Source of the DNA: Virgisporangium ochraceum
Lineage (GTDB): Bacteria; Actinomycetota; Actinomycetes; Mycobacteriales; Micromonosporaceae
Length of the DNA stretch: 64,000 bases
Assembly: GCF_016863655.1 (NCBI RefSeq)
Contig: NZ_BOPH01000082.1
Span: forward strand, 124,001 to 188,000
Direction of reading: 5' to 3'
Shown: piece by piece, positions 1 through 64,000 of the stretch
How positions within the stretch are numbered: position 1 is the first letter of the stretch
Layout: each line of letters opens with the position of its first letter
Program-made: the position numbers and the translations under genes
Notes under the pieces: generated by a model
The model's input: the letters and a program-made list of their open reading frames with translations, nothing else
Databases searched by the model: none
Told to the model about the DNA's origin: nothing

Positions 1-2
1 TG

Positions 3-680
3 CCGAAGCTTCCCCGGGGCATGACGGTGACCACCGGCAACGCCTACACGGCGGCCGTCGCCCGGCGCAACGTGATCGAGGCCAGCGAGGCCACCGGAAT
101 GGGTGACAGCGCCACGGTCGCCGTCGTCGGATGCACCGGGTCGGTCGGGGTGGCCGCCTCGCGACTGCTCGACCGGGAGGGCTTCCGGCTCGTGCTGATC
201 GGGCGGAGCCAGACGAGGGTCCGCAAGGAACTGGCCGACATCGTTCCGCGGGCACGGGTCTCGGGGACGATCGGCGACGTCGGGCAGGCCGACATCATCC
301 TGCTGCTGACCGGCGACCCCTCCGCGTACGTCACCCCGGATCTCGTGAAGCCGGGTGCCGTCGTGCTCGACCTCGCCCATCCGCTCAACATCCAGCACGA
401 GGACTACCCGTCGTTCCGGCAACGCGACGTTCGTGTGGCCCAGGGCGGACTGGCGCGCATTCCCGGCTACCACCTCACCACCGACCTGCGCCTGCCCGAC
501 CGGCACAGCGCACTGGCCTGCCTGGCCGAGACCTACCTGTTCGCGAAGGAGGGCATCACCGAGCACTCCGTGGGGCACGCCTCGGCGGACTTCGCCGTGC
601 AGATGGAGGCCGTCGCCGCCCGCCACGGGGTCAGCCCGCGCCCGCTCGACCTCGACATGAACGCGCGGGCGGCGCGGTGA
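3..680 (+). CDS. Acyl-ACP reductase-like NAD(P)-dependent oxidoreductase, 5' end outside window
   Basis: The reading frame is open to the left edge, so the start lies upstream; the ATG at 21 is probably internal. The visible part opens with a TTGNAYTAAV segment and then a Rossmann nucleotide-binding motif, VAVVGCTGSVG, at about residues 33-43 counted from that ATG. This order (TTGN-x-TAA, then GxTGxxG) is typical of the C-terminal half of long-chain acyl-ACP reductases, the fatty-aldehyde-forming enzymes first known from cyanobacteria, and of related shikimate-dehydrogenase-like proteins. The catalytic cysteine region would be in the missing N-terminal half, so activity cannot be judged. No aldehyde-deformylating oxygenase is nearby. 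The stop overlaps the start of the following permease (GTGA), which indicates co-translation. The product could equally act on another carboxyl-derived substrate. Confidence 0.5.
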   Translation, partial: PKLPRGMTVTTGNAYTAAVARRNVIEASEATGMGDSATVAVVGCTGSVGVAASRLLDREGFRLVLIGRSQTRVRKELADIVPRARVSGTIGDVGQADIILLLTGDPSAYVTPDLVKPGAVVLDLAHPLNIQHEDYPSFRQRDVRVAQGGLARIPGYHLTTDLRLPDRHSALACLAETYLFAKEGITEHSVGHASADFAVQMEAVAARHGVSPRPLDLDMNARAAR

Positions 681-2143
681 ACGGCACCGACGACCAGACC
701 ATCGGTGGGCGGTTCGGCATCGCCATCGCCGCGGGCGTGCCCGTTCTGGTGCTCGTGTCGATGGGACCGGTCGCCGCGCTCGTCGGGAACGCCTCGATCG
801 TGGTGTGGTTGCTCTCGGCCCTGATCGGTCTCCTGATGGCCGTCATCTTCGCCGAGCTCGCCGGCGGCTACCCGCGGGTCAACGGCGGGGTGGCCGTGCT
901 CGCCGCCGAGGTGCTCCAGCCGCGAAGCCGCGCACTCGCCCGGGTCGCCCAGTGGAGCTACTGGTTCGGCTGGAGCCCCGCGCTGGCGATCAACGGCCTG
1001 CTGGTGGGCGCCTACGTTCAGAGGATCGCCTTTCCGGACGGTCCGGCGTGGACCGCCGCGCTCATCGCCGGTCTGGTCCTGGTCACCAGCGCCACCGTCA
1101 ACCACTTCGGCATGCACGTCGGCGCCCGGCTGCAGGTCGTGCTCGTCGCGTGCGTCGTCGGCGTCGTCGGTCTCCTGTTCTTCGGTGCGTTGGCCAAGGG
1201 GAACATCGACCTGGACCATCTGCACCCCTTCGCGCCGTCCGAGGGCTGGCTGTCGGGCGCGGGTGTGCTCGGGCTCGCCGGAGCTCTGTTCATCGCCGGC
1301 TGGAGCGCCTACGGATCGGAGCTCGCGCTGTCCTATGCGATGCGGTACCGCGACGGTCTCCGGCAGGCCCTCCACGTGCTCGCGTTCGTGGCGCTGGTCA
1401 GCGTGTTCGCCTTCGGTGTCATCCCGTTCCTGCTCCTGGCGGTCGTCGGACCGGAGGGCCTGGCCGCCGACCCGGCGGACGCCTTCGTGATGCTCAGCGA
1501 ACGGTCGACCGACATCGGTGCCAGCGTGGTGCTCGGGGTGCTGGTGCTCGCCCTGCTGCTCGGGCTCAACATGATCGCGGTGGCGTCGTCCTGGACGCTG
1601 CACCAGATGAGCACCCGCGGCGACGCGTGGCCGACGCTGGGACGGCTCAACCGTCACGGCATGCCGGCACGGGCGCTGCGGTTCGACGTCGGGGTGAACC
1701 TGCTCCTGATCGCCGTGCTGACCGCGCTCGCGCGCGGTGACACGGCCGAGGTGCCGATCGCCGTGCTGGCCGCGGCGAACGTCGGCTACTTCATCAGCAT
1801 GACCCTCGCCCTAGCGGCGGCCTGGATCAACCATCGTCGGCCGGTGCGCCGCGGCCTGCTGCGGCTGCGCTCCGGCCTGGCGCGGACGGGCCCGGCGATC
1901 GCGGGGCTGAACCTCGTTCTGCTCGCCTGCGCCGGATGGGCCTGGGGCTGGCAGAACATCGTCGTCGGGACGTTGATGCTGGCCGGCGTCGTGGGGCTCG
2001 GTGCGGTCGCCAGGCGGCCGCGGCGGGCGACCGCACCAGCCGACGTCACGATGCCGCCTTGTTGGGGCCGAGCCGAGGCGGCCCGCCATACCTCGGACGA
2101 CCGGAACCCGATACACGCGGGAGAGAGGTGGCAACAGCCATGA
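677..2143 (+). CDS. APC-family amino acid/polyamine permease
   Basis: This 488-residue integral membrane protein has about 12 hydrophobic segments spread over its length. The first helix contains the small-residue stretch IAIAAGVPVLVLVSMGPVAALVG, in the position where APC-superfamily carriers bind substrate. A second loop, FAELAGGYPRVNGGV, resembles the conserved E-x-x-x-x-P-x-x-G-G motif that follows helix 2 in this family. The start is taken as GTG at 677 because it overlaps the stop of the upstream gene; longer readings have no helical content. APC carriers move amino acids, polyamines or organic cations by proton symport or exchange; the substrate here is unknown. It is probably translated with the reductase-like gene before it and the HTH gene after it. 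Confidence 0.75.
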   Translation: MNGTDDQTIGGRFGIAIAAGVPVLVLVSMGPVAALVGNASIVVWLLSALIGLLMAVIFAELAGGYPRVNGGVAVLAAEVLQPRSRALARVAQWSYWFGWSPALAINGLLVGAYVQRIAFPDGPAWTAALIAGLVLVTSATVNHFGMHVGARLQVVLVACVVGVVGLLFFGALAKGNIDLDHLHPFAPSEGWLSGAGVLGLAGALFIAGWSAYGSELALSYAMRYRDGLRQALHVLAFVALVSVFAFGVIPFLLLAVVGPEGLAADPADAFVMLSERSTDIGASVVLGVLVLALLLGLNMIAVASSWTLHQMSTRGDAWPTLGRLNRHGMPARALRFDVGVNLLLIAVLTALARGDTAEVPIAVLAAANVGYFISMTLALAAAWINHRRPVRRGLLRLRSGLARTGPAIAGLNLVLLACAGWAWGWQNIVVGTLMLAGVVGLGAVARRPRRATAPADVTMPPCWGRAEAARHTSDDRNPIHAGERWQQP

Positions 2144-2451
2144 CAGCGCGGGGCCGCATCGTGTCGACGCCCGGAAACAGCTTCGTCCTGAAGCAACTGT
2201 CCGACCGGGAGATCCAGACCGGTCCGGGACGGACGTTCGTCCTGGAACAGCTGACCGACCGTGAACTCCAGGTGCTCGGGCTCGTGGCCGCGGGTCACCG
2301 CAACCGCGAGATCGCCGAGGTCCTCAACGTCACGATCAAGACGGTGGAGTTCCACCTGAGCAACATCCTGGGCAAGCTCAACGCCCAGTCGCGCACCGAG
2401 GCCGTCACGCGTGCCTGGCAGGTCGGCATGCTCCGGCTCAACGCCTCCTGA
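2140..2451 (+). CDS. Single-domain LuxR-type HTH protein with duplicated N-terminal segment
   Basis: This 103-residue protein is almost entirely one GerE/LuxR DNA-binding domain at residues 42-100 (LTDRELQVLGLVAAGHRNRE, then the recognition helix IKTVEFHLSNIL). It has no receiver, PAS or ligand-binding domain. The N-terminus carries an imperfect copy of the HTH entry segment: SFVLKQLSDREIQ at about residues 11-23, then TFVLEQLTDRELQ at 33-45. The corresponding DNA is also similar, so this is a recent tandem duplication. The ATG at 2140 overlaps the permease stop (ATGA) and follows a purine-rich GAGAGAGG. The protein probably acts as an autonomous DNA-binding regulator, or partners another LuxR protein, for this operon. 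Confidence 0.75.
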   Translation: MTARGRIVSTPGNSFVLKQLSDREIQTGPGRTFVLEQLTDRELQVLGLVAAGHRNREIAEVLNVTIKTVEFHLSNILGKLNAQSRTEAVTRAWQVGMLRLNAS

Positions 2452-2464
2452 CCGGCGGCCGACG

Positions 2465-3790
2465 ATGCCGAAGACGACTGTCACGCCGGACCCGCGACGG
2501 GCCGTTCCGGCGACCGACACGCTGCTGCGTGATCCCCGTCTGCTCGCCGCCCTCGACCGGCTCGGGCCGACCGTGGTGCGGCGGGCCGTCACCGCCGCAC
2601 AGGACCGGGCCCGTCGCGGGGAGATCAGCCCCACCGACGTGGCCGACGCGGCCGTGTCCGCGCTGCCCCGTCGACCGACCACCCTGCGGCCGATCGTCAA
2701 CGCCACCGGCGTTCTGGTGCACACGAACCTCGGGCGGGCCGTCCTGTCCCCGGCCGCCCGGTCCGCGGTCGGGGTCGCGTGCGGGGCGACCGACATCGAG
2801 TACGACCTGTCGACCGGGCTGCGCGGCCGCCGTGCGTCCGGTCTCGCGGCCGCGTTGGCCGACGCCGTGCCCGCCGCGGAGGACGTGCACGTCGTGAACA
2901 ACAACGCGGCGGCCCTGGTGCTCGCCGCCACCGCACTCGCCCGGGGCGGCGAGATCGTCATCAGCCGGGGTGAGCTGGTCGAGATCGGCGACGCGTTCCG
3001 GATCCCGGAGCTGTTGGAGTCCACCGGAGCCAGGCTCCGCGAGGTCGGAACGACCAACCGCACGTCCATCCGCGACTACCGGGACGCCGTCGGGCCGGCG
3101 ACCGCGTTCGTCCTCAAGGTGCATCCGTCGAACTTCCGGGTCGAAGGCTTCACGCGTGGCGTGGGGGTCGCCGAGCTCGCCGCTCTCCCCGTGCCCGTCG
3201 TGTTCGACATCGGATCGGGACTGCTCGCCCCCGAACCGGCCCTGCCCGACGAACCGGATGCCGACAGCGCCCTGCGTGCCGGCGCCGCCCTCGTCACCGC
3301 CAGCGGCGACAAGCTCCTGGGCGGCCCTCAGGCCGGTCTGCTGCTGGGCAGGCGCGAGCTGGTCGCGCGGCTGCGCCGTCACCCGATCGCGCGCGCGTTG
3401 CGGCTGGACAAGCTGACCGCCGCGGCGCTGGAGGCGACGCTGCGCGGACCGGCGCCGCCGACGCTCGCGTCCCTGCGCGTTCCGCTGCCCCGCCTCGGGT
3501 TCCGCGCCGACGCGATGGCGTTGCGTCTGGTGGGGCACGGCATCGACGCGCGGGTCGTGGAGAGCTGGGCGGTGGTCGGCGCCGGCGGTGCCCCGGGCGT
3601 CCGCCTGCCGAGCCGGGCGGTGAGCCTCGACGAGCGGCTCGCGGTTCCGCTGCGTCGGCTGGACCCGGCCGTGGTCGGTCACCTCGACGGCGGCAGGCTG
3701 CTGCTGGATCTGCGGTCGATCCCGGAGGATCTCGACGAGACGGTCTGCGCCGCCGTCGTGGCCGCGGCGTCGGGCAACGGGAGCGGGTGA
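2465..3790 (+). CDS. selA: L-seryl-tRNA(Sec) selenium transferase
   Basis: SelA is a PLP enzyme that converts seryl-tRNA(Sec) to selenocysteinyl-tRNA(Sec) with selenophosphate as donor. The 441 residues match the normal bacterial SelA length. The N-terminal tRNA-binding part is followed by the characteristic INATGVLVHTNLGRAVLS segment (about residues 79-96), the cofactor-pocket stretch VVNNNAAALVLAA, the KVHPSNFRVEGF stretch and the PLP lysine in SGDKLLGGPQAG (Lys283). The ATG at 2465 lies 14 bases after the HTH gene. The stop overlaps the start of selB, so the two are co-translated. The selD gene that would supply selenophosphate is not in this window. Confidence 0.95.
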   Translation: MPKTTVTPDPRRAVPATDTLLRDPRLLAALDRLGPTVVRRAVTAAQDRARRGEISPTDVADAAVSALPRRPTTLRPIVNATGVLVHTNLGRAVLSPAARSAVGVACGATDIEYDLSTGLRGRRASGLAAALADAVPAAEDVHVVNNNAAALVLAATALARGGEIVISRGELVEIGDAFRIPELLESTGARLREVGTTNRTSIRDYRDAVGPATAFVLKVHPSNFRVEGFTRGVGVAELAALPVPVVFDIGSGLLAPEPALPDEPDADSALRAGAALVTASGDKLLGGPQAGLLLGRRELVARLRRHPIARALRLDKLTAAALEATLRGPAPPTLASLRVPLPRLGFRADAMALRLVGHGIDARVVESWAVVGAGGAPGVRLPSRAVSLDERLAVPLRRLDPAVVGHLDGGRLLLDLRSIPEDLDETVCAAVVAAASGNGSG

Positions 3791-5601
3791 TGCACGTCCT
3801 CGCGACGGCCGGACACGTCGACCACGGAAAGTCCACCCTGATCCGGAACCTGACCGGGATGGAACCCGACCGGCTGGCCGAGGAACGCACCCGCGGTCTC
3901 ACGATCGACCTGGGGTTCGCGTGGATGACGTTGCCGTCGCGGCGGCAGGTCGCGTTCGTCGACGTGCCCGGCCACGAACGGTTTCTCGGCACCATGCTCG
4001 CCGGCGTCGGCCCGGTGCCGGCCGTGCTGTTCGTGGTCGCTGCGGACGAGGGCTGGAAACCCCAGTCCGAGGAGCACCTCGCGGCGCTCGACGCGCTCGG
4101 TGTGCGGCACGGGCTGCTGGTGGTCACCAGGAGCGACCTGGCCGATCCGGCACCGGCGCTCGCGGCCGCCCGTGAGCGGCTCGCACGATCGAGCCTCGGG
4201 ACGGTGCCCGCGGTCGCGGTGAGCGCGGCCACCGGTGCCGGCCTGCCGCGGCTCGTCGCCGCGATCGACGAGGTGACCTCCGGCCTGCCGGAGCCGGACC
4301 GGACCGCACCGGTGCGACTGTGGCTGGACCGGTCGTTCACGATCCGGGGCAGCGGGGTCGTCGTGACCGGCACGCTCGGCGCCGGCACGGTCGACATCGG
4401 CGACGAGCTGGAGCTTTCGCCGTCGCGGCAACGGGTGCAGGTGCGTGGGCTGCAGACGCTGGAGCGGCCGGCCCGTTCGGTCGGGCCGGTCGCCCGGGTC
4501 GCCGTCAACCTCCGCGGTGCGGAGCGGTCTACGGTCTCGCGGGGCATGGCGCTGCTGACCCCCGGACGGTGGTCGCTGCCGGACGTCGTCGACGTCCGGC
4601 TCGACCGGCCAGGCGACGCCGAGGAGTCCGACTGGGAGGTGCCCGGTGCGGCGGTGCTGCATGTCGGCTCCGGCCGGACGGTCGTGCGGATCCGGCCGCT
4701 CGCCCACGACCGGCGACGGCTGGTCGCCCGGTTGGCCCTGCGCGACCGGATGCCGCTGCACGTCGGCGACCGGGCCGTCCTGCGTGACCCGGGCCAGTCG
4801 CACGGGGAGACCCGCGTTCTCGGCCGGGTGACCGTTCTGGACGTGCGCCCGCCCGCGCTGCGCCGGCGGGGCGACGCCGCGCGGCGGGGCTTGCGGCTGC
4901 TGGAGCTGGTGGACGTCCCGGACGGCGCGGTGATGCTCGACCAGCACGGCGTGCTGCGCCTGCCGGACTTCACCCTGATGGGTGTGGCACCGCCCGACGT
5001 CCCCGCCGTGGGGGAGTGGCTGATCCACCCGGACCACCGTCGGAGGATGGGGGAGCGGCTGGTCTCGCTGGTCACCGGGTACGCGGTGAGGAACCCGCTC
5101 GAACGCGGCATGCCGGTCGACGCGGCCAGGCGGGCCCTCGACCTCCCGCACCGCCGGCTCGTCGACGCCGTCCTGCCCTCGCCGTTGCGGATCGTGGAAG
5201 GGCGGATCCGGCGGGCCGACCAGGTTCAGGAACTGCCGGGCCCGTTGGCGCGGGCCGTCGGCGTGGTGGTCACCCGGCTCGCGGAGGCGCCGTTCCGGGC
5301 GCCGGAGCACCAGGAGCTGGCCGCGCTCGGCCTGGACCGCAAGGGGCTCGCCGCGGCCGAACGCACGGGTCATCTGCTGCGGATCGCCGACGGCGTCGTC
5401 CTGGCGCCCGGTGCCGACGAGGAGGCGGCGAGGATCCTGGCCGGGCTGCCGCAGCCGTTCTCCGCGTCGGACGCCCGCCGCGCCCTGGACACGACCCGCC
5501 GGGTGATCATCCCGTTGCTGGAGCTGCTCGACCGCGGTGGCTACACCGAACGGGTCGACGCCAACCAGCGTCGCTGCCGGACGCCCGCCACGTCACCGTG
5601 A
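3790..5601 (+). CDS. selB: Selenocysteine-specific translation elongation factor
   Basis: SelB is a GTPase that carries selenocysteinyl-tRNA(Sec) to ribosomes paused at UGA with a SECIS element. The 603-residue protein starts with the P-loop GHVDHGKST (residues 8-16), followed by the switch segment containing RTRGLTIDLGF and the DVPGH G3 motif (Asp58). The G4 motif reads TRSD rather than NKxD. Domains II and III follow, then the C-terminal winged helices that bind SECIS RNA; the last wing covers about residues 555-595. GTG at 3787 is an alternative start two codons from nothing else useful; ATG 3790 overlaps the selA stop. The 3' end overlaps the convergent monooxygenase gene by 9 bases. Confidence 0.95.
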   Translation: MHVLATAGHVDHGKSTLIRNLTGMEPDRLAEERTRGLTIDLGFAWMTLPSRRQVAFVDVPGHERFLGTMLAGVGPVPAVLFVVAADEGWKPQSEEHLAALDALGVRHGLLVVTRSDLADPAPALAAARERLARSSLGTVPAVAVSAATGAGLPRLVAAIDEVTSGLPEPDRTAPVRLWLDRSFTIRGSGVVVTGTLGAGTVDIGDELELSPSRQRVQVRGLQTLERPARSVGPVARVAVNLRGAERSTVSRGMALLTPGRWSLPDVVDVRLDRPGDAEESDWEVPGAAVLHVGSGRTVVRIRPLAHDRRRLVARLALRDRMPLHVGDRAVLRDPGQSHGETRVLGRVTVLDVRPPALRRRGDAARRGLRLLELVDVPDGAVMLDQHGVLRLPDFTLMGVAPPDVPAVGEWLIHPDHRRRMGERLVSLVTGYAVRNPLERGMPVDAARRALDLPHRRLVDAVLPSPLRIVEGRIRRADQVQELPGPLARAVGVVVTRLAEAPFRAPEHQELAALGLDRKGLAAAERTGHLLRIADGVVLAPGADEEAARILAGLPQPFSASDARRALDTTRRVIIPLLELLDRGGYTERVDANQRRCRTPATSP

Positions 5602-6729
5602 GATGGCCGCCGCGATCGTTCGGGCCGCCCGCCGTGCCTGTGACGGCATCTGCGGCAGCCGTCCGGTGACCGCGGGTTGGAAGCCGACGAAGACGACGCC
5701 GGGCGCGCCAGGACAGGGGCCGCCGTCGCCGCGGACGAGGTGCCCCCTGTCGTCGAAGACGTCGAGTTCGGCGGCGAGCGTCCGGACCCGGCTGCGGTAT
5801 CCGGTCGCCGCCAGCACCACGTCGGGCTCGACCTCCTGACCATCGACGAGCCGCACGGTGGTGGCGGTGAACCCGGCGACGGCCGGCAGGAGGTTCACCG
5901 TGCCGGCGCGCAGGGCGGCCACGATCCCGTCGGCCACGACCGGTTCCGTGCCGTCGCGGTGGAGGGCGGTGCCGAGCCGGGCGGTGGGCCGTGGCAGGGG
6001 ATCGGGCCAGGTGCGTCCCAGCAGACCGTGCGTGGCCGCGCCGGCGACGTCGAGCAGCCACGCCGGGGCGTACCGGGTGACCGGCAGCGGGGTGAGCGGA
6101 TAGCCCGCGACCTGCCGGGGGAACAGGTTCGTGCAGGAACGGACGGACAGGTCCACCCGGCCGGCGCCGCCCTCGGCGAGCAGGAGTGCGATCTCCAACC
6201 CGCTGGCACCTCCTCCGACGACCAGCACGTGCCGTCCCCGGTACGGCCCGGGATTCCGGTACTCCGCCGCGTGCGCGAAGTCGCCGCCGTAGTGGTCGAT
6301 TCCGGGCCACGGCGGGACCACCGGTTCGTCGAACGGCCCGGAGGCGACCACGACGGCCGCCGCGGTCAGGTCGCCTTTGGACGTGCGCAGCGTCCACCGG
6401 TCGGGTCCCGCGCCGGGAACGATGCGGTCGACGTCGACCTGCGTGACGATGTCGAGCCGGTGGGAGTCGGCGTACCGCTCGAGGTAGGCGACATAGTCGT
6501 CACGCGAGACCCAGCGACCCGCGCCGCGGGGGACCGGTCGGCCCGGCAGCGCCGACAGCCAACGGACGGTGTTGAGCCGCAGCCCGTCGTACCGCGACCG
6601 CCAGTTGGACCCGACCGCACCGCCGCGCTCCAGCAGGGTGGCGCTAATGCCCCTGCGACGGAGCCCGGCGGCGACGGCGAGCCCCGCGGGCCCGGCGCCG
6701 ACGATGACGACCCTGGACGTGTCAGGCAC
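5593..6729 (-). CDS. FAD/NAD(P)-dependent monooxygenase, FMO/CzcO-like
   Basis: This 378-residue flavoprotein has an N-terminal FAD site, VVIVGAGPAGLAVA, and a second nucleotide site, VLVVGGGASGLEIA, near residue 170. A late LAATGYRSR segment matches the C-terminal ATG motif of flavin-containing and Baeyer-Villiger-like monooxygenases. Members oxygenate nitrogen, sulfur or carbon in small molecules. The start overlaps the end of the upstream methyltransferase by 8 bases, so the pair forms one transcription unit reading away from the LysR-type gene. The position between selB and selC is suggestive of sulfur or selenium chemistry, but this is inference only. The substrate is unknown. Confidence 0.8.
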   Translation of the reverse strand: MPDTSRVVIVGAGPAGLAVAAGLRRRGISATLLERGGAVGSNWRSRYDGLRLNTVRWLSALPGRPVPRGAGRWVSRDDYVAYLERYADSHRLDIVTQVDVDRIVPGAGPDRWTLRTSKGDLTAAAVVVASGPFDEPVVPPWPGIDHYGGDFAHAAEYRNPGPYRGRHVLVVGGGASGLEIALLLAEGGAGRVDLSVRSCTNLFPRQVAGYPLTPLPVTRYAPAWLLDVAGAATHGLLGRTWPDPLPRPTARLGTALHRDGTEPVVADGIVAALRAGTVNLLPAVAGFTATTVRLVDGQEVEPDVVLAATGYRSRVRTLAAELDVFDDRGHLVRGDGGPCPGAPGVVFVGFQPAVTGRLPQMPSQARRAARTIAAAISR

Positions 6730-7777
6730 GGTGCCCCCGCAGCATGACGAAGGGCCGGAAGTCCACCGCCGGCAGCGGTTCCGCTCCGGTCAGTTCGTAT
6801 CCGGCGTTCGCGAACAGCTCCTCGAACTCCTCGATGGTCCGCTCCCGGCCGTTGACGGTCAGCAGCGAGTTGATGTCGATCAGGCGGGCGACCGGATCGT
6901 GTGCCGCGCCGCTGGGCAGGAAGCCTTCGAAGGCGATGAGTGTGCTGTGCGGGAGAGCGGCCATGTAGCAGCTGTCGAGCAGCCACGACGCGGAGTCGTC
7001 GTCGCAGTCGTGGAGCACGCCCTTGATGACGTAGAGGTCGCCCCCCGGTGGCACCCGCTGGAGGAAGTCCCCTCCCACGACGGTGACCCGGTCGGCCAGT
7101 CCCAGGGCGTTGATCACGGTTCGGGCGTGGTCGACCACGGGTGGCCGGTCGAAGATCACGCCCGTCGCGCCGGGCGCCAGGCGCAGCAGCGCGGGCAGCA
7201 GCCGGCACTGCCCGTCGCCGATGGCGACGATCCGCCGGCACGACTCCAGCGCGCTGTCGCGTTGCAGCGCCGGCAGGACGGCGGCTTCGATGTCGACGAG
7301 CCGGTCGGACGTCGCGAGGCGGCCTTCGGGATGCGCGTCCCGGTACTGCCAGGTGTCCATTCCGATGACGTCGGACGCGACCGCCCGGTTCCTGGTGACC
7401 GCCTCGGTGAGCTGGGCCGCACTGCGCCAGTGGATCGGCTCGTTGGCCGCCAGGGCGATCTCGCGCAACGAGTGCGGTCCCCGGCGCAGGCACTCGCTCA
7501 ACGCGTTGATGGCGAACGTCTCGTCGGCGGGCTCGTCGAGGAGACCGAGGCTGACGGCGGTGCGCAGCAGCCGCAGCATTCCGGCCCGGTCGACGCCGGT
7601 CGCCCCGGCCAACCGGGTCGCCGTGCTCGGTCCGGTGGAGAGGCGGTCCGGGATGTCGAAGCGGGCGACCGCCGCCACCACCGCGGTGACGTGATGGCCG
7701 AGGATCATCTGCAGCACGGTCCGAATAGGCGTGTGAACAGCAGGGCTGACCGGCCGGCCGGTTGTCTCGATGCCCAT
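6722..7777 (-). CDS. SAM-dependent O-methyltransferase-like protein with atypical motif I
   Basis: This 351-residue protein has the layout of secondary-metabolite O-methyltransferases. An N-terminal helical dimerisation/winged-helix part covers about residues 10-110 and a Rossmann domain follows. The catalytic-base motif is recognisable as KGVLHDCDDD (His near residue 253), with Cys where Trp is usual. The glycine-rich SAM motif, normally DxGGGxG, reads AIGDGQCRLL, so cofactor binding may be altered or lost. The start at 7777 faces an AT-rich intergenic region shared with the divergent LysR-type gene, the likely regulator. It is coupled to the downstream monooxygenase by an 8-base overlap. 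Confidence 0.75.
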   Translation of the reverse strand: MGIETTGRPVSPAVHTPIRTVLQMILGHHVTAVVAAVARFDIPDRLSTGPSTATRLAGATGVDRAGMLRLLRTAVSLGLLDEPADETFAINALSECLRRGPHSLREIALAANEPIHWRSAAQLTEAVTRNRAVASDVIGMDTWQYRDAHPEGRLATSDRLVDIEAAVLPALQRDSALESCRRIVAIGDGQCRLLPALLRLAPGATGVIFDRPPVVDHARTVINALGLADRVTVVGGDFLQRVPPGGDLYVIKGVLHDCDDDSASWLLDSCYMAALPHSTLIAFEGFLPSGAAHDPVARLIDINSLLTVNGRERTIEEFEELFANAGYELTGAEPLPAVDFRPFVMLRGHRA

Positions 7778-8183
7778 GCGCCGACCGTATGCCGAATATC
7801 GGAAGAAAAGCCTAGGGTTTTGCCGGGTGCGCTTCGCAGGTGCTGGTAGCCGCCAATCCGGCGTTTGCCGCCGGCATTCCGTGGTTATGCGGCGTGAGCA
7901 CCAACAATGGAAATTGATTCGATGGTCGACATATTCGTTTTATGTTTGCCGTCATTCTGGTTCGGCACAAACGGAACCAATGGGGCAATCTTATTGCGCT
8001 GGCAGTGCAGGGAAGCTTAGGCTGGGCTTAGATGTCGCGGTCGGCGCGGTCGTTCCATGACGAATGCCTCCAATGTGCCACCTGACTTGTTTTCGCCGGT
8101 AATGGCTGATGAATTGACGTGATTCTTGCTGATCACACGGGTACCGGAAGATCGAAGACTCGCTATAATTAAAAGGAGCCGGC
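7778..8183. other. AT-rich divergent intergenic region
   Basis: This 406-base gap separates the divergent methyltransferase and LysR-type genes and is clearly poorer in GC than its surroundings. I see no convincing ORF or RNA gene. A TATAAT hexamer at 8164-8169 stands 14 bases before the GTG of the LysR gene, with AAAAGGAG (8171-8178) between. LysR-type proteins usually bind such divergent regions, so the operators for the flanking genes are probably here, although I cannot assign them. Confidence 0.5.
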
Positions 8184-9251
8184 GTGCAACGGGGGAGGCT
8201 TATTGTGCGCAGACGTGAAACGGAATCAGCGCGTTTTCGGGCACAACCGGCCGGCCGTCGAAATGGCGCTTCCCCGGCCGGAATCGCTCCCACCACCCGG
8301 AGCCTGAGGGCCGACGCCCTGCCGGACTCCGCGCTGGTGACCGACTCGTTCCTGCGTCCGACCTACACGCTGGAACAGATCCGGACCTTCCTCGCCGTCG
8401 CCTCGCGCGAGCACGTCACCCACGCCGCGCAGGTCCTGCGTCTCAGCCAACCCGCGGTCACGCAGCAGGTCCAGCTGCTCGAGCGCGCACTCGGCATCCG
8501 CCTGCTCGAACGGGTCGGTCGCAACGTCCGGCTCACCAACGCCGGGGTGGAGGTCGCCGGCGTCTGCCTCCTCGTCATGCGCGCGTTGGAGAACCTCGAG
8601 AAGGTGGTGCAGGGGCTGCGCGGTCTCGAACGTGGGTCGCTCACCATCGGCGCCACCGAGCTGACCGCATCCTTCTATCTGCCCGCGGTGCTCGGCCAGT
8701 TCGCCGCGAACCACCCGGGGATCAGCGTGGGCGTCGTGGTCGCGCCGGGCGACGAGGTGTGCGCGGAGGTGGCCTCCGGACAGCTCGAGTGCGGCCTGGT
8801 CGACGGGACGCACGAGGCGCAGCCCAACCTCGTGCGCACCGAGGTCGACAAGACCGACGTGGTGCTCGTGTCGCACCCCGGCCATCCCTTCGCCACGCGG
8901 ACCGACTTCTCCCGCGACATGCTGCGGTCGACGAGGTATCTGGTCTGGGCGCCCGGCTCCGCCACGGAGGCCCTCGTCGCGGAGGCGCTGGGCGACCACT
9001 ACGGTCTGGCCTCGCAGATGTTCGTGGGCAGCATGGAGGCCGCCCGCCGGTCGGTGCTGAGCTCGCCCCACTTCCTGGCGGCCATGCCGTCGGTCGCCGT
9101 TGCCGACGACATCGCCTCGGGTGCGCTGGCGGTGCTCGGACGCAACTGCGGCTGCCTGCCGGTGTACGCCGTGCGGCGCCAGGGCCCCGACAGTCCGGGT
9201 GTCGAGGCGGCCTGGCAGATGATGATCCGTCCGCACGAACAGACGTCGTGA
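8184..9251 (+). CDS. LysR-family transcriptional regulator
   Basis: This 355-residue protein has a LysR winged helix-turn-helix at about residues 62-120 (TLEQIRTFLAVASREHVTHA, then LSQPAVTQQVQLLERALG) followed by a periplasmic-binding-protein-like effector domain. The GTG at 8184 follows a good AAAAGGAG ribosome site and gives an unusual basic N-terminal extension of about 60 residues. A GTG near 8337 would start just before the HTH, so the true start is uncertain. It is divergent from the methyltransferase/monooxygenase pair and convergent with the ABC transporter operon (4 bases apart). It probably regulates one or both in response to a small ligand. Confidence 0.85.
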   Translation: MQRGRLIVRRRETESARFRAQPAGRRNGASPAGIAPTTRSLRADALPDSALVTDSFLRPTYTLEQIRTFLAVASREHVTHAAQVLRLSQPAVTQQVQLLERALGIRLLERVGRNVRLTNAGVEVAGVCLLVMRALENLEKVVQGLRGLERGSLTIGATELTASFYLPAVLGQFAANHPGISVGVVVAPGDEVCAEVASGQLECGLVDGTHEAQPNLVRTEVDKTDVVLVSHPGHPFATRTDFSRDMLRSTRYLVWAPGSATEALVAEALGDHYGLASQMFVGSMEAARRSVLSSPHFLAAMPSVAVADDIASGALAVLGRNCGCLPVYAVRRQGPDSPGVEAAWQMMIRPHEQTS

Positions 9252-9255
9252 CGCC

Positions 9256-9933
9256 TCAGACGCAGATCCGGGTGACCCGACCGGCCTCCATCTCGATCCG
9301 GCACGTCTGCAGCGGTGCGACCTCCTCGTCGCGGTGACTGGACATCACGACGGTCGCTCCCTGGTGCACCAGCTCCTTGATCGCGGTCAGGACGATCCGG
9401 GCCGACCCGTCGTCGAGGTGGGCGGTCGGCTCGTCGAGGATCAGGAGCTGCGGCTGCGGAGCGAGCGCCCGGGCGAGAGCGACCCGTTGGCGTTCCCCAC
9501 CAGACAACGCGTGCGGGAACGACGCGTGCTTGTCGCCGAGCTCGAACCGCTCGAGCCACGACCGTGCCGACCGGCGCGCCTCCGACCGGGACACCCCGAA
9601 TCTCCGGACGCCGGCCGCCACGTTGTCCAGCGCCGACAGGCTCTCGAACAGCGCCAGCTCCTGCTGCACCGTGCCGGTGCTGCGCCAGACCTGCTCGGCC
9701 TCCCGGTGGCTGCGGCCGGGCATCCACGAGCCGAGCGCCCACACCCGGCCCGCGGTGGGTGGGCAGAGCCCGTTGATGGCGCGCAGCAGGGTGGTCTTGC
9801 CGGCGCCGCTCGGGCCGGCGAGGACGATCCACTCGCCGCTGCAGCACTCGAACGTCACGTTCTCGACGAGCGTCACCTCGCCGACGCAGACGCTCAGGTC
9901 GCAGCAGCGGACGTTGACACAGGACTCACCCAT
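9256..9933 (-). CDS. Polar amino acid ABC transporter ATPase, Cys-rich N-terminus
   Basis: This 225-residue ABC ATPase of the GlnQ/polar-amino-acid type contains Walker A GPSGAGKTT, Q-loop TVQQELALF, signature LSGGERQ and Walker B LLILDEPT, all intact. It energises the two permeases encoded upstream. The first 31 residues contain six cysteines (positions 5, 10, 11, 16, 30, 31), including two adjacent pairs; such residues are rare in GlnQ-type ATPases and could bind metal or sense redox state. It is the last gene of the minus-strand operon and overlaps the binding-protein gene by 8 bases. Confidence 0.85.
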   Translation of the reverse strand: MGESCVNVRCCDLSVCVGEVTLVENVTFECCSGEWIVLAGPSGAGKTTLLRAINGLCPPTAGRVWALGSWMPGRSHREAEQVWRSTGTVQQELALFESLSALDNVAAGVRRFGVSRSEARRSARSWLERFELGDKHASFPHALSGGERQRVALARALAPQPQLLILDEPTAHLDDGSARIVLTAIKELVHQGATVVMSSHRDEEVAPLQTCRIEMEAGRVTRICV

Positions 9934-10807
9934 TGGGCCACACCTCGACGCTTCCCTGACGGGGGACCGGTGCGGTCGACGACGGGCCGAACCAACGGTC
10001 GTACATCTGGTCGTACTCGCCCGAGGCCATGATGTCCTGCAGCGCCAGGTCCACGGCGTTGCGCAGGGTCGAGTCGTTCTTGCGCATGGCGATGCCGTCC
10101 AGCTTCACGCCCGTGCCGCCGGGCACGTTCAGCACGGTGAGGTCGGGCTCGTTGCGGGCGTAGCTGGCGAGCACCTCGTAGTCCTCGGTCCACCCGGCGA
10201 TGGCGCCCTGCTTCACGGCCGCGAGGGCGGCCCGCTTGTCGCCGAACTCCTCGATCTCCGGGTCGCCGGTGACGCCGTTGCGCTTGAGCCATGCCTTCCA
10301 GTTGCCGATCGAACTGCTCCCTCGGCTCGCGCCGACCCGCTTGCCGACGAGGTCCTTGTAGGAGGTCGCGGTGTTCTTGCGGACGACGAAGGTCTGCACG
10401 GAGTGGAAGTAGGTCTGGCTGAAGTCGACCTGGTCTCCGCGCTTGCGGGTCTTGCTGATGCTCGCCACGGACAGGTCGACCTTGCCGTTCTGCAGGAAGC
10501 TGATCCGGGTGAGCTCGTCGACCTTCACCATTTCCAGCTTGACGCCCCACCGCTTGGCGATCGCGGCGGCGATGTCGTTGTCGAATCCGACCCACCGTCC
10601 CTGCTCGTCGAAGGAGCTGTGCGGCGGGTTGTCGACCCGGCTGCCCACCTTGAGGACGCCGCGCTTCTTGATCTCGTCGAGGAGGGACTGCGCGCCGGCG
10701 TTGGCCTCGCCGGCTTTCGCACAGCTCGCGCCGCCGAGCAGCAGTCCCACCACCAGCAGGATCCTCGCTGCCACCGGGCCGAACCGGGGTCTGGGTTTCC
10801 GCGCCAT
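9926..10807 (-). CDS. ABC transporter substrate-binding lipoprotein, polar amino acid type
   Basis: This 293-residue family-3 solute-binding protein begins with a basic signal peptide and a lipobox ending GGASC (Cys29), so it should be anchored outside the membrane. The mature part begins with a canonical SBP segment (LLDEIKKRGVLKVGSRVDNPP) and contains GFDNDIAAAIAKRWG and VGASRGSSS, placing it with binding proteins for glutamine, cystine and related polar amino acids. The ligand cannot be read from sequence. Gene order is osmC-like, permease, permease, binding protein, ATPase. The start is 8 bases after the second permease. Confidence 0.85.
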   Translation of the reverse strand: MARKPRPRFGPVAARILLVVGLLLGGASCAKAGEANAGAQSLLDEIKKRGVLKVGSRVDNPPHSSFDEQGRWVGFDNDIAAAIAKRWGVKLEMVKVDELTRISFLQNGKVDLSVASISKTRKRGDQVDFSQTYFHSVQTFVVRKNTATSYKDLVGKRVGASRGSSSIGNWKAWLKRNGVTGDPEIEEFGDKRAALAAVKQGAIAGWTEDYEVLASYARNEPDLTVLNVPGGTGVKLDGIAMRKNDSTLRNAVDLALQDIMASGEYDQMYDRWFGPSSTAPVPRQGSVEVWPNG

Positions 10808-10814
10808 GTGCCGT

Positions 10815-11456
10815 TCACCTCGCCTGCTTAGCGAATCGGATAGTCAGGTAGGACAGGGTCTGTGTGAGGACGGCGATGGTCACCAGGTAGATCGCCGCCG
10901 CGACGAGGAGCACCGTCAGCCAGCCGCTGGTGTCGGTTCGTTCGCTGAGGATGCGTGCCACGGTGGTGAGCTCGCCGATACCGAGCACCGTCAGCGCACC
11001 GGTGTCCTTGAGAAGCGAGACCCAGTGGGTTCCGAGCGCGTCGAGCGACCGGCGCAGCGTCCAGGGAATGCGGAACATCAGCCACTCGCGTGTCGGTGAG
11101 ATTCCCAGCAGCCGGGCCTGTTCCCGTAGCTGCGGCGGGTAGGCGGCCAGATAGGACCGCAGAGCCTCGCCGACGTGGGAGACGGAGTAGAGGAACAGGG
11201 CGACGAAGCCGCTGGCCACCAACGGCAGCGTCGTCGTCTGCGCCAGGGCGAACACGAGGATGAGGAGGGGTACTCCGCGCAGGATGGCCAGGCCTCCCTG
11301 CACCGACAACGTCACGCGGGGCGCGGCGACGCAGGCGGTCGCGTACACGATGCCGACCGCCAATGCGAGGCCGCCGGCCACAACCGCGCTGAACACGCTG
11401 AGCAGCAGCCCGCCCGGTCGCTGGTCCGGCAGCCCGATCAACAGGTTGACGATCAC
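10815..11456 (-). CDS. Polar amino acid ABC transporter permease (second)
   Basis: This 213-residue inner-membrane subunit has about five hydrophobic segments and the coupling-loop motif EQARLLGISPTREWLMFRIP, which is the EAA motif that docks with the ATPase. GTG at 11456 is chosen because it overlaps the stop of the upstream permease (GTGA); the open frame extends much further upstream but there only shadows other genes. It forms the channel together with the other permease and is driven by the ATPase at 9256-9933. Confidence 0.85.
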   Translation of the reverse strand: MIVNLLIGLPDQRPGGLLLSVFSAVVAGGLALAVGIVYATACVAAPRVTLSVQGGLAILRGVPLLILVFALAQTTTLPLVASGFVALFLYSVSHVGEALRSYLAAYPPQLREQARLLGISPTREWLMFRIPWTLRRSLDALGTHWVSLLKDTGALTVLGIGELTTVARILSERTDTSGWLTVLLVAAAIYLVTIAVLTQTLSYLTIRFAKQAR

Positions 11457-12175
11457 GCGCGTCCCCCGATCGGAACGCGCGGTGCGGATCCGGTCCGCAC
11501 GACCGGGGTGCGGCGGCGGGTGCCGAGGCGGTGCTCGAGGATGCGGGTCGCCGTCCAGATCAGGAAACTCAGGACGACGTACACGCCGGCGCCGATGGTG
11601 GCGTACCGCGTCACCTCGAACGTCTCGTGCGACCGGCCCTGCACCCAGCCGAACAGATCGGCGACCGGGAACAGCGCCGCGAACGCGGTGTTGTGCAGGT
11701 GATGGACCATCCGGGCGCCGGTCGGCGGGAGGCTGGCGGTGGCCGACTCGCGTACCAGGAGCCGGTACCGCCTCCACCTGGACAGTCCCAGAACCCGCGC
11801 CTGCTCGAGCCGGGCGGTGCCGAGTGACCGGTACCCGCTCCGGAAGATGACCGCGAGGTGACCCGTCGAGCCCAGCGCCAGCGCGACCACGATCGCCCAC
11901 GCCACCAGGACCATCCCGTCGGAGGTACCGGGAAAGGGGTTCGGCATCCAGGCGGGTGGTACCTGGGGCATGGCCGCGAGACCGGCGACGACGACGAGCA
12001 GGCTGGTGGGAACGCCACGAGTGAGCAGGATGACGAGGTCGGCCGGGTGTCGCACCAACGGCGACTGGCTCAGCGAGCCGGTGGCCAGTAACGCGGCGAG
12101 CGTCAACCCCGCGATGGCACTCGCCGCCCAGATGATGACCGTGCCGAGGATCGGCGTCAGGATGGCCGACGGCAT
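11453..12175 (-). CDS. Polar amino acid ABC transporter permease (first)
   Basis: This 240-residue permease has several membrane helices and an EAA-type loop, LEQARVLGLSRWRRYRLLV, of the family-3 amino acid uptake class. Two different permease subunits in one operon imply a heterodimeric channel. It lies 9 bases downstream of the OsmC-like gene and overlaps the second permease by 4 bases. The C-terminus is basic and proline-poor with no added domain. Confidence 0.85.
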   Translation of the reverse strand: MPSAILTPILGTVIIWAASAIAGLTLAALLATGSLSQSPLVRHPADLVILLTRGVPTSLLVVVAGLAAMPQVPPAWMPNPFPGTSDGMVLVAWAIVVALALGSTGHLAVIFRSGYRSLGTARLEQARVLGLSRWRRYRLLVRESATASLPPTGARMVHHLHNTAFAALFPVADLFGWVQGRSHETFEVTRYATIGAGVYVVLSFLIWTATRILEHRLGTRRRTPVVRTGSAPRVPIGGRA

Positions 12176-12184
12176 CGACGTGGA

Positions 12185-12703
12185 CTAGTCGCGCGCGGCC
12201 ACGACCCGTTCGGGACCGGCGACGCTCCCCGCCGGCGTCGGCGTGTCGGTGTACTCCCACTCCACGCGGACGCGGACGTCGATGCCGTCGCGCACCGAGG
12301 ACGTCACCGTGCAGTGCTTCTCGAAGACCTCCTCGCACCGGCGGGTGCGGCCCGAGCGCTCCATCAGCACCGGGCGGAGCACGACGTCGACGTGGTCGAT
12401 CCTCGGCAGCCCCTGCGAGTTCGGCGCCACCACGGCGACGACCTCGGAACGGAAGTCGTCGACGGGCAGATGGGCGTGGCGCAGGGTCTCCAGCAGGCTG
12501 GCCGAGAGGCAGTGTGCGATCGCGGATCCGAGCAGTGCCGGGGTCGCCGGCGCGGCGGCCTCGCCCACCGGGTCCGGTTCGTCGGACAGGTAGGACTCGC
12601 CGTGCTGACGGCCGTCCTCGCTGGCCTGTGACCGGAAGCGGTACCTGTCCTGGTGGTGCAGGTCGACTCGAAAGTATCGGCGATCCTGATTGCGCATCTC
12701 CAT
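12185..12703 (-). CDS. OsmC/Ohr-like peroxidase-family protein
   Basis: This 172-residue protein has the OsmC-family core: a beta-rich N-terminus, a central helix with the first conserved cysteine (TPALLGSAIAHCLSASL, near residue 94) and the second cysteine in FEKHCTVTSS. In OsmC/Ohr enzymes these two thiols reduce organic hydroperoxides using lipoyl or other dithiols. Both positions are ordinary Cys codons, so it is not a selenoprotein. As the first gene of the transporter operon it links uptake to thiol or peroxide chemistry. Some OsmC-like proteins of this length have no proven peroxidase activity. Confidence 0.8.
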   Translation of the reverse strand: MEMRNQDRRYFRVDLHHQDRYRFRSQASEDGRQHGESYLSDEPDPVGEAAAPATPALLGSAIAHCLSASLLETLRHAHLPVDDFRSEVVAVVAPNSQGLPRIDHVDVVLRPVLMERSGRTRRCEEVFEKHCTVTSSVRDGIDVRVRVEWEYTDTPTPAGSVAGPERVVAARD

Positions 12704-12933
12704 GGCGATTCATACCTTCCTGTTTGTCGCGGGTTGGTTCGCTTGGAGGAGGGCGGCGTGACGTAATGCAACCGATCGGATGGGACGCCGTGCTGCTGAA
12801 GGCCATTTCCGGCCTTCGGTGCGAGAATTACTGGTAAGTAAGTTCCGCGCCATTCGGTGTCGACTGTCACATCGTATTGACGGATACGTAGCGTTGCAAT
12901 ACATAAGCTAATTTCATTTCGGGAAGACAATCA

Positions 12934-12958
12934 AATCCATAAGGTCGTCTTATGGATT
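12934..12958. promoter_or_regulatory. Perfect inverted repeat, possible operator
   Basis: The arms AATCCATAAG (12934-12943) and CTTATGGATT (12949-12958) are perfectly complementary and separated by five bases. The site lies 231 bases upstream of the OsmC start and 29 bases before the tRNA-Sec -35 element. It could be an operator for the transporter operon or a hairpin; no poly-T follows it in either direction. Confidence 0.45.
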
Positions 12959-12986
12959 CGACCTTGGCCCGAAAGGCGCCTGAGCA

Positions 12987-13016
12987 TTGACGATGGCGGT
13001 CGATCTCCAGTAGGTT
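12987..13016 (+). promoter_or_regulatory. Promoter of tRNA-Sec
   Basis: A TTGACG -35 hexamer (12987-12992) and a TAGGTT -10 hexamer (13011-13016) are separated by 18 bases. Transcription would start within a few bases of the mature tRNA 5' end at 13024. This is a normal housekeeping-sigma arrangement for actinobacteria. Confidence 0.6.
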
Positions 13017-13023
13017 CTGGGGC

Positions 13024-13119
13024 GGAGGTGTCTGGGTGCCTGGTGGTCCCCGCGGTCTTCAAAACTGACGTGGCCGAGCACCTCGGCCAGGCGGGTTCGA
13101 TTCCCGTCCACCTCCGCCA
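13024..13119 (+). tRNA. selC: tRNA-Sec (anticodon TCA)
   Basis: The 96-base gene encodes its own CCA end (13117-13119) with discriminator G. The acceptor strands GGAGGTG and CACCTCC pair. The anticodon loop CTTCAAA at 13057-13063 presents TCA (13059-13061), which reads UGA. A long variable arm with an 8-bp stem (TGGCCGAG/CTCGGCCA) and a long D-arm, followed by a GTTCGATT T-loop, are the hallmarks of bacterial selenocysteine tRNA. It has its own promoter and is followed by a strong hairpin. It is 7.4 kb from selB with unrelated genes between. Confidence 0.95.
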
Positions 13120-13126
13120 ATGCGGA

Positions 13127-13153
13127 GCGCGCCCACGTTTTACGTGGGCGCGC
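13127..13153 (+). terminator. Hairpin terminator after tRNA-Sec
   Basis: A 12-bp perfect stem (GCGCGCCCACGT and ACGTGGGCGCGC) with a TTT loop begins 8 bases after the tRNA CCA end. No U-run follows, as is usual for actinobacterial intrinsic terminators. It probably ends the tRNA transcript and may also serve the convergent multicopper oxidase operon. Confidence 0.75.
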
Positions 13154-13219
13154 AGGCATGGGAGAATTCGTTGACCGGTGCTACTTAATAGGCGTTTTTC
13201 AGTATGAGAAATACGCTTC

Positions 13220-14773
13220 CTACACCACTTCGAAGTTGCCCATCATCGCCATGTCCTCGTGTTCGAGGTTGTGGCAATGGAATACAAATCGTCCTTTGTG
13301 GCCCGCGAAGCGGGCGATGACGGACACGTGCTCCGACGGGCGCAGATCGATGGTGTCCTTCCAGCCGGCATCGTAGGGACCACGGTCCTCGACGCCCCGC
13401 TGCAGCACCTGACACTGCACCAGGTGGATGTGGACGGGGTGGTGGAAGTCGGTCGTGAACCGCCAGATCTCCACGTCGCCCAGCCGCGGCGTGGCGTCGC
13501 TGCGACCCGGGTCGAACGGCTGCCCGTTGATCTCCCAGACATGGTCGCCGCTGGTGCGGAACACGAAGTCGCGGGTCGTCGTCGCCATCCGGGGACGCAG
13601 CGGCTCGATGGTGGACAGCCGCTGGGGAACCGAGCTGTCGTCGACGGCCCGCCGCCCCACCCGGAACTGCATGACGTCGGCGGTCGTGCCGCGGCCGAGG
13701 TCGTTCCGCAGGGTGACGGCCTGACCCGCGCGGTAACTGGAGAAGTCGACCACGATGTCGAACCGCTCCGCCGGCGCGATCTCGATCCGGTCGTGGGCGA
13801 TCGGACGTTCCAGCAGGCCGCCGTCGGACCCGATCTGGACCAGGCCCGTCCCGTCGGGCGGCGGCGGGTCGAGCGCGATCCGGTACCGGCGCGTATTCGA
13901 GGCGTTGAGGACGCGGAAGCGGTAGCGCACCGCGTCGACCTCGAGGGTGGGCCAGGGCGTCCCGTTGACCAGGATCACGTCGCCGGTGACGCCCTGGCGG
14001 TAGGGACGGGGCACACCGTGGCGGTGCAGCAGGGTCGGGTCGAGGGACGGGTAGAGCAGCGAGCCGTCGGCCCCGAACGCCCGGTCGGTGATCATGAGGG
14101 GAATCTCCCGGTCGCCGGCGGGCAGCGGCAGCGCCTCCTCCTCGTCGTCGCGGACCAGGTGGAAACCCAGCAGGCCCCGCCACACTCCCGGCCCGGTGAA
14201 GTCCATCCGGTGGTCGTGGTACCAGAGCGTCGCGGCCCGCTGGAGCACCGGGTACTCGTAGTCGCGGCTGCCCACCCGGATGTCCGCCCGCGGGTCGTGG
14301 TGTCCCGACGCGTGGCCCCCCGGCGGGAAGCCCTCCGGGATCAGCAGATCGGTCGGGTAACCGTCGCTGGACGCCGGCGTGTGCCCGCCGTGCAGGTGCA
14401 CGACGGTGGGGACGGGCAGCAGGTTGCGGTGGCGCACGACGGTGCGACGACCGCTCCGCGAGATGATCGTGGGCCCGGGGAACTCGCCGTCATAGCCCCA
14501 GATCCCGGTCGACACCCCGGGAATCAGCTCGACCCGGGCCGGCCGTTGCGTCAGCTCGTAGCGGTCGGTGTCGCCGTCCCGCGTCGGCTGCAGAACGCGG
14601 GGGACGCGCAGCGGAACCTGGAACGGCGCGGGCAAGGGCAGCTCACTGCGAAGCAGCCGCCCCGTCTCCGCCGGCGACGCGAGCCACGGCACGCTCGCGC
14701 CGGCGGCGGCCGCCGCACCGACCCCGCCGGCAAGCCCCAGCACGCGCCGGCGGTTCATCCGTGCCGGGCTCAT
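13220..14773 (-). CDS. Tat-exported multicopper oxidase (CotA/bilirubin oxidase-like)
   Basis: The 517-residue protein begins with a twin-arginine signal, MNRRRVLGLAGG, so it should be exported folded. All four copper-binding motifs are present: HLHGGH, WYHDH, HPVHIH and the terminal HCHNLEHEDMAMM, with Met as the axial type-1 ligand. The layout matches the CotA/bilirubin oxidase/phenoxazinone synthase branch with three cupredoxin domains. It could oxidise copper(I) or phenolic substrates with oxygen. The start at 14773 overlaps the stop of the upstream membrane gene (ATGA); a Met five codons later is also possible. Nearby metal-type MerR regulation fits a copper or metal role. Confidence 0.9.
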   Translation of the reverse strand: MSPARMNRRRVLGLAGGVGAAAAAGASVPWLASPAETGRLLRSELPLPAPFQVPLRVPRVLQPTRDGDTDRYELTQRPARVELIPGVSTGIWGYDGEFPGPTIISRSGRRTVVRHRNLLPVPTVVHLHGGHTPASSDGYPTDLLIPEGFPPGGHASGHHDPRADIRVGSRDYEYPVLQRAATLWYHDHRMDFTGPGVWRGLLGFHLVRDDEEEALPLPAGDREIPLMITDRAFGADGSLLYPSLDPTLLHRHGVPRPYRQGVTGDVILVNGTPWPTLEVDAVRYRFRVLNASNTRRYRIALDPPPPDGTGLVQIGSDGGLLERPIAHDRIEIAPAERFDIVVDFSSYRAGQAVTLRNDLGRGTTADVMQFRVGRRAVDDSSVPQRLSTIEPLRPRMATTTRDFVFRTSGDHVWEINGQPFDPGRSDATPRLGDVEIWRFTTDFHHPVHIHLVQCQVLQRGVEDRGPYDAGWKDTIDLRPSEHVSVIARFAGHKGRFVFHCHNLEHEDMAMMGNFEVV

Positions 14774-15234
14774 GTCGTCTCCGGGGCGGCCGCCGCGCGG
14801 CGCTGGCCGAAGGTGGACCGCCACGACCAGACCGTGAGCAGCGTCGAGGTGGCGAAGATCGCCAGGGCGAGCGGCACGTGGACACCGATCACCCGCTCGA
14901 TGCCCGAGGCGATCTGCAACGGCACGGCGATCGACACACCGAGACAGGCGAGTGCCGGCCACCCCCGTCCTCCGCCCGGCCGCCAGTACACGACGGCGAG
15001 GGCGGTCTCCGCCAGGCCCAGCGCGCCGACGACCTGGGAGTTGACGAAGTGGGCGCGCAGCATCTCGAAGTCGCCGGACATGAACCGTCCCGCGAAGGCG
15101 GCCTGCACCAGCACGGCCAGGGTGTGCGCGGTGAGGACGACCCGGAGGGCCCAGCGCAGCGGCCACGCCACGAGCGTGGCCGGTTGTTCTGCCGCGGCGT
15201 TTGCCGGCACCTGGGCTGTGGCGACCTGATCCAT
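14770..15234 (-). CDS. Four-helix membrane protein co-transcribed with multicopper oxidase
   Basis: This 154-residue protein has about four hydrophobic helices, an Ala-rich cytoplasmic N-terminus and a short basic C-terminus. I do not recognise a named family; the size and topology recall small DoxX-like or cytochrome-b561-like membrane proteins, but I see no clear haem-ligand pattern. Translation is coupled to the oxidase gene by a 4-base overlap, suggesting a role in copper delivery or electron transfer. It is preceded by a repeat-rich promoter (15254-15282). Confidence 0.7.
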   Translation of the reverse strand: MDQVATAQVPANAAAEQPATLVAWPLRWALRVVLTAHTLAVLVQAAFAGRFMSGDFEMLRAHFVNSQVVGALGLAETALAVVYWRPGGGRGWPALACLGVSIAVPLQIASGIERVIGVHVPLALAIFATSTLLTVWSWRSTFGQRRAAAAPETT

Positions 15235-15253
15235 GATCGCTCCCGCTTCATAC

Positions 15254-15282
15254 GTAGCGACGCTATACTGTAGTAACGCTAC
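15254..15282 (-). promoter_or_regulatory. Operator/promoter of multicopper oxidase operon
   Basis: Outer arms GTAGCG (15254-15259) and CGCTAC (15277-15282) form an inverted repeat, and the interval also reads as two direct copies of GTAG-N4-GCTA. On the minus strand a TATAGC hexamer (15262-15267) lies inside, 20 bases or so from the expected transcript start ahead of a GCGGGAG ribosome site. A repressor bound here would cover the -10 element. Confidence 0.5.
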
Positions 15283-15329
15283 TCCTTAGATGCGCCCGAC
15301 GACAGATCGAACCCGTGCCCGCTGAGGGG

Positions 15330-15361
15330 TTGCATCCTGTACCGGGGTACAGGCTTACCGT
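15330..15361 (+). promoter_or_regulatory. MerR-type promoter with palindromic operator in long spacer
   Basis: The palindrome CCTGTACC-GG-GGTACAGG (15336-15353) sits between a TTGCAT -35 (15330-15335) and a TTACCGT -10 region (15355-15361), giving a 19-20 base spacer. A dyad inside an overlong spacer is the classical layout at which MerR-family proteins twist DNA to activate transcription. The MerR gene two positions downstream is the obvious ligand. Confidence 0.75.
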
Positions 15362-15401
15362 CAGAGCTGACCGCGTTCGTCTGCCTGGTGGAGGATTTGT
15401 G

Positions 15402-15749
15402 ATGTCGATCGAGGTTCCTGCCGCGTGCACATTGCCGACGGCCGAACGTCCGTTGCGGGTGGCCGAGTTCGAGGACCTGTTCGCGACGGCGGTGCGCGAG
15501 GTGGAACCGGTCGGCGCGGGCCATGTCCGGGTGCGGCTCGCCGGGCCGGTGGGGCTGGAGGAGCGCGTCCGCGATCTCACCGCGCGGGAGACGCGGTGCT
15601 GTTCGTTCTTCACGTTCACGGTCTCGGCGCAGCCCACGGCCGACGGGGAGAGCGTGACGGTCGACGTGCGGGTGCCGGCGCCCTATGCCGGTGTGCTCGC
15701 GTCGCTGGCCGAGCGGGCCCGGACCGTGTCGGCGGGAGGGGCACCGTGA
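15402..15749 (+). CDS. Small conserved-type protein with RCCSFF motif, merR-linked
   Basis: This 115-residue soluble protein contains a vicinal cysteine pair in ETRCCSFFTFT near residue 66. I recall proteins of this type next to metal-sensing MerR genes in actinobacteria, but I cannot name a characterised family; the paired thiols suggest binding of a soft metal ion. ATG 15402 follows GGAGG (15389-15393) at normal spacing. It is the first gene after the MerR-type promoter and overlaps the merR-like gene by 4 bases (GTGA). Confidence 0.7.
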   Translation: MSIEVPAACTLPTAERPLRVAEFEDLFATAVREVEPVGAGHVRVRLAGPVGLEERVRDLTARETRCCSFFTFTVSAQPTADGESVTVDVRVPAPYAGVLASLAERARTVSAGGAP

Positions 15750-16195
15750 TCCCGGCCCGGTCGGCCGGACTGCGCACCGGTGAGGTGGCCGAGCGGGCCG
15801 GGGTGAACATCCAGACGCTGCGGTACTACGAGCGGCGCGGACTGCTCGCCGCGCCGGTCCGGTCGATCGGTGGGCACCGCCTCTACCCACCGGACACGGT
15901 GGCCCTGCTGAACGTGATCAAGGCCGCGCAGCGCCTGGGCTTCACCCTCGACGAGGTCGCCGACCTCCTCGACGCGGGACGCCGCCGGCACCCGACCCGG
16001 GACCTGCGCGAGCGCGCGACGCGCAAGATCGACGAGATCGACCGGAAGATCGCCGACCTCACCGCCATCCGCGCGGCGCTGACCGAGGTCGCCGAAGCCC
16101 GGTGCGAGAGCCTGGCCCACTGCACCTGCGTCGACTGCCCGGTCCCGTTCCTGACCATCGGCTCCGCCGAGTCCCACGACGAGGACCCGACCTGA
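15746..16195 (+). CDS. MerR-family metal-responsive regulator
   Basis: This 149-residue regulator has the MerR HTH at residues 8-75 (RTGEVAERAGVNIQTLRYYE, RRGLL, GHRLY), a dimerisation helix and a C-terminal cysteine cluster, CESLAHCTCVDCPVPF, with four Cys. Metal sensors of the family (Hg, Cu, Zn, Pb) place ligands in this region, so it should sense a thiophilic metal; which one is not clear. It probably controls its own operon through the palindrome at 15336-15353, and possibly the divergent oxidase operon. Confidence 0.85.
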   Translation: MIPARSAGLRTGEVAERAGVNIQTLRYYERRGLLAAPVRSIGGHRLYPPDTVALLNVIKAAQRLGFTLDEVADLLDAGRRRHPTRDLRERATRKIDEIDRKIADLTAIRAALTEVAEARCESLAHCTCVDCPVPFLTIGSAESHDEDPT

Positions 16196-16230
16196 GCCTT
16201 GGCCGGTCCTCCGCGCGCAGGCCAAATGCT

Positions 16231-16275
16231 CTTGGCTCGGATGGTCTTGACTCGGATATTCTCGGGTCATAAGGT
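16231..16275 (+). promoter_or_regulatory. Promoter of lactonase/MarR operon with direct repeats
   Basis: TTGACT (16247-16252) and TAAGGT (16270-16275) are separated by 17 bases and lie 7 bases before the ATG at 16282, so the transcript may be leaderless. CTTGRCTCGGAT occurs twice (16231-16242 and 16246-16257, period 15), the second copy overlapping the -35. The MarR regulator two genes downstream could bind here. Confidence 0.55.
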
Positions 16276-16281
16276 TTTGGC

Positions 16282-17139
16282 ATGGTCATCACGCCTTTCC
16301 CGTACTGGACAGGTCGGCTGCCCGAGGCGACCCCGCCGGCGGACATGGCGCTGTACCGTCTGCCCACCGGCACATATACGACGCGGGCGTTCTTCGCCGT
16401 GACCGGAGGATCCGTACGGGACAAGCGTGACTTCGCGGCCACCGCTGTGCTCATCTCCCACCCGAAGGGCGACCTGCTCATCGACGCCGGGTTCGGCGAA
16501 CACGTGGCGGAGCACATCACGATGCTGGCGCGCATGGAGCGCGCTCCCTACCGGCTCGGCCGCACCGCGGCGCAGCAGCTCGATGCGGCCGGCTACGACC
16601 GGTCCCGGCTGCTGGGCGTGCTCGTCACGCACGTGCACTGGGATCACGTCAGTGGCCTGGACTCCCTGCGGGTGCCGGTGTGGATCAACGAAGCCGAGAT
16701 CCGCTACGGCGCCGACGACTCGCACGGCACGGTGTTCCGCGCGGTGTCCCAAGGCCTGGAGATCCGGACGTACACCTTCGACGGCTCGGAGTATCTCGGC
16801 TTTCCGGCGAGCTTGGACTTCTACGGAGACGGCTCGGTGATCGTGGCCCTCGCCGCGGGGCACACCCCGGGTTCCGTCGTCGTGTTCGTCACGCTGCCCA
16901 CCGGGAAGCGGTATGCGTTCATCGGCGACCTCACCTGGCAGATGGACGGCATCTCCCGTGGTGCGGAACGTCCGTGGTTGATGCGCCGCGTCGCCGATGT
17001 CGACGCCAGGACCGTCCGGGTCGGCCTGCAGCGCAGCATCGCCCTCAGCCGCGTGTTGCAGGTGGTTCCGGCCCACGACGTCCCCGCGTACGACAGCATC
17101 CCGCTCCTGCCGTCCCGGTTCCCGGGCGTGACACTGTGA
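16282..17139 (+). CDS. Metallo-beta-lactamase-fold hydrolase, lactonase-like
   Basis: The 285-residue protein carries the metal-binding motif HVHWDH (about residues 116-121), a downstream GHTPGS histidine and a further IGDLTW aspartate, the usual dinuclear zinc set of the metallo-beta-lactamase fold. The sequence layout is close to AiiA/AttM-type N-acyl homoserine lactonases and related quorum-quenching or lactone hydrolases. A hydrophobic N-terminal segment is present but not a clear signal peptide. It is followed at 2 bases by a MarR regulator and then a CMD protein, forming one operon. The lactone substrate is inferred. Confidence 0.8.
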   Translation: MVITPFPYWTGRLPEATPPADMALYRLPTGTYTTRAFFAVTGGSVRDKRDFAATAVLISHPKGDLLIDAGFGEHVAEHITMLARMERAPYRLGRTAAQQLDAAGYDRSRLLGVLVTHVHWDHVSGLDSLRVPVWINEAEIRYGADDSHGTVFRAVSQGLEIRTYTFDGSEYLGFPASLDFYGDGSVIVALAAGHTPGSVVVFVTLPTGKRYAFIGDLTWQMDGISRGAERPWLMRRVADVDARTVRVGLQRSIALSRVLQVVPAHDVPAYDSIPLLPSRFPGVTL

Positions 17140-17141
17140 CC

Positions 17142-17654
17142 ATGCCTGCCTCACCCACCTCGGGCCGCCCCGACCAGACGATCGACGACGAGGCACCGCG
17201 GCGCCCCACTCTGGGACCGGGGCCCGACTCCGAGCTCACGTGGCTGCTCCACCGGGCGGCCCAGCGGATGCACGCACTCGTCGGCGCGGAAGCGGAACGC
17301 CACGGCCTGTCGCTGCGCGACCACATCGTCCTCAGCGCTCTGCACAAGACCGGCGATCTGACCCAGGTCGAACTCGGGCAGGCCCTCGGCATGGACAAGA
17401 CGACTCTGACTGCGGAGATCGACCGGCTCGAGCGCATGGAACTCGTTTCACGGCGCGTCAACCCGCGAGACCGGCGGGCCCGCATCGTCGCCATCACCCC
17501 GAAAGGCGATGCGGTGCGGACGGCGATCGCTGCCGGCGCCGAGGCCCGTGAGGCCGACGCGGTCCGGTCCATCCCGGCGGCCGAGGTCGCACAGCTGAGA
17601 CGGGCTCTCTACTCCATCATCGGCTCGGCCGAAGACCCGGGGTCGTGCATATGA
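17142..17654 (+). CDS. MarR-family transcriptional regulator
   Basis: This 170-residue winged-helix protein has the MarR core at about residues 28-160 (LSLRDHIVLSALHKTGDLTQ, LGQALGMDKTTLTAEIDRLE and the wing DRRARIVAITPKG). The N-terminal 25 residues are disordered and acidic. It lies immediately after the lactonase-like gene and overlaps the following CMD gene by 4 bases. MarR proteins in such operons usually repress them and release DNA on binding a phenolic or lipophilic ligand; the repeats at 16231-16257 are a candidate operator. Confidence 0.85.
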   Translation: MPASPTSGRPDQTIDDEAPRRPTLGPGPDSELTWLLHRAAQRMHALVGAEAERHGLSLRDHIVLSALHKTGDLTQVELGQALGMDKTTLTAEIDRLERMELVSRRVNPRDRRARIVAITPKGDAVRTAIAAGAEAREADAVRSIPAAEVAQLRRALYSIIGSAEDPGSCI

Positions 17655-18058
17655 ACGCTTCCGAGGACGTGGCCGACCGCATCGCCGCCGGCCGCGCCGT
17701 GTACGCCCGCAACCTGGGCATGCCAGAGGACGAAGCCGAGAGCATGCTCGCGGCGCGCGCCGGCGCACAGTACGCCCGGGAGGCCTTTCTCGCGGCCGGC
17801 GGACCCGGTTGGTCCGGAACGGAACTGACCGACCGCGACCGCAGTGTCGCCGTTGTCGCCGCCCTCGTCGGCCAACACGTCGTCGATGCCCGCCTGATCA
17901 CCTATCTGAACGCCGCACGCGCCGCCGGTGTCACGGACCAGGGCCTTGCCGAGTTGATGGTGCTGCTGACGGCCTACCTCGGTCAGCCGGCGGCATCGGC
18001 CGCCATGGCCGCCGTCCTGAGCACAGCGCGACGACCAGGCGCGGTCATCACCCACTGA
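17651..18058 (+). CDS. Carboxymuconolactone decarboxylase-family protein
   Basis: This 135-residue all-helical protein resembles the CMD/AhpD family. The central helices contain LVGQHVVDARLITYLNAARA and LAELMVLLTAYLGQPAASAA, which align with the hexameric CMD core. The CxxC pair of the AhpD peroxidase class is absent, so a decarboxylase- or lactone-type role is more likely than peroxidase activity. ATG 17651 overlaps the MarR stop; a GTG two codons upstream is possible. With the lactone hydrolase it suggests breakdown of a lactone or aromatic-derived compound. Confidence 0.65.
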   Translation: MNASEDVADRIAAGRAVYARNLGMPEDEAESMLAARAGAQYAREAFLAAGGPGWSGTELTDRDRSVAVVAALVGQHVVDARLITYLNAARAAGVTDQGLAELMVLLTAYLGQPAASAAMAAVLSTARRPGAVITH

Positions 18059-18098
18059 CGGCGGACCCCCGTCGATCAGACGGGGTCGAGGTGGGTGG

Positions 18099-18245
18099 TC
18101 AGCGTCCGTGGGACCACCGGAGCGCGTCGGTGCGGACGCGGTCGTGACGGGTCTGCGCGCGCTGCGCGGCGGTGGTGACCTCGGCACAGCGCTCGCAGAA
18201 CTGGACGCCGACATCGACGGTGCGCCCTCGCCTGATCCGGAACAT
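18099..18245 (-). CDS. 48-residue CxxC small protein
   Basis: The ORF reads MFRIRRGRTVDVGVQFCERC and continues 28 residues to a TGA at 18099-18101. It holds one CxxC pair (Cys17, Cys20) and a basic, arginine-rich body, so it could be a small metal-binding or redox peptide. It stands alone after the MFS gene on the same strand and has a strong palindromic operator directly upstream (18272-18293), which argues that it is a regulated real gene. I recall similar short arginine-rich CxxC peptides in actinomycetes but no assigned function. Confidence 0.6.
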   Translation of the reverse strand: MFRIRRGRTVDVGVQFCERCAEVTTAAQRAQTRHDRVRTDALRWSHGR

Positions 18246-18271
18246 GGTGTGACTCCCTGGTTTCCGCAATC

Positions 18272-18329
18272 TGTTTAGATGAACATCTAAACAGTGACAT
18301 CTGTTTAGATCATTGTCAATTTAGATGGA
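18272..18329 (-). promoter_or_regulatory. Operator cluster: perfect palindrome plus extra half-sites
   Basis: TGTTTAGATG and CATCTAAACA (18272-18281 and 18284-18293) form a perfect inverted repeat with a 2-base spacer. Another TGTTTAGAT copy occurs at 18302-18310 and ATTTAGATGG at about 18319-18328. On the minus strand a TTGACA -35-like hexamer (18311-18316) lies among these repeats. The site precedes the 48-residue CxxC gene and looks like an ArsR- or MarR-type repressor operator with cooperative binding. Confidence 0.7.
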
Positions 18330-19595
18330 TGCCGAATCAGATATCGGATCGCCGACCGGGGACGGGCTCGCCGCCCGCACGAGAATCCCGACGGCGGCGA
18401 CGAGGCACGCCCCGCTGATGCCGAGCACGACCGGCGGGTAGCCACCGCCGGCCTGCAGGGCGGCGGCGCCGAGCGGCGCACCGGCGCGGGCCAGGGTGAT
18501 GGGCACGGCGAGGCTGCCGGCGATCGTCGCGTAGGCCACGGTGCCGTACCGGTCGGCGAGCAGTGCCGGCGCGGCGAGACTGGCGATGCCGAACCCGAGT
18601 CCGAACGCCACGACCCCGACGACCGCGCCGGCCCTGCTGCCGCCCACGACGAGCAGGCTGAGGGCCGCGCCCGCCTGGACGGCGAAGATCGCGGCCACGA
18701 CTGTGGTCGTCCTGATCCGACGCTGGACTCCGGTGAGGACGATCCGGCCGGTCACCGACAACACCCCCAGCAGGCCAACGACGGTGGCCGCGAACGTGAC
18801 CGGGTGTCCGGCGTCGGTGAGCAGGCCGACGAGGTGGAATGTCATCGCGGTCATCGCCGCCCCGTGTGCGACGAACGCGACCGCCATCGCCCAGAACCGC
18901 GTGTCGGCGAGCGCCGCGCGGACGACGGCGGCGCGGGTGGCGCCGGTCGCCGCCGGTGGCGGTCCGTCGGGGTCCGGGCGCGGTCTCTTCGGGACCGCGA
19001 GAGCGTGCAACGGCACGGTGACGATCCCGTGCACGGCGGCCAGCACGAGCAGGGCCGTGCGCCAGCCGTGGCGGTCCACGAGAAATCCGGCCAGCGGCAG
19101 GAAGATGGCGCTGGCGAAGCCGGCCACGACCGTCACCGCGAGCAGTGCCTTCGCGCGGCGGGCGGCGCCGAACCACGACACCAGGACGGCGAACGCCGGT
19201 TCGTAGAGGACCATCGCGCCGGTGGCGCCGATCCCGACGAGAACGGCGTAGAGCTGCCAGACGTGCTGCGCCTGCGACCACGCCACGAGCAGCCCGGTCG
19301 CGACGAGCGACCCGGTCGTCATGAGTGCCCGGCCGCCGTGCCGGTCGAGCCACCGTCCGACGGGCACCGCCATCGCGGCACCGGCGAGGATCGCACAGGT
19401 CATCGCCCCGGTGACCGTCGCGGTCGACACCCCCAGCGTGGTGGCGATCGGCCGCATCAGGACGGCGAAGGAGTAGTACAGGACGCCGTAACCGACGGTC
19501 TGCGTCACCGCCAGCGCGGCGACGAGCCGCCAGCCACGGGCATGCGGCGGGCCGCCGGACCGAGGCCCGGCGGCCACCACCGGAGCGGGCGTCAC
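18321..19595 (-). CDS. Major facilitator superfamily exporter in ars-type locus
   Basis: This 424-residue, 12-helix MFS carrier has the loop-2 motif GRWLDRHGGR, the form of the family signature used by drug/metabolite exporters. A central cytoplasmic loop rich in Pro and Arg separates the two six-helix halves. It lies 5 bases after the FAD oxidoreductase with the CC-rich tail and near an ArsR with a CVCD site, so export of an arsenical is plausible, as in ArsJ/ArsK-type transporters. The sequence alone does not prove the substrate. The tail of the gene overlaps the operator cluster. Confidence 0.8.
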   Translation of the reverse strand: MTPAPVVAAGPRSGGPPHARGWRLVAALAVTQTVGYGVLYYSFAVLMRPIATTLGVSTATVTGAMTCAILAGAAMAVPVGRWLDRHGGRALMTTGSLVATGLLVAWSQAQHVWQLYAVLVGIGATGAMVLYEPAFAVLVSWFGAARRAKALLAVTVVAGFASAIFLPLAGFLVDRHGWRTALLVLAAVHGIVTVPLHALAVPKRPRPDPDGPPPAATGATRAAVVRAALADTRFWAMAVAFVAHGAAMTAMTFHLVGLLTDAGHPVTFAATVVGLLGVLSVTGRIVLTGVQRRIRTTTVVAAIFAVQAGAALSLLVVGGSRAGAVVGVVAFGLGFGIASLAAPALLADRYGTVAYATIAGSLAVPITLARAGAPLGAAALQAGGGYPPVVLGISGACLVAAVGILVRAASPSPVGDPISDSASI

Positions 19596-19599
19596 GGTC

Positions 19600-21024
19600 T
19601 CAGCCGCAACAGCCGCCGTCCTTGCCGTCGGCCTTATCCGGTGACGACGCGACGGGCAGCAGGGCCAGCGGGGCGGACAGCAGCCCGCCCGCGATGCCGG
19701 TGGCCAGCCCCCGCCCGGCCGGTACCGCCTCGGCGGCCGGCGTTCCGCAGCAGCCGCCGCCCGCGTCGATGGTGTCGGTGTCGGGGACCGGGTTGCTGTT
19801 GCACACGCCGGTCTCGGGCAGGTCGAGCTGGACGTCGCGGGCGGCGTCCCAGTCGCCGGCCAGCGCGGCGACGACGGAGCGGGCCTGTTCGTAGCCGGTG
19901 GCGAGCAGGAACGTCGGTGCCCGGCCGTAGCTCTTGACGCCGATGGCGTAGTAGCCGGGTTCGGGGTGGGTGAGCTCGTCGACGCCGTGCGGGGGCACGG
20001 TGCCGCAGGAGTGCTGGTTCGGGTCGATCAGCGGCGCCAGCGCGCGCGTCGATCCCATGATGGGGTCGAGGTCGAGGCGCAGCTCCGAGGCGACGCCGTG
20101 GTCGGGCCGGAAGCCGGTCGCGGACACGATCCGGTCGACGGTGATGCTGTCGCTGCCGTCGGAGACCACGACGCGGCCATCGGTGACGGTCACCGACCGG
20201 ACGCTGAAGTTGGTGACCAGTGTGATGGTTCCGGACCGCACGTGTTCGCGCAGCCGGCTGCCGAGGGCACCCCGGGCGGGCAGCGCGTCGGCGGCCTGGC
20301 CGCCGTAGGTGCGCGCCGGGCTCGCGGACCGGATCGCCCACACCACACCGGTTCCCGGCGCCTTGCCGGTGAGTTCGGCCAGGGACAGCAACGTGTTGGC
20401 CGCCGAGTGTCCGGCGCCGACGACGAGGGTCCGCTTGCCGGCGAACCGGTCCCGGTCGGCGCCGAGTACGTCGGGCAGCGCGTGCTCGACGAAACCGGCC
20501 GCAGCCGACTCGCCGTGGGCGGGGATGCCGGCGGCGCCGAGCACGTTCGGGGTGCCCCAGGTGCCGGAGGCGTCGATGACCGCGCGGGCGAGCACGTCCT
20601 CGCCGTCGGCCAGGCGGATCAGGAACGGCGCGGCGTCGCGTCCGGCGGTGCGGAGCCGGTCGAGGCCCAGCCGGGTGATGGCCAGCACCCGCGTGTCGTA
20701 CCGCACGTGCGGCTTGAGCGCGGGCAGGTCGGCGAGCGGCTGCAGGTAGTCGTCGGCCAGCTGGCCGCCGGTGGGAAGCACGTCCGGGTCCGGTTCGACC
20801 CAGCCGGCCTCGGCGAGCAGCCGACGGGCGGCCGCGTCGACGTTGAACCGCCAGGGGGAGAACAGCCGCACGTGTCCCCACTGCCGCACCGCGGCCGCGG
20901 GTGTCCCGCCGGCTTCCAGGACGGTGAACGGGATGCCCCGTTCGGCCAGGTGCGCTGCCGCGGCCAACCCGACCGGGCCGGCGCCGATGACGGCGACCGG
21001 CAGGTCCTCCAGACGGATGCTCAT
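19600..21024 (-). CDS. FAD/NAD(P)-dependent oxidoreductase with CC-rich C-terminal tail, ars-linked
   Basis: This 474-residue flavoprotein has an N-terminal FAD motif, VAVIGAGPVGLAAAAHL, and a second dinucleotide site, TLVVGAGHSAANTLL, near residue 198. The SATGFRPD motif is near residue 308. After the catalytic region the tail contains GGGCCGTP and ends GGCCG, two vicinal cysteine pairs that can bind As(III) or other soft metals. Such monooxygenases are common in actinobacterial arsenic loci, sometimes called ArsO, with an unproven reaction. It is the first gene of a minus operon with the MFS exporter and is divergent from an ArsR gene 93 bases away. Confidence 0.85.
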   Translation of the reverse strand: MSIRLEDLPVAVIGAGPVGLAAAAHLAERGIPFTVLEAGGTPAAAVRQWGHVRLFSPWRFNVDAAARRLLAEAGWVEPDPDVLPTGGQLADDYLQPLADLPALKPHVRYDTRVLAITRLGLDRLRTAGRDAAPFLIRLADGEDVLARAVIDASGTWGTPNVLGAAGIPAHGESAAAGFVEHALPDVLGADRDRFAGKRTLVVGAGHSAANTLLSLAELTGKAPGTGVVWAIRSASPARTYGGQAADALPARGALGSRLREHVRSGTITLVTNFSVRSVTVTDGRVVVSDGSDSITVDRIVSATGFRPDHGVASELRLDLDPIMGSTRALAPLIDPNQHSCGTVPPHGVDELTHPEPGYYAIGVKSYGRAPTFLLATGYEQARSVVAALAGDWDAARDVQLDLPETGVCNSNPVPDTDTIDAGGGCCGTPAAEAVPAGRGLATGIAGGLLSAPLALLPVASSPDKADGKDGGCCG

Positions 21025-21117
21025 GTGAACGTCCTCGCTGCCTCGATGTCGGTCTAACTTGACGATTGTCTAATCAGCAAGGTTGCAGGCTGTTTCGAGA
21101 TCTGTCAACCTAGAGGA
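21025..21117. promoter_or_regulatory. Divergent promoter region between arsR and the FAD oxidoreductase
   Basis: The 93-base gap contains GTCTAA twice (21052-21057 and 21068-21073, period 16), a TTGACG at 21059-21064 and an AGGTTG...CAACCT pair (21080-21085 and 21106-21111). Purine-rich AGAGG precedes the arsR ATG. These are plausible binding elements for the adjacent ArsR, but I cannot fix the hexamers. Confidence 0.4.
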
Positions 21118-21495
21118 ATGTCGAAACAAGGCTCGGGTCTGTCCCTCGCCGACCTGCCGGCCGAGCCCTGCTGCTCGCCGCTGGCCGAGGCCCGCATCCC
21201 GGCCGGAACCGCGGAACTGCTCGCGCCCGCGTTCAAGGCGCTGGGCGACCCGGTCCGCCTGCAGCTGATGTCGATGATCGCCTCGGCACCCGACGGCGAA
21301 GCCTGCGTCTGCGACCTGACCCCGGCATTCGACCTGTCCGGTCCGACGATCTCCCACCACCTCAGGACCCTGCGCGAGGCCGGCCTCGTCGACGCCGAAC
21401 GCCGCGGCACCTGGGTGTACTACCGCGCCCGGCCCGCCCTGATGCGCCAGCTCGCCGCCCTGCTCGCCATCGAGGTTCCCGCCTCCGCGGTCTGA
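21118..21495 (+). CDS. ArsR-family regulator with CVC metal site
   Basis: This 125-residue winged-helix repressor has the ArsR/SmtB core from about residue 35 and the recognition helix LSGPTISHHLRTLREAGL. The segment GEACVCDLTPAF carries the Cys-x-Cys pair in the helix used by arsenite-sensing ArsR proteins; an additional CC pair at residues 17-18 may supply a third thiolate. It should dissociate from DNA when As(III) or Sb(III) binds. It is divergent from the FAD oxidoreductase/MFS operon, its likely target. Confidence 0.9.
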   Translation: MSKQGSGLSLADLPAEPCCSPLAEARIPAGTAELLAPAFKALGDPVRLQLMSMIASAPDGEACVCDLTPAFDLSGPTISHHLRTLREAGLVDAERRGTWVYYRARPALMRQLAALLAIEVPASAV

Positions 21496-21546
21496 CGCCC
21501 GGTCCGTAATCGGGTTGACGTGCCCGTGGGACGCTGCGACGGTCCC

Positions 21547-22092
21547 ATGATGTTCATCCGACGCGAGCTCGCCCACGACGTGGAGGCGATCCGGGCGGTG
21601 ACCGCGGCCGCGTTCCGGGGTCTTCCCTACAGCGCCCCGCCGGTGGAGCCCGGCGGTGATCCGGGCGAAGCGACGCTCGTCTCGTGGCTCCGCGCGGACG
21701 GGAGCTGGATCCCCGAGCTGTCGTTGGTCGCGATCGAGGATGACGCGGTGGTCGGGCACGTGCTCGCGACCCGCGCCCGGGTCGGTACCGGACCGGCTCT
21801 GGCGCTCGGCCCGGTCAGCGTGCTGCCGCACCGCCAACGGAACGGGGTCGGCTCGGCGATGCTGCATGCCGTTCTCGGCGCGGCCGACGCGCTCGGCGAG
21901 CCGTTGGTGGCGCTGCTGGGCAACCCGGACTACTACCACCGGTTCGGGTTCGTCGCGGCCGAGCGGTACGGCATCGACCCGCCCGACCCAGCCTGGGGGA
22001 GGAACTTCCAGGTCCGCACCCTCACCCGCTACGCCGGCCAATCTGGCCGGTTCCACTATCCCGAACCCTTCGACCCGAAGCGGTTCGGCTAG
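21547..22092 (+). CDS. GNAT-family N-acetyltransferase
   Basis: This 181-residue protein has the GNAT acetyl-CoA fold: a first strand MFIRRELAHDVEAI, central LALGPVSVLPHRQRNGVGSAML, in which QRNGVG is the pyrophosphate-binding motif, and the late NPDYYHRFGF strand typical of the YhbS-like branch. The ATG at 21547 (or 21550) follows the earlier GTG at 21520, which has no better ribosome site. It is convergent with the second ArsR gene. The acceptor amine is unknown, and a role in the arsenic locus is not implied. Confidence 0.8.
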   Translation: MMFIRRELAHDVEAIRAVTAAAFRGLPYSAPPVEPGGDPGEATLVSWLRADGSWIPELSLVAIEDDAVVGHVLATRARVGTGPALALGPVSVLPHRQRNGVGSAMLHAVLGAADALGEPLVALLGNPDYYHRFGFVAAERYGIDPPDPAWGRNFQVRTLTRYAGQSGRFHYPEPFDPKRFG

Positions 22093-22103
22093 CGGCTTCC
22101 CTT

Positions 22104-22433
22104 TCACTCCTTCGACGTGGTCGCCCCGGACGGTGGTGGGCAGCAGCAGGCCAGGTAGCCCTGCAGCTCGGTGAGGCGGGCGCCGATCGAGGCGGGGTCG
22201 GCCCGGTAGCGGACGAGTTTGCCGTCGCGGGTCGACCGCACGAGCCCGCCGCGGCGCAGGATCGCCAGCTGCTCCGACGCGGTGGACTGCCCGAGGCCGC
22301 AGCATTCAGCGATCTCGCCGACCGTCAGCTCCCGTCCACCGGCGAACGCCGTCATCATCTGCTGACGGGTCTCGCTGGCCAGTGCCTTGAGGAAGTCACG
22401 GGCCGGCGCGTCCAGGGCCGTTGGCATGTCCAT
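22104..22433 (-). CDS. ArsR-family regulator with CCC tail
   Basis: This 109-residue ArsR repressor contains IAECCGLGQSTASEQLAILR as the HTH, with a CC pair in the helix before recognition, and a terminal GYLACCCPPPSG cysteine triplet. Both are suited to arsenite binding. ATG 22433 is chosen because GAGGAAG stands 9 bases upstream; GTG at 22451 is an alternative. It is divergent from a second flavoprotein, with a CGATATG repeat pair in the 50-base gap. Confidence 0.88.
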   Translation of the reverse strand: MDMPTALDAPARDFLKALASETRQQMMTAFAGGRELTVGEIAECCGLGQSTASEQLAILRRGGLVRSTRDGKLVRYRADPASIGARLTELQGYLACCCPPPSGATTSKE

Positions 22434-22471
22434 TCCCACAGTCTTCCTCACGACATCATTTCGTCTTCGTC

Positions 22472-22486
22472 CGATATGACGATATG
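22472..22486. promoter_or_regulatory. CGATATG direct repeat overlapping start of flavoprotein
   Basis: CGATATG occurs at 22472-22478 and 22480-22486 in the gap between the divergent ArsR and flavoprotein genes; the second copy contains the ATG start at 22484. This is a likely ArsR binding site that would block the flavoprotein message, which may be leaderless. Confidence 0.45.
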
Positions 22487-23542
22487 TTAGCTCGCGTGAC
22501 CACCCTGGACCTTGTCATCGTCGGCGGCGGTCAGGCCGGCCTCGCCACCGCCCGCACCGCCCGCACCCTCGGCCTGCGCACCCTGGTCCTCGACGCGTCC
22601 GAGCGGGCCGGCGGGTCCTGGCCGGGCTACTACGACAGCCTCACGTTGTTCTCGCCCGCCCGGTTCTCGTCCCTGCCGGGCCTGCCGTTCCCCGGCGACC
22701 CCGACCGCTACCCCCGCCGCGACGAGGTCGTCGCCTACCTCGACGCGTACGCGCGCCACCTCGACGCCGAGATCCGGTGGGGGCGGCGCGTCGTCCGGGT
22801 CACCCGCCACGACAACGGCTTCGTGGTAACGACCGACGACGGCGCCACCGCCGAAGCCCGTCTCGTGGTCGCGGCCTCCGGCGGATTCGGGACGCCGCAC
22901 CGCCCCGACCTGCCCGGCCTCGACACGTTCGCGGGCACGGTCCTGCACTCGTCGCGGTACACGACGCCGCACGCGTTCGCCGGCACGCGGGTCGTCGTGG
23001 TCGGCGGCGGCAACTCGGCGGTCCAGATCGCCACCGAACTGGCGGAGGTCGCGACCGTCACCATCGCCACCCGGACACCGCTGCGGTGGCAGCGGCAACG
23101 CGTCCTCGGCCGCGACTTCCACTGGTGGCTCGACCGCACCGGCCTGGACACCTCGCCCCTCGGCCCGAAGCTCGTCAGGGGAGCGGTCCCGGTGATCGAC
23201 GACGGCCGCTACCGGGCCGCGCTGCGCGCCGGCCGCCCGGACCACCGCCCGCTGTTCACCCACGTCGACGGCGACCGTCTCGTGTGGACGGACGGAGCCC
23301 GCGAACGCGTCGACGTCCTGATCCTCGCGACCGGGTACCGGCCCGGCCTCGCCTACCTGGGCGTCACCGGCACCCCCGCCCATCGCGGCGGCGTGTCGAC
23401 CGACGTGCCCGGGCTGGGGTACGTCGGACTGGAACGGCAACGCAGCTTCGCCTCGGCCACCCTGCGCGGAGTCGGCCGCGACGCCACACACGTCCTCCGG
23501 ACGCTGGTCCGCCAGCGGCGCCCGCTCACCGCGCGGCGCTGA
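22484..23542 (+). CDS. FAD/NAD(P)-dependent oxidoreductase, ArsO-like
   Basis: This 352-residue flavoprotein has FAD motif VIVGGGQAGLATA, second site VVVVGGGNSAVQIA near residue 177 and the late LATGYRP motif. It is shorter than the upstream ars-locus flavoprotein and lacks the CC-rich tail. Enzymes of this type occur next to arsR genes and are annotated ArsO or CzcO-like; the reaction is not settled. ATG 22484 is used, though GTG 22496 is possible. The 3' end overlaps the convergent ArsR-ArsC gene by 17 bases. Confidence 0.82.
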   Translation: MLARVTTLDLVIVGGGQAGLATARTARTLGLRTLVLDASERAGGSWPGYYDSLTLFSPARFSSLPGLPFPGDPDRYPRRDEVVAYLDAYARHLDAEIRWGRRVVRVTRHDNGFVVTTDDGATAEARLVVAASGGFGTPHRPDLPGLDTFAGTVLHSSRYTTPHAFAGTRVVVVGGGNSAVQIATELAEVATVTIATRTPLRWQRQRVLGRDFHWWLDRTGLDTSPLGPKLVRGAVPVIDDGRYRAALRAGRPDHRPLFTHVDGDRLVWTDGARERVDVLILATGYRPGLAYLGVTGTPAHRGGVSTDVPGLGYVGLERQRSFASATLRGVGRDATHVLRTLVRQRRPLTARR

Positions 23543-24122
23543 GCTCCGACACCAGCGTCTCGACCCGACCCCGGATGTCGTCGCGGATCCGGCGGACGGC
23601 GTCGATGCCCTGCCCCGCCGGGTCGTCGAGGTCCCAGTCCAGGTACCGCTTGCCCGGGAAGACCGGACACGCGTCGCCGCATCCCATCGACACCAGCACG
23701 TCGGAGGACTCGGCCGTGGCGTGGTCGAGCTTGCGGGCGTCTGCGCGGTGATGTCGATGCCGACCTCGCGCATCGCCTCCACGGCGACCGGGTTGATCCG
23801 GTCGGCGGGTGCGCGTGCAGACGAACACGACCCGGTCGGAGGTCAGGTGCGGCGGTCCGAGCAGCGCCAGCGTGTCCGGCCGCAGCCGGAGGTATGTGCG
23901 GCGCCGGTCGCCTTCGGAACGGGTCCGCGCCACCAGGCCGGCCCCGTCGAGGACCTTGAGATGGTGGGCCACGAGGTTGGTCGCCATGCCGAGCTGTTCG
24001 GCGATCTCGCCGGGCGAGGCGTCACCGACCCGCAGGGCGTCGACGATCGCCAACCGGGCCGGATCACCGAGGGCGGCGTGCACCCGGGCCCGGACCTCCA
24101 CGGAGGCAACCTCAGCGTCCAT
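23526..24122 (-). CDS. ArsR repressor fused to a defective ArsC-type arsenate reductase domain
   Basis: The 198 residues begin with a complete ArsR winged helix (residues 10-95; IAEQLGMATNLVAHHLKVLD). A thioredoxin-coupled arsenate reductase domain follows but is broken. The strand VVFVCT is present, yet the HNSARS P-loop with the Cys-x5-Arg nucleophile and about 25-30 residues after it are missing. The next segment is read in the wrong frame; in the other frame it spells ADRINPVAVEAMREVGIDIT. After a second one-base slip the normal ArsC end resumes (KLDHATAESSDVLVSMGCG). The two slips cancel, so the ORF stays open. The DNA-binding part should still work; reductase activity should not. Confidence 0.75.
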   Translation of the reverse strand: MDAEVASVEVRARVHAALGDPARLAIVDALRVGDASPGEIAEQLGMATNLVAHHLKVLDGAGLVARTRSEGDRRRTYLRLRPDTLALLGPPHLTSDRVVFVCTRTRRPDQPGRRGGDARGRHRHHRADARKLDHATAESSDVLVSMGCGDACPVFPGKRYLDWDLDDPAGQGIDAVRRIRDDIRGRVETLVSELSAAR

Positions 24123-24148
24123 TGACTCAACTATCACTGAGTCAATGG
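24119..24148 (-). promoter_or_regulatory. Palindromic operator over the arsR-arsC start codon
   Basis: Perfect 11-bp arms CCATTGACTCA (24119-24129) and TGAGTCAATGG (24138-24148) are separated by 8 bases, and the ATG of the ArsR-ArsC gene (24122-24120) lies in the left arm. A TGATAG hexamer in the spacer on the minus strand could be the -10 of a leaderless message. This fits autorepression by ArsR. Confidence 0.7.
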
Positions 24149-24154
24149 CGGCGG

Positions 24155-24796
24155 TCAAGGGTCGCGTGACGCGGCTCCGCGGACCCGGGCGCGCTCGGCC
24201 CGGACGTAGTAGAGCCTGGGTCGGCGGGTGCCGGTCGCGACGACCCGCAACCCGGCCGCGGTGACCAGCGCGGTGACCCGTTCGACCACGTCGGCCGGAA
24301 CGGAGTGGACGCTGAGCCGGCGTGCGAGCGGCCCGGACGCCGGCCGGAGGTCGACGATGAGCAGCCGGCCACCGGGACGCAGCACGCGGTGCATCTCGTG
24401 GAACGCCCCGGCCCGCAGGTCGGCGGGGATGTGGTGGACGGCGAGGCTGGCCACGACGAGGTCGAACGACGCGTCCGGCTCGGGGATCGCCTGCGCGCCG
24501 GCGACGTGGAAGTGGCAGCCGGACGGTGACACGCGGCGGGCGTGGGCGACCATCGGTGCGGACGGGTCGACGCCGACCACCGCCCCGTCCGCGCCGACCG
24601 CGCGGGCCACCCGTCGGGTCAGGTAGCCGGTGCCGCAGCCGACGTCGAGGACCCGGTCGCCGGCAGCGGCGCCGCTGAGGGCGACCAGGCCGTCGAACAC
24701 CGGGCGGCGGAAGCCGGCGAAGGCGACCGTGGCGGCGACGTCGTACAGGCGGGGATGGTGCAGCTCGCCGCCGCGGCCCCTGCGCGTGTGTCCCAT
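24155..24796 (-). CDS. Class I SAM-dependent methyltransferase (UbiE-like)
   Basis: This 213-residue enzyme has motif I VLDVGCGTGYLTR (about residues 49-61), acidic motif VGVDPSAPM, and the motif after it FDLVVASLAVHHIP. It has no cysteine triad of the arsenite methyltransferase ArsM, so arsenic methylation is unlikely despite the neighbours. It lies 15 bases after the permease gene of the ABC-2 exporter on the same strand and probably shares its transcript. The substrate is unknown. Confidence 0.8.
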   Translation of the reverse strand: MGHTRRGRGGELHHPRLYDVAATVAFAGFRRPVFDGLVALSGAAAGDRVLDVGCGTGYLTRRVARAVGADGAVVGVDPSAPMVAHARRVSPSGCHFHVAGAQAIPEPDASFDLVVASLAVHHIPADLRAGAFHEMHRVLRPGGRLLIVDLRPASGPLARRLSVHSVPADVVERVTALVTAAGLRVVATGTRRPRLYYVRAERARVRGAASRDP

Positions 24797-24811
24797 CGGG
24801 GGTCGCTCCGG

Positions 24812-25531
24812 TCAGGCGATGTCGCGTCGACGGGTGACGACGGCGGCCGCCACGCCGACGGCCGCGACGTAGGCGGCCAGGAGGACGACGGCGCCCCACT
24901 GCGGGAGGCCGTCGCCTCCGGACGGCAGACCGCCGAGGGCGGCACCGGCCGCGAAGGGCAGCCACTGGGCTGCGTCGGACCCGATGAGGGCGGCCACGAC
25001 GGCTTCGACGAGGGCGAGCCAGGCCAGCGACCCGGTGATCGCCGCGGTGACGTTCGGGACGAGCGCGCCGATCCCGACGCCGAGGGCGGCGAAGGCGACG
25101 TTCCACGCGACGCAGCCGGCGATGGTGCGCCACAGACGGGGGTCCGACCAGTCGACCGTCACGTCGGTGACCGCCGCCGCGACGGCGACGGACGCGACGG
25201 CGGTGATTGCGCCGACCGCCCCGAAGACGGCGCCCGCTCCGGTGTACACGGCGAGCTTGCGTGCGAGCACGCGGCCGCGGTGCGGGCTGGTCAGGTAGGT
25301 GTCGGTGATGGTGCGGTGCCGGTGCTCGCCGGCGACGGCCATGATGCCGAGGACGAGGGTGAACAGGGCCACCAGCCCGAGGTGGGCGGCGCCGGCCCGC
25401 ACGATCGTCGGGTCGGTGCGGTCGCCCGTGGTGAACGGACCGGCGACGCCGGCCACGATCACGAGCTGTGCGACGGCGAGCAGGATCCACGGTGTGCGGA
25501 TGGTGCGCAGCTTGAGCAGTTCAGCGGACAT
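24812..25531 (-). CDS. ABC-2 type exporter permease
   Basis: This 239-residue membrane subunit has six hydrophobic segments. It begins SAELLKLRTIRTPWILLAV, the usual cytoplasmic start of actinobacterial ABC-2 permeases, and contains GEHRHRTITDTYLTSPHRGRV, the conserved loop with the E-x-x-x-x-T-x-x-x-x-L-x-S-P pattern. It overlaps the ATPase gene by 11 bases and forms an export pump with it. Confidence 0.85.
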   Translation of the reverse strand: MSAELLKLRTIRTPWILLAVAQLVIVAGVAGPFTTGDRTDPTIVRAGAAHLGLVALFTLVLGIMAVAGEHRHRTITDTYLTSPHRGRVLARKLAVYTGAGAVFGAVGAITAVASVAVAAAVTDVTVDWSDPRLWRTIAGCVAWNVAFAALGVGIGALVPNVTAAITGSLAWLALVEAVVAALIGSDAAQWLPFAAGAALGGLPSGGDGLPQWGAVVLLAAYVAAVGVAAAVVTRRRDIA

Positions 25532-26234
25532 CGGCGGTGCCTCCGACCAGGGTGAGGAACGCCGTCTCCAGCGGCCCGTCGAGGCCGTCGAGCGGACCGG
25601 CGTAGCGCAGCGAACCGTCGTGGACGATGACGAGGTGGTCGACGGTCTGTGCGACCTCGGACAGGACGTGGCTGGAGAACAGCACGGTGCGGCCCTGCGC
25701 GGCGAGGTCGCGGAGCAGGCCGCGCAACCAGGCCATCCCGGCGGGGTCGAGGCCGTTGGCCGGCTCGTCGAGGATGAGCACCTGCGGGTCGCCGAGCAGG
25801 GCGGCGGCCAGGCCGAGGCGTTGGCGCATGCCGAGGGAGTAGCCGCGCACCCGCCGGCCGGCGGCGTCGGTGAGGCCCACCCGGTCGAGGACCTCGTCGA
25901 CCCGGCCGGCGGGCAGACCGGCGGCGCGGGCGGCGACCCGCAGGTGGTCGCGGCCGCGGCGGCCCGGGTGGAACCCGGTGGTCTCCAGGACGGCGCCGAC
26001 CGCGCGGCGCGGCTGTGGCAGGTCGTCGTAGCGGTGCCCGCCGATCAGGGCCTCGCCGGCGCTCGGGCGGACCAGGCCGAGGATCATCCGTAGCGTCGTG
26101 GACTTGCCGGCGCCGTTGGGGCCGAGGAAGCCGGTGACCTGTCCGGCGGGGACGTCGAAGGTGAGGTCGCGGACCGCGGTGACCGGTCCGAAGCGTTTGC
26201 TCAGCCCGCGGGCCGAGATTCCGTCGTGTCGCAC
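25521..26234 (-). CDS. ABC exporter ATPase (CcmA/drug-resistance type)
   Basis: The 237-residue ATPase contains Walker A GPNGAGKST, signature YSLGMRQRL (SLGM in place of LSGG, normal for ABC-2 drug and antibiotic exporters) and Walker B VLILDEPANGLDP. GTG 26234 starts just before the conserved ISARGLSKRFG strand; the frame is open far upstream but only in shadow sequence. With the permease it should export a lipid, antibiotic or peptide. The divergent two-component system probably regulates it. Confidence 0.87.
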   Translation of the reverse strand: MRHDGISARGLSKRFGPVTAVRDLTFDVPAGQVTGFLGPNGAGKSTTLRMILGLVRPSAGEALIGGHRYDDLPQPRRAVGAVLETTGFHPGRRGRDHLRVAARAAGLPAGRVDEVLDRVGLTDAAGRRVRGYSLGMRQRLGLAAALLGDPQVLILDEPANGLDPAGMAWLRGLLRDLAAQGRTVLFSSHVLSEVAQTVDHLVIVHDGSLRYAGPLDGLDGPLETAFLTLVGGTADVR

Positions 26235-26370
26235 GGTGACCGACGATTCCGCAGCCGGGCCGCCGCTGTCGTCACGCCGTGGTGGCATCTTGCACGTACC
26301 GCGGCCGCGGTACGGGCCGTACCCCCGTGGCGGGACGCCACGAAGCGGTGGTCGCTCGTACCGTGAACGC

Positions 26371-27585
26371 ATGACGACGCTGGGCGCGCTGCGGCACGGG
26401 GTGCACCACGCACTGCACGACGGGGTTCGTGAACGGGCGCACCGGTTCGCGGCCCGGCCGGTCCGCGCCGACGCGCTGATCGCGGCGGTCATCCTGGGGG
26501 TGACGCTGGTGACCGCGACCGCGGGGCCGCAGGCGCGCCCGCTGAGCCCGCTCGCGCTGGTGTCGGCGGTGGTGGCCGGTGCCGTGCTGGTGCTGCGCCG
26601 TCGGTACCCGTTCGCGACGCTGCTGGTCAGCGCGTTCGCGGCCGAGGTGTTCCTGGCCCACCACGACGGACGCAACGGGCTGCTGCTGCTCGCCGCGCCG
26701 CTGGTGGCCCTGTCGACGGTCGCCGAGCGGGCCACCCGGATGCGCGCCGTCCTCGTGGGCGGGCTGGTCGTGCTGGCCATCGGCGTCACGCACGTGTGGT
26801 TGAAGCCGGCGCTGCTCGGCGCGGAGAACCTGGCCCTGGCGGCGTTCGGGGGCCTGGCGGTCGCGGCCGGTACCGCGTCGCGTCACCGCCACGCCTTTCT
26901 CGCCGAGGCGCGTAAGCGGGCCGACCGCGCCGAGGCCGACCGCGACGCCGAGGCCCGGCGCCGGGTCACTGAGGAGCGGCTGCGCATCGCCCGCGACCTG
27001 CACGACGTCATCGGCCACCACCTGGCGCTGATCCACATCCAGGCCCGGGTCGCCGCGCGCGCGATCGACAGCGCGGGGAGCCCGGCCGCGCAGGCGCTCG
27101 ACCACGTGTGCGCGGCGAGCAAGGCCGCGCTGACCGACCTCGGTGACACGATCGGCCTGCTGCGCCAGGACGGCGACCCCGCCGACCCCACCGTGCCGGT
27201 GTGCGGGCTCGACCGCGTGGAGGACCTGCTGGCCGCGTACCGACGCTCCGGCCTCGACATCGCCGTGACCGCGACCGGGGCGGTCCGTCCGCTGCCGGGT
27301 CCGGCGGACCTGACCGCCTACCGCGTCCTGCAGGAGTCGCTGACCAACGTGTGCAAACACGTGGGGCCGACGTCGGTGGCGGTCACCCTCGCCTACCGGG
27401 ACGACGGACTGGAGCTGACCGTGGAGAACCCGACCACCGGCGCGGTGCCGGGTCTGCCGGGGCACGGCCACGTCGGGATGCGCGAACGCGTCGGAGCGCT
27501 TGGCGGCACGTTCACCGCCGGCCCGGTCGCAGACGCGGCCAGCGGCCGGTACCGCGTCACCGCCCGGCTGCCGTACGCCGCATGA
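26371..27585 (+). CDS. Sensor histidine kinase, NarL/DesK class
   Basis: This 404-residue kinase has four to five N-terminal membrane helices (about residues 33-165), a HisKA_3 box ERLRIARDLHDVIGHHLALI with phospho-acceptor His211, and a C-terminal HATPase domain (ESLTNVCKHV, then GHGHVGMRERVGALGG). The N-terminus has no extracellular domain, so it may sense membrane or exporter state. ATG 26371 lies 137 bases from the divergent ATPase gene. The gene overlaps the response regulator by 4 bases. Confidence 0.9.
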   Translation: MTTLGALRHGVHHALHDGVRERAHRFAARPVRADALIAAVILGVTLVTATAGPQARPLSPLALVSAVVAGAVLVLRRRYPFATLLVSAFAAEVFLAHHDGRNGLLLLAAPLVALSTVAERATRMRAVLVGGLVVLAIGVTHVWLKPALLGAENLALAAFGGLAVAAGTASRHRHAFLAEARKRADRAEADRDAEARRRVTEERLRIARDLHDVIGHHLALIHIQARVAARAIDSAGSPAAQALDHVCAASKAALTDLGDTIGLLRQDGDPADPTVPVCGLDRVEDLLAAYRRSGLDIAVTATGAVRPLPGPADLTAYRVLQESLTNVCKHVGPTSVAVTLAYRDDGLELTVENPTTGAVPGLPGHGHVGMRERVGALGGTFTAGPVADAASGRYRVTARLPYAA

Positions 27586-28238
27586 CGATCCGGGTGGTGC
27601 TCGCCGACGACCAGCCCCTGGTGCGGGGCGGGTTCGCCGTGTTCGTCAACGCCGCGCCCGACATGTGCGTCGTGGGCGAGGCCGGCGATGGGGAGCAGGC
27701 CGTCGATCAGGCCCGCAGCACGACGGCGGACGTGGTGGTGATGGACATCCGCATGCCGAACCTGGACGGGTTGGCGGCCACCCGTCGCCTCACCGCCGAA
27801 CTGCCCGACGTCCGGGTGCTGATCCTCACGACGTTCGAGGTCGACGAGTACGTGTTCCAGGCGCTGCGCGCGGGCGCCAGCGGCTTCCTCGGCAAGAACG
27901 CCGAACCCGACGAGCTCATCGACGCGATCCGGCTGGTGCACCGGGGCGAGCAACTGCTGTCGCCGGCTGCCACCCGTGCGTTGATCGGACGCTTCCTGCG
28001 CCAGCCCGACCACGACCGCCCGACAGCCGACCTCGCGAACCTGACCGGCCGCGAACGCGAGGTCGTCGCGCTCGTCGCCACGGGCATGTCCAACGACGAC
28101 ATCGCCCGTCACCTGGTGGTCAGCCCGCACACCGCGAAGACGCACGTGAACCGGGCCATGTCCAAGCTCGGCGCCCGCGACCGCGCCCAACTCGTCATCG
28201 CCGCGTACGAGGCCGGCCTGGTACGCCCGACGACCTGA
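27582..28238 (+). CDS. Response regulator, NarL/LuxR class
   Basis: This 218-residue regulator has a receiver domain with phospho-acceptor Asp55 (VVVMDIRMPNLDG), conserved Thr and Lys (LTTFEVDEYV, FLGKNAEP) and a C-terminal LuxR HTH (LTGREREVVALVATGMSNDD, VVSPHTAKTHVNRAMSKLG). It is coupled to the kinase through ATGA overlap. The neighbouring ABC-2 pump is its likely target, an arrangement common for antimicrobial-peptide or cell-envelope stress response modules. Confidence 0.92.
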   Translation: MTIRVVLADDQPLVRGGFAVFVNAAPDMCVVGEAGDGEQAVDQARSTTADVVVMDIRMPNLDGLAATRRLTAELPDVRVLILTTFEVDEYVFQALRAGASGFLGKNAEPDELIDAIRLVHRGEQLLSPAATRALIGRFLRQPDHDRPTADLANLTGREREVVALVATGMSNDDIARHLVVSPHTAKTHVNRAMSKLGARDRAQLVIAAYEAGLVRPTT

Positions 28239-28281
28239 CGGCGCGGCAACGGCGACACGGCGGGCGGCCGCCTCGCACGGC

Positions 28282-28713
28282 TCACCCTTCCAGGCGCCGC
28301 TTGAGGGCAGCCAGGTTCGCCGGCATCTCCTTCTCCGCTTCCCGCCGGACGACGAGCGGGACCAGGACCTTGCCGATGCCGTGGCCGGTGAAGTCCACCG
28401 AGATGGTGAGGCGGGACCGTTCGTCGGCGAGCGGCTCGACGCGGAGGTCGACGGTGGCCCGGATGGGTCCGTCGGTGCCGCGGACACCCCAGGTCGCCGG
28501 TGGCTCGACGTGGGTGATCTCGGAGGTGCTGGAGCGGTTCGCGCCGCCGATCCGGCGGGTGGTCATGCACCGTGTGCCGACCGCGGGCGGGCCCTCCAGG
28601 TGCCCGTCGACGACGCCCTTCTGCCACTCGTGGAACCGGGCGGGGTCGGTGGCGTAGGCGTACACGTCGCTGGCGGATCGGTCCACGTCGATGCTGGTGA
28701 CGATCGGTGCCAT
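28282..28713 (-). CDS. SRPBCC-family (polyketide cyclase/START-like) protein
   Basis: This 143-residue protein has the helix-grip fold pattern: an N-terminal VTSIDVDRSASDVYAYATDPARFHEWQKGV segment, beta strands and a long C-terminal helix (EAEKEMPANLAALKRRLEG). Proteins of this kind bind hydrophobic ligands or act on them. It lies 6 bases after the ECF sigma gene on the same strand, so it is probably the last gene of that operon. The ligand is unknown. Confidence 0.75.
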   Translation of the reverse strand: MAPIVTSIDVDRSASDVYAYATDPARFHEWQKGVVDGHLEGPPAVGTRCMTTRRIGGANRSSTSEITHVEPPATWGVRGTDGPIRATVDLRVEPLADERSRLTISVDFTGHGIGKVLVPLVVRREAEKEMPANLAALKRRLEG

Positions 28714-28719
28714 CTGTGG

Positions 28720-29913
28720 TCATCTCCAAGAGAGTCGGTGCCGGAGAAGGGACTGCTCGGCGGGGTTGGCGGTGCGGGCGAGGGCGCGGATGTCCGCTTC
28801 GCGGGCCTCCCCGGTGCGGCCCAGGGCGCGGAGAAGCTCGGCGCGGGTGGCGTGCAGAAGGTGGTAGTCGTCGAGCTGGCCGGCCAGGGTGTCCACTTCG
28901 GACAGTGCGGCTTCCGGGCCGGCCACGTAGCGGTAGGCGACCGCGCGGTGCAGCCGGGTCACCGGCGACGGCGCGAGGTGCAGCAGCATGTCGTACAACA
29001 CGGTGATCTGGGCCCAGTCGGTGTCGTCCCACCGTTCGGCCTCGGCGTGACACGCGACGATGGCCGCCTGCAGCTGGTAGGGACCGGGGCGCTTGTGGGA
29101 CGCGGCGCGGGCGATCAGGTGGCCCGCGTCGGCGATGGCCGCGTGGTCCCAGCGGGTCCGGTCCTGGTGCGGGAGCTGGATGATGTCGCCGTTGAGGTCG
29201 AACCGCGCCGCGGCACGGGCGCGGTGCAGCCGGATGAGCGCGAGGAGCCCGGCGACCTCCGGCTCGGTGGGCATCAGGTGGTGCAGCATCGCGGCGAGGA
29301 ACTCGGCGTCGTCGGTGAGATCACGGGACCCGGGTGCGGCCCCACTCGGCAGGTAGCCCTCGTTGAACAGCAGGTAGATGACCGCGAGAACCTCGGCCAG
29401 CCGGCCGGCGAGCTCGTCGGACGCCGGTATCCGGTACGGGATGCCGGCGTCGCCGATCTTCTTCTTGGCGCGGGTGATGCGCTGCCCGACGGTGGCTTCG
29501 GGGACGAGGAACGCCCTGGCGATCTGGGCGGTGGTCAGCCCGCAGACGACGCGTAGCGTCAACGCGACCTGGGCGCTGCGCGGCAGGGCCGGGTGGCAGC
29601 AGGTGAAGACCAGCCTCAGCCGGTCGTCGGGTTGTGGCTCGGTGGGCCAGGTGACGAGGGCGAGCTTGTCGCGGTGACGGACCTCCCGGCGGATGGCGTC
29701 GAGGCCGCGGCGGCGGGCCACGGTGAACAGCCACGCGTCGGGCCGGTCGGGGATGCCGTCGACGGGCCAGCGGGTCAGAGCCGCCTCGACGGCGTCCTGG
29801 ACGAGGTCCTCGGCGGCGGCGAAGTCGCCGACCAGCGGCACCAGGGACGCGGCGAGCCGGCCCGCGTGGTCGCGGACCACGCGGACCAGCTCGGTGTGGG
29901 TCGGTGGGGTCAA
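28720..29913 (-). CDS. ECF sigma factor, ECF42-type with C-terminal TPR-like extension
   Basis: This 397-residue sigma factor has sigma-2 (LVGDFAAAEDLVQDAVEAAL, WLFTVARRRGLDAIRR) and sigma-4 (LTLRVVCGLTTAQIARAFLV, then TVGQRITRAKKKI). A C-terminal half of about 200 residues follows, as in the ECF42 group, where it is needed for activity. No anti-sigma factor is nearby, typical for this group, whose hallmark neighbours are YCII/DGPF proteins, as seen here. TTG 29913 overlaps the YCII stop (TTGA) and is the best coupled start; GTG 29880 is possible but cuts region 2. Confidence 0.85.
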   Translation of the reverse strand: MTPPTHTELVRVVRDHAGRLAASLVPLVGDFAAAEDLVQDAVEAALTRWPVDGIPDRPDAWLFTVARRRGLDAIRREVRHRDKLALVTWPTEPQPDDRLRLVFTCCHPALPRSAQVALTLRVVCGLTTAQIARAFLVPEATVGQRITRAKKKIGDAGIPYRIPASDELAGRLAEVLAVIYLLFNEGYLPSGAAPGSRDLTDDAEFLAAMLHHLMPTEPEVAGLLALIRLHRARAAARFDLNGDIIQLPHQDRTRWDHAAIADAGHLIARAASHKRPGPYQLQAAIVACHAEAERWDDTDWAQITVLYDMLLHLAPSPVTRLHRAVAYRYVAGPEAALSEVDTLAGQLDDYHLLHATRAELLRALGRTGEAREADIRALARTANPAEQSLLRHRLSWR

Positions 29914-30251
29914 GAGGCGATCGGCCGGATCTCCACGACCGGGCAGGCCGGCCACGAGCGGGCGATCCGCAGCGCCTCGTCGAGGTCGGCGACGTCGATC
30001 TCGGCGTAGCCGCTGACGACCTCCTTGCCCTCCACGAACGGGCCGTCGGTGACCAGCGGCTCGCCGCCCTCCAGCCGCACCGTGGTGGCGGAGTCGGCGG
30101 GTAGGAGGTGGGCGTGGTGGGTGATCCTGTCGTGGTTGTCGACGAACCACTGCTGGACGCGAGCGTAGGCGCGGTCCCGCTCGGGGCCGTCCATGGCCGC
30201 CAGGTCGGCGGCGAACTGCTCGGTCTCGACGAACATCAGCACGTACTTCAC
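29910..30251 (-). CDS. YCII/DGPF-family protein
   Basis: This 113-residue ferredoxin-fold protein begins MKYVLMFVETEQF and contains VTDGPFVEGKEVVSGYAEID, which includes the DGPF signature of the YCII-related family. Members are small dimeric proteins with possible catalytic Asp/His residues and uncertain biochemistry. They are linked to ECF42 sigma factors in many actinobacteria and may be part of the signal they respond to. It overlaps both neighbours by 4 bases. Confidence 0.85.
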   Translation of the reverse strand: MKYVLMFVETEQFAADLAAMDGPERDRAYARVQQWFVDNHDRITHHAHLLPADSATTVRLEGGEPLVTDGPFVEGKEVVSGYAEIDVADLDEALRIARSWPACPVVEIRPIAS

Positions 30252-30742
30252 GGCGCTCCTCCGAACTCAGCTCCTCCGAACATCTGTGCCATCCGCTTGC
30301 CCAGCTCTTCTCCGCTGACATCCTCGACGTGCGAGGCGACCGTCCAGCCGTGGCCGAACGGGTCGATGATGAACCCGTCCCGGTCACCGTAGAACTGGTC
30401 CTCCGGCGCCCGCTTCACGGTGGCGCCGAGCTCGACGGCCCTGGCCAGGGTGGCGTCGACGTCCTCGACGTAGATGAACTGGAACACGGGACTGCCGGGG
30501 AGTCCGCCGGCGGGTGGGGCGGTGGTGCCCGTGTGTGGGTTCTCGTCCTCGACGATCAGTACCGAGTCGCCGATCTCGATCTCGGAGTGGACGATGGTGC
30601 CGCCCGGGCCGGGCATGCGCATCCGCTCGGTCGCGCCGAAGACCTCGGCGTAGAACTCCAGCGCCTTGGCGGCGCCCCGCACCACGAGGCAGGGCGTCAC
30701 CCGGCGGTAGCGGTCCGGAATCGGGTTGGGCCTGGCTGTCAT
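30248..30742 (-). CDS. VOC-family (glyoxalase/PhnB-like) protein
   Basis: This 164-residue VOC protein follows the PhnB pattern: VTPCLVVRGAAKALEFYAEVFG at the start, a central SVLIVEDE strand and GFIIDPFGHGWTVASHVEDV near the end. PhnB-like members keep one metal-ligand pattern and are often non-catalytic binding proteins. It is the first gene of the VOC-YCII-ECF-SRPBCC operon. Confidence 0.85.
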   Translation of the reverse strand: MTARPNPIPDRYRRVTPCLVVRGAAKALEFYAEVFGATERMRMPGPGGTIVHSEIEIGDSVLIVEDENPHTGTTAPPAGGLPGSPVFQFIYVEDVDATLARAVELGATVKRAPEDQFYGDRDGFIIDPFGHGWTVASHVEDVSGEELGKRMAQMFGGAEFGGAP

Positions 30743-30821
30743 GTGTCCTCTTTCGCTCGGGTCCCTTCACCGGATAGTCGATCGGCGGGAGCCGCGATCC
30801 GACACCGGCGCGAAAGTTCTG

Positions 30822-32099
30822 TCAGCCCGGACCCGCCGAGTCCACGACGGGAAACTCCCGGCGCACCTCCGCCAGGAACTCCGCGCGCCGGGTGCCGAAC
30901 GTGGTGGTCGCCGCCCACAGCGCTTCCAGCGCCGCCTGCAGCGGATCCGGCCCGGCGGCGGCCGCCAGCGCCGGCACCGCCATCGCCACCGGATTCACCG
31001 GGGCGTCGAGCATCGCGCCGAGCGACGGGGCCGCGCCACGTCCGCGCCGGGCGAACGCGACGATGCGGTACCCGCCGGGCTCGTGCCCGCCGGCCTCGTG
31101 CCGGTCCGAGATCCGCGCGAACAGCGCGGCCGGGTCGGTGAACTCGGCGGGGAGAGGGCGACCGTGCCGCAGCGCCGTCCACGCCGGGGCCAGCCAGTCG
31201 AGGTCGGCGATGCCGGCGTGGGCGAACGCCCGCCGGGCGGCCCACACCGCGATCTCCCGCTGGACGGCATCGTCGGCCCCGGCCACTCCGTCGACCAGGT
31301 CGCGGTCCAGGCGTGCGATCCCCTGAACGTTGCCCACGACGCGGCGCAACCGTTCGCCCGGCGGGCGCCCACCCCAGCGCCGCGCCTCGTCCCGCCGCCG
31401 GTACTCCTCCGCGCGCCGCTCCTGCTCCTGCCGCTCACGCCGCGCGGCCTCGACCTGCTCCCACAGCGAGGGCGGCGCCGGCAGGGCCGACGCCCAGTCG
31501 TGCCAGTAGCCGGCGGCGCGGCTGGTCCGCAGGACGATCGCGTCGGGACGCGGGAAGCCGTCGACCGGGCCGCCGCCCGGACCGCCGCCCGCGCCGTCGG
31601 GCGCATCGTCCGGCCAGAAGCACAACAGGTACCGGTCCGGCCGCTGGTCCATGTACGTGTAGTCGTCGTCCTCCAGCGTGTCCGGGTCGAACCCGCCGAA
31701 CGGGTCACGCCCCTCGTCCATGCCGGCGGCGCAGTACCGGACGCGGAAGGTGGGCAGCGGGCCGGTCTCGGGCCCGTCGGGGATCAGCGGCAACGGTGCC
31801 AACGTGCCGTCGCCCCAGGGCACCAGGTCCACCGTCGCGCCCCGCGGCACGAACGGCGCCTCGACCACCTCCTCCCACTCATCAGCGGCGGCCGGCGGTT
31901 CCCGCTCGTGGAGCTCGACCCGCAGCCGCACCCGGCCGGAATGCGTGCCGGTCATCAGGAACAACGCGCCGGGCTCGCCGGCGCCGCAGAGGCCGTTCAC
32001 CTGTCCGGCGAAGGCCTTCGTCATGTCCGGCAGTTCCCGGCTGACCACGTAGAACTGTCCGTAGGCGACCGGGACCACGTCTTCGAAAAGCACCCGCAT
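30822..32099 (-). CDS. Uncharacterised 425-residue soluble protein
   Basis: I do not recognise this protein. It starts MRVLFEDVVPVAYGQFYVVS, has no signal peptide or membrane segment, and consists of an N-terminal beta-rich domain (residues 1-200) with acidic Asp-rich loop LEDDDYTYMDQRPDRYLL, a charged central helix rich in Glu and Arg (residues 215-245, possible coiled coil) and a C-terminal alpha-helical domain. ATG 32099 is preferred over the ATG at 32156, whose first 19 residues look unstructured. It stands alone between the VOC operon and the divergent DUF6153-like gene. Confidence 0.6.
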   Translation of the reverse strand: MRVLFEDVVPVAYGQFYVVSRELPDMTKAFAGQVNGLCGAGEPGALFLMTGTHSGRVRLRVELHEREPPAAADEWEEVVEAPFVPRGATVDLVPWGDGTLAPLPLIPDGPETGPLPTFRVRYCAAGMDEGRDPFGGFDPDTLEDDDYTYMDQRPDRYLLCFWPDDAPDGAGGGPGGGPVDGFPRPDAIVLRTSRAAGYWHDWASALPAPPSLWEQVEAARRERQEQERRAEEYRRRDEARRWGGRPPGERLRRVVGNVQGIARLDRDLVDGVAGADDAVQREIAVWAARRAFAHAGIADLDWLAPAWTALRHGRPLPAEFTDPAALFARISDRHEAGGHEPGGYRIVAFARRGRGAAPSLGAMLDAPVNPVAMAVPALAAAAGPDPLQAALEALWAATTTFGTRRAEFLAEVRREFPVVDSAGPG

Positions 32100-32212
32100 C
32101 CGACCGATCCTGCCACCGCAGAACTGCTCGCCCCGGGCAGGCTCGGCCCGGTTCACGGACCGCTCCGCGGACTCTCTACTGTGGATGGACCCGCGCGGTG
32201 GGAGGTGAGGGT

Positions 32213-32671
32213 GTGTCGAGCATGACGGCCGGAGCGCTTCGGCTGCTGCTGCTCGCCCTCCTCAGCATCGGCGTGATCGGCATGCACACCGTCGGTCACG
32301 CCAGCGACCACACCTCGGGACCGTCCGGCCACCGCGCTGACGCGGCCGTGACGCCGGAGGGTGACGTTCCGCGGCTGACGGACGCCGGCCACCCGTGCGA
32401 CGGCACCTGCGGCGGTGGCACGGTGCCCGTGGGGGCGGTCCGGTCGGGCCCGGACCCCGATCCCGCCCCGGTCGGCGCCGGTCTGCTGGTCGTCTGCCTC
32501 GCGGTGCTGGGTGGACTCGGTGTGCTGGCGCTGCTCGCCGGCGCGCGTGCCGCCCGGCGACCCGGGGCCCGACCGGCCCGGGTGGATCCGGCCCACCCGA
32601 CCCGGGCCGCATCTGCCCCCGTCCCTCGATTCCCGATGCGTCTCCTCGATGTGGCGGTGCTGCGGACATAG
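32213..32671 (+). CDS. Small membrane/exported protein, DUF6153-like
   Basis: This 152-residue protein has an N-terminal hydrophobic helix ending with GMHTVGHASDH, a small Cys-containing extracytoplasmic loop (HPCDGTCGGG), a second membrane helix and a basic Pro/Ala/Arg cytoplasmic tail. The GMHTxGH pattern recalls DUF6153 proteins of actinobacteria. GTG 32213 is used because GGAGG ends 7 bases earlier; ATG 32222 is an alternative. It precedes the DUF305 protein, and such pairs occur in metal-linked regions, but no function is known. Confidence 0.65.
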   Translation: MSSMTAGALRLLLLALLSIGVIGMHTVGHASDHTSGPSGHRADAAVTPEGDVPRLTDAGHPCDGTCGGGTVPVGAVRSGPDPDPAPVGAGLLVVCLAVLGGLGVLALLAGARAARRPGARPARVDPAHPTRAASAPVPRFPMRLLDVAVLRT

Positions 32672-32680
32672 GCCGACCGC

Positions 32681-32709
32681 ACCGGATCGTCGCACTGCGC
32701 GGATCCGGT
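32681..32709 (+). terminator. Possible hairpin terminator after DUF6153-like gene
   Basis: ACCGGATC (32681-32688) and GATCCGGT (32702-32709) form an 8-bp stem with a 13-base loop, starting 9 bases after the preceding stop. No T-run follows. It may attenuate rather than end transcription, since the DUF305 gene begins 44 bases later. Confidence 0.4.
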
Positions 32710-32752
32710 CCGTCGACACCCGCAAGCCCGTTCCACGAGAGGATTTTCCGAG

Positions 32753-33361
32753 ATGAACCGCACTGTGGTGCGTCGTGTTCCGCTGCCCGTCACCGTCACG
32801 GCGGTCCTTGCCCTGGCCGCCGGATGCGGCGGTGACGGCATGGGCGGCATGGACCACGACTCCGGCTCGGCCGCGCAGACCACCGCGACCGCCGGCAGTT
32901 CGTCGGCGGCGTTCAACGCCGCCGACGTCTCCTTTGCCCAGAACATGATCGTGCATCACCGGCAGGCCGTAGAGATGGCCGATCTCGCCGCGACACGCGC
33001 CGCGGGAGCCGAGATCAGGACGCTGGCCGCCCAGATCAAGGCCGCGCAGCAGCCGGAGATCGACACGATGACCGGCTGGCTCACGGCCTGGGGACAGCCC
33101 GTCGAGCCGGCGGGCGGCCACGGTGGGCACAGCATGCCGGGCATGATGTCGACCGCGGACATGGACACGCTCAAGGCCGCGAACGGTGCGGCGTTCGACA
33201 CGCAGTTCGCGCGGATGATGATCGATCACCACAACGGTGCCATCGACATGGCCCGTGAGGTGCAGAGAAACGGCAGCAGTCCCGAGGTCAGGAAGCTGGC
33301 CGCCGACATCGAGAAGACCCAGCAGGCCGAGGTGACGGCCCTGCGGAGGTTCGTCGGCTGA
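32753..33361 (+). CDS. DUF305 ferritin-like lipoprotein
   Basis: This 202-residue protein has a lipobox ending AAGC at residue 25 followed by a Gly/Met/Asp-rich linker (GGDGMGGMDHD). The two DUF305 repeats contain MIVHHRQAVEMADLAA (near residue 67) and MMIDHHNGAIDMARE (near 160), with a Met/His-rich loop between, GHGGHSMPGMMS. DUF305 proteins are secreted or anchored helical proteins implicated in copper or other metal binding; the HH and Met clusters fit this. The start follows AGAGGA at normal spacing. Confidence 0.9.
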   Translation: MNRTVVRRVPLPVTVTAVLALAAGCGGDGMGGMDHDSGSAAQTTATAGSSSAAFNAADVSFAQNMIVHHRQAVEMADLAATRAAGAEIRTLAAQIKAAQQPEIDTMTGWLTAWGQPVEPAGGHGGHSMPGMMSTADMDTLKAANGAAFDTQFARMMIDHHNGAIDMAREVQRNGSSPEVRKLAADIEKTQQAEVTALRRFVG

Positions 33362-33430
33362 GCCGGGGCCACCGGTGACGGGGTCGCCGGTTCGCTCAGG
33401 TCCGGCCGCGAGCTGTCGATCGGGACCGGC

Positions 33431-34813
33431 ATGCTGGCGACCTCCGCACCGGCTGTGCCGGCCGGTCGCGCGGCACGGCGAGCCGAGCTCCGGGCCGACT
33501 TCCGTTCGCGGCTGGCTGCGGCCGGCATGGACGAGTTCGTCGACCTGGACGAGGTGGTGGCCCCGGACCGGCCGAGCGACCCCGGGTCCGGCCCGTGGCG
33601 TCCGGTGGCCGTGGTGGCCGTGATGCTGCTGACCGTCACCGTGGCGCTGGCGGCCGGCGGCGTCTACCTGTTCCAGCGGTACACCGCGTCGATCGGCCAG
33701 GAGCCGTTGCTGGGGGCGGCTGCCGTCGGGACCCCGGGCCGGGGCTGGTCGGCCGCCGGCGACGCGGTCGAACCGGCGGGCGGTCCCGGCAGCGGTGCGG
33801 CCGGGAGCCACCGCGGCGGTGCGGCCGGTGGTTCCCGCGGTGGCGCGGCCGGGGCGGGCGCCGGTCGGGGACGCGGTACGAACATCCTCCTCGTCGGGAT
33901 CGACCAGCGTGCCGGCTCGCCGGCGACCGACGTCCGGGCCGACACGATCATGATCGCCCACATTCCGGCCAGCCGTGACCGGGTGTACCTGGTGTCCATC
34001 CCGCGTGACAGCCGCGTCGTCGTTCCCGCCTACCCCCGCGCCGGCTTCCGTGGCGGCGTGGACAAGGTCAACGCCGCGTACCGGATCGGCGCACGCGCCG
34101 GCGGCCGGTCGGGCGGTCGCGCCGGCGGCGTGGAGCTGCTGGGGCTGACGCTGCGCGCCCTGATGGGCGTCGGATTCGACGCGGCCGCGATCGTCGACTT
34201 CGAGGGTCTGCGCGCGACGGTCGACGCTGTCGGTGGCGTCGAGATGTGCGTCGACGAGGAGACCACGTCGATCCATGTCGGCTGGGACGTCGCCACCGGG
34301 CGGCAGGGCGTGCCGTACACGCTCGAGGCGCCCCACCACGACTCGCCGCGGCCGGTGCCGGGCATGCGGGCACAGGTGTACCGGGTCGGCTGCCAGCATT
34401 TCGCCGGGTGGCAGGCACTGGACTACGTGCGCCAACGCGAGCTGATCCCCGACGGTGACTACGGCCGCCAGCGCCACCAGCAGCACCTGATCCGGGCGCT
34501 CGCGCAGAAGGTGACCGCACGGGGACTGGTGCGCGACCCGGTCGCCGCCGACAGGGTGTTGCGGGCGCTGGGCGGCAGCGTCACCTTCGACGGCAACGGA
34601 CGGGCTCCGAGCGACTGGATACTGGCCTTCCGCCACCTCGAGGCCAGCGCTGTCACCCTGGTCAGGACCAACGGCGGCCGCTTCGCCAGCCAGGTCGTCG
34701 ATGGCAGGTCCTTCGAGATCCTCGGCGACACGGCGGGGGAGTTGTTCGCCGCGATGCGCACGGACACCGTCGCCGACTTCCTGACCGCCCACCCGGACTG
34801 GGCCGGGCGGTAG
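33431..34813 (+). CDS. LytR-CpsA-Psr family cell-wall transferase
   Basis: This 460-residue protein has a cytoplasmic N-terminus, one membrane anchor (about residues 57-80), a low-complexity Gly/Ala linker (115-150) and an extracytoplasmic LCP domain. The domain contains ADTIMIAHIPASRDRVYLVS, SIPRDSRV and VDKVNAAY; these include the Asp and Arg residues that bind polyprenyl pyrophosphate. LCP enzymes attach teichoic acids, arabinogalactan or capsule to peptidoglycan. The C-terminus YVRQRELIPDGDYGRQRHQQ is typical. It is monocistronic here. Confidence 0.9.
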   Translation: MLATSAPAVPAGRAARRAELRADFRSRLAAAGMDEFVDLDEVVAPDRPSDPGSGPWRPVAVVAVMLLTVTVALAAGGVYLFQRYTASIGQEPLLGAAAVGTPGRGWSAAGDAVEPAGGPGSGAAGSHRGGAAGGSRGGAAGAGAGRGRGTNILLVGIDQRAGSPATDVRADTIMIAHIPASRDRVYLVSIPRDSRVVVPAYPRAGFRGGVDKVNAAYRIGARAGGRSGGRAGGVELLGLTLRALMGVGFDAAAIVDFEGLRATVDAVGGVEMCVDEETTSIHVGWDVATGRQGVPYTLEAPHHDSPRPVPGMRAQVYRVGCQHFAGWQALDYVRQRELIPDGDYGRQRHQQHLIRALAQKVTARGLVRDPVAADRVLRALGGSVTFDGNGRAPSDWILAFRHLEASAVTLVRTNGGRFASQVVDGRSFEILGDTAGELFAAMRTDTVADFLTAHPDWAGR

Positions 34814-34821
34814 CCGAAGTA

Positions 34822-34860
34822 GTTGTATGGCCGAACCATAAGGTTGTATGGTCGAACCAT
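34822..34860 (+). promoter_or_regulatory. Tandem operator overlapping marR start
   Basis: GTTGTATGGYCGAACCAT occurs twice (34822-34839 and 34843-34860) with a 21-base period, two helical turns, so both copies face the same side of the DNA. Each unit is a near-palindrome (ATGG...CCAT). The second copy runs into the ATG at 34859, so a bound repressor would block its own gene. The marR product is the expected ligand. Confidence 0.7.
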
Positions 34861-35302
34861 GTCGGGAACGGACGATGTCGCCGCCGCGCAGGAGGCGTTG
34901 CAGCGGTTCGTGCGCAACTTCGGTCTGCACCAGCCGGGGCGCACGCCCTGCGGTCAGCCGCTGCCGGTCTCGGAGGCCTACGCCGTGGCCGAACTGCACC
35001 GCGAGGGCCGGCTGCGTCAGGCGGAACTGGGTCGTCGGCTGCGGCTGGAGAAGAGCACCGTCAGTCGCCTCGTCGCCAACCTCGTCAACCGGGGATGGGT
35101 CCACCGGCACGCCGCCGACGACGACGGGCGGGGGGTCGAGCTCGACCTCACCGACGCGGGCGCGGTTGCCGCCGCGAAGCTGGCGGCCGCCCGGCAGGAC
35201 AAGTTCGCGGCCCTCCTCGACCGCGTGCCCGACGACCACCGTGCCGCGCTCGTCGCCGCACTTCACCTGCTCGCGGAGGCGACCGATGACCCGAACCCGT
35301 AA
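34859..35302 (+). CDS. MarR-family regulator
   Basis: This 147-residue winged-helix regulator contains LRQAELGRRLRLEKSTVSRLV as the HTH and DDGRGVELDLTDAG as the wing. ATG 34859 is the start; upstream codons in frame correspond to the operator repeats. It overlaps the following lipoprotein gene by 17 bases. The tandem operator at its start suggests strong autoregulation and co-control of the lipoprotein. Confidence 0.85.
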   Translation: MSGTDDVAAAQEALQRFVRNFGLHQPGRTPCGQPLPVSEAYAVAELHREGRLRQAELGRRLRLEKSTVSRLVANLVNRGWVHRHAADDDGRGVELDLTDAGAVAAAKLAAARQDKFAALLDRVPDDHRAALVAALHLLAEATDDPNP

Positions 35303-35765
35303 TGCCGTGCTGGCCGCCGCCGCGTCCCTGGCGCTCGTCGCCGGGTGCGGCGACAGCCCCGACCGGCAGGCCGAGGTCGCCGCGAAGGGCGCGTCGGTCA
35401 TGCCCTTCGACCTCGAACGCACCACCCACCGGTTCGCCCGGACGGAGACCGGCGGCGTGCAGACGGTCGTCGCCGACAACCCGGCCGACACCGGGCAGAT
35501 CACCCTGATCCGCCAACACCTGCGGCTCGAGACCGACCGGTTCAGCCGGGGCGACTACACCGACCCGGGTCGCATCCACGGCGACGACATGCCCGGTCTC
35601 GCCGCCCTCCGTGACGGCGCCGCCCGCATCACCGTGACCTACCGGGACGACCCGGCCGGCGGGGTGATCACCTACACGACCACCGACCAGGCGCTCGTCA
35701 CCGCGCTGCACGCCTGGTTCGACGCGCAGGTCTCCGACCACGGACAGCACGCCGAGCACGGGTGA
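35286..35765 (+). CDS. Small secreted lipoprotein, unknown function
   Basis: This 159-residue protein has a signal peptide ending LALVAGC (lipobox Cys near residue 19). The mature part reads SVMPFDLERTTHRFARTETG and YTDPGRIHGDDMPGLAALRDG, then ITYTTTDQALVTALHAWFDAQ near the end, with a His-rich tail (DHGQHAEHG). I recall similar proteins near metal- or redox-linked genes in actinobacteria but no named family. The His-rich tail could bind metal. It is co-transcribed with the MarR gene. Confidence 0.7.
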   Translation: MTRTRNAVLAAAASLALVAGCGDSPDRQAEVAAKGASVMPFDLERTTHRFARTETGGVQTVVADNPADTGQITLIRQHLRLETDRFSRGDYTDPGRIHGDDMPGLAALRDGAARITVTYRDDPAGGVITYTTTDQALVTALHAWFDAQVSDHGQHAEHG

Positions 35766-35781
35766 GCACCGCCCGTGCGGC

Positions 35782-36510
35782 CTACGCCGCGGGCCGGCTT
35801 CCCGCGGACAGGGCCACGTACGCGCGCAACCGGGCGTGGTCGGCGGTGTCGTGGTGGACGCGCAGCATCGAGTAGGGCGGGCCGCCGTGGCCGATCCGGG
35901 GCGCGTGCGACAGATCCAGCCGGTCGCCGGGCCGGATCACCCGGGTCAGCACGGCCTCGGCGAGGACGTGGTTCACGTGCACCAGGTAGTCGCCGACGGT
36001 GAGGCCGGCGGTGGCGATCTCCAGCCGGTGAACGGTTCCGCTCGCGGGGCCGGGCAGGTCGGTGGTCAGGGTCGCCGGGACCACCGGCTCGCCGCCGCCG
36101 TCGAACCGCTTGAGCAGGCGGCGTAGACCCAGGGAGGCGTCCGGGGGCACCGGGGCGAACCACATCATGGACCCGTCGTCGCAGAGATGGTCGCCGGTGA
36201 ACCGGCCGCGGAGGTTGGCGGGGTTGCCGCTCAGGAAGATCGTGCGGGTGAACGCCCGGAACCACGCGTCCCGCCGGGTCCCGTGTACGCCGGCCGCGAA
36301 CGCGACCGCCGAACGGACGAAGACCTCCGGATCGAACCGGCGCAGCACCGCGATCGCCGCCACGTCGGGTGCCGCCCGCTCCGCCGCGTCCACGTCGGGC
36401 GGCCCCGGTGCGTCCGGCCCCGGTGCGTCGGGTGCCGGCGCGTCCGGCCCGACCTGCACCCGGCGGATCCGGCGGGCCCACTCGGCGCGGAGCAGTTCCT
36501 GCGTGGGCAT
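35782..36510 (-). CDS. Unknown soluble protein, last gene of GH3/kinase operon
   Basis: I do not recognise this 242-residue protein. Residues 22-45 form a low-complexity Pro/Asp/Ala linker with PDAPGPDAPG repeats. The following core (about residues 50-235) has FVRSAVAFAAGVHGTRRDAW, RFTGDHLCDDGSMMWFAPVP and a C-terminal HVNHVLAEAVLTRVI segment, with no signal peptide or membrane helix. ATG 36510 shares a base with the stop of the upstream gene (TGATG), so it is translationally coupled. Its function must be tied to the operon pathway. Confidence 0.65.
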   Translation of the reverse strand: MPTQELLRAEWARRIRRVQVGPDAPAPDAPGPDAPGPPDVDAAERAAPDVAAIAVLRRFDPEVFVRSAVAFAAGVHGTRRDAWFRAFTRTIFLSGNPANLRGRFTGDHLCDDGSMMWFAPVPPDASLGLRRLLKRFDGGGEPVVPATLTTDLPGPASGTVHRLEIATAGLTVGDYLVHVNHVLAEAVLTRVIRPGDRLDLSHAPRIGHGGPPYSMLRVHHDTADHARLRAYVALSAGSRPAA

Positions 36511-37616
36511 CAGCAGTACACCTGCCCGGCCACGTCGCCGGCCACCGCCCGGTCGCGGCGGCCCAGCATCGCCGAGGTGAGGCGGTAGGGGTCGACGTGC
36601 AGGCCGCCGCGCGGGCGGTGCCGTCGCAGGTAGCCGACGACGTCGTGCGTCGCCGCGCCGGCACCGCCCGCCAGGATCGTCCGGGCCCGGTCCACGTACT
36701 GCCGCAGCAGCGCGGCCTGGAACGAGCGGTCGCTGCCGCGGCCCAGGACGGCGATGAAGTACAACCGCATGCCGAGCCGCAGCACCTCCGGGTCGGCGTC
36801 CCCGCACGTCTCGACGAGGCTCGGCACGGTGTACCCGTGCCACCCACCGAACCGGCTGGACCGGATCACGCCGTCGACCGGTACGCGCGTCACCGCGTCC
36901 CGGACGACCTCGGCGCCCAGGACCCCGAGCAGCCGCTGCAGCAACAGGTAGTCGTCGGTCAGCTCCCGGTCGTGGACGAGGACGGTCCGGTCGTACGAGG
37001 TCGCCAGCGGCACCAGCTCCCGCAGCGCACCGGCGAGGTAGTTCGGCTGGCACTCCCGGGTGACGATCTGCCGCAGCGGCATCCCGTACCGGGTCAGGTC
37101 GAGGTAGACGGGACCGTTGTCGGGGCGGCAGTCCAGGCACAGGTCGCGGGCCGCGAGGTGGTCGATCAGCTCTTCGAGCCCGAACGCCGGATGCCGCACG
37201 GTGGTCAGGCCGGGGTCGTGCAGGCCGAGCCGGGCGAAGTGGCCGGTCCACAGTTCGAGGAGCCGGGCGCTGGCGGGATGGACCCACCCGCTGCTCTCCA
37301 CCGCCCGCAGGTAGGGCCGCAGCGCCGCGAACGGCGGCCGTCGCCCCTCGGCCTGGAAGCGCATGTAGGACTCGCCGAGTTCCTCCTCGGTCTGCGCGGA
37401 GTAGTCGGTGTCGCCGATGGTGCGGTCGAGGAACTCCCAGTAGCCGAGCGTCTGCGCCGTGACGTTGTAGGTGGTGTTGCTGTAGCGGTACGTGGTGTCC
37501 GCGAGCGCCGCGGTGGCCCGGTACATGACATCGACCCAGAGCAGGCCCTTGATGTGGCTCGGCGTCAGCGGCTTGGTCGGTGTGACCGTGACCGGTGCGA
37601 TGAGAACGCGCGGCAT
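36510..37616 (-). CDS. Divergent class I aminoacyl-tRNA synthetase-like protein
   Basis: This 368-residue protein matches no named family that I can recall with certainty, but its layout is that of a shortened class I aminoacyl-tRNA synthetase. PSHIKGLLWVDVM (His21) stands where the HIGH motif would be and YNVT follows. Then come LDLTRYGMPLRQI, TVLVHDRELTDDYLLLQRLL and, at residues 252-264, RSSRFGGWHGYTV in the position of KMSKS. The helices after it (VLRLGMRLYFIAV, ALLRQYVDRARTILAG) resemble the arginyl/cysteinyl type. No anticodon-binding domain remains. By analogy it could adenylate an amino acid for ligation. This is inference; it needs profile search. Confidence 0.4.
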   Translation of the reverse strand: MPRVLIAPVTVTPTKPLTPSHIKGLLWVDVMYRATAALADTTYRYSNTTYNVTAQTLGYWEFLDRTIGDTDYSAQTEEELGESYMRFQAEGRRPPFAALRPYLRAVESSGWVHPASARLLELWTGHFARLGLHDPGLTTVRHPAFGLEELIDHLAARDLCLDCRPDNGPVYLDLTRYGMPLRQIVTRECQPNYLAGALRELVPLATSYDRTVLVHDRELTDDYLLLQRLLGVLGAEVVRDAVTRVPVDGVIRSSRFGGWHGYTVPSLVETCGDADPEVLRLGMRLYFIAVLGRGSDRSFQAALLRQYVDRARTILAGGAGAATHDVVGYLRRHRPRGGLHVDPYRLTSAMLGRRDRAVAGDVAGQVYC

Positions 37617-37619
37617 CGC

Positions 37620-38483
37620 TCAGTCCCGCGTTCCGTGCACGAGGAACACCCGGGCGACGCCGGGTACCGAACGGTCGGGCACGGTGTCCGTCCACCGGCC
37701 GTAGTCGGCGCCGGGTTCGCCCGGCTGCGTGGCGGTCACCGTGAACCCGTACCCGGCGAGCAGCGTCTCCGGTTCGTCGCTGCCCGACACCCACGGCGAG
37801 CCCCACGAGGCGAACAGGTCGAGCAGCCCGCGGATGGGCGGCGCGTCCAGCGCCTCCTCGCCGAGCAGGTCGCAGATCAGAGGGCTGCCGCCGGCGGCGA
37901 ACCGGCCGAGGTCGGCCAGCAGGGTGTGGACCTCGGCCGCCGTCAGGTAGTAGAGGACGCCTTCCAGGACCCACACCGCGCGCCGGGCCGGCTCGAAGCC
38001 GGCCGCGGTCAGCCCGGCCCGCCAGTCGTCGGTCACCAGATCGGTGGGGACCGGGTGCCGCCGCACGTTCCCCGCGGGCCGGTGACCGTGCAGGGCGGCC
38101 TCCTTCGCGTCGAGGACCGCGGCCCGGTCGAGTTCGTACACGTCCACCGGGTGGGGCCAGTCGAGCCGGTAGGCCCGGGTGTCCATGCCGGCGGCGGCGA
38201 TGACGACCTGGTCGACGGCGCCGGATGCCAGCGCTTCGGCCAGCCGGTCGTCGATGAACCGGGTCCGGACGGCGTTGTAGTCGGCGGTGTCGGGGAGTCC
38301 GGGGGCGCGGCTGTCCGCGGTGAGCCGGGCCACCTCGTCGAACAGCGCGACCCCCACCTCGCCGGCGAGCGCCGCGGCGTACGGATCGTCGTAGAGCCGG
38401 TCGGGCCGGGCGCTTTCCCGGATGCGCAGCGCCGTCGTCAGCAGCGACGTGCGGGCGACCGGGTCGAAGCCGTGCACATTCAT
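37620..38483 (-). CDS. TIGR00027-type class I SAM methyltransferase (PPM1/LCMT-like)
   Basis: This 287-residue enzyme shows the TIGR00027 pattern: DPVARTSLLTTALRIRES at the start, QVVIAAAGMDTRAYRLDWP (SAM loop), VYELDRAAVLDAKEAAL and AVWVLEGVLYYLTAAEV. This group methylates carboxylates or hydroxyls in natural products and lipids. It ends 3 bases before the synthetase-like gene's start and begins 27 bases after the GH3 gene, within a five-gene operon. Confidence 0.88.
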   Translation of the reverse strand: MNVHGFDPVARTSLLTTALRIRESARPDRLYDDPYAAALAGEVGVALFDEVARLTADSRAPGLPDTADYNAVRTRFIDDRLAEALASGAVDQVVIAAAGMDTRAYRLDWPHPVDVYELDRAAVLDAKEAALHGHRPAGNVRRHPVPTDLVTDDWRAGLTAAGFEPARRAVWVLEGVLYYLTAAEVHTLLADLGRFAAGGSPLICDLLGEEALDAPPIRGLLDLFASWGSPWVSGSDEPETLLAGYGFTVTATQPGEPGADYGRWTDTVPDRSVPGVARVFLVHGTRD

Positions 38484-38510
38484 GCTCGTCTCCCTTGATG
38501 CGTAAAGGGT

Positions 38511-40172
38511 TCAGCGGACGGTGTGGGAGAGCAGCCGGTGCCACGCGTCGTCGTCACGCTGGAACACCCGGTCCTTGACCTGTGCCGGCCGGATCCCGGA
38601 CCCCACCCGGGCATGCCAGTCGTGGGCGAACGCGTCCGCCGTGAGCACGTGGACGACGGGTTCGGCCAGGGCCGCGGCCGCGCGGGCCGCCCGGTAGCCG
38701 GGGGAGACCGACACCAGGCCGTCGTCCAGCGCGCGCGCCAGCGCCACGGTCTCGGCCGGGTTCAACGCCTGCCGGGGAGAGACGGCGAACTCGTAGCGGA
38801 CGGCATCCGGGCCGTCGGGCCGCACCGGGCGGCAGGTCGCGTTGTGGGCCGCCAGTCCACCGGACCGGAGCGCGGTCCGCAGCGCGTGCACGACGTGTGA
38901 CTCGCGCAGCCGTTCGCCGGCGACGTCGGAGGTGGTGCCGCGGCCGGCGTAACAGACCCGGGGCATCCCGTGCAGCCGGTCGACGACCCGGACCACGTCG
39001 CCGAGCGCGTACCGGTACAGCCCGCCGACGTGGCTGAGCACCACGTGGTACTCCTGCCCGGTCTCCAGCTCCTCGAACGACATCGTCGCGCTGTCGGCCC
39101 TGATCCCGTCGTCGGCGGGCACGAACTCGTGGAACGCCGCACCGAGGGCGGGCGAGCAGCCACTGCCGTGCCGGTCGACGCCGACGGCGACGAAACCCTC
39201 GGAAGCGGCCACCGGTGCGGGAAGCGCGACCACGTCGGTGCCGAAGGACGCGGCGAGGCCGGGCAGGTACAGCGAGGCCAGCCCGGTGGTCCAGCAGAAC
39301 AGCACCCGGAAGCGTGGCCACACGTGCGCGGGGGTCAGCGTGCCGAACATGTCCGCCAGCCGTTCGAGCCCGGCCGCCCGGTGCGGGTTCGGCGACCCGT
39401 ACGGCCGGCCGCCGAGCGTGCCGTCCCGCAGGTCCTTGACGATGCGCGGCCACCACCGGGCGAGCTGGTACGGCACCGCCGCGACCATCGCGGGGTTGAT
39501 GCCGACGACCATCCGTACGTCGTGCTCGACGGCCAGCCGCAGCCGCAGATACGCCTTCTCGAGGTGGTCGGTGTCCGCGACCGGTACCGGCAGCTCGCCC
39601 CAGACGGCCCGCGACCCCGGTTCCGCCGACAACGGCTCCCCGAACGCGGTGCCGAGGTCGACCTGGCTGGCACCCAGATGCGGACGACCCGACGCGGTGG
39701 AGGCGGTCCGGCTCACCGGATCGAACTTCAGGTTCAGCGTGCTGTCGTCGGCCAGCACGTCGGGGTAGTGGTCGGCGACGGTCGCCCAGGCCGTGTAGTA
39801 GGGCGGGAAGAAGCCGGTCCGCATGAACCGGCGGGTGACCGGGATCTTCTTGCTGTCGCCCGTGGTGCCGCTGCTCATGAAGAACACGACGGGGTCGTCC
39901 GCGGACAGCACACCACGCTCGCCGGCGGCCGCGCGGTCGATCCACGGCGCGAGCCCGTCATACGTGCGGATGGGCACCGCACGGCGGAAGTCCTCACCGG
40001 TGCGGACGCGGGCGAACCCGTGCTCACGCCCGAAAGCGGTGCCGGCGTTGGCCGACACGACCTCGTCGAGCACCCGCTGCCGTGCCAGCGCCGGCTCGGC
40101 CAGCAGGCGCAGGAAGCCGTCGCGTTCGGACCGCACCCGGCGGCGGTACTCACCTGTCGACGCGGCCGGCAT
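38511..40172 (-). CDS. GH3-family acyl-adenylating amide synthetase
   Basis: The 553-residue protein follows the GH3 auxin-responsive family, ATP-dependent acyl-adenylate enzymes that join carboxylates to amino acids or amines. Three GH3 nucleotide motifs are present: FFMSSGTTGDSKKIPVT (residues 97-113), a middle ASEGF (323-327) and GGLYRYALGDVVRVV (383-397). The start LAEPALARQRVLDEVVSANAGTAFG is also typical. GH3 enzymes are best known in plants; bacterial ones are few and mostly uncharacterised. It overlaps the P-loop kinase gene by 23 bases. It could form an amide with a product of the neighbouring enzymes. Confidence 0.85.
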   Translation of the reverse strand: MPAASTGEYRRRVRSERDGFLRLLAEPALARQRVLDEVVSANAGTAFGREHGFARVRTGEDFRRAVPIRTYDGLAPWIDRAAAGERGVLSADDPVVFFMSSGTTGDSKKIPVTRRFMRTGFFPPYYTAWATVADHYPDVLADDSTLNLKFDPVSRTASTASGRPHLGASQVDLGTAFGEPLSAEPGSRAVWGELPVPVADTDHLEKAYLRLRLAVEHDVRMVVGINPAMVAAVPYQLARWWPRIVKDLRDGTLGGRPYGSPNPHRAAGLERLADMFGTLTPAHVWPRFRVLFCWTTGLASLYLPGLAASFGTDVVALPAPVAASEGFVAVGVDRHGSGCSPALGAAFHEFVPADDGIRADSATMSFEELETGQEYHVVLSHVGGLYRYALGDVVRVVDRLHGMPRVCYAGRGTTSDVAGERLRESHVVHALRTALRSGGLAAHNATCRPVRPDGPDAVRYEFAVSPRQALNPAETVALARALDDGLVSVSPGYRAARAAAALAEPVVHVLTADAFAHDWHARVGSGIRPAQVKDRVFQRDDDAWHRLLSHTVR

Positions 40173-40806
40173 GTCCGCTCCTCGGGGTGTGTCGTAGCGC
40201 GGCGACCGTCCGCTCGATGCTGTCGGGACCGTCGACGGGATGGATCGGCACCGTGCCGATCTCCTCGACCATCAGCCGGCGCAGGTCGATCTGGAACCTG
40301 CGGAAGCCCTCCCACGTGGGAACGGCGCCGTAGTGCTCGAACGCGTTGAGGCGGGCGCCGTTGTCGCTGCGGCGCCAGGCGGTCGCCGGGTCGACGTCGA
40401 GGTAGATGACCCGTGACGGTTCCGGAAACGAGCGCCACCACGCGAACATGCGGTCGTTCACCAGCCCGGTCAGCCGGCACTTGGCGAGAATCTTGTAGTA
40501 GTAGGAGTCCACGACCACGGGGCCGCCCCGTCCCGTGTCCAGCGCCTGGTCGCGCAGGTAGACGACGGACGTCTGCAACAGCGTCAGCACGAAGTCCCGC
40601 GAGTAGGCGGTGTCGACACCGGGCATCGCGCGGGTGACGAAGCCGTCGCGGAGGTCGTCGACGAGTGAGCATTCGGGCCGCACGAAGCCGGGATCGTAGG
40701 ACACGCACCGCACGCCGCGCGCCGCCAACGCGGAGATCAGTGTGGACTTGCCGGCGTAGTCGGGCCCGAGCACGACCGAGAACCCGGTGACCGGCTCGTT
40801 GCGCAT
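40150..40806 (-). CDS. Thymidylate-kinase-like P-loop protein, first gene of operon
   Basis: This 218-residue P-loop kinase has Walker A GPDYAGKST (residues 14-22, in VVLGPDYAGKSTL), a middle strand VVVDSYYYKILAKCRL in the position of the DRY/DRW motif, and VIYLDVDPATAWRRSDNG, equivalent to the thymidylate kinase lid that follows. It lacks the full dTMP-binding pattern, so the phosphate acceptor is likely different from dTMP. It is the first gene of the GH3 operon and overlaps the GH3 gene by 23 bases. Confidence 0.75.
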   Translation of the reverse strand: MRNEPVTGFSVVLGPDYAGKSTLISALAARGVRCVSYDPGFVRPECSLVDDLRDGFVTRAMPGVDTAYSRDFVLTLLQTSVVYLRDQALDTGRGGPVVVDSYYYKILAKCRLTGLVNDRMFAWWRSFPEPSRVIYLDVDPATAWRRSDNGARLNAFEHYGAVPTWEGFRRFQIDLRRLMVEEIGTVPIHPVDGPDSIERTVAALRHTPRSGHAGRVDR

Positions 40807-41114
40807 GGGGACCTCCCCTCGGATGTGACCTGATGGACCGGCGCGGACGCCGGACGACCCACCGCCCGGCGCCGGGCAGTGGCAAGTCTTGGGGGTTCGC
40901 CGCCGTGACGAAAACCCCTATTCACCTGGCCCGGAGCGGCGTCGTCCGGCGTGAGCGGGACGTCAGTGGGGCGCGAGCGGACGCACCTATGCTGCGCGGG
41001 TCGGACCTGCCAGGAGCCGCCACGGGCCCCGCGCATCGGCATGGTCGAACGGGGGATGCCGGTGCGCGCGGTCCGGCAGTACGACACGTCGACGACGAAG
41101 GCACGGGGTCGGCT
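40807..41114. other. Intergenic region upstream of the GH3 operon
   Basis: This 308-base stretch lies between the divergent kinase and SMI1-like genes. It must hold their promoters, but I see no clear hexamer pair, repeat or RNA structure. Confidence 0.4.
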
Positions 41115-42122
41115 GTGAACAGTTCAGGTGGAGACGACGCGTTGCGGGCCGCGGCCCGTCTCCTCGTCGACAACGGCCCGGCGGGCTGGCGTACGGCCAC
41201 GCTGTCGGTCGACCTCGTCGCGCGCGGCCATGGCGGCGAGGGTGTGCGGTACCGCACCGCCGACGGCAACGGCGTCCACGTCCCCGCGATGAGTCACACC
41301 GCGATCGCCGTCCCGATGGTCGAGCTGTTCGGCCGCCTGGTCGAGGGAACCCGGATCCGGCAGGTCGCGGTGGACCTGACGGTCGACTCCGACGGTGCGT
41401 TCGACGCGGTCGCCCGGTTCGGTCTACGCCAGGCGGGTGCCGGCGGCTCCTACACCGTCGTGCTGCGCGACGACCTGCCGCCACCGAGGAGCGGATAGCG
41501 GCGGCGGAGGCCACGCTGGGCCACCGGTTCCCGCCGGACCTGCGCGCGCTGTACGCGGTCTCCGACGGCGGCGGCACCATCGACGGCTGGGGCCTGTACC
41601 CGCTCGCGGAGGTGACCGGCATGTACGGGATCACCTCGGTTCCGGCCGGGCGGTCGTGGCCGGGCGCGTGGACCCGGGTCGTTCTCGACGCCGACCCGGC
41701 CGGCACGGTGCGCCGGGCGAGCGGGCACCCCGGATGGATCCCGATCGCCGACGACAGCGGCGGCAACTTTCCTCGCCGTCGACCTCGCACCGGCCCGTCA
41801 CGGCCGGCCCGGACAGGTCATCAACGTGGGCGTCGACTGGGAGACACGGCCCGGGTACGTCGCCGAGTCGGTCACCGCCGCGGACCTGGAACCGTTGCGG
41901 GACCTGCCGTTGGAGCACCTGACAGCGAACTCGGCGTCGGACCTGGCCCCGCTGTCGGGCCACCGGACCCTGCGCTCGCTGAGCCTGACCCGGGGTGCCG
42001 CGCCGGCCGACCTGACGCCGCTGCGCACCGTCGCCCACCTGCACGGCCTGTCGCTCACCGACGCCGATCCCGCGGAGACGGCCAGTTGCACCAGGTCCGC
42101 CCGGGGCCGCCTGGGTCGGTAG
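41115..42122 (+). pseudogene. SMI1/KNR4-type protein gene interrupted by two frameshifts
   Basis: Three consecutive segments encode one protein in two frames. GTG 41115 opens an N-terminal domain (LRAAARLLVDNGPAGWRTAT to SYTVVLRDDLP) that runs to a stop at 41498. A missing base near 41480 moves the SMI1/KNR4 domain (TEERIAAAEATLGHRFPPDL, then LYAVSDGGG, HPGWIPIADDSGGNF) to another frame. An extra T near 41770 returns it to the first frame, where LAVDLAPARHGRPGQVINVG leads into short leucine-rich repeats and an abnormal tail. The shifts are -1 and +1, so the net frame is unchanged, but an in-frame stop at 41496 lies between them. It is either a pseudogene or a sequencing artefact. SMI1 proteins are often immunity proteins of toxin systems. 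Confidence 0.7.
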
Positions 42123-42157
42123 CGACCCGGACCGGTGAGCGGTACGCCGGTGGGGCG

Positions 42158-42919
42158 TCAGCGCGTGGCGAGGTGGACGGTGGCGCCGCGGTCGACGACG
42201 ATGCCGCCGGACCGGTGCATGCGTTCCAGCTCGGCGAGTGCCCGCCGCTGGAACTCGGCCGCGTCCGACGGGCCGAGCGCCTCGACGCGGGAGGCGAATC
42301 CGTGTGACATCTCGAAGTCCCAGCAGGCCTGCGGGTCGGCGACGGGCAGGTGGACCGCGAGGGCGGCGGTGCGGACGTCGACGAAGCCGGCCCGGCGCAT
42401 GTCCAGCGGGACGTCGGGAGGGTCCGGCCACGGGCGTTGCGCGGCGCGCGGTGCGAACTCGTCCCAGATCGAGTTGAAGGTGTCCCAGCGGCCGCCGTCC
42501 TCGCACGGGCCCGGCGTGGTCAGGGCGACGGTGCCGCCCGGCCGCAGGACGCGGTGCAGTTCGGCGAGCACCCGCACCGGTTCGGCGACCAGGTGGATGA
42601 CGAAGCCGCCGGTCGCTACGTCGTAGGTGCCGTCGGGCAGGTCGAGCTGGTGGATGTCCATCTGCCGGGCGTCGATCCCCGGGTGGGCGGCGGCCAGCCG
42701 CGACACCATCCGGGGAGCGGCATCGACCGCGGTGACGACGCATCCGCGGGCCGCGGCGGCCACGGCGATCGCGCCCCGGCCGCTGCCGATGTCCAGCAAC
42801 CGGCTACCCGGTGCGGGGTCGAGGAGGTCGAGCAGGTGCGCGCCGAACTCCGCGAAGAAGGGGATGACCTCGTCGTAGCGGTCTGCGAGCCGGTCGAACA
42901 GCGTCCACGTTTCGGTCAT
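42158..42919 (-). CDS. Class I SAM-dependent methyltransferase
   Basis: This 253-residue enzyme has motif I LLDIGSGRGAIAVAAAARG, acidic VTAVDAAPRM, the middle YDVATGGFVIHLVAEP and the post-motif LRPGGTVALTTPG. The substrate is unknown. It stands alone, convergent with the SMI1-like pseudogene (35 bases between). Confidence 0.85.
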   Translation of the reverse strand: MTETWTLFDRLADRYDEVIPFFAEFGAHLLDLLDPAPGSRLLDIGSGRGAIAVAAAARGCVVTAVDAAPRMVSRLAAAHPGIDARQMDIHQLDLPDGTYDVATGGFVIHLVAEPVRVLAELHRVLRPGGTVALTTPGPCEDGGRWDTFNSIWDEFAPRAAQRPWPDPPDVPLDMRRAGFVDVRTAALAVHLPVADPQACWDFEMSHGFASRVEALGPSDAAEFQRRALAELERMHRSGGIVVDRGATVHLATR

Positions 42920-42986
42920 GCCGTGACGATGGTCCGTGGTCCACGGACGGGCAAGCGAGTTTGCGGCGTGCGACCACGCGGGCCCG

Positions 42987-44144
42987 TTACTCCGAGAGGA
43001 TCGCGATCGCCGACCGGTCGCTGATGGGGCTGTCGACGGAGTCCGCGGTCAGGACCACGGGACAGACCCCCGCGAAGGTGCCGATGCCGAGACCGTCGGC
43101 GTCATCGACGATCTCGGTGGTGTCGACCGAGATGGTCATCGACGTGCCGTCGGCGTTCGGCTCGCCGGGGCTGACCGTGTCGCCGCACACGGTGGCCGTG
43201 GTGCCGGCGGCGAAGCCCGTGCCGATGAGCGTCACGGTGGCGGTGGAGCCGGCCCTGACGTAACCGGGGCTGACGCCCGTGACGACGGGCGCCGCGACGA
43301 TGGTGAGCCCGGTGTCGGCGGCCGTGAACGTCTGGCTGATGCCGTTCTGCGTGATCGTGATCGACGGGTCGGCGGACGCCGTCAGATCCGCCGCCGTCCG
43401 GAAGCTCAGCGTGTTGCCCTTGTCGTCGTCCGAGGCGGGGCCGGTGAGCGGGGTGGTGGGGTCCGCCCTGCTCCACGCCGTGACCTCGGTGGCGGCTTCT
43501 CCGCCGACCGTCACCGCCAGTCCGGCGTCGGCTCCGCCGCTGAACGCGAAGGTGTGGGCGGCGGTGATCCGCACCCGCTGGTCGCCGGTCGACAGCAGGC
43601 GGGTGACGCGGCTGCCGGCCGGCAGGGCCGCGCTGTTCTCGGTAAAGACCGGGTTGGTGTGCGCGGCGGCGATCGCGGGCGGTTCGACGAAGACCAGGCC
43701 GCTGCCGGTCTTCGCCCAGGTGTCGCTGCCGCCGTTCGCGAAGGTGATCGTGACCGTCTCGCCGACGGTCGGGTCCGCGGTGGGCGCGCATCCGTCGAGG
43801 GAGTCGTCGACCGCGTTGTCCGGTGTCGTCAGGAGGACCAGCGAGGTGCCGGGGATGAGGAACGGCTCCAGGTCCCGGCACCGGTCGGCGCCGAGATCGA
43901 CCGCCTCGATCAGGTCCTGGCCGAGGGTGATCCCGGCCGGCGCCGTCAACTCCAGCAGGATGGCGAGGTTCGGCGTGTTCGCGGCCACCGCGCCGGAGAC
44001 CGGCGACGAGACGACGATGTCGCCCCCGGTGATCACGCCGGCGGAGGTCGGGAACGCGGGCACGAGCGCGACGACCGACAGGACCGACGCGACGGTCGCG
44101 CCGACGACGGGGCGGGAGTTCCGCCACGAACGGACGAAAGGCAT
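42987..44144 (-). CDS. Secreted IPT/TIG-domain protein
   Basis: This 385-residue protein begins with a basic Sec signal peptide (residues 1-36, cleavage near TSAG). The mature part is acidic, Thr/Ala-rich and all-beta, with ALGVTVGGEAATEV-like strands and a late APVVTGVSPGYVRAGSTATV TIG/IPT module (about residues 292-370, ending CPVVLTADSV). TIG domains occur in surface and exported binding proteins. No sorting signal or lipobox is visible. No partner is obvious. Confidence 0.7.
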   Translation of the reverse strand: MPFVRSWRNSRPVVGATVASVLSVVALVPAFPTSAGVITGGDIVVSSPVSGAVAANTPNLAILLELTAPAGITLGQDLIEAVDLGADRCRDLEPFLIPGTSLVLLTTPDNAVDDSLDGCAPTADPTVGETVTITFANGGSDTWAKTGSGLVFVEPPAIAAAHTNPVFTENSAALPAGSRVTRLLSTGDQRVRITAAHTFAFSGGADAGLAVTVGGEAATEVTAWSRADPTTPLTGPASDDDKGNTLSFRTAADLTASADPSITITQNGISQTFTAADTGLTIVAAPVVTGVSPGYVRAGSTATVTLIGTGFAAGTTATVCGDTVSPGEPNADGTSMTISVDTTEIVDDADGLGIGTFAGVCPVVLTADSVDSPISDRSAIAILSE

Positions 44145-44370
44145 TCGGGCGGGGTCCTCTCAGCTGCTCCGGTGCCCGCGTCGGCAACCACCCTGACCAC
44201 GAGTGGTGACTAAAAGTAGCATTCCGGTTCCCAAAAGTTACCGAAAGTCCGACCTCCGATCGTCGACGCCCGCCGGCCCCGCTGACCGGACGGTCGGCTT
44301 CCGGACATGATCGCGATCGTCGTGGTGCGATCCTGATTCGTCGCAGCCTCGGTCACTGGCGGGAGCACGG

Positions 44371-45063
44371 ATGAAGCGGGTCCATCGGGAGATCGTCGCG
44401 CTGGTGGTCGGCCTGACCGGCATCGGGCTGGCGGCCGTCGGGTTCAACGCCGTGCTCGAGATCGGCACCTGCTCGTCGGGCGGGCCGTACGTCTCCGCCC
44501 GACCCTGTCCGGACAACGCGTCGTCGGTGTTCTGGACGACGTTCGGGGGAGCGCTCCTGTGGGCCGTCGGCATGCTCGTGAGTACGCGGATCTTCGTGCC
44601 CGGCGCCGGACTGATCCTGTGGGTGGTGGGTTTCGCCGGCGGCGGTGCCGCCACCCTCGTCAAGGTGCGGTCCGACTCCACGATCGGTGGCGACGCCAGG
44701 CTCGGCGGCACCATCATGGCCGTGACGTTCCTGCTCAACGGTCTGGTGGTGGCCGCCATCGGGATCTTCCAGCTGGTCCGCCGGCGCACCCATGGTCAGG
44801 GCCAGCGGCACCGGGACCGGCGCGCCGGCGCGGCCGCCACGCGCCGCGGCCGGTCCCCTTTCTACGATCTCGAGAACCTGCGCAGCACCGGTGCGCTGAC
44901 CCGCGAGGAGTTCACGCTGCTCCGCGCGGATCTGGAGAACGCCGGCCCGGGCGAGGAGGGCCTCGACCGGATCGAACGGATCCGCAGGATCGCGCAGCGC
45001 CGCGACTCGGGCGCGTTGAGCACCGGCGAGTTCGAGCGGCAGAAGCGCAGCATCCTGCGCTAG
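44371..45063 (+). CDS. Four-helix membrane protein with C-terminal SHOCT-like motifs
   Basis: This 230-residue protein has four hydrophobic segments (about residues 9-30, 54-71, 75-97 and 114-136), a basic linker and then two SHOCT-like modules: LENLRSTGALTREEFTLLRA and RRIAQRRDSGALSTGEFERQ. SHOCT is a short C-terminal oligomerisation motif found in many membrane proteins of unknown function. It shares its CTAG stop with the convergent MMPL gene. Confidence 0.8.
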   Translation: MKRVHREIVALVVGLTGIGLAAVGFNAVLEIGTCSSGGPYVSARPCPDNASSVFWTTFGGALLWAVGMLVSTRIFVPGAGLILWVVGFAGGGAATLVKVRSDSTIGGDARLGGTIMAVTFLLNGLVVAAIGIFQLVRRRTHGQGQRHRDRRAGAAATRRGRSPFYDLENLRSTGALTREEFTLLRADLENAGPGEEGLDRIERIRRIAQRRDSGALSTGEFERQKRSILR

Positions 45064-47189
45064 CCGACCGGCGGAACCCGACCGCCGCGGCCGGGATGCC
45101 ACCAGTTCGCCCGGCCCAGCAGCGCCATGGTGGCCGGCACCAGGAACCCGCGCACGACGGTGGCGTCGACGGCGATCGCGACCGCCATGCCGAGCCCGAA
45201 CATCTTGATGACCGGGTCGTCGTGCAGCACGAAGCTGGCGAACACCACGACCATGATGAACGCCGCCGAGGTGATCACCCGCCCGGTGGCGGCCAGTCCG
45301 GTGCGCACGGCCGTCCGGTTGTCCGCCCCCCGCTGCCAGGCCTCCCGCACGGCGGTCAGCAGGAAGACCTCGTAGTCCATCGACAGGCCGAACAGCAGCG
45401 CGAACAGCATCATCGGCACGTAGCTCTCGATGGGGACCGGCCCGTCGAGCCCGATGAGCGGCGCGCCCCAGCCCCAGCCGAACACGGCGGTCAACGCCCC
45501 GTAGGCCGCGCCGATCGACACGAGGTTCATCACGGCGGCCTTGACCGCCACGACCGGTGCCCGGAACGCCAGGTACAGCAGGACCGTCGACAGCCCCACG
45601 ACGAGCGCGATGACGGACGGCATCCGGTCGACGATCCGGTCCGTCAGGTCGGCCTTCGTCGCCACGACGCCGCCGACGTGGACGGTCAGCCCGCCGGGCC
45701 GCGCGTCGCGGACCGTGGCCACCAGGTCGGCGGTCGCTGGGTCGCTGGGGGCCGTGTCGGGGGTGACCCGCACCATCGCGATCGCGCCGTCCGGCGACGG
45801 GCGCGCCGGGGCCACCGACGCGACACCGGGCAGCGCGGCGAGACCGTCACGCACGGCCGCGAGCCGCGGGTCCGCCGGGCCGGCCGCCGGCGGATCGAGC
45901 GGCACCACGACGGTCAGCGGCCCATTGACACCCGGGCCGAATCCGGCGGCCAGCAGGTCGAAGCTCTGCCGGCTGGCACTGCCCGCCGGGGCGTCGCCGC
46001 CGTCGGTCTGACCGGGCCGCAGGCCCAGCGCGGGCGCGGCGAGCAGGCCGAGCAGCAGCGTCGCGGCGGTCGCGTACCGCCACGGGTGAGCGGTGACCCG
46101 ATCGGCCCGCCGGCTCCAGGCCGATCCGTCGTGGACGGCCGCGACCCGCCGGACCCGCCACGTGTCGATCCGGGCACCCAGCAGTGCCAGCAGGGCCGGC
46201 AGCAGCGTGACGGAGCCGGCCACGGCGACGACCACGGTCAGACCGGTGCTCCAGGCGAGCGTGGTGAGGATCGGCACGCCGGCGACGGCCAACCCGCCGA
46301 GGGCGATGACGACGGTGCCGCCGGCGAAGACGACGGCGCTGCCCGATCCGGCCATGCTCTGTTCGACCGCGGCGACCACCGGAAGCCCGCCGGCGAGCAG
46401 TTCGCGGTGGCGGGTGACGACGAACAGGGCGTAGTCGATGCCGACGCCGAGCCCGATCATCGTGGCGAGCGTCGCCGCCACCCCGGGCACGCCGGCCAGG
46501 TGCCCGGCCAGCCCGACGGTGCCGACGGCGCAGGCGAGCGTCAGCAGAGCGGTCACGATCGGCAGCCCGGCCGCGACGATCCCGCCGAACGCCAGGACCA
46601 GCACCACCGCGGCCACCAGCAGGCCGACGACCTCACTGACGCGGCTGTCGCCGCGGTCGGCGGCCGCGGCCAGGGCTCCACCGAGGGTGGTGTCCATGCC
46701 GGCGGCACGGGCCGGGTCGGCCGCCGTGTCGACCTGCCGCGCGAGACGTCGGTCGACCTCGCGCGGGCTGAGGTCGAGGTCCACGGTGAGATAGCCGGTG
46801 CGCCCGTCGCCGCTGAGCGTGCCCTGCTCCGCCGACGGCGGCGTGACGGCCGTGACGTGTGGCAGGTCCGCGATCGCGGCGGCCACCTCGTCGACGGTCG
46901 CCCGCGCGGACGCGTCGTCGAGGCGGCCCCGCGGGGTGTGGAGGACGACCTGGCCGCTGGCTCCGTCGTCGCCGGGCAGGTGGGTGTCGACGAGGTCGCG
47001 GGCGACCTGCGCGTCGCTGCCGGGCAGGGCCACCTCGTTGTCGACCGGCCTGCCGTAGGCGAGCACGGCGGTGACGACCGCGGCGGCCAGCAGCAGCCAC
47101 GCGGTCACGACGGAACGCGGCCGGGCGGCGCAGGCACGCCCGACGCGGCCGAGGACGCGGTGGACGACGCCGTCGTGACGTGCACTCAT
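45060..47189 (-). CDS. MMPL/RND-family lipid transporter
   Basis: This 709-residue protein has the MMPL layout: an N-terminal helix, a periplasmic porter domain (about residues 45-175), five helices (180-370), a second periplasmic domain (425-530) and a second helix bundle. Typical motifs include GVGIDYALFVVTRHRE and FGLSMDYEVFLLTAVRE, with the Asp-Tyr pairs used in proton relay. MMPL proteins export lipids and glycolipids to the actinobacterial envelope. It overlaps the LmeA-like gene by 4 bases, suggesting functional coupling. Confidence 0.9.
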   Translation of the reverse strand: MSARHDGVVHRVLGRVGRACAARPRSVVTAWLLLAAAVVTAVLAYGRPVDNEVALPGSDAQVARDLVDTHLPGDDGASGQVVLHTPRGRLDDASARATVDEVAAAIADLPHVTAVTPPSAEQGTLSGDGRTGYLTVDLDLSPREVDRRLARQVDTAADPARAAGMDTTLGGALAAAADRGDSRVSEVVGLLVAAVVLVLAFGGIVAAGLPIVTALLTLACAVGTVGLAGHLAGVPGVAATLATMIGLGVGIDYALFVVTRHRELLAGGLPVVAAVEQSMAGSGSAVVFAGGTVVIALGGLAVAGVPILTTLAWSTGLTVVVAVAGSVTLLPALLALLGARIDTWRVRRVAAVHDGSAWSRRADRVTAHPWRYATAATLLLGLLAAPALGLRPGQTDGGDAPAGSASRQSFDLLAAGFGPGVNGPLTVVVPLDPPAAGPADPRLAAVRDGLAALPGVASVAPARPSPDGAIAMVRVTPDTAPSDPATADLVATVRDARPGGLTVHVGGVVATKADLTDRIVDRMPSVIALVVGLSTVLLYLAFRAPVVAVKAAVMNLVSIGAAYGALTAVFGWGWGAPLIGLDGPVPIESYVPMMLFALLFGLSMDYEVFLLTAVREAWQRGADNRTAVRTGLAATGRVITSAAFIMVVVFASFVLHDDPVIKMFGLGMAVAIAVDATVVRGFLVPATMALLGRANWWHPGRGGRVPPVG

Positions 47190-47950
47190 CGCCGGCCTCC
47201 ACAGTGGACGCCGCCGCGACCGGATCCGGTGGCGCCGGTGCTGAGGTCGTGCCCGTCGACGGTGATCCGCAGGCCGTCGTCGACGACCTCCACCGACCGG
47301 TAGGTGAGTCCCTCGGCCAGGGAGGGCAGCGCTCTCGACGGCAGCCTGTCCAGCCCGACGCGGGCGAGCAGCCGTTCGGCGGGCCGCTGGATGCCCAGCA
47401 CCTCCACGGTTTCCGGCTGGATGGTCAGCGTGCCGTCCGTCAGCCGGGGCAGAGCCAGGATCGTGACCGGCTGCCGCTGCCCGGCCAGCGCCAGCTCGGT
47501 GGTGATGGCCAACCGGTCGCCGCGGGCGCTGTAACGCACCGGCCGTTCACCCAGCGAGGTGGGCAGGCTGTCGAACCCGGCGGTCGCGGCGACCGCGAGC
47601 TCACCGACGCTGGTCCGGCCGTCACCGGTGCGCAGGTCCCGCAGCACCGCCTCCACGCGGGCGACACGCAGGCCGCCGCGGCTGATGTCGGTGGCGGTCA
47701 CGACGATCTCGCGGTACCGGCCGGCGGCCGCCTGCGCCAGGAACGGGAAGCCACGCACGTCCACCCGCGCGGGAGCGGAGAGGTCGGCGAGGCACGCCAG
47801 CCGGGTCTCCAACCGGCCGGCCGCCATCCGGGCGGCGATCCGGTCGGCCGCGACGGCGGCGGTCAGGACGAGCACGACGGTCGCGATGGCGATCCGCGCC
47901 CGTCGCGATCGTGGGCGCGCGGCGGGCGTTCGCTTGGATGATCTGGGCAT
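47186..47950 (-). CDS. DUF2993/LmeA-family secreted protein
   Basis: This 254-residue protein has a basic N-terminus and one membrane anchor or signal peptide (about residues 20-40), then a DUF2993 fold (ARVDVRGFPFLAQAAAGRYR, ITTELALAGQRQPVTILALP, ETVEVLG, SLAEGLTYRSVEVVDDGLRI). The mycobacterial member LmeA binds phosphoinositide lipids in lipomannan synthesis. Pairing with an MMPL transporter suggests a lipid carrier in the same path. ATG 47950 is used; the longer frame upstream is shadow sequence. Confidence 0.87.
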   Translation of the reverse strand: MPRSSKRTPAARPRSRRARIAIATVVLVLTAAVAADRIAARMAAGRLETRLACLADLSAPARVDVRGFPFLAQAAAGRYREIVVTATDISRGGLRVARVEAVLRDLRTGDGRTSVGELAVAATAGFDSLPTSLGERPVRYSARGDRLAITTELALAGQRQPVTILALPRLTDGTLTIQPETVEVLGIQRPAERLLARVGLDRLPSRALPSLAEGLTYRSVEVVDDGLRITVDGHDLSTGATGSGRGGVHCGGRR

Positions 47951-48301
47951 CGGGACACTGCACCAGCCGCGTCTGCGAGCGGGACGCGACGCGGATGGGA
48001 AGACGATGAGAACCGGCGCCCGCGCAGGCGTCCGGACCAGACTCCTCCGGATGTCAGAAGTGTGCCACGTTCGCCGGACCCGTTCGGTTGATGGCAGAAC
48101 TCTGACATCCACGCTCCGCAAGTTTCGCTGTGTTTCCAGGGCTTACGGGACTCTGCTGGGTGTCGGTTACATAGTTGGAACGGTCGAGAAATGTCAGAGC
48201 AATGACGCACGATCAATCTGCTCTCACCTGTAGCAGCCATGAACATTCGCAGTGCCGCGACCCTGACGTCACCTCTTCCTTTCCAGGATCGGAGTTGCCA
48301 T
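47951..48301. other. Regulatory gap upstream of urtA
   Basis: This 351-base gap lies between the minus-strand LmeA-like gene and urtA. It contains the long inverted repeat GGATGTCAGA (48049-48058) / TCTGACATCC (48101-48110), a further ATGTCAG copy near 48190 and the GlnR-like box at 48166-48181. I see no ORF. Confidence 0.55.
48166..48181 (+). promoter_or_regulatory. GlnR-like nitrogen-control box upstream of urtA
   Basis: GTTAC-N6-GGAAC matches the actinobacterial GlnR half-site gTnAC-n6-GaAAC with one change in the second half. It is 120 bases before the urtA start, a normal place for GlnR activation of urea and ammonium uptake genes. A nearby GTTTC-N5-GTTTC at 48122-48136, read on the minus strand as GAAAC copies, may extend the site. 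Confidence 0.5.
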
Positions 48302-49597
48302 ATGTCCACCCCCAGCAAGCGGTTGCGCACGCTTGTGGCCACGGGCGCCTTCGCGACGACCGTCGCCCTCGTGCTCGCCGGCTGCGGCGCGCGCGCCGGC
48401 GACGACACCTCCGGCGACAAGCCGGCCGCAGCGAGCTGCGTCGACACCTCCGGCAGCACCATCAAGCTCGGCTTCCTGAACTCCCTCACCGGTGGCATGG
48501 CGATCTCCGAGAAGACCGTCTCCAACGTGCTGCACATGGCCGCCGACGAGATCAACGCCGGCGGCGGCATCCTCGGAAAGAAGATCCAGTACGTCCAGGA
48601 GGACGGCGCCACCGACTGGCCCACCTTCGCGGAGAAGACCGAGAAGCTGCTCACCCAGGACTGCGTCGGCGCGATCTTCGGCGGCTGGACCTCGTCCTCC
48701 CGCAAGGCCGTCAAGCCGGTCGTCGAGAAGCACAACGGCCTGTTCTTCTACCCGGTGCAGTACGAGGGCCTCGAGGCATCGCCGAACATCTACTACACCG
48801 GCGCGACCACCAACCAGCAGATCATCCCGGCGATGGACTTCCTCGCCTCCAAGGGCGTGAAGAAGCTGTTCCTCGCCGGCAGCGACTACGTCTTCCCGCG
48901 CACCGCGAACGCGATCATCAAGCTCTACGCGGCCAAGCTCGGCATCCAGATCGTCGGCGAGGAGTACGTGCCGCTCGACAAGGACGACTGGACCACCCAG
49001 GTGGCGAAGATCAAGGCGGCCAAGCCCGACTTCATCTTCAACACCATCAACGGCTCCTCGAACGTCGGCTTCATCAAGGCCTACTACGACGCCGGCCTCG
49101 CCGCCGCGACCACTCCGATCATCTCGGTGTCGATCGCCGAGGAGGAGGCGCCGGCCATGGGACACGAGGTCACCGGCCACTACGCGTCCTGGAACTACTT
49201 CCAGTCGATGAAGACCGACACCAACCCGAAGTTCATCCAGAGCTGGAAGGCCTACCCCAACAGCAGCGGCGTCACCTCCGACCCGATGGAGGCCGCCTAC
49301 ATCTCGCTGTACCTGTACAAGGCCCTCGTCGAGGCGGCCGGCTCGTTCGACGTCGACAAGGTGAACGCCGCCGCGAAGGCGAACAAGATCACGTTCGCCG
49401 CGCCGGAGGGCACCGTCACGCTCAACGGCGAGAACCACCACATCTCCAAGCCGGGCAACATCGGCCGGATCAACGCCAGCAACCAGTTCGACATCGTCTG
49501 GTCCTCCGAGAAGTTCATCGAACCCGACCCGTTCCTCAACGGCTACGACTGGTTCCCGGCGAACATCCGCGACCAGCTCGTGAAAGCCGCGGGCTGA
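48302..49597 (+). CDS. urtA: Urea ABC transporter substrate-binding lipoprotein
   Basis: This 431-residue protein starts with a lipoprotein signal ending VLAGC (near residue 25) and continues with the UrtA hallmark stretch VVEKHNGLFFYPVQYEGLEA followed by PNIYYTGATTNQQI. It should bind urea, or short-chain amides in related systems, outside the membrane. ATG 48302 follows an upstream purine-rich GGAG. Expression from the GlnR-like box would tie it to nitrogen starvation. A hairpin separates it from urtB. Confidence 0.95.
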   Translation: MSTPSKRLRTLVATGAFATTVALVLAGCGARAGDDTSGDKPAAASCVDTSGSTIKLGFLNSLTGGMAISEKTVSNVLHMAADEINAGGGILGKKIQYVQEDGATDWPTFAEKTEKLLTQDCVGAIFGGWTSSSRKAVKPVVEKHNGLFFYPVQYEGLEASPNIYYTGATTNQQIIPAMDFLASKGVKKLFLAGSDYVFPRTANAIIKLYAAKLGIQIVGEEYVPLDKDDWTTQVAKIKAAKPDFIFNTINGSSNVGFIKAYYDAGLAAATTPIISVSIAEEEAPAMGHEVTGHYASWNYFQSMKTDTNPKFIQSWKAYPNSSGVTSDPMEAAYISLYLYKALVEAAGSFDVDKVNAAAKANKITFAAPEGTVTLNGENHHISKPGNIGRINASNQFDIVWSSEKFIEPDPFLNGYDWFPANIRDQLVKAAG

Positions 49598-49605
49598 TCG
49601 CCCCT

Positions 49606-49641
49606 GCGGGGTTGCCCGCCGCCCACGGCAGGCAACCCCGC
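49606..49641 (+). terminator. Intercistronic hairpin between urtA and urtB
   Basis: GCGGGGTTGCC (49606-49616) and GGCAACCCCGC (49631-49641) form a perfect 11-bp stem with a 14-base loop, 9 bases after the urtA stop. It is probably a partial terminator or RNA-stabilising structure that keeps the binding protein more abundant than the permeases. Confidence 0.65.
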
Positions 49642-49664
49642 CCCCACACAGGGAATGAGGACAC

Positions 49665-50549
49665 GTGGACGCACTAGTCTCACCGCTGCTCAACGGCAGC
49701 GCACAGGGTGCGCTGCTCCTGCTCGCCGCGCTCGGTCTCTCGCTCACCTTCGGCCAGATGGGCGTGATCAACATGGCCCACGGCGAGTTCCTCATGATCG
49801 GCGCCTTCACCGCCTACCTCGTCCAGCAGGTCATCCACTCCAGCGACCTGTCGATCCCGGTGGCGCTGCCGGTCGCGTTCGTCGTCGCCGGACTCTTCGG
49901 CCTCCTGCTGGAGGTCAGCATCATCCGGTGGATGTACCACAGACCCCTCGACACCCTGCTCGTCACCGTCGGGGTCGGCCTGATCCTCCAGCAGGCGGCA
50001 CTGCAGATCTTCCCGTCCCAGGGCGTCCCGGTGGAGAAGCCGGGCTGGCTCGACGGGCAGCTGACCATCCTCGGCTACGACTGGCCACTGCGGCAGGTGT
50101 TCACCATCGTGCTCGCGGCCGTCTGCGTCGGCGCGCTGGCGGCCTGGCTCAAGTCGACCGCGTTCGGCCGCCGCATCCGGGCGACCGTGCAGAACCGGGA
50201 CCTCGCCGAGGTCACGGGGATCTCCACCCGCACCGTCGACCGGCTGACCTTCTTCGTCGGGTCGGGGCTGGCCGGGGTCGCCGGCGTGGCCGCGTCGCTG
50301 ATCGGCGGTACGAACTCCCAGATGGGCGTGCAGTACATCATCCCGGCCTTCCTCGTCGTCGCTGCCGGCGGCATCGGTCAGCTCAAGGGCACCGTCGTCG
50401 CCGCGTGGGCGGTGGGCGTCGTCCTCTCGTACTTCGCCTACTGGACGACCGGCAGCCTCGCGCAGGTGCTCGCCTTCATCCTCGTGATCGTGTTCCTGCA
50501 GCTGCGCCCGCAGGGTCTGTTCACGGTGCGGACCAGGAGCCTCGTATGA
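49665..50549 (+). CDS. urtB: Urea ABC transporter permease UrtB
   Basis: This 294-residue branched-chain-type permease has eight or so helices and the LivH/UrtB pattern GLSLTFGQMGVINMAHGEFLMIGAF near the start and TAFGRRIRATVQNRDLAEVTGI in the cytoplasmic coupling loop. GTG 49665 is the start. It overlaps urtC by 4 bases (ATGA). It forms the urea channel with UrtC. Confidence 0.94.
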   Translation: MDALVSPLLNGSAQGALLLLAALGLSLTFGQMGVINMAHGEFLMIGAFTAYLVQQVIHSSDLSIPVALPVAFVVAGLFGLLLEVSIIRWMYHRPLDTLLVTVGVGLILQQAALQIFPSQGVPVEKPGWLDGQLTILGYDWPLRQVFTIVLAAVCVGALAAWLKSTAFGRRIRATVQNRDLAEVTGISTRTVDRLTFFVGSGLAGVAGVAASLIGGTNSQMGVQYIIPAFLVVAAGGIGQLKGTVVAAWAVGVVLSYFAYWTTGSLAQVLAFILVIVFLQLRPQGLFTVRTRSLV

Positions 50550-51631
50550 CCAAAATAAAGCCACTCATCGGCATCGGGCTGTTCGCCGTCCTGCTCCTCG
50601 GGGTCGCTCCGCTCGTGCTCAGCGACCACTGGCTCGGCAACCTCGGCAAGTACTGCTGCTGGGCGATGGCCGCCGTCGGCATCGGCCTGGCGTGGGGCCG
50701 GGGCGGGATGCTCGTGATGGGACAGGGGGTGTTCTTCGCCCTCGGTGCCTACTCGATGGCCATGCACCTCACGCTGGAGACCGCCGGAGACACGGTCCCG
50801 GGGTTCATGGTGCTCTACGACCCGCTCGCGCCGCTTCCCGCGTTCTGGGAGCCGTTCCGCAGCTCGGCGTTCACCCTGCTCGCGATCGTGCTGCTCCCGG
50901 TGGTCGTGGCCGGCGCCCTCGGCTACGCGTTGTTCAAGCGCCGCGTGAAGGGCGCGTACTTCGCGATCCTGACGCAGGCGCTCGCCGTCGCACTCGCCAC
51001 CCTGATCAGCTCCACGATCCGCGAGACCGGTGGCGACACCGGGCTCAGCGACTTCAAGTTCTTCTTCGGTTTCGTGCTGGACGACCCGGCGAACAGGACC
51101 ATGGTCTACCTCATCACGGCGGCGCTGCTCGTCGTGTGCCTGCTGGTGGTGTGGCAGCTCTACCGCAGCCGGTTCGGCGAGCTCCTCGTCGCCACCCGCG
51201 ACGCCGAGGAGCGCGTGCGCTTCCTCGGCTACGACCCGGCCAACATCAAGCTCGTCGCCTTCGTCGTCGCGGCGCTGATGGCGAGCATCGGCGGAGCGAT
51301 GTTCGTACCCATCGTCGGCATCATCACTCCGGCCGAGATCGGCGCCGCCGCCTCGATCCTGATGATCGCGGGTGTCGCCTTCGGCGGACGCGCCTCCCTC
51401 TTCGGCCCCGCGCTCGGCGCGATGGCGGTCGGATGGGGGCAGTCGAGTCTCGGCTCCACCTGGCCCGACGGCTGGACCTACATCCTCGGCCTGTTGTTCG
51501 TCGTCGTCATCCTCTTCCTGCCGAAGGGACTGTCGTCGGTGTTCCCCCGGCTCACGGCGGCCCGCCGCCGCCCTGCCGACGTGCCGGCGGCGCCCAGTGC
51601 GGTGCCTCAGCTCGAGGAGGCGAAGTCGTGA
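50546..51631 (+). CDS. urtC: Urea ABC transporter permease UrtC
   Basis: This 361-residue permease has about ten hydrophobic segments, the UrtC-typical GRGGMLVMGQGVFFALGAYSM and GGDTGLSDFKFFFGF, and the coupling loop ATRDAEERVRFLGYDPANIK. The C-terminus is a Pro/Ala-rich cytoplasmic tail. It overlaps urtB and urtD by 4 bases each. Confidence 0.94.
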   Translation: MTKIKPLIGIGLFAVLLLGVAPLVLSDHWLGNLGKYCCWAMAAVGIGLAWGRGGMLVMGQGVFFALGAYSMAMHLTLETAGDTVPGFMVLYDPLAPLPAFWEPFRSSAFTLLAIVLLPVVVAGALGYALFKRRVKGAYFAILTQALAVALATLISSTIRETGGDTGLSDFKFFFGFVLDDPANRTMVYLITAALLVVCLLVVWQLYRSRFGELLVATRDAEERVRFLGYDPANIKLVAFVVAALMASIGGAMFVPIVGIITPAEIGAAASILMIAGVAFGGRASLFGPALGAMAVGWGQSSLGSTWPDGWTYILGLLFVVVILFLPKGLSSVFPRLTAARRRPADVPAAPSAVPQLEEAKS

Positions 51632-52416
51632 CCGACTCGCTAGTCGTCACCGACCTCCACGTCGAGTTCTCGGGCTTCGTCGCGGTCGGCGGCGTCTCCT
51701 TCGACGCGCACCCCGGCGAGGTCCGGTTCCTCATCGGCCCGAACGGCGCCGGCAAGACGACCTGCATCGACGCCATCACCGGGCTCTCCGCGGCCACCGG
51801 GTCGGCGAGGCTCGGCGACCAGGAGCTGCTCGGCCGGCCGGTGCACAGGATCGTCCGGCTCGGGGTGGGCCGCACGTTCCAGACCGCGAGCGTCTTCGAC
51901 GAGCTCTCGGTGCTCCAGAACCTCGACATCGCCGCCGGACGCCACCGCCACTCGGGCTCGCTGCTACGGATCCGGCGCGGCGTCGACCCGTCGATCGTGC
52001 AGGCGCTGGAGGAGACGGGACTGGCCGGCGAGCTGGCCACGCCGGCCGGCGTCCTGTCGCACGGCCAGAAGCAGTGGCTGGAGATCGCGATGCTGCTCGT
52101 GCAGGACGCGAGGGTGCTGCTGCTCGACGAACCCGTCGCCGGCATGAGCCACGACGAGCGCACCGCGACCGGCGAGCTCCTGCAACGCGTGGCGGCGAAG
52201 CGCATCGTGCTGGTGGTCGAGCACGACATGGACTTCATGCGCCGCTTCGCCACCCGCGTGACGGTGCTGCACCAGGGCAAGGTGCTCTCGCACGGCACGG
52301 TGGCCGAGGTGCAGGCCGACCCCCAGGTGCAGGAGGTCTACCTCGGCACCGCGGGAGCGGCGACCACGGCCGCCATGGCCGCCGTGCCCGACGCGGCCGT
52401 CGAGGAAAGGGACTGA
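51628..52416 (+). CDS. urtD: Urea ABC transporter ATPase UrtD
   Basis: This 262-residue ATPase of the LivG type has Walker A GPNGAGKTT, signature LSHGQKQWLEI, the UrtD variant of the ABC signature, and Walker B VLLLDEPVAGMS. It has the VGRTFQTASVFDELSV Q-loop segment. GTG 51628 overlaps urtC. It drives urea import with UrtE. Confidence 0.94.
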   Translation: MTDSLVVTDLHVEFSGFVAVGGVSFDAHPGEVRFLIGPNGAGKTTCIDAITGLSAATGSARLGDQELLGRPVHRIVRLGVGRTFQTASVFDELSVLQNLDIAAGRHRHSGSLLRIRRGVDPSIVQALEETGLAGELATPAGVLSHGQKQWLEIAMLLVQDARVLLLDEPVAGMSHDERTATGELLQRVAAKRIVLVVEHDMDFMRRFATRVTVLHQGKVLSHGTVAEVQADPQVQEVYLGTAGAATTAAMAAVPDAAVEERD

Positions 52417-52417
52417 C

Positions 52418-53101
52418 ATGCTCGAGCTCACCGACATCCAGGCCGGCTACGGACGCACGCGGGTGCTGCACGGCGTCACCGTGCCGGCCGGGAAGGTCGT
52501 GGCCGTGCTCGGCCACAACGGCGCCGGAAAGACCACGTTGCTGCGCGTCGCGATCGGGCTCATCAAGCCGACGAAGGGCCGCGTGTTCTTCGACGGCGAG
52601 GACATCTCGTCGCTCGCCCCCAACAAGCGCGTCGCCCGTGGCATGGCGTACGTACCGCAGGGTCAGCAGGCGTTCGGCCAGCTGACCACGCTCGAGAACC
52701 TGCAGCTCGTCGCCGACGGGCGCCGGCGCGGCAGGGCCCTCATCGACGCGCAGCTGGCCCGCTTCCCCGCACTGGAGCAGTTCGCGACCCGGAAGGCGGG
52801 CCTGCTCTCGGGCGGGCAGCGCCAGCAGCTCGCGATCGCCCGCGCCCTCATCACCGAGCCGAAGCTGCTCATCCTCGACGAGCCGACCGAGGGCATCCAG
52901 CCCACGGTCGTCGCCGAGATCGAGCAGACCATCGTGCAACTCGCCGGCGAGGGCATCCACGTGCTGCTCGTCGAGCAGCACATCGGCTTCGCGCTCGAGG
53001 CCGCCGAGCGTTACGTCGTCCTCGCCTCGGGCTTCGTCACCCAGACCGACGAAGGGGGCTCGGCGGCCGTCTCCACGGTGCGGGCCGCCATGGCGATCTG
53101 A
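52418..53101 (+). CDS. urtE: Urea ABC transporter ATPase UrtE
   Basis: This 227-residue LivF-type ATPase has Walker A GHNGAGKTT, signature LSGGQRQQLAIARAL and Walker B LLILDEPTEGIQP, the last with the UrtE-typical GIQP. It starts 1 base after the urtD stop. It completes the UrtABCDE set. The NCS1 permease 69 bases downstream may be co-transcribed. Confidence 0.94.
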   Translation: MLELTDIQAGYGRTRVLHGVTVPAGKVVAVLGHNGAGKTTLLRVAIGLIKPTKGRVFFDGEDISSLAPNKRVARGMAYVPQGQQAFGQLTTLENLQLVADGRRRGRALIDAQLARFPALEQFATRKAGLLSGGQRQQLAIARALITEPKLLILDEPTEGIQPTVVAEIEQTIVQLAGEGIHVLLVEQHIGFALEAAERYVVLASGFVTQTDEGGSAAVSTVRAAMAI

Positions 53102-53170
53102 GCCGACACGACCTGCGTTTCCGCCCGCAATGCGCGCGTAACACCGGACCGGGAGGATGCCGCACGCGAG

Positions 53171-54895
53171 GTGGATGCCACTGTGTCGACGGACAACGCG
53201 CGCGCGGCCGCGGAGGACAGCCTCGAGGACTACGCCTTCCGCTATGTGCCGCGCACCTTCCGGCGCTGGAGCGCGGCCTCCGTGGGCGCGACCGCCCTCG
53301 GGTCCATCGCGTTCCTCGCCGACTTCTCGATCGGCGCGAGCATCGGCATCGACCACGGCACCGGCAACGCGGTGCTCGGCATCCTGTTCGCGTCGGTCGT
53401 CATCGTCATCGTGGGCGTGCCCGTGGCCTACTACGCCGCCCGCTACAACCTCGACCTCGACCTCATCGCCCGCGGCTCGGGATTCGGCTACTACGGCTCG
53501 ATGATCACGACCGTGGTCTTCGCCGGCTTCACGTGCATCTTCTTCGCCCTGGAGGGCGCCATCATGGCGCAGGGACTGCGGGTGGCGACGGAGATGCCGC
53601 TGTGGCTCGGCTACCTCGTCTCGACCGTGGTCGTGATCCCGATCGTCATCTACGGCATGCGTGCGCTGGAGCGCCTGCAGTTCTGGACCACGCCCCTGTG
53701 GCTCGCCCTCGCCCTGCTGCCGCTGCTGTGGATCCTCGTCTCCGACCACGAGGCGGTGCGTGCCTTCACCTCGTTCACCGGCAACTCCGACGGCTCGGTC
53801 AGCTTCGGCGCCGTCGTCTCGAGCGCGGCCGTGTGTTTCGCCCTCACCCCGCAGCTGGCGGAGCAGATCGACTACATCCGGGCCATGCCGCCACGCACGC
53901 CGGCGAACGCCCGCTCGTGGTGGACGTCGTTCGCGTTCTCCGGTCCGGGCTGGGTGATCTTCAGCGGCACCAAGCAGGTGATCGGGGTGTTCCTCGCCGT
54001 CTACCTCCTCGTGAAGGTCGAACCCACGCTCGGGCACCAGGCGACCGAGCCGGTCAAGCAGTTCGTCGGGATGTACCAGTCCCTCATCCCGGACTGGCTC
54101 GCGATCGTCCTCGCGCTCGTGCTCATCGTGGTCGCGCAGGTGAAGATCAACGTGACGAACGCGTACTCGGGCTCGCTCGCGTGGTCGAACGTCTTCACCC
54201 GGCTGGCGAAGCACTACCCGGGTCGCACGGTCTTCGTGCTGTTCAACCTCGTCATCGCCTACGGCCTCATGATGCTGGACGTCTTCACCCTCATCTCCTT
54301 CGTGCTGAGCCTCTACGCGAACGTCGTCATGGCCTGGCTCGTGACGATCGCGACCGACATCGCGGTCAACAAGTGGGTGCTGCGCATCTCGCCGCGCTTC
54401 CCCGAGTTCCGCCGCGGCATGCTGCACGACTGGAACCCGGTGGGACTGGTGTCGGTGGGGCTCGCCTCGGTGCTGTCGCTGCTCGCGTTCGCCGGGCTGC
54501 TCGGCGCCGCGCTGAAGCCGTTCTCGGTGCTCATCGCGATCGGCGTCGCGTTCGTCGCCACACCGGTCACGGCCCTCGCGACGCGGGGGCGCTACTACCT
54601 TCGCCGCCACTCCGACGGCATCGACTCACCCCTGTTCGACGAGCACGGCAACCCCTCGGGTGAGCGGCTGCGCTGCCACGTCACCGGGTACATGTTCGAA
54701 CGGCCGGATATGCTTGCCTCGGCCCAGCGGGGGTCACACGGCGAGGTGCAGTACGTCTCGTCGCTGGCGCTGACGCTCGACGACTCCGATCGCTATGTGC
54801 TTCCGCCGGAGGTCACCGGCCCCCCGCACTGGGCGACCGATCGAGGCAGGGGAACGGGATGGGGGAGCCGGTCGACACCGCGACCGCGATTCTAG
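53171..54895 (+). CDS. NCS1-family purine/pyrimidine or allantoin-type permease
   Basis: This 574-residue, 12-helix carrier belongs to the nucleobase:cation symporter-1 family (DYAFRYVPRTFRRWSAASVG, GFGYYGSMITTVVFAGFTC, QIDYIRAMPPRTPANARSWW). A hydrophilic C-terminal extension of about 100 residues carries HVTGYMFERPDML and a Gly/Arg-rich end. The neighbours are urea uptake genes, so a nitrogen-rich substrate such as cytosine, allantoin or hydantoin is likely. GTG 53171 or GTG 53183 can serve as the start. The 3' end overlaps the first TetR gene by 37 bases. Confidence 0.87.
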   Translation: MDATVSTDNARAAAEDSLEDYAFRYVPRTFRRWSAASVGATALGSIAFLADFSIGASIGIDHGTGNAVLGILFASVVIVIVGVPVAYYAARYNLDLDLIARGSGFGYYGSMITTVVFAGFTCIFFALEGAIMAQGLRVATEMPLWLGYLVSTVVVIPIVIYGMRALERLQFWTTPLWLALALLPLLWILVSDHEAVRAFTSFTGNSDGSVSFGAVVSSAAVCFALTPQLAEQIDYIRAMPPRTPANARSWWTSFAFSGPGWVIFSGTKQVIGVFLAVYLLVKVEPTLGHQATEPVKQFVGMYQSLIPDWLAIVLALVLIVVAQVKINVTNAYSGSLAWSNVFTRLAKHYPGRTVFVLFNLVIAYGLMMLDVFTLISFVLSLYANVVMAWLVTIATDIAVNKWVLRISPRFPEFRRGMLHDWNPVGLVSVGLASVLSLLAFAGLLGAALKPFSVLIAIGVAFVATPVTALATRGRYYLRRHSDGIDSPLFDEHGNPSGERLRCHVTGYMFERPDMLASAQRGSHGEVQYVSSLALTLDDSDRYVLPPEVTGPPHWATDRGRGTGWGSRSTPRPRF

Positions 54896-55425
54896 CGAGC
54901 GCCGCGGTTCTGCTGCGTCAGCACACGTTCGACGACATCTCCTACCGTGCCCTCGCCGACGAGGTCGGCATCTCCGAACGCACGGTCTACCGCCAGTACC
55001 CGACGCGGGCGCACCTGCTCGCCGCACTGTCGAACTGGATCGAACAGACCCATTTCCCGCTGCCGCCGTTCGTGACCGTCGCCGACTTCCGCGCCGCCGT
55101 GCACGAGCGCTTCCGCGCCTTCGACGCCCTGCCGGCGTACGCGTACGTCGGCGCACGGGCGTCCGCGATCTCGCCGACGCTCGACGCCGAGCCCGCCTAC
55201 ATGACGCGTGCGATCGAGGCGATGCTCGACGTGTCGGCGTCGACGCTCAACCGGCGCGACCGGCGCCGGGTCGCGGCGTCGCTGCGGTACTTCTCGTCGG
55301 CGATGTTCTGGGCGCGCCTGCGCACCGGCTTCGACCTGGACGCCGGCGAGATCTGCGACGCGTTCGACCGCGCCATGGGCGCCGTGCTCGCGAAACTTCC
55401 CGAAGGGACCTGGGTGAAGCCGTGA
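54859..55425 (+). CDS. TetR-family regulator, first of a tandem pair
   Basis: This 188-residue regulator has the TetR HTH at residues 8-52 (DDISYRALADEVGISERTVYRQYPTRAHLL). The C-terminal ligand domain is helical with no recognisable class. It begins inside the end of the NCS1 permease gene and overlaps the next TetR gene by 4 bases. The pair may repress the permease and, in part, the urt operon. Confidence 0.87.
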   Translation: MGEPVDTATAILASAAVLLRQHTFDDISYRALADEVGISERTVYRQYPTRAHLLAALSNWIEQTHFPLPPFVTVADFRAAVHERFRAFDALPAYAYVGARASAISPTLDAEPAYMTRAIEAMLDVSASTLNRRDRRRVAASLRYFSSAMFWARLRTGFDLDAGEICDAFDRAMGAVLAKLPEGTWVKP

Positions 55426-55985
55426 CCGGGCCGGCGCTCACCGGCAACCAGGCGGCGATCCTCGCCGCCTACGCCGAGCTGATCGAGGAGGTCGGCAGCG
55501 ACGACGTGTCGTTCCGGCTCGTCGCGCGCCGGGCCGGCATCGCCGAACGCACCGTGTTCCGCAACTACCCGACGCGGGTCGACCTGCTGCTGGCGACCGC
55601 GGCGTGGATCGAGGCGACGGTGTTCGTCCGCGAGGAGTCGCACTCCATCTTCGACATCCCCCTCGCGATCCGCGACGCGATGCAGCGGTACGACGCGAGG
55701 CCCGAGCTCGCCCACGTCGTCGCCGAGACGGCGATGCGCGGCGTCAGCGGCGCGGCGCCGTCGCTCGGCCGGACACACCTCGAGCGGCTGCTGGACGCCG
55801 AGGTGCCGTCCCTCGACCCGGAGCAGCGCAGGTCGGTCGTCGTGGCGCTGTCCCACCTCGACTCCGCCGCGACGTGGGTGACGTTCCGCCGCGAGTTCGG
55901 CATGGACCGGCGTGACATCGCCGACGCGGCCGCGTGGGCGGCGGAGGCGGTGCTCGACAGCATCCGCGACCGCGTCACCCCGTAG
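55422..55985 (+). CDS. TetR-family regulator, second of a tandem pair
   Basis: This 187-residue regulator has an HTH closely similar to its neighbour's: DDVSFRLVARRAGIAERTVFRNYPTRVDLL. The ligand domains of the two proteins also share layout (around 65-185), so they are paralogues from a local duplication. Coupled translation suggests equal amounts and perhaps a heterodimer. GTG 55422 is the start. Confidence 0.87.
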   Translation: MTGPALTGNQAAILAAYAELIEEVGSDDVSFRLVARRAGIAERTVFRNYPTRVDLLLATAAWIEATVFVREESHSIFDIPLAIRDAMQRYDARPELAHVVAETAMRGVSGAAPSLGRTHLERLLDAEVPSLDPEQRRSVVVALSHLDSAATWVTFRREFGMDRRDIADAAAWAAEAVLDSIRDRVTP

Positions 55986-55996
55986 GGCGGCGGCGG

Positions 55997-58756
55997 TCAC
56001 CGCCGTCGCCGCCGCGGTCGTCGCCACCAGCGGTCGGCGGGTCCGACGCGGGGCACCGTCCGCAGGAGCGCCCCGGCGAGCAGCAACGCCAGGCCGGCCA
56101 GCATCGTCGGCAGGGCGTACCCGCCCGTCGTCGCCAACGTCCGTCCCGGGTGGACGGTCAGCGCGAACGTCCGGCTGAGTGGTACGCCGTCCGACGAGAA
56201 GCCCAGTGCCGACGCCACGTGCTGTCCCCGCACGCCGGCCGGAACGACGGTTCGCAGCGTCGCCGTCCCGTCCGGACCGGCGGTCGCCGTGCCGAGCGGG
56301 ATGGGCGTCGAGTACAGGTGGAACGCGACGGTGCTCCCGTCGAGGTAGCCGTGGGCTACCAGGGTGATCGGCGCGCCCGGGGCGACGGTCGTCCGGTCGC
56401 ACGACAACCGGGTCGCCGACCCGAACATCCCGCTCGGCGTGACCGGTTCGCTCGGGGCGCTCACGTCGGAGTCGCCGGCGCTCGAATGCGCCACCACGCG
56501 CACCGTGTACGCCGTCCCGTTGCGGAGGTTGCCGACCAGGCAGCTCGTCGCGGCGGCCGACGCCAGGCAGGTCCCGTCGCCCGGGGTGACGGTCACGGTG
56601 TAGCCGCTCACGGACGCGCCGTGGGTGGCCGGCATGGTCCAGGCGGCTTCGAGTGCCTGGTCGCCGGCGGTCGCGGTGGGCTGCGCGGGGGCATCGGGAC
56701 TCCGGCCGGCGGGAACCGTCTGCGACGCGCTGGCGGAGGGCTGGGCGCTTGCCGAGGGCTGGGCGCTTGCCGAGGGCTGGGCGCTTGCCGAGGGCTGGGC
56801 GCTTGCCGAGGGTTCTGCGCTCGCGGAGGGTTCTGCGCTCGCGGAGGGTTCTGCGCTCGCGGAGGGTTCTGCGCTCGTAGAGGGTTCTGCGCTCGTAGAG
56901 GGTTCTGCGCTCGTAGAGGGTTCTGCGCTCGCGGAGGGTTCAGCGCTGGCGGAGGGCGGGGCGCTTGCCGATGGTTCTGTGCTGGCGGAGGGTTCCGCGC
57001 TCGCGGAGGGTTCCGCGCTGGCCGATGGGTCGACGCTCGGCTCCTGTGACGGTGGAACCGACAGGCTGGGTGAGGCCGATGGGGCTGCCGTGGTGGTGGA
57101 GGTTGTCGGGGACGGTGCGGTCGTGGGCTCGTGCCACGTGACGGTCGTGATGCTGGTGGCCCGGCCCGCAGCGAGGGTGACCGTGTCGGAGCCGACAGCG
57201 GTTCCGGGGTAGCAGAGCTCGGCGAGGCCGGCGGCGTCGGTCGTCGCCTGGGTGGCGGCCGGGTTGGCGCCGGCGGCGGTCAGGTCGACACGCACGCCCA
57301 CGACGGGGGAGAGCTGGGAGTCCGTCGCCGTGGCCGTCAGGCAGACGGTCGAGCCGGTGGTCGCGTCGCGGGTGGCCGGGGACGTCACCTGTGCCACCGA
57401 GGCGACCGAGGCGAGGCCGGCGCCGGCCGGATAGGCGTAGGACTTGAACCCGTTGGCGCCGTAGGCGAACGCCCCGAACGGCGCACCGGCCCGCAGGGTG
57501 TGCGTGCCCGGCGTCACCAGCAGCTGGGCCGACGAGAAGGCGCTGTCGCCGATCGGGGCGAACGACGACTCGGGCACCTGCGCACCGTCCAGGAGCAGGC
57601 CGGCCGCCGCACGCGTGGGGATGACGACGTTGACCGCGTTGAAGCCGAACCGGGTCGCCGGACCGGCCACCTGGTACTCCGTCAGGTACTGCTCGTACGG
57701 GGGCAGCAGCATCAGGGACGGGTCACCGCTGGCGGTGGTCGCCCCCTGCACGAAGCTGCCTCTGGTCATGTACTGCCCGACGAGCGCCGGCTCGCTCGTG
57801 GTGAGGACGGCGGCCGTGTTGCCGCCGGCGGTCAGGATGGTCTGTTCGTAGGTCTCGCCCGCGGCGAGGGTCGCGACCACCGTGCCGTCGAGGCGCACGA
57901 CGGTGCCGGCGGTATCGGCGACGACGCGGACCGGGTCGCCGCCGCTGGCCTTGGCGAACCGCACCGGGAGGAACCGGGTGCCCCATGCGGTCGTCGGCAC
58001 CATCTGCTCGGTCTGCTGGTCGCAGCCGCCGCCCGTGCCGATCAGGCCGCAGTCGTTGCCGGCGAACACCGCCACCGGCCGGTCGGAGGTGACGAGGGTG
58101 CCGGTCACGTCGTTGCTTCCCGCGACCTTCGCGTCGGCGGACACCGTGTAGACCTGGCCGGCGTCGAGGGTGACCGTGTACGGAACACCCGCCGGACGTG
58201 ATCCGACGATCCCGTGGGGCGTGACGGTGACCGTCGTCCCGGCCTGGGTGCCCACGACCATGACGCGACTGGCGTACGGCTGCACGGTCGTCGGGTAGGC
58301 CAACGCGCGGTAGCGGGTACCGAGGGCGGGCGTCGGTAGGGCCACGAACGCGCCCGCGCTGTTGGACTGGTGGTTGATGCCGTAGACGGAGACGGGTTCG
58401 CCGCTCGTGATGCGGACCCCCGCGTCCACGGTGCCGTCGGGGATGGACACGGCAAGTGCCGGGTCCACTGTGACCGGTGTGACCGTGCCGGGTGTGACCG
58501 AGAACGGGGTCGTCGTGCCGCCGGGCCACGTGACGACGCCGGACGTCGCGGTCGCGCCGGAGATCTCGAGCGTCAGCGTGAACGGGGTCATGTTGGTGTG
58601 GAAGGCCACCCAGAAGTCGGTTCCGGCGGTGGTGAGTCCCACCGTCGCCGCTTCCGCCGGGCGCGGCGGGAGGAGGACGGCCGCGATCCACACGACGAGC
58701 AGTGCCGTCAGCCCACAAGCGATCCGGGACAACGGCATATGGTCATCTTGCACCAT
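55997..58756 (-). CDS. Secreted/surface IgGFc-binding-like protein with PSASAE repeats, FN3 and TM anchor
   Basis: This 919-residue protein has a signal peptide (residues 1-36) followed by an IgGFc-binding-type beta domain (TTAGTDFWVAFHTNMTPFTL, about 40-430), an Ig-like Cys-containing module (435-540), a Pro/Ser/Thr/Ala-rich stalk with 17 six-residue repeats, an FN3 module (PTATAGDQALEAAWTMPATH, 690-775) and a final domain (780-870). A single C-terminal helix (LPTMLAGLALLLAGALL) and an Arg-rich tail close the protein. It is probably displayed on the surface with a stalk. No sortase motif of LPxTG type is clear: ATTGGYALP precedes the helix. The repeat number may vary between strains. Confidence 0.82.
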   Translation of the reverse strand: MVQDDHMPLSRIACGLTALLVVWIAAVLLPPRPAEAATVGLTTAGTDFWVAFHTNMTPFTLTLEISGATATSGVVTWPGGTTTPFSVTPGTVTPVTVDPALAVSIPDGTVDAGVRITSGEPVSVYGINHQSNSAGAFVALPTPALGTRYRALAYPTTVQPYASRVMVVGTQAGTTVTVTPHGIVGSRPAGVPYTVTLDAGQVYTVSADAKVAGSNDVTGTLVTSDRPVAVFAGNDCGLIGTGGGCDQQTEQMVPTTAWGTRFLPVRFAKASGGDPVRVVADTAGTVVRLDGTVVATLAAGETYEQTILTAGGNTAAVLTTSEPALVGQYMTRGSFVQGATTASGDPSLMLLPPYEQYLTEYQVAGPATRFGFNAVNVVIPTRAAAGLLLDGAQVPESSFAPIGDSAFSSAQLLVTPGTHTLRAGAPFGAFAYGANGFKSYAYPAGAGLASVASVAQVTSPATRDATTGSTVCLTATATDSQLSPVVGVRVDLTAAGANPAATQATTDAAGLAELCYPGTAVGSDTVTLAAGRATSITTVTWHEPTTAPSPTTSTTTAAPSASPSLSVPPSQEPSVDPSASAEPSASAEPSASTEPSASAPPSASAEPSASAEPSTSAEPSTSAEPSTSAEPSASAEPSASAEPSASAEPSASAQPSASAQPSASAQPSASAQPSASASQTVPAGRSPDAPAQPTATAGDQALEAAWTMPATHGASVSGYTVTVTPGDGTCLASAAATSCLVGNLRNGTAYTVRVVAHSSAGDSDVSAPSEPVTPSGMFGSATRLSCDRTTVAPGAPITLVAHGYLDGSTVAFHLYSTPIPLGTATAGPDGTATLRTVVPAGVRGQHVASALGFSSDGVPLSRTFALTVHPGRTLATTGGYALPTMLAGLALLLAGALLRTVPRVGPADRWWRRPRRRRR
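56723..57028. repeat. 17 tandem 18-bp repeats coding (PSxSAx)17
   Basis: Seventeen units of 18 bases encode PSASAE, PSTSAE, PSASAQ and close variants. Groups of near-identical neighbouring units (three PSTSAE, four PSASAQ) show recent expansion by slippage. Since the unit is a multiple of three, copy changes alter stalk length without breaking the frame. Confidence 0.95.
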
Positions 58757-58813
58757 TTGGGAGGCAAATTAGGTTTATGCGCTGTCCGCCCGTCGGGAGT
58801 GGGGTCCGCCCGG

Positions 58814-61717
58814 TCACCCGCCGGCGGCGGCGATCCCGTTCTCCGCGCGGACCCGTTCGTCATGGTCGCCCGTGTCCGTCGCCACCGCCAGGGCCTCCCG
58901 GTAGTGCGCCAGCGACTCGTCCGGGCGGCCCGCCACGCGGTTCGCCTCGCCGAGTCCGTTGTGGACACTCGCCTGCCCGTACCGGTGCCCCGTCGACCGG
59001 AACGTCGCCAGTGCGGTCTCCAGGTACTCGATGCCGCCGACCGGGTCACCGGTGCGGGCGCGCAGGAGGCCGAGATTGGCCAGGACGGTCGCCTCGCCGC
59101 CGCGGTGGTCGAGCTCGCGGAACAGGGCCAGCGCCTCGTCCAGGTGGCCGGCGGCCGTGGGGTGGGCACCGGTTCCGATGTGCACGTCGCCGAGGTTCGA
59201 CAGGGCGATGGCCTGCCCCACGCGGTCGTCCAGTTCGCGGAAGAGGGCCAGTGCGGCGGTGAAGCCGGCGATGGCGGCGGCCGGGTGTCCCTGGTGGATG
59301 TGCACGTTGCCGACGTTGGCCAGCGCGGCGGCCTCGCCGAACCGGTCACCGACGTCGCGGAAGGCGCACAGGGCCTCGTTGTGGAAGCGGCCGGCACCGG
59401 GGTAGTCGCCCTGGCGTTCGGCCAGGATGCCGAGGTTCGACAGCGTCCGCGCCTGCCCGGACCGGTCGCCGGTGGCGCGGTGCAGGGCCAGCGCCCGGCG
59501 GTGGTACTCGACGGCCCGGGCGTACCGGCCGAGCAGCCGGTGGATCACGCCGAGGTTGGTCAGGGTGTGTGCCTGCGCCGACACGTCGCCGCACCGGCGG
59601 GCGAGCTGCAACGCCGTGGTCTGGATGGCCAGCGCCTCGGTGTAGTGCCCGCCCTCGAGGTAGCGGTGCAGGTTCAGCGCGATCCGGACCGCCTGCTCCG
59701 ACCCGCCGTGACGTTCGGCGAACGGGCCGAGGCCGGCGAGCGCCGGTAGCTCCGCGTCGAGCCATCGCCGTGCGTCGGCCGCGTCCAGCGACACCTCCGC
59801 CGGATCGGGGGAAGGCGGCCGTTGTCCGTATCCCCGCCACGTCGGGTACAGCGCCCGCACCGCCTGCCACGATCCCGTCACGTAGTAGCTGAGCAGACGT
59901 TCGGCCGCCGCGCGCAGTGTCGCCTCGCTGTCGATGCGCTGGGCGAGCTCCGCGGCGTAGGCCTGCAGCAGGTCGTGCAGGCCGTACCGTCCGTGGCGCA
60001 GCCGGTGGGCCAGGTTCGCGCGAACGAGGGTGTTCACCAGCCGCACGCCGTCGGCACGGCCGACGCCGGCGAGCGCGGCCACCGCCGCCGCGTCGAAGCT
60101 CTGCCCGGGGTGCAGTCCGAGCCGTCGGAAGGCGCGGGCCGCGTCGGGGTCCAGGTGGTGGTAGGACCAGGAGAAGACCGTCCGGACGGCCGCGCGCACG
60201 TCGCCGCCGGAGTCGAGGACGTCGAGCCGGCGGCGCCGGTCGGCCAGTTCCGCGACGAGGTCGGCGAGCGTGAGACCGGGGGAGGCGCTGGCGAACTCGG
60301 CGGCCACCCGTAGCGCCAGCGGCAGGCGGGCGCACTGCTCGGCGAGCGCACCGGTCGACACCGGGTCGTGCTCGGCGCGCAGGCCGATCAGCCGGCGCAG
60401 CAACAGTTCCGCGTCGGTGGCCGGCATCGGGTCGACGGCCACCCGGTGCGCCCCGTTGAGCGCCACCAGCCCGGCGAGGCTGTCGCGGCTGGTGACGAGC
60501 ACCCGGCTCGGAGCCGTGCCGGGCAGCAGCGGCCGGACCTGCTCGGCCGACCCGGCGTTGTCGAGCACAATCAGCATCCGCCGGTCGGAGGTCTCGGCGC
60601 GGTAGCGGGCGATCAGATCGTCGACGTCGGCCGGCAGGTCGGCGCCGTTCGCTCCGAGGCCGGCCAGCAGCCGGCGCAGCGCCGCGGCCGGCGACAGCGT
60701 CCGTTCCGGGTCGTACCCCCGGAGGTCGACGAACAGCTGCCCGTCCGGGAACCGGTCGCGGCGGCGGTGGGCCCAGCGCAGCGCGAGCGCGGTCTTGCCG
60801 ACGCCCGCGGTTCCGCAGATCAGCCCGACGACGGCGGCCGGCTCGTCGCTGTCGGCGGCGAGTACCCGGTCGAGCTCGGCGATCTCGGTGGACCGGCCGG
60901 CGAACACGGTGGGTTCCGGCGGCAGCTGCGATCCGGGCCGCGCGGCCGGCGCCGCCGGTCTCGTCGGTGCGTTGCGCAACAGGCCGCGTCGGGCCTGGAC
61001 CAGGATCGGTCCGGGGTCGACGCCGAGCTCCTCCGCGAGGTGACGGCGTGCGGTCTCGTACGTGGCGAGCGCGCGCGACCGTTGCCCGACCGCCGCGTAG
61101 GCCCGGATCAGCCGGGCCTGTACCTCCTCGTCGAGCGGGTGCGCGGCGGCCTCCTCGGCGAGCAGGCCCAGGACGTCGGAGGCGCGGTGCGTGTCGATCA
61201 TCGCGTCGGCGTACCGGCTGACCGCGTCGCGTTGCTCGTTCACCAGGCGCAGCACGCGGGGGTGGGTGGCGAGCGGGGCGACGTCGGCCGCGGGCCGACC
61301 CTGCCACAGGGCCAGGGCCGAGCCGAGCAGGTCGGCGGTGCGGTGCGGGTCGCCGCGTGCGGCCGCGTCGCGGGCGGCGGCGGTGAGGTCGCGGAACCGC
61401 TGGAAGTCGACGGTCGCATCGGCCAGGCGCAGCGCGTAGCCGTCGCCGACCGACGGCAGTACCGCGCTGGGCGAGCGCGGCGGTCGGTCGGGTTCGAGCT
61501 GCCGGCGCAGGTGCTTGACGTGGGTGTGCAGCACATTGACGACCCCGACCGGCGGTGCCTCGCCCCACAGGGAGTCGATCATCTCGTGCCGGGCCAGCGG
61601 CTGTCCCGCGTGCAGGGCCAGGAGCGCGAAGACGGCGCGGCGACCGGCCGGGCCGAGTCCGATCTCCCGCGTGCCACGCCACGCCGCCGTTCGACCGAGG
61701 ACCTGGACGACCAGCAC
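58814..61717 (-). CDS. AfsR/SARP-family regulator: DNA-binding, BTAD, NB-ARC, TPR
   Basis: This 967-residue protein has an OmpR-type winged helix (residues 1-90, LGPAGRRAVFALLALHAGQP), a BTAD helical domain (95-245), an NB-ARC ATPase with P-loop GTAGVGKTALALRWA (near 305) and Walker B RMLIVLDNAG, and at least seven C-terminal TPR units (NLGVIHRLLGRYARAVEYHR and similar). It is an AfsR-like STAND regulator, normally an activator of secondary metabolism. GTG 61717 follows GGAGG and is downstream of the palindrome/-10 region; the ATG at 61780 lies upstream of that region and is therefore unlikely to be used. Confidence 0.9.
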   Translation of the reverse strand: MLVVQVLGRTAAWRGTREIGLGPAGRRAVFALLALHAGQPLARHEMIDSLWGEAPPVGVVNVLHTHVKHLRRQLEPDRPPRSPSAVLPSVGDGYALRLADATVDFQRFRDLTAAARDAAARGDPHRTADLLGSALALWQGRPAADVAPLATHPRVLRLVNEQRDAVSRYADAMIDTHRASDVLGLLAEEAAAHPLDEEVQARLIRAYAAVGQRSRALATYETARRHLAEELGVDPGPILVQARRGLLRNAPTRPAAPAARPGSQLPPEPTVFAGRSTEIAELDRVLAADSDEPAAVVGLICGTAGVGKTALALRWAHRRRDRFPDGQLFVDLRGYDPERTLSPAAALRRLLAGLGANGADLPADVDDLIARYRAETSDRRMLIVLDNAGSAEQVRPLLPGTAPSRVLVTSRDSLAGLVALNGAHRVAVDPMPATDAELLLRRLIGLRAEHDPVSTGALAEQCARLPLALRVAAEFASASPGLTLADLVAELADRRRRLDVLDSGGDVRAAVRTVFSWSYHHLDPDAARAFRRLGLHPGQSFDAAAVAALAGVGRADGVRLVNTLVRANLAHRLRHGRYGLHDLLQAYAAELAQRIDSEATLRAAAERLLSYYVTGSWQAVRALYPTWRGYGQRPPSPDPAEVSLDAADARRWLDAELPALAGLGPFAERHGGSEQAVRIALNLHRYLEGGHYTEALAIQTTALQLARRCGDVSAQAHTLTNLGVIHRLLGRYARAVEYHRRALALHRATGDRSGQARTLSNLGILAERQGDYPGAGRFHNEALCAFRDVGDRFGEAAALANVGNVHIHQGHPAAAIAGFTAALALFRELDDRVGQAIALSNLGDVHIGTGAHPTAAGHLDEALALFRELDHRGGEATVLANLGLLRARTGDPVGGIEYLETALATFRSTGHRYGQASVHNGLGEANRVAGRPDESLAHYREALAVATDTGDHDERVRAENGIAAAGG

Positions 61718-61735
61718 CGTGACCTCCAGTGAGTC

Positions 61736-61761
61736 GCATCGATGGCCTATACCATCGATGC
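61736..61761 (-). promoter_or_regulatory. Perfect palindrome flanking the likely -10 of the AfsR gene
   Basis: GCATCGATGG (61736-61745) and CCATCGATGC (61752-61761) are perfect 10-bp arms around a 6-base spacer. On the minus strand the spacer reads TATAGG, a plausible -10 hexamer 19 bases or so before the ribosome site for GTG 61717. A dimeric repressor at this site would occlude RNA polymerase. Confidence 0.65.
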
Positions 61762-61787
61762 GTTCCCATGAAAGGTCCATCGGCTGT

Positions 61788-63095
61788 TCAGTGACGGATC
61801 AGTAGCCGTTCAGGGTGTTGAGGCGCGAACATCGCACGCATCAGGTGCGGAACGGCGAGCCCCTGGAAGTCGGCGGTCGGATGGTACTCCTTGATCGCGC
61901 CCTCCAGTACCAGCAATCCGAGGAGCGGGAACACGAACTGCGGGTCGGCGTACAGGCCGAACCGTCGTTGGATGTCGAAGAGCCGTACGGCGAAGTCGAG
62001 CAGTTCGAACTCCTGGGCCCGGCTGCCGGTGACGCTGCGCACGAGCGCGCCGAGTTCACGCCGGAACCCGGCGTCGTCGAAACCCACCGGTGGGTCCACT
62101 GTGGACAGAACGAGGTCGGCGCACCGTGCCTCGTTCCCGGTACCCATGCGGAAGAAGAACTCGGTGAACGCCCGCTGCGCGGCCGCCGGCAGCGCGACGA
62201 CGAACCCGGCGTCGAGCACGCACACCGACCCGTCCGGGAAGAAGTACAGGTTACCCGGATGCAGGTCGCAGTGCACCAACCCGTCGGTGAAGAGCATCTT
62301 GTAGACCGCGTCGAGGCTGGACTCGACCGCCCGGGCCGACGCCGCGGCGCCCAGGTCGGCGGGTGTCCGGCGGGCGAGGCCCGCCACGAAGTCCATCACG
62401 AGCACGCCGGCGTCGGTGCGGGCCGGATCGGCGAGGTCGGGGTGCGGCCGCGGAACCCGCACATGGGGGAACCCGCTCACGGCGTCGGCCACGGCGGCCA
62501 GCGCGGCCGCCTCGCGGGTGAAGTCGAGCTGGTCGGCGATCGCCGCCGACAGCTGCGCGACCGCCGCGCGGGTCGGCAGGCCGCGCATGAGCCGGGTGTC
62601 GGCGATCAGGGACGATCCGAGCCGGAACAGCCGCAGATCGGCGGCGATGGTCGACGCGATGCCCGGCCGGCGCAGCTTGACCGCCACGACCGTTCCGTCG
62701 GCGAGTTCGGCCCGGTACACGCAGGCGATGCTGCCCGACGCGCCCGGCAGCGGCGTGAACGTGCGGAACAGCGTCTCCAGCGGCGCGCCGAGTCGCTCGG
62801 CGGCGATGCGTCGTGCGACACCGGCCGGGATCGGCGGCGCGTCGTCGTGCAGCGTCGCCAGGGCCCGGCACACCCGGGGCGGCAGCAGGTCGAGGCGGGT
62901 GCTCAGCAGTTGGGCCACCTTGACCGCGGTCGGCCCGGCCCGGTGGATCTGCTCGACGACGATCGCCAGCGCGGTGCCCGGAAGGCCGGCCCGTCGGCAC
63001 CGGGCCGTCGCCGACATCCAGGCCGCGGCGAGCCGGATCGCGGTGACCAGCAGCACCGCGCTGAGATACGCCAGCCGACGACTTACGGCGAGCAC
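61788..63095 (-). CDS. ABC1/UbiB-family atypical kinase
   Basis: This 435-residue protein has a hydrophobic N-terminal helix, the ABC1 start GPTAVKVAQLLSTRLDLLPP (KxGQ motif reads KVAQ), an Ala-rich loop LPGASGSIACVYRAEL, Lys in TVVAVKLRRPG and the catalytic region VHCDLHPGNLYFFPDG, then VLDAGFVVAL in place of DFG. UbiB-type kinases/ATPases support quinone or lipid synthesis and antibiotic export. It lies just upstream of the AfsR gene on the same strand, but a separate operator sits between them. Confidence 0.88.
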   Translation of the reverse strand: MLAVSRRLAYLSAVLLVTAIRLAAAWMSATARCRRAGLPGTALAIVVEQIHRAGPTAVKVAQLLSTRLDLLPPRVCRALATLHDDAPPIPAGVARRIAAERLGAPLETLFRTFTPLPGASGSIACVYRAELADGTVVAVKLRRPGIASTIAADLRLFRLGSSLIADTRLMRGLPTRAAVAQLSAAIADQLDFTREAAALAAVADAVSGFPHVRVPRPHPDLADPARTDAGVLVMDFVAGLARRTPADLGAAASARAVESSLDAVYKMLFTDGLVHCDLHPGNLYFFPDGSVCVLDAGFVVALPAAAQRAFTEFFFRMGTGNEARCADLVLSTVDPPVGFDDAGFRRELGALVRSVTGSRAQEFELLDFAVRLFDIQRRFGLYADPQFVFPLLGLLVLEGAIKEYHPTADFQGLAVPHLMRAMFAPQHPERLLIRH

Positions 63096-63101
63096 GGCCC
63101 G

Positions 63102-63467
63102 CTAGCCGCTGAACTCGATGAGCTCGACGACGTTGCCGCTGGGGTCGGCGACGGCGACGTAGCGGCCGACCGGGCACACCTGCGGCGAATCGTGCAGCAC
63201 GTCCGCGCCGATCCCGCGCAGCCGGGCCAGTTCCGCGTCGACATCGGCGACCGCGAGGTTCAGCAGGACGCACGCGCCGTCGGGGTAGTCGGCCTTCGCC
63301 GGACGCTCGCACTGCTGCAGAAGGATCAGCGGGCCTTCGCTGTCCAGCTCCACGAACATCGGTGCCGCGGAGTCGTTGCGTACACCGAAGCCCAGGTGCT
63401 CGGTGTAGAAGACGACAGCCTGGTCCATGTCGTGAACGTTGACGGTGATGACTGCGAGCGTGGCCAT
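63102..63467 (-). CDS. VOC-family (glyoxalase-like) protein
   Basis: This 121-residue VOC protein begins VITVNVHDMDQAVVFYTEHLG and ends VADPSGNVVELIEF with the metal-ligand Glu. One-module VOC proteins include glyoxalases, bleomycin-type resistance proteins and dioxygenase-like enzymes. ATG 63467 is chosen over the upstream in-frame start because it begins the first strand. It is 6 bases upstream of the UbiB-like gene. Confidence 0.8.
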   Translation of the reverse strand: MATLAVITVNVHDMDQAVVFYTEHLGFGVRNDSAAPMFVELDSEGPLILLQQCERPAKADYPDGACVLLNLAVADVDAELARLRGIGADVLHDSPQVCPVGRYVAVADPSGNVVELIEFSG

Positions 63468-63586
63468 GGGACGTCCCTTCGCATGGAGAGGCTTTCGCAG
63501 GATGGTATGGCTTTCCAAAGCATTGGGACAAGATGTCGTTCAGTGTCGATCAGTATCTGTTGCCTGGGATGGCATTCACGGCTCCA

Positions 63587-63616
63587 TTGACACTTGACGA
63601 ATCAGGTTACTACTAT
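63587..63616 (+). promoter_or_regulatory. Promoter of ClpX-like gene
   Basis: TTGACA (63587-63592) and TACTAT (63611-63616) are separated by 18 bases, a near-consensus pair. The ATG follows at 63653 after GAGGGGGAA, a good ribosome site. The 185-base gap to the divergent VOC gene is otherwise AT-rich with no ORF. Confidence 0.6.
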
Positions 63617-63652
63617 TCTCGATACCAACTCGCCTCCGCTCGAGGGGGAACG

Positions 63653-64000
63653 ATGGCTGGACCCAAACGTCGCCTTCTCTTCTGCTCCTTCTGTGGAGTC
63701 AACGAATACGGCGTCGACGCGCTCATCACCGGCACCGGTACCGCGATCTGCCCCGACTGCGCCCGCGCCGGCCTGGCCGCTCTGGCCGGCCGGGCGACCC
63801 GGCGGGCGGGTGCCGGCACCGCGACACCCACGGCACTGGTGGCCGAGCTCGACCGGCACGTGGTCGCCCAGGACGCCGCCAAACGGATGCTCAGCGTCGC
63901 CGTCCACAACCACTTCAAGCGCGTCGGTCGCGCCGGGCAGCCCGGACGGGAACCCGGCGGCGTGCGGCTGGCGAAGTCGAACATCCTGCTCATCGGACCG
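63653..64000 (+). CDS. ClpX-like AAA+ protein, N-terminal part, cut by window edge
   Basis: The first 116 residues are visible. A treble-clef zinc finger has CSFC (residues 11-14) and CPDC (33-36), as in the ClpX N-terminal domain that binds substrates and adaptors. After a linker comes LDRHVVAQDAAKRMLSVAVH, the start of the AAA+ module, and the window ends at KSNILLIGP just before Walker A. The sequence departs from housekeeping ClpX (RRLLFCSFCGVNEYGVDALI, no acidic linker), so it may be a second, specialised unfoldase. The rest of the gene lies outside. Confidence 0.85.
   Translation, partial: MAGPKRRLLFCSFCGVNEYGVDALITGTGTAICPDCARAGLAALAGRATRRAGAGTATPTALVAELDRHVVAQDAAKRMLSVAVHNHFKRVGRAGQPGREPGGVRLAKSNILLIGP

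Follow-up and report, generated by a model that had tools for sequence, protein, structure and literature searches.

A five-gene operon of Virgisporangium ochraceum with GH3 and arginyl-tRNA synthetase-like genes, a candidate biosynthetic module of actinomycetes

We analysed a 64,000-nucleotide stretch of the Virgisporangium ochraceum genome, hereafter the window, and found five intact, co-inherited genes on its minus strand. They make up a single unit, and three of them encode intact members of the GH3, P-loop and SAM-dependent methyltransferase families. A fourth protein, here called RS, resembles arginyl-tRNA synthetase (ArgRS), and the fifth belongs to the family DUF6182. On balance we favour the reading that this is a conserved operon, mobile by horizontal transfer, for the biosynthesis of a small metabolite that contains an amide. 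The amide formation and carboxyl methylation in this proposal we infer from the protein families.

Layout of the operon and its three recognisable enzymes

An open reading frame check of the window confirmed all five genes of the operon that had originally been proposed, including the spacings between them (Table 1). Starting from the kinase gene (K), the order is K-GH3-MT-RS-DUF6182. K and GH3 overlap by 23 bases, a gap of 27 bases separates GH3 from the methyltransferase gene (MT) and one of 3 bases separates MT from RS, while RS and DUF6182 share one base within TGATG. Shine-Dalgarno-like sequences are clear ahead of K, GH3 and MT. Shared strand and tight packing argue for one unit, in which co-transcription is predicted. 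No sigma-70-type site was found in the intergenic region upstream of K. The flanking genes encode DUF305, LytR-CpsA-Psr, MarR, SAM methyltransferase, MMPL and LmeA proteins and one product without a Pfam match, with the MarR gene convergent to the operon. As these neighbours are non-biosynthetic, the operon stands alone, outside any evident larger biosynthetic cluster. The host genome measures 11.4 Mb, and the GC content is 0.731 in the operon versus 0.721 in the window. None of the five proteins matched a PADLOC model for anti-phage defence.

Table 1. Features of the operon in the window
Feature	Coordinates	Strand	Size and basis of assignment
K, P-loop kinase, thymidylate-kinase-like (predicted), first gene	40150..40806	-	218 aa; Walker A, weak PF02223
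GH3-family adenylate-forming amide synthetase (predicted)	38511..40172	-	553 aa; PF03321, GH3_M, GH3_C
MT, SAM-dependent methyltransferase, LCM/TIGR00027 family	37620..38483	-	287 aa; PF04072, TIGR00027
RS, short class-I aminoacyl-tRNA synthetase paralogue, ArgRS type (modelled)	36510..37616	-	368 aa; AlphaFold2 and Foldseek, profile alignment
DUF6182 (PF19680), conserved RS partner	35782..36510	-	242 aa; PF19680 E 2.9e-68
Upstream intergenic region, presumed operon promoter region	40807..41141	.	335 bases, from kinase start to divergent + strand ORF at 41142

K carries the Walker A motif GPDYAGKST. It was originally described as thymidylate-kinase-like, and its match to that family is weak: PF02223 (Thymidylate_kin) gave E 0.012 and 15.7 bits against a cut-off of 27, AAA_28 was also weak, and TIGR00041 reached 15.3 bits against 83, so that K falls below the profile of the whole thymidylate kinase family. 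Across 25 relatives G14, D16, G19, K20, S21 and D100-S101-Y102 are conserved, as are R146, G150, N154 and E157 of the LID-type arginine region. By its Walker A motif and LID-type arginine residues K is a predicted P-loop kinase of the NMP/TMK-like kind.

The GH3 protein matches the N-terminal (PF03321, E 1.9e-43), middle (PF23571, 6.9e-16) and C-terminal (PF23572, 3.2e-5) domains of its family. Its nucleotide motifs SSGTTGDSKK, ASEG and YRYALGD are all intact, and residues S100-G105, K108, E325, R387 and D392 are kept over 35 relatives. It is a full three-domain GH3 protein with intact adenylation motifs and a predicted amide synthetase. Plant GH3 amido synthetases (JAR1, GH3.6 and others) have the same three domains and are the nearest solved relatives, but they are distant (best phmmer E 6e-19), and their acyl and amine substrates are not transferable to the window protein. 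A bacterial family member is OlsH, a planctomycete GH3-type lyso-ornithine lipid synthetase reported to catalyse ATP-dependent N-acylation of ornithine (PMC12493201). The window protein matches the NCBIfam OlsH model with E 1.4e-27, although its score of 96 bits is far below the cut-off of 620, and RS, DUF6182 and kinase partners were not seen in the part of the OlsH paper that was covered (PMC12493201).

MT scored far above the cut-offs of both PF04072 (E 1.9e-48, 165.3 bits, cut-off 22.3) and TIGR00027 (E 1.9e-61, 207.8 bits, curated cut-off 93.55) and is a probable carboxyl O-methyltransferase. The same Pfam family includes Ady1, which methyl-esterifies azodyrecin in vitro (PMC9379638); azoxy genes of the azodyrecin cluster type were not seen with MT here. 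The original prediction had suggested the assembly and capping of a small amide- or phosphate-containing metabolite, and of this the amide-forming, capped product fits a GH3 protein encoded with a probable carboxyl methyltransferase.

An ArgRS-like protein and its partner DUF6182

RS matched no Pfam or NCBIfam family above threshold. An AlphaFold2 model built from an alignment of 33 relatives had a mean pLDDT of 93.7, and in a Foldseek search of the PDB its best 20 matches were all ArgRS (E down to 5.6e-10, TM-score to the query up to 0.64). CysRS followed after ArgRS, and the hydrazine synthetase PyrN (9l8v) stood at about rank 40, within the top 50. In an independent profile alignment by hhalign against ten actinobacterial ArgRS, E was 1.5e-4 and the regions of HIGH, GTQ, the Tyr pocket and KMSKS lined up, compared to E 0.025 or worse for reversed and unrelated controls. 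According to the model RS has an ArgRS-type catalytic fold, and the class-I synthetase likeness that had been read from the translation alone is upheld by predicted structure and Foldseek search.

Relative to ArgRS, RS is both shortened and altered. Its N-terminus is the strand preceding HIGH, the N-terminal tRNA-binding domain is absent, and only about 90 residues lie beyond the catalytic core, short of a full anticodon-binding domain. The segment K15-P-L-T18-P-S-H21 stands where ArgRS has K-P-x-H-x-G-H. K15 and the second HIGH histidine (H21) are invariant in the relatives, while the first histidine and the glycine are missing in 34 of 34 aligned rows, mostly in favour of TPSH or GLSH. Because these two residues are gone in every relative, the activation of amino acids by RS may be weakened or altered. 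In the KMSKS region the sequence is xxSxRxG, with Ser253, Arg255 and Gly257 nearly or fully invariant. In ArgRS structures the tyrosine that corresponds to the invariant Y193 packs on the guanidinium of arginine. The residue four positions after Y193 is non-acidic, so the Asp of the ArgRS pocket is lost, and R199 is invariant instead. Since this arginine-binding Asp is lost, RS is probably not arginine-specific, and we infer an (amino)acyl enzyme for small molecules or carriers that acts outside translation.

Such a role has parallels. MshC, the CysRS-derived mycothiol cysteine ligase, consists of a class-I synthetase core without full tRNA-binding domains and ligates an amino acid to a small molecule. 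RS shares the trimmed core but not the ancestry, as CysRS ranks below ArgRS for RS. Synthetase paralogues in natural-product pathways are already known (PMC12945691, PMC11705231), and the SbzA, AcmF, VlmL and PyrN-type enzymes carry out aminoacyl chemistry outside translation (PMC12945691, PMC11705231, PMC9379638). Like RS, they are dedicated paralogues within a biosynthetic operon; unlike RS, which is ArgRS-like, about 368 aa long and accompanied by DUF6182 and GH3, they are IleRS-, AlaRS-, SerRS- or MetRS-like.

The last gene, previously listed as unknown, encodes a member of PF19680, i.e. DUF6182 (230 bits against a cut-off of 25; Table 1). Its AlphaFold2 model (pLDDT 91.6) found nothing in the PDB below E 0.2, with a TM-score to the query of about 0.15, and there was no cupin match by Pfam or fold. 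Two leads were followed and rejected on profile comparison: a PTH2/DUF2000-like protein, suggested by weak viral Foldseek matches (prob 0.2, E 0.28), and an AfsA-type hotdog, suggested by the beta-alpha-beta-beta-beta order (E 0.18–0.53). The invariant residues are H181, E185, W83, T90, G95, P97, W117 and R217. DUF6182 adjoins RS in nearly all loci. In locus L018 of genus g27 it is fused to a FAD_binding_4/cytokinin-dehydrogenase-type oxidase, and clustering and length indicate the same fusion in L019 of that genus.

Spread, co-inheritance and cluster context

To survey the distribution of the operon, RS was chosen as the marker gene because of its uniqueness. RS was detected in 28 of 393 Streptomyces genomes, in 3 of 35 genomes of a second family, in one genome of a third family from the same order as the window host, and on a 1.04-Mb linear mobilizable Streptomyces plasmid. 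Two further genomes from the genus of the window host lack it. A pattern-based scan of GTDB genomes returned Streptomyces only; as the scan detects only close relatives, the spread may be wider, and genomes outside the phylum were covered by these close-relative patterns only. The set spans five genera in four actinomycete families. Homologues of the five genes thus do occur together in distant genera, which the original prediction had regarded as support for a pathway.

Operon patterns were derived from loci of about 20 kb by automatic gene calls with a self-trained gene caller. The exact order K-GH3-MT-RS-DUF6182 is present in nine loci, i.e. the window and eight others, and about fifteen further loci add a flavoprotein, a LysR-substrate-domain protein and an alpha/beta hydrolase to the same core. 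An arrangement shared this widely is far from chance. The arrangement K-GH3-MT-(flavoprotein)-RS-DUF6182-(LysR-substrate-domain protein)-(alpha/beta hydrolase) was found in ten complete loci and four variants. Seven loci read RS-DUF6182-GH3-(HMG-CoA reductase and APH kinase fusion)-(thymidylate-kinase-like protein), two read K-DUF6182-x-RS-(AfsA), and other single variants exist. Gene junctions across loci mostly abut or overlap by 4–14 bases. Since the type-b loci lack MT, and two type-c loci (L020 and L080) have K, RS and DUF6182 with GH3 and MT absent, RS-DUF6182 is not always coupled to amide formation by GH3 or to methyl capping.

K and GH3 each accompany RS much more often than chance would allow. 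Of the 393 Streptomyces genomes, 22 have a strong kinase homologue (E < 1e-40), and 21 of these are RS-positive (one-sided Fisher test, 7e-28). In the single exception, G965, the kinase and the flank on one side are 78–88% identical to locus L073 and the remaining operon is gone, which looks like a decayed operon. GH3 scored above the cut-off in 25 of 296 Streptomyces genomes, and 18 of these carry RS (Fisher test, 3e-21); the other seven have a lower-scoring, more distant GH3 in a different neighbourhood, for example at about 30% identity in L144. Comparing the five families by their pairwise distance matrices gave correlations of r 0.72–0.93, uncorrected for shared species history, with the RS-GH3 pair highest. 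In the RS tree, members of non-Streptomyces families lie among the Streptomyces rows, some of them at weakly supported forks, and this mixing suggests that the operon moved horizontally.

At other loci the core lies within larger clusters, an aspect that was absent from the original prediction. Genes for an asparagine-synthase-like, a PqqD-like and a transglutaminase-like protein and a TauD oxygenase run contiguously into RS-DUF6182-GH3 in L077 and L083, the first three forming a lasso-peptide maturation set. Nonribosomal peptide synthetase (NRPS) genes are present at L078 and L079, a modular polyketide synthase (PKS) at L082 and a CmlA-type hydroxylase at L084. L080 and L020 have a PEP-synthase-like ligase, a UbiA-like protein, AfsA, KASIII, ACP and KAS as neighbours. 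In L063, L066, L068 and L070 an ACP, an AfsA-type protein, a HAD protein and a tautomerase precede the operon, which is followed by CMD, P450 and YcaO genes. Two related methyltransferase genes lie upstream in L018, three bases off the kinase, and the one that was tested matches the geranyl-diphosphate-methyltransferase family. SARP/BTAD regulators flank L008–L013. We take the core to be a transferable module of biosynthesis that has been incorporated in clusters of NRPS, PKS, lasso-peptide, AfsA/ACP and isoprenoid type. Because it is found with such unlike scaffolds, its most plausible role is that of a plug-in, which would make or attach a single shared group or yield a shared signal.

A possible pathway and competing explanations

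In the pathway that we propose, the GH3 protein would adenylate a carboxylic acid and join the acyl group to an amino acid, through its amine, or to another amine. RS and DUF6182 might add a second (amino)acyl group, other than that of arginine, to the intermediate; both the substrate of RS and the role of DUF6182 are guesses here, as is the order of the steps. The P-loop kinase would phosphorylate a hydroxyl of the acid or of the acceptor, and the PF04072 methyltransferase would cap a free carboxylate as a methyl ester. Elsewhere, NRPS, PKS, lasso-peptide or AfsA/ACP-type pathways may obtain a building block or a decorating group from the same core. That the minimal operon sits in a non-biosynthetic neighbourhood argues that five genes are enough. 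A bolder form of this proposal, which we hold only tentatively, is that RS and DUF6182 are a new kind of acyl or aminoacyl transferase, made of two components and of ArgRS origin, and that together with GH3 and the kinase they install one shared, undescribed group, which unrelated products (NRPS, PKS, lasso) have each gained as a plug-in and which also works by itself as a small metabolite or signal. It is prompted by the loss of half of HIGH and by DUF6182 having no recognised fold. An aminoacyl amide that is phosphorylated or capped by a methyl group would be one example of the shared group.

How RS handles its substrate bears on the mechanism of the preferred reading. With the first histidine and glycine of HIGH missing throughout the relatives and the KMSKS region as described, RS might take a pre-activated acyl group, either from aminoacyl-tRNA or as the acyl-AMP or phosphate made by GH3 or the kinase, and pass it to an acceptor. 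Cyclodipeptide synthases, class-I synthetase folds that use aminoacyl-tRNA, set a precedent (PMC12945691). However, H21, K15, Ser253, Arg255 and Gly257, which in enzymes of ArgRS type surround ATP, are nearly or fully invariant, so that an ATP site may survive, and we give this possibility roughly a one-in-three standing. It is a variant of mechanism and not of biological role, so its likelihood overlaps that of the best explanation. The ArgRS fold could alternatively belong to a backup or resistance ArgRS beside unrelated genes. We rejected RS as an ordinary, backup or resistance ArgRS, and regard this as highly improbable, because the tRNA-binding domain is gone, the guanidinium-binding Asp has become non-acidic, HIGH is altered and the host genome carries two full-length ArgRS genes elsewhere.

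The nature of the product allows two further explanations. It could be a diffusible autoregulator, an N-acyl-amino-acid-type hormone that switches on host clusters, and not an antibiotic or building block. This would agree with the SARP/BTAD-type regulators beside the core in L008–L013, with AfsA-type hormone enzymes in four L066-type and two L080-type loci, and with features that the minimal set shares with hormone genes, namely small size, mobility and occurrence beside clusters of unrelated chemistry. Yet the window operon has no adjacent regulator except the convergent MarR gene, and the single contiguous run with lasso maturation genes in L077 and L083 fits tailoring better, and we consider a signal unlikely, if worth keeping in mind. 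Alternatively, RS and DUF6182 could form N-N bonds in analogy to synthetase-plus-cupin hydrazine synthetases: PyrN is among the Foldseek matches of RS, many loci with RS-DUF6182 also have a flavoprotein (c6) or a fused FAD oxidase, and Ady1 acts on an azoxy compound (PMC9379638). But PyrN ranks well below ArgRS and CysRS, DUF6182 shows no cupin match, no VlmA/VlmO-type gene was found among the neighbours examined, and minimal operons lack a flavoenzyme. We consider this idea quite improbable. A known azoxy or hydrazine pathway was rejected, as matching genes were not seen at the loci examined.

The gene set was not described in the literature searched on GH3 in actinobacterial clusters, on synthetase-like enzymes and on lasso peptides with HMG-CoA reductase, and the searches as a whole, for which subscription journals lay mostly outside the scope, returned no paper that mentions DUF6182 and no ArgRS-derived synthetase paralogue paired with GH3. 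There is thus a real chance of new chemistry in the set. About 7% of the sampled Streptomyces genomes carry the module, in which one core protein is a DUF and another has no Pfam or NCBIfam match. Its occurrence within NRPS, PKS, lasso-peptide and AfsA clusters makes it a good handle for genome mining. If the module were solved, the chemistry of an entire set of clusters that are still unassigned would follow, translation machinery would have one more known reuse in the synthesis of small molecules, and GH3 proteins, best known from plant hormone control, would have a role in bacteria.

Genes and sequences beside the operon

The protein-like region divergent from the operon can be read in segments that lie in three frames (AALRAAARLLVDN..., ...LGHRFPPDLRALYAVSDGGG... 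and ...WETRPGYVAESVTA...), which suggests, from the sequence, either an SMI1/KNR4-like pseudogene broken by frameshifts or errors in the sequencing. A near-perfect repeat overlaps the start of the MarR-family gene and is a probable operator, by which this gene would regulate itself.

Features at the operon and at the compared loci
Feature	Position	Strand	Remark
Divergent protein-like region adjoining the operon	window 41142-42122	+	reading spread across three frames
Near-perfect repeat across MarR-family gene start	window 34820-34862		TTGTATGGCCGAACCATAAGGTTGTATGGTCGAACCAT
Two RS (ArgRS-like) fragments	L076:9271-10166		G1153, same family as window; different frames; 39-40% identity
DUF6182 + FAD_binding_4/cytokinin-dehydrogenase-type oxidase fusion	L018:10514-12697
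DUF6182 + FAD_binding_4/cytokinin-dehydrogenase-type oxidase fusion	L019:12067-14277		assigned by clustering and length
HMG-CoA reductase + APH-type kinase fusion	L082:12902-15247		same fusion in six relatives

Apparent remnants and second ArgRS genes

At one locus (L141, genome G965) the kinase stands alone; since one flank is conserved and the remaining operon genes are missing, it looks like a deletion remnant. The RS fragments of L076 are likely a decayed copy, as they lie in different frames and none of the four partner genes was found at this locus. The window's own genome carries two full-length, divergent ArgRS genes (L087, L093), and genome G1129 likewise has two; the second copy may be a resistance copy or horizontally acquired.

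Variant loci and a possible GH3 substrate

Two GPP-methyltransferase-type genes, one of which was tested against the geranyl-diphosphate-methyltransferase family and matched, lie upstream of the L018 kinase, separated from it by 3 bases. A separate, more distant Streptomyces GH3 group (L144, L146; 30-31% identity to operon-type GH3), whose genes have a member of the AfsA family no more than about 10 kb away, may represent another, so far undescribed GH3 pathway. In L082 and its six relatives, the thymidylate-kinase-like protein always directly follows the HMG-CoA reductase/APH-type kinase fusion. This fusion belongs to the RS-DUF6182-GH3 variant and suggests that GH3 may use a mevalonate-derived acid as its substrate.
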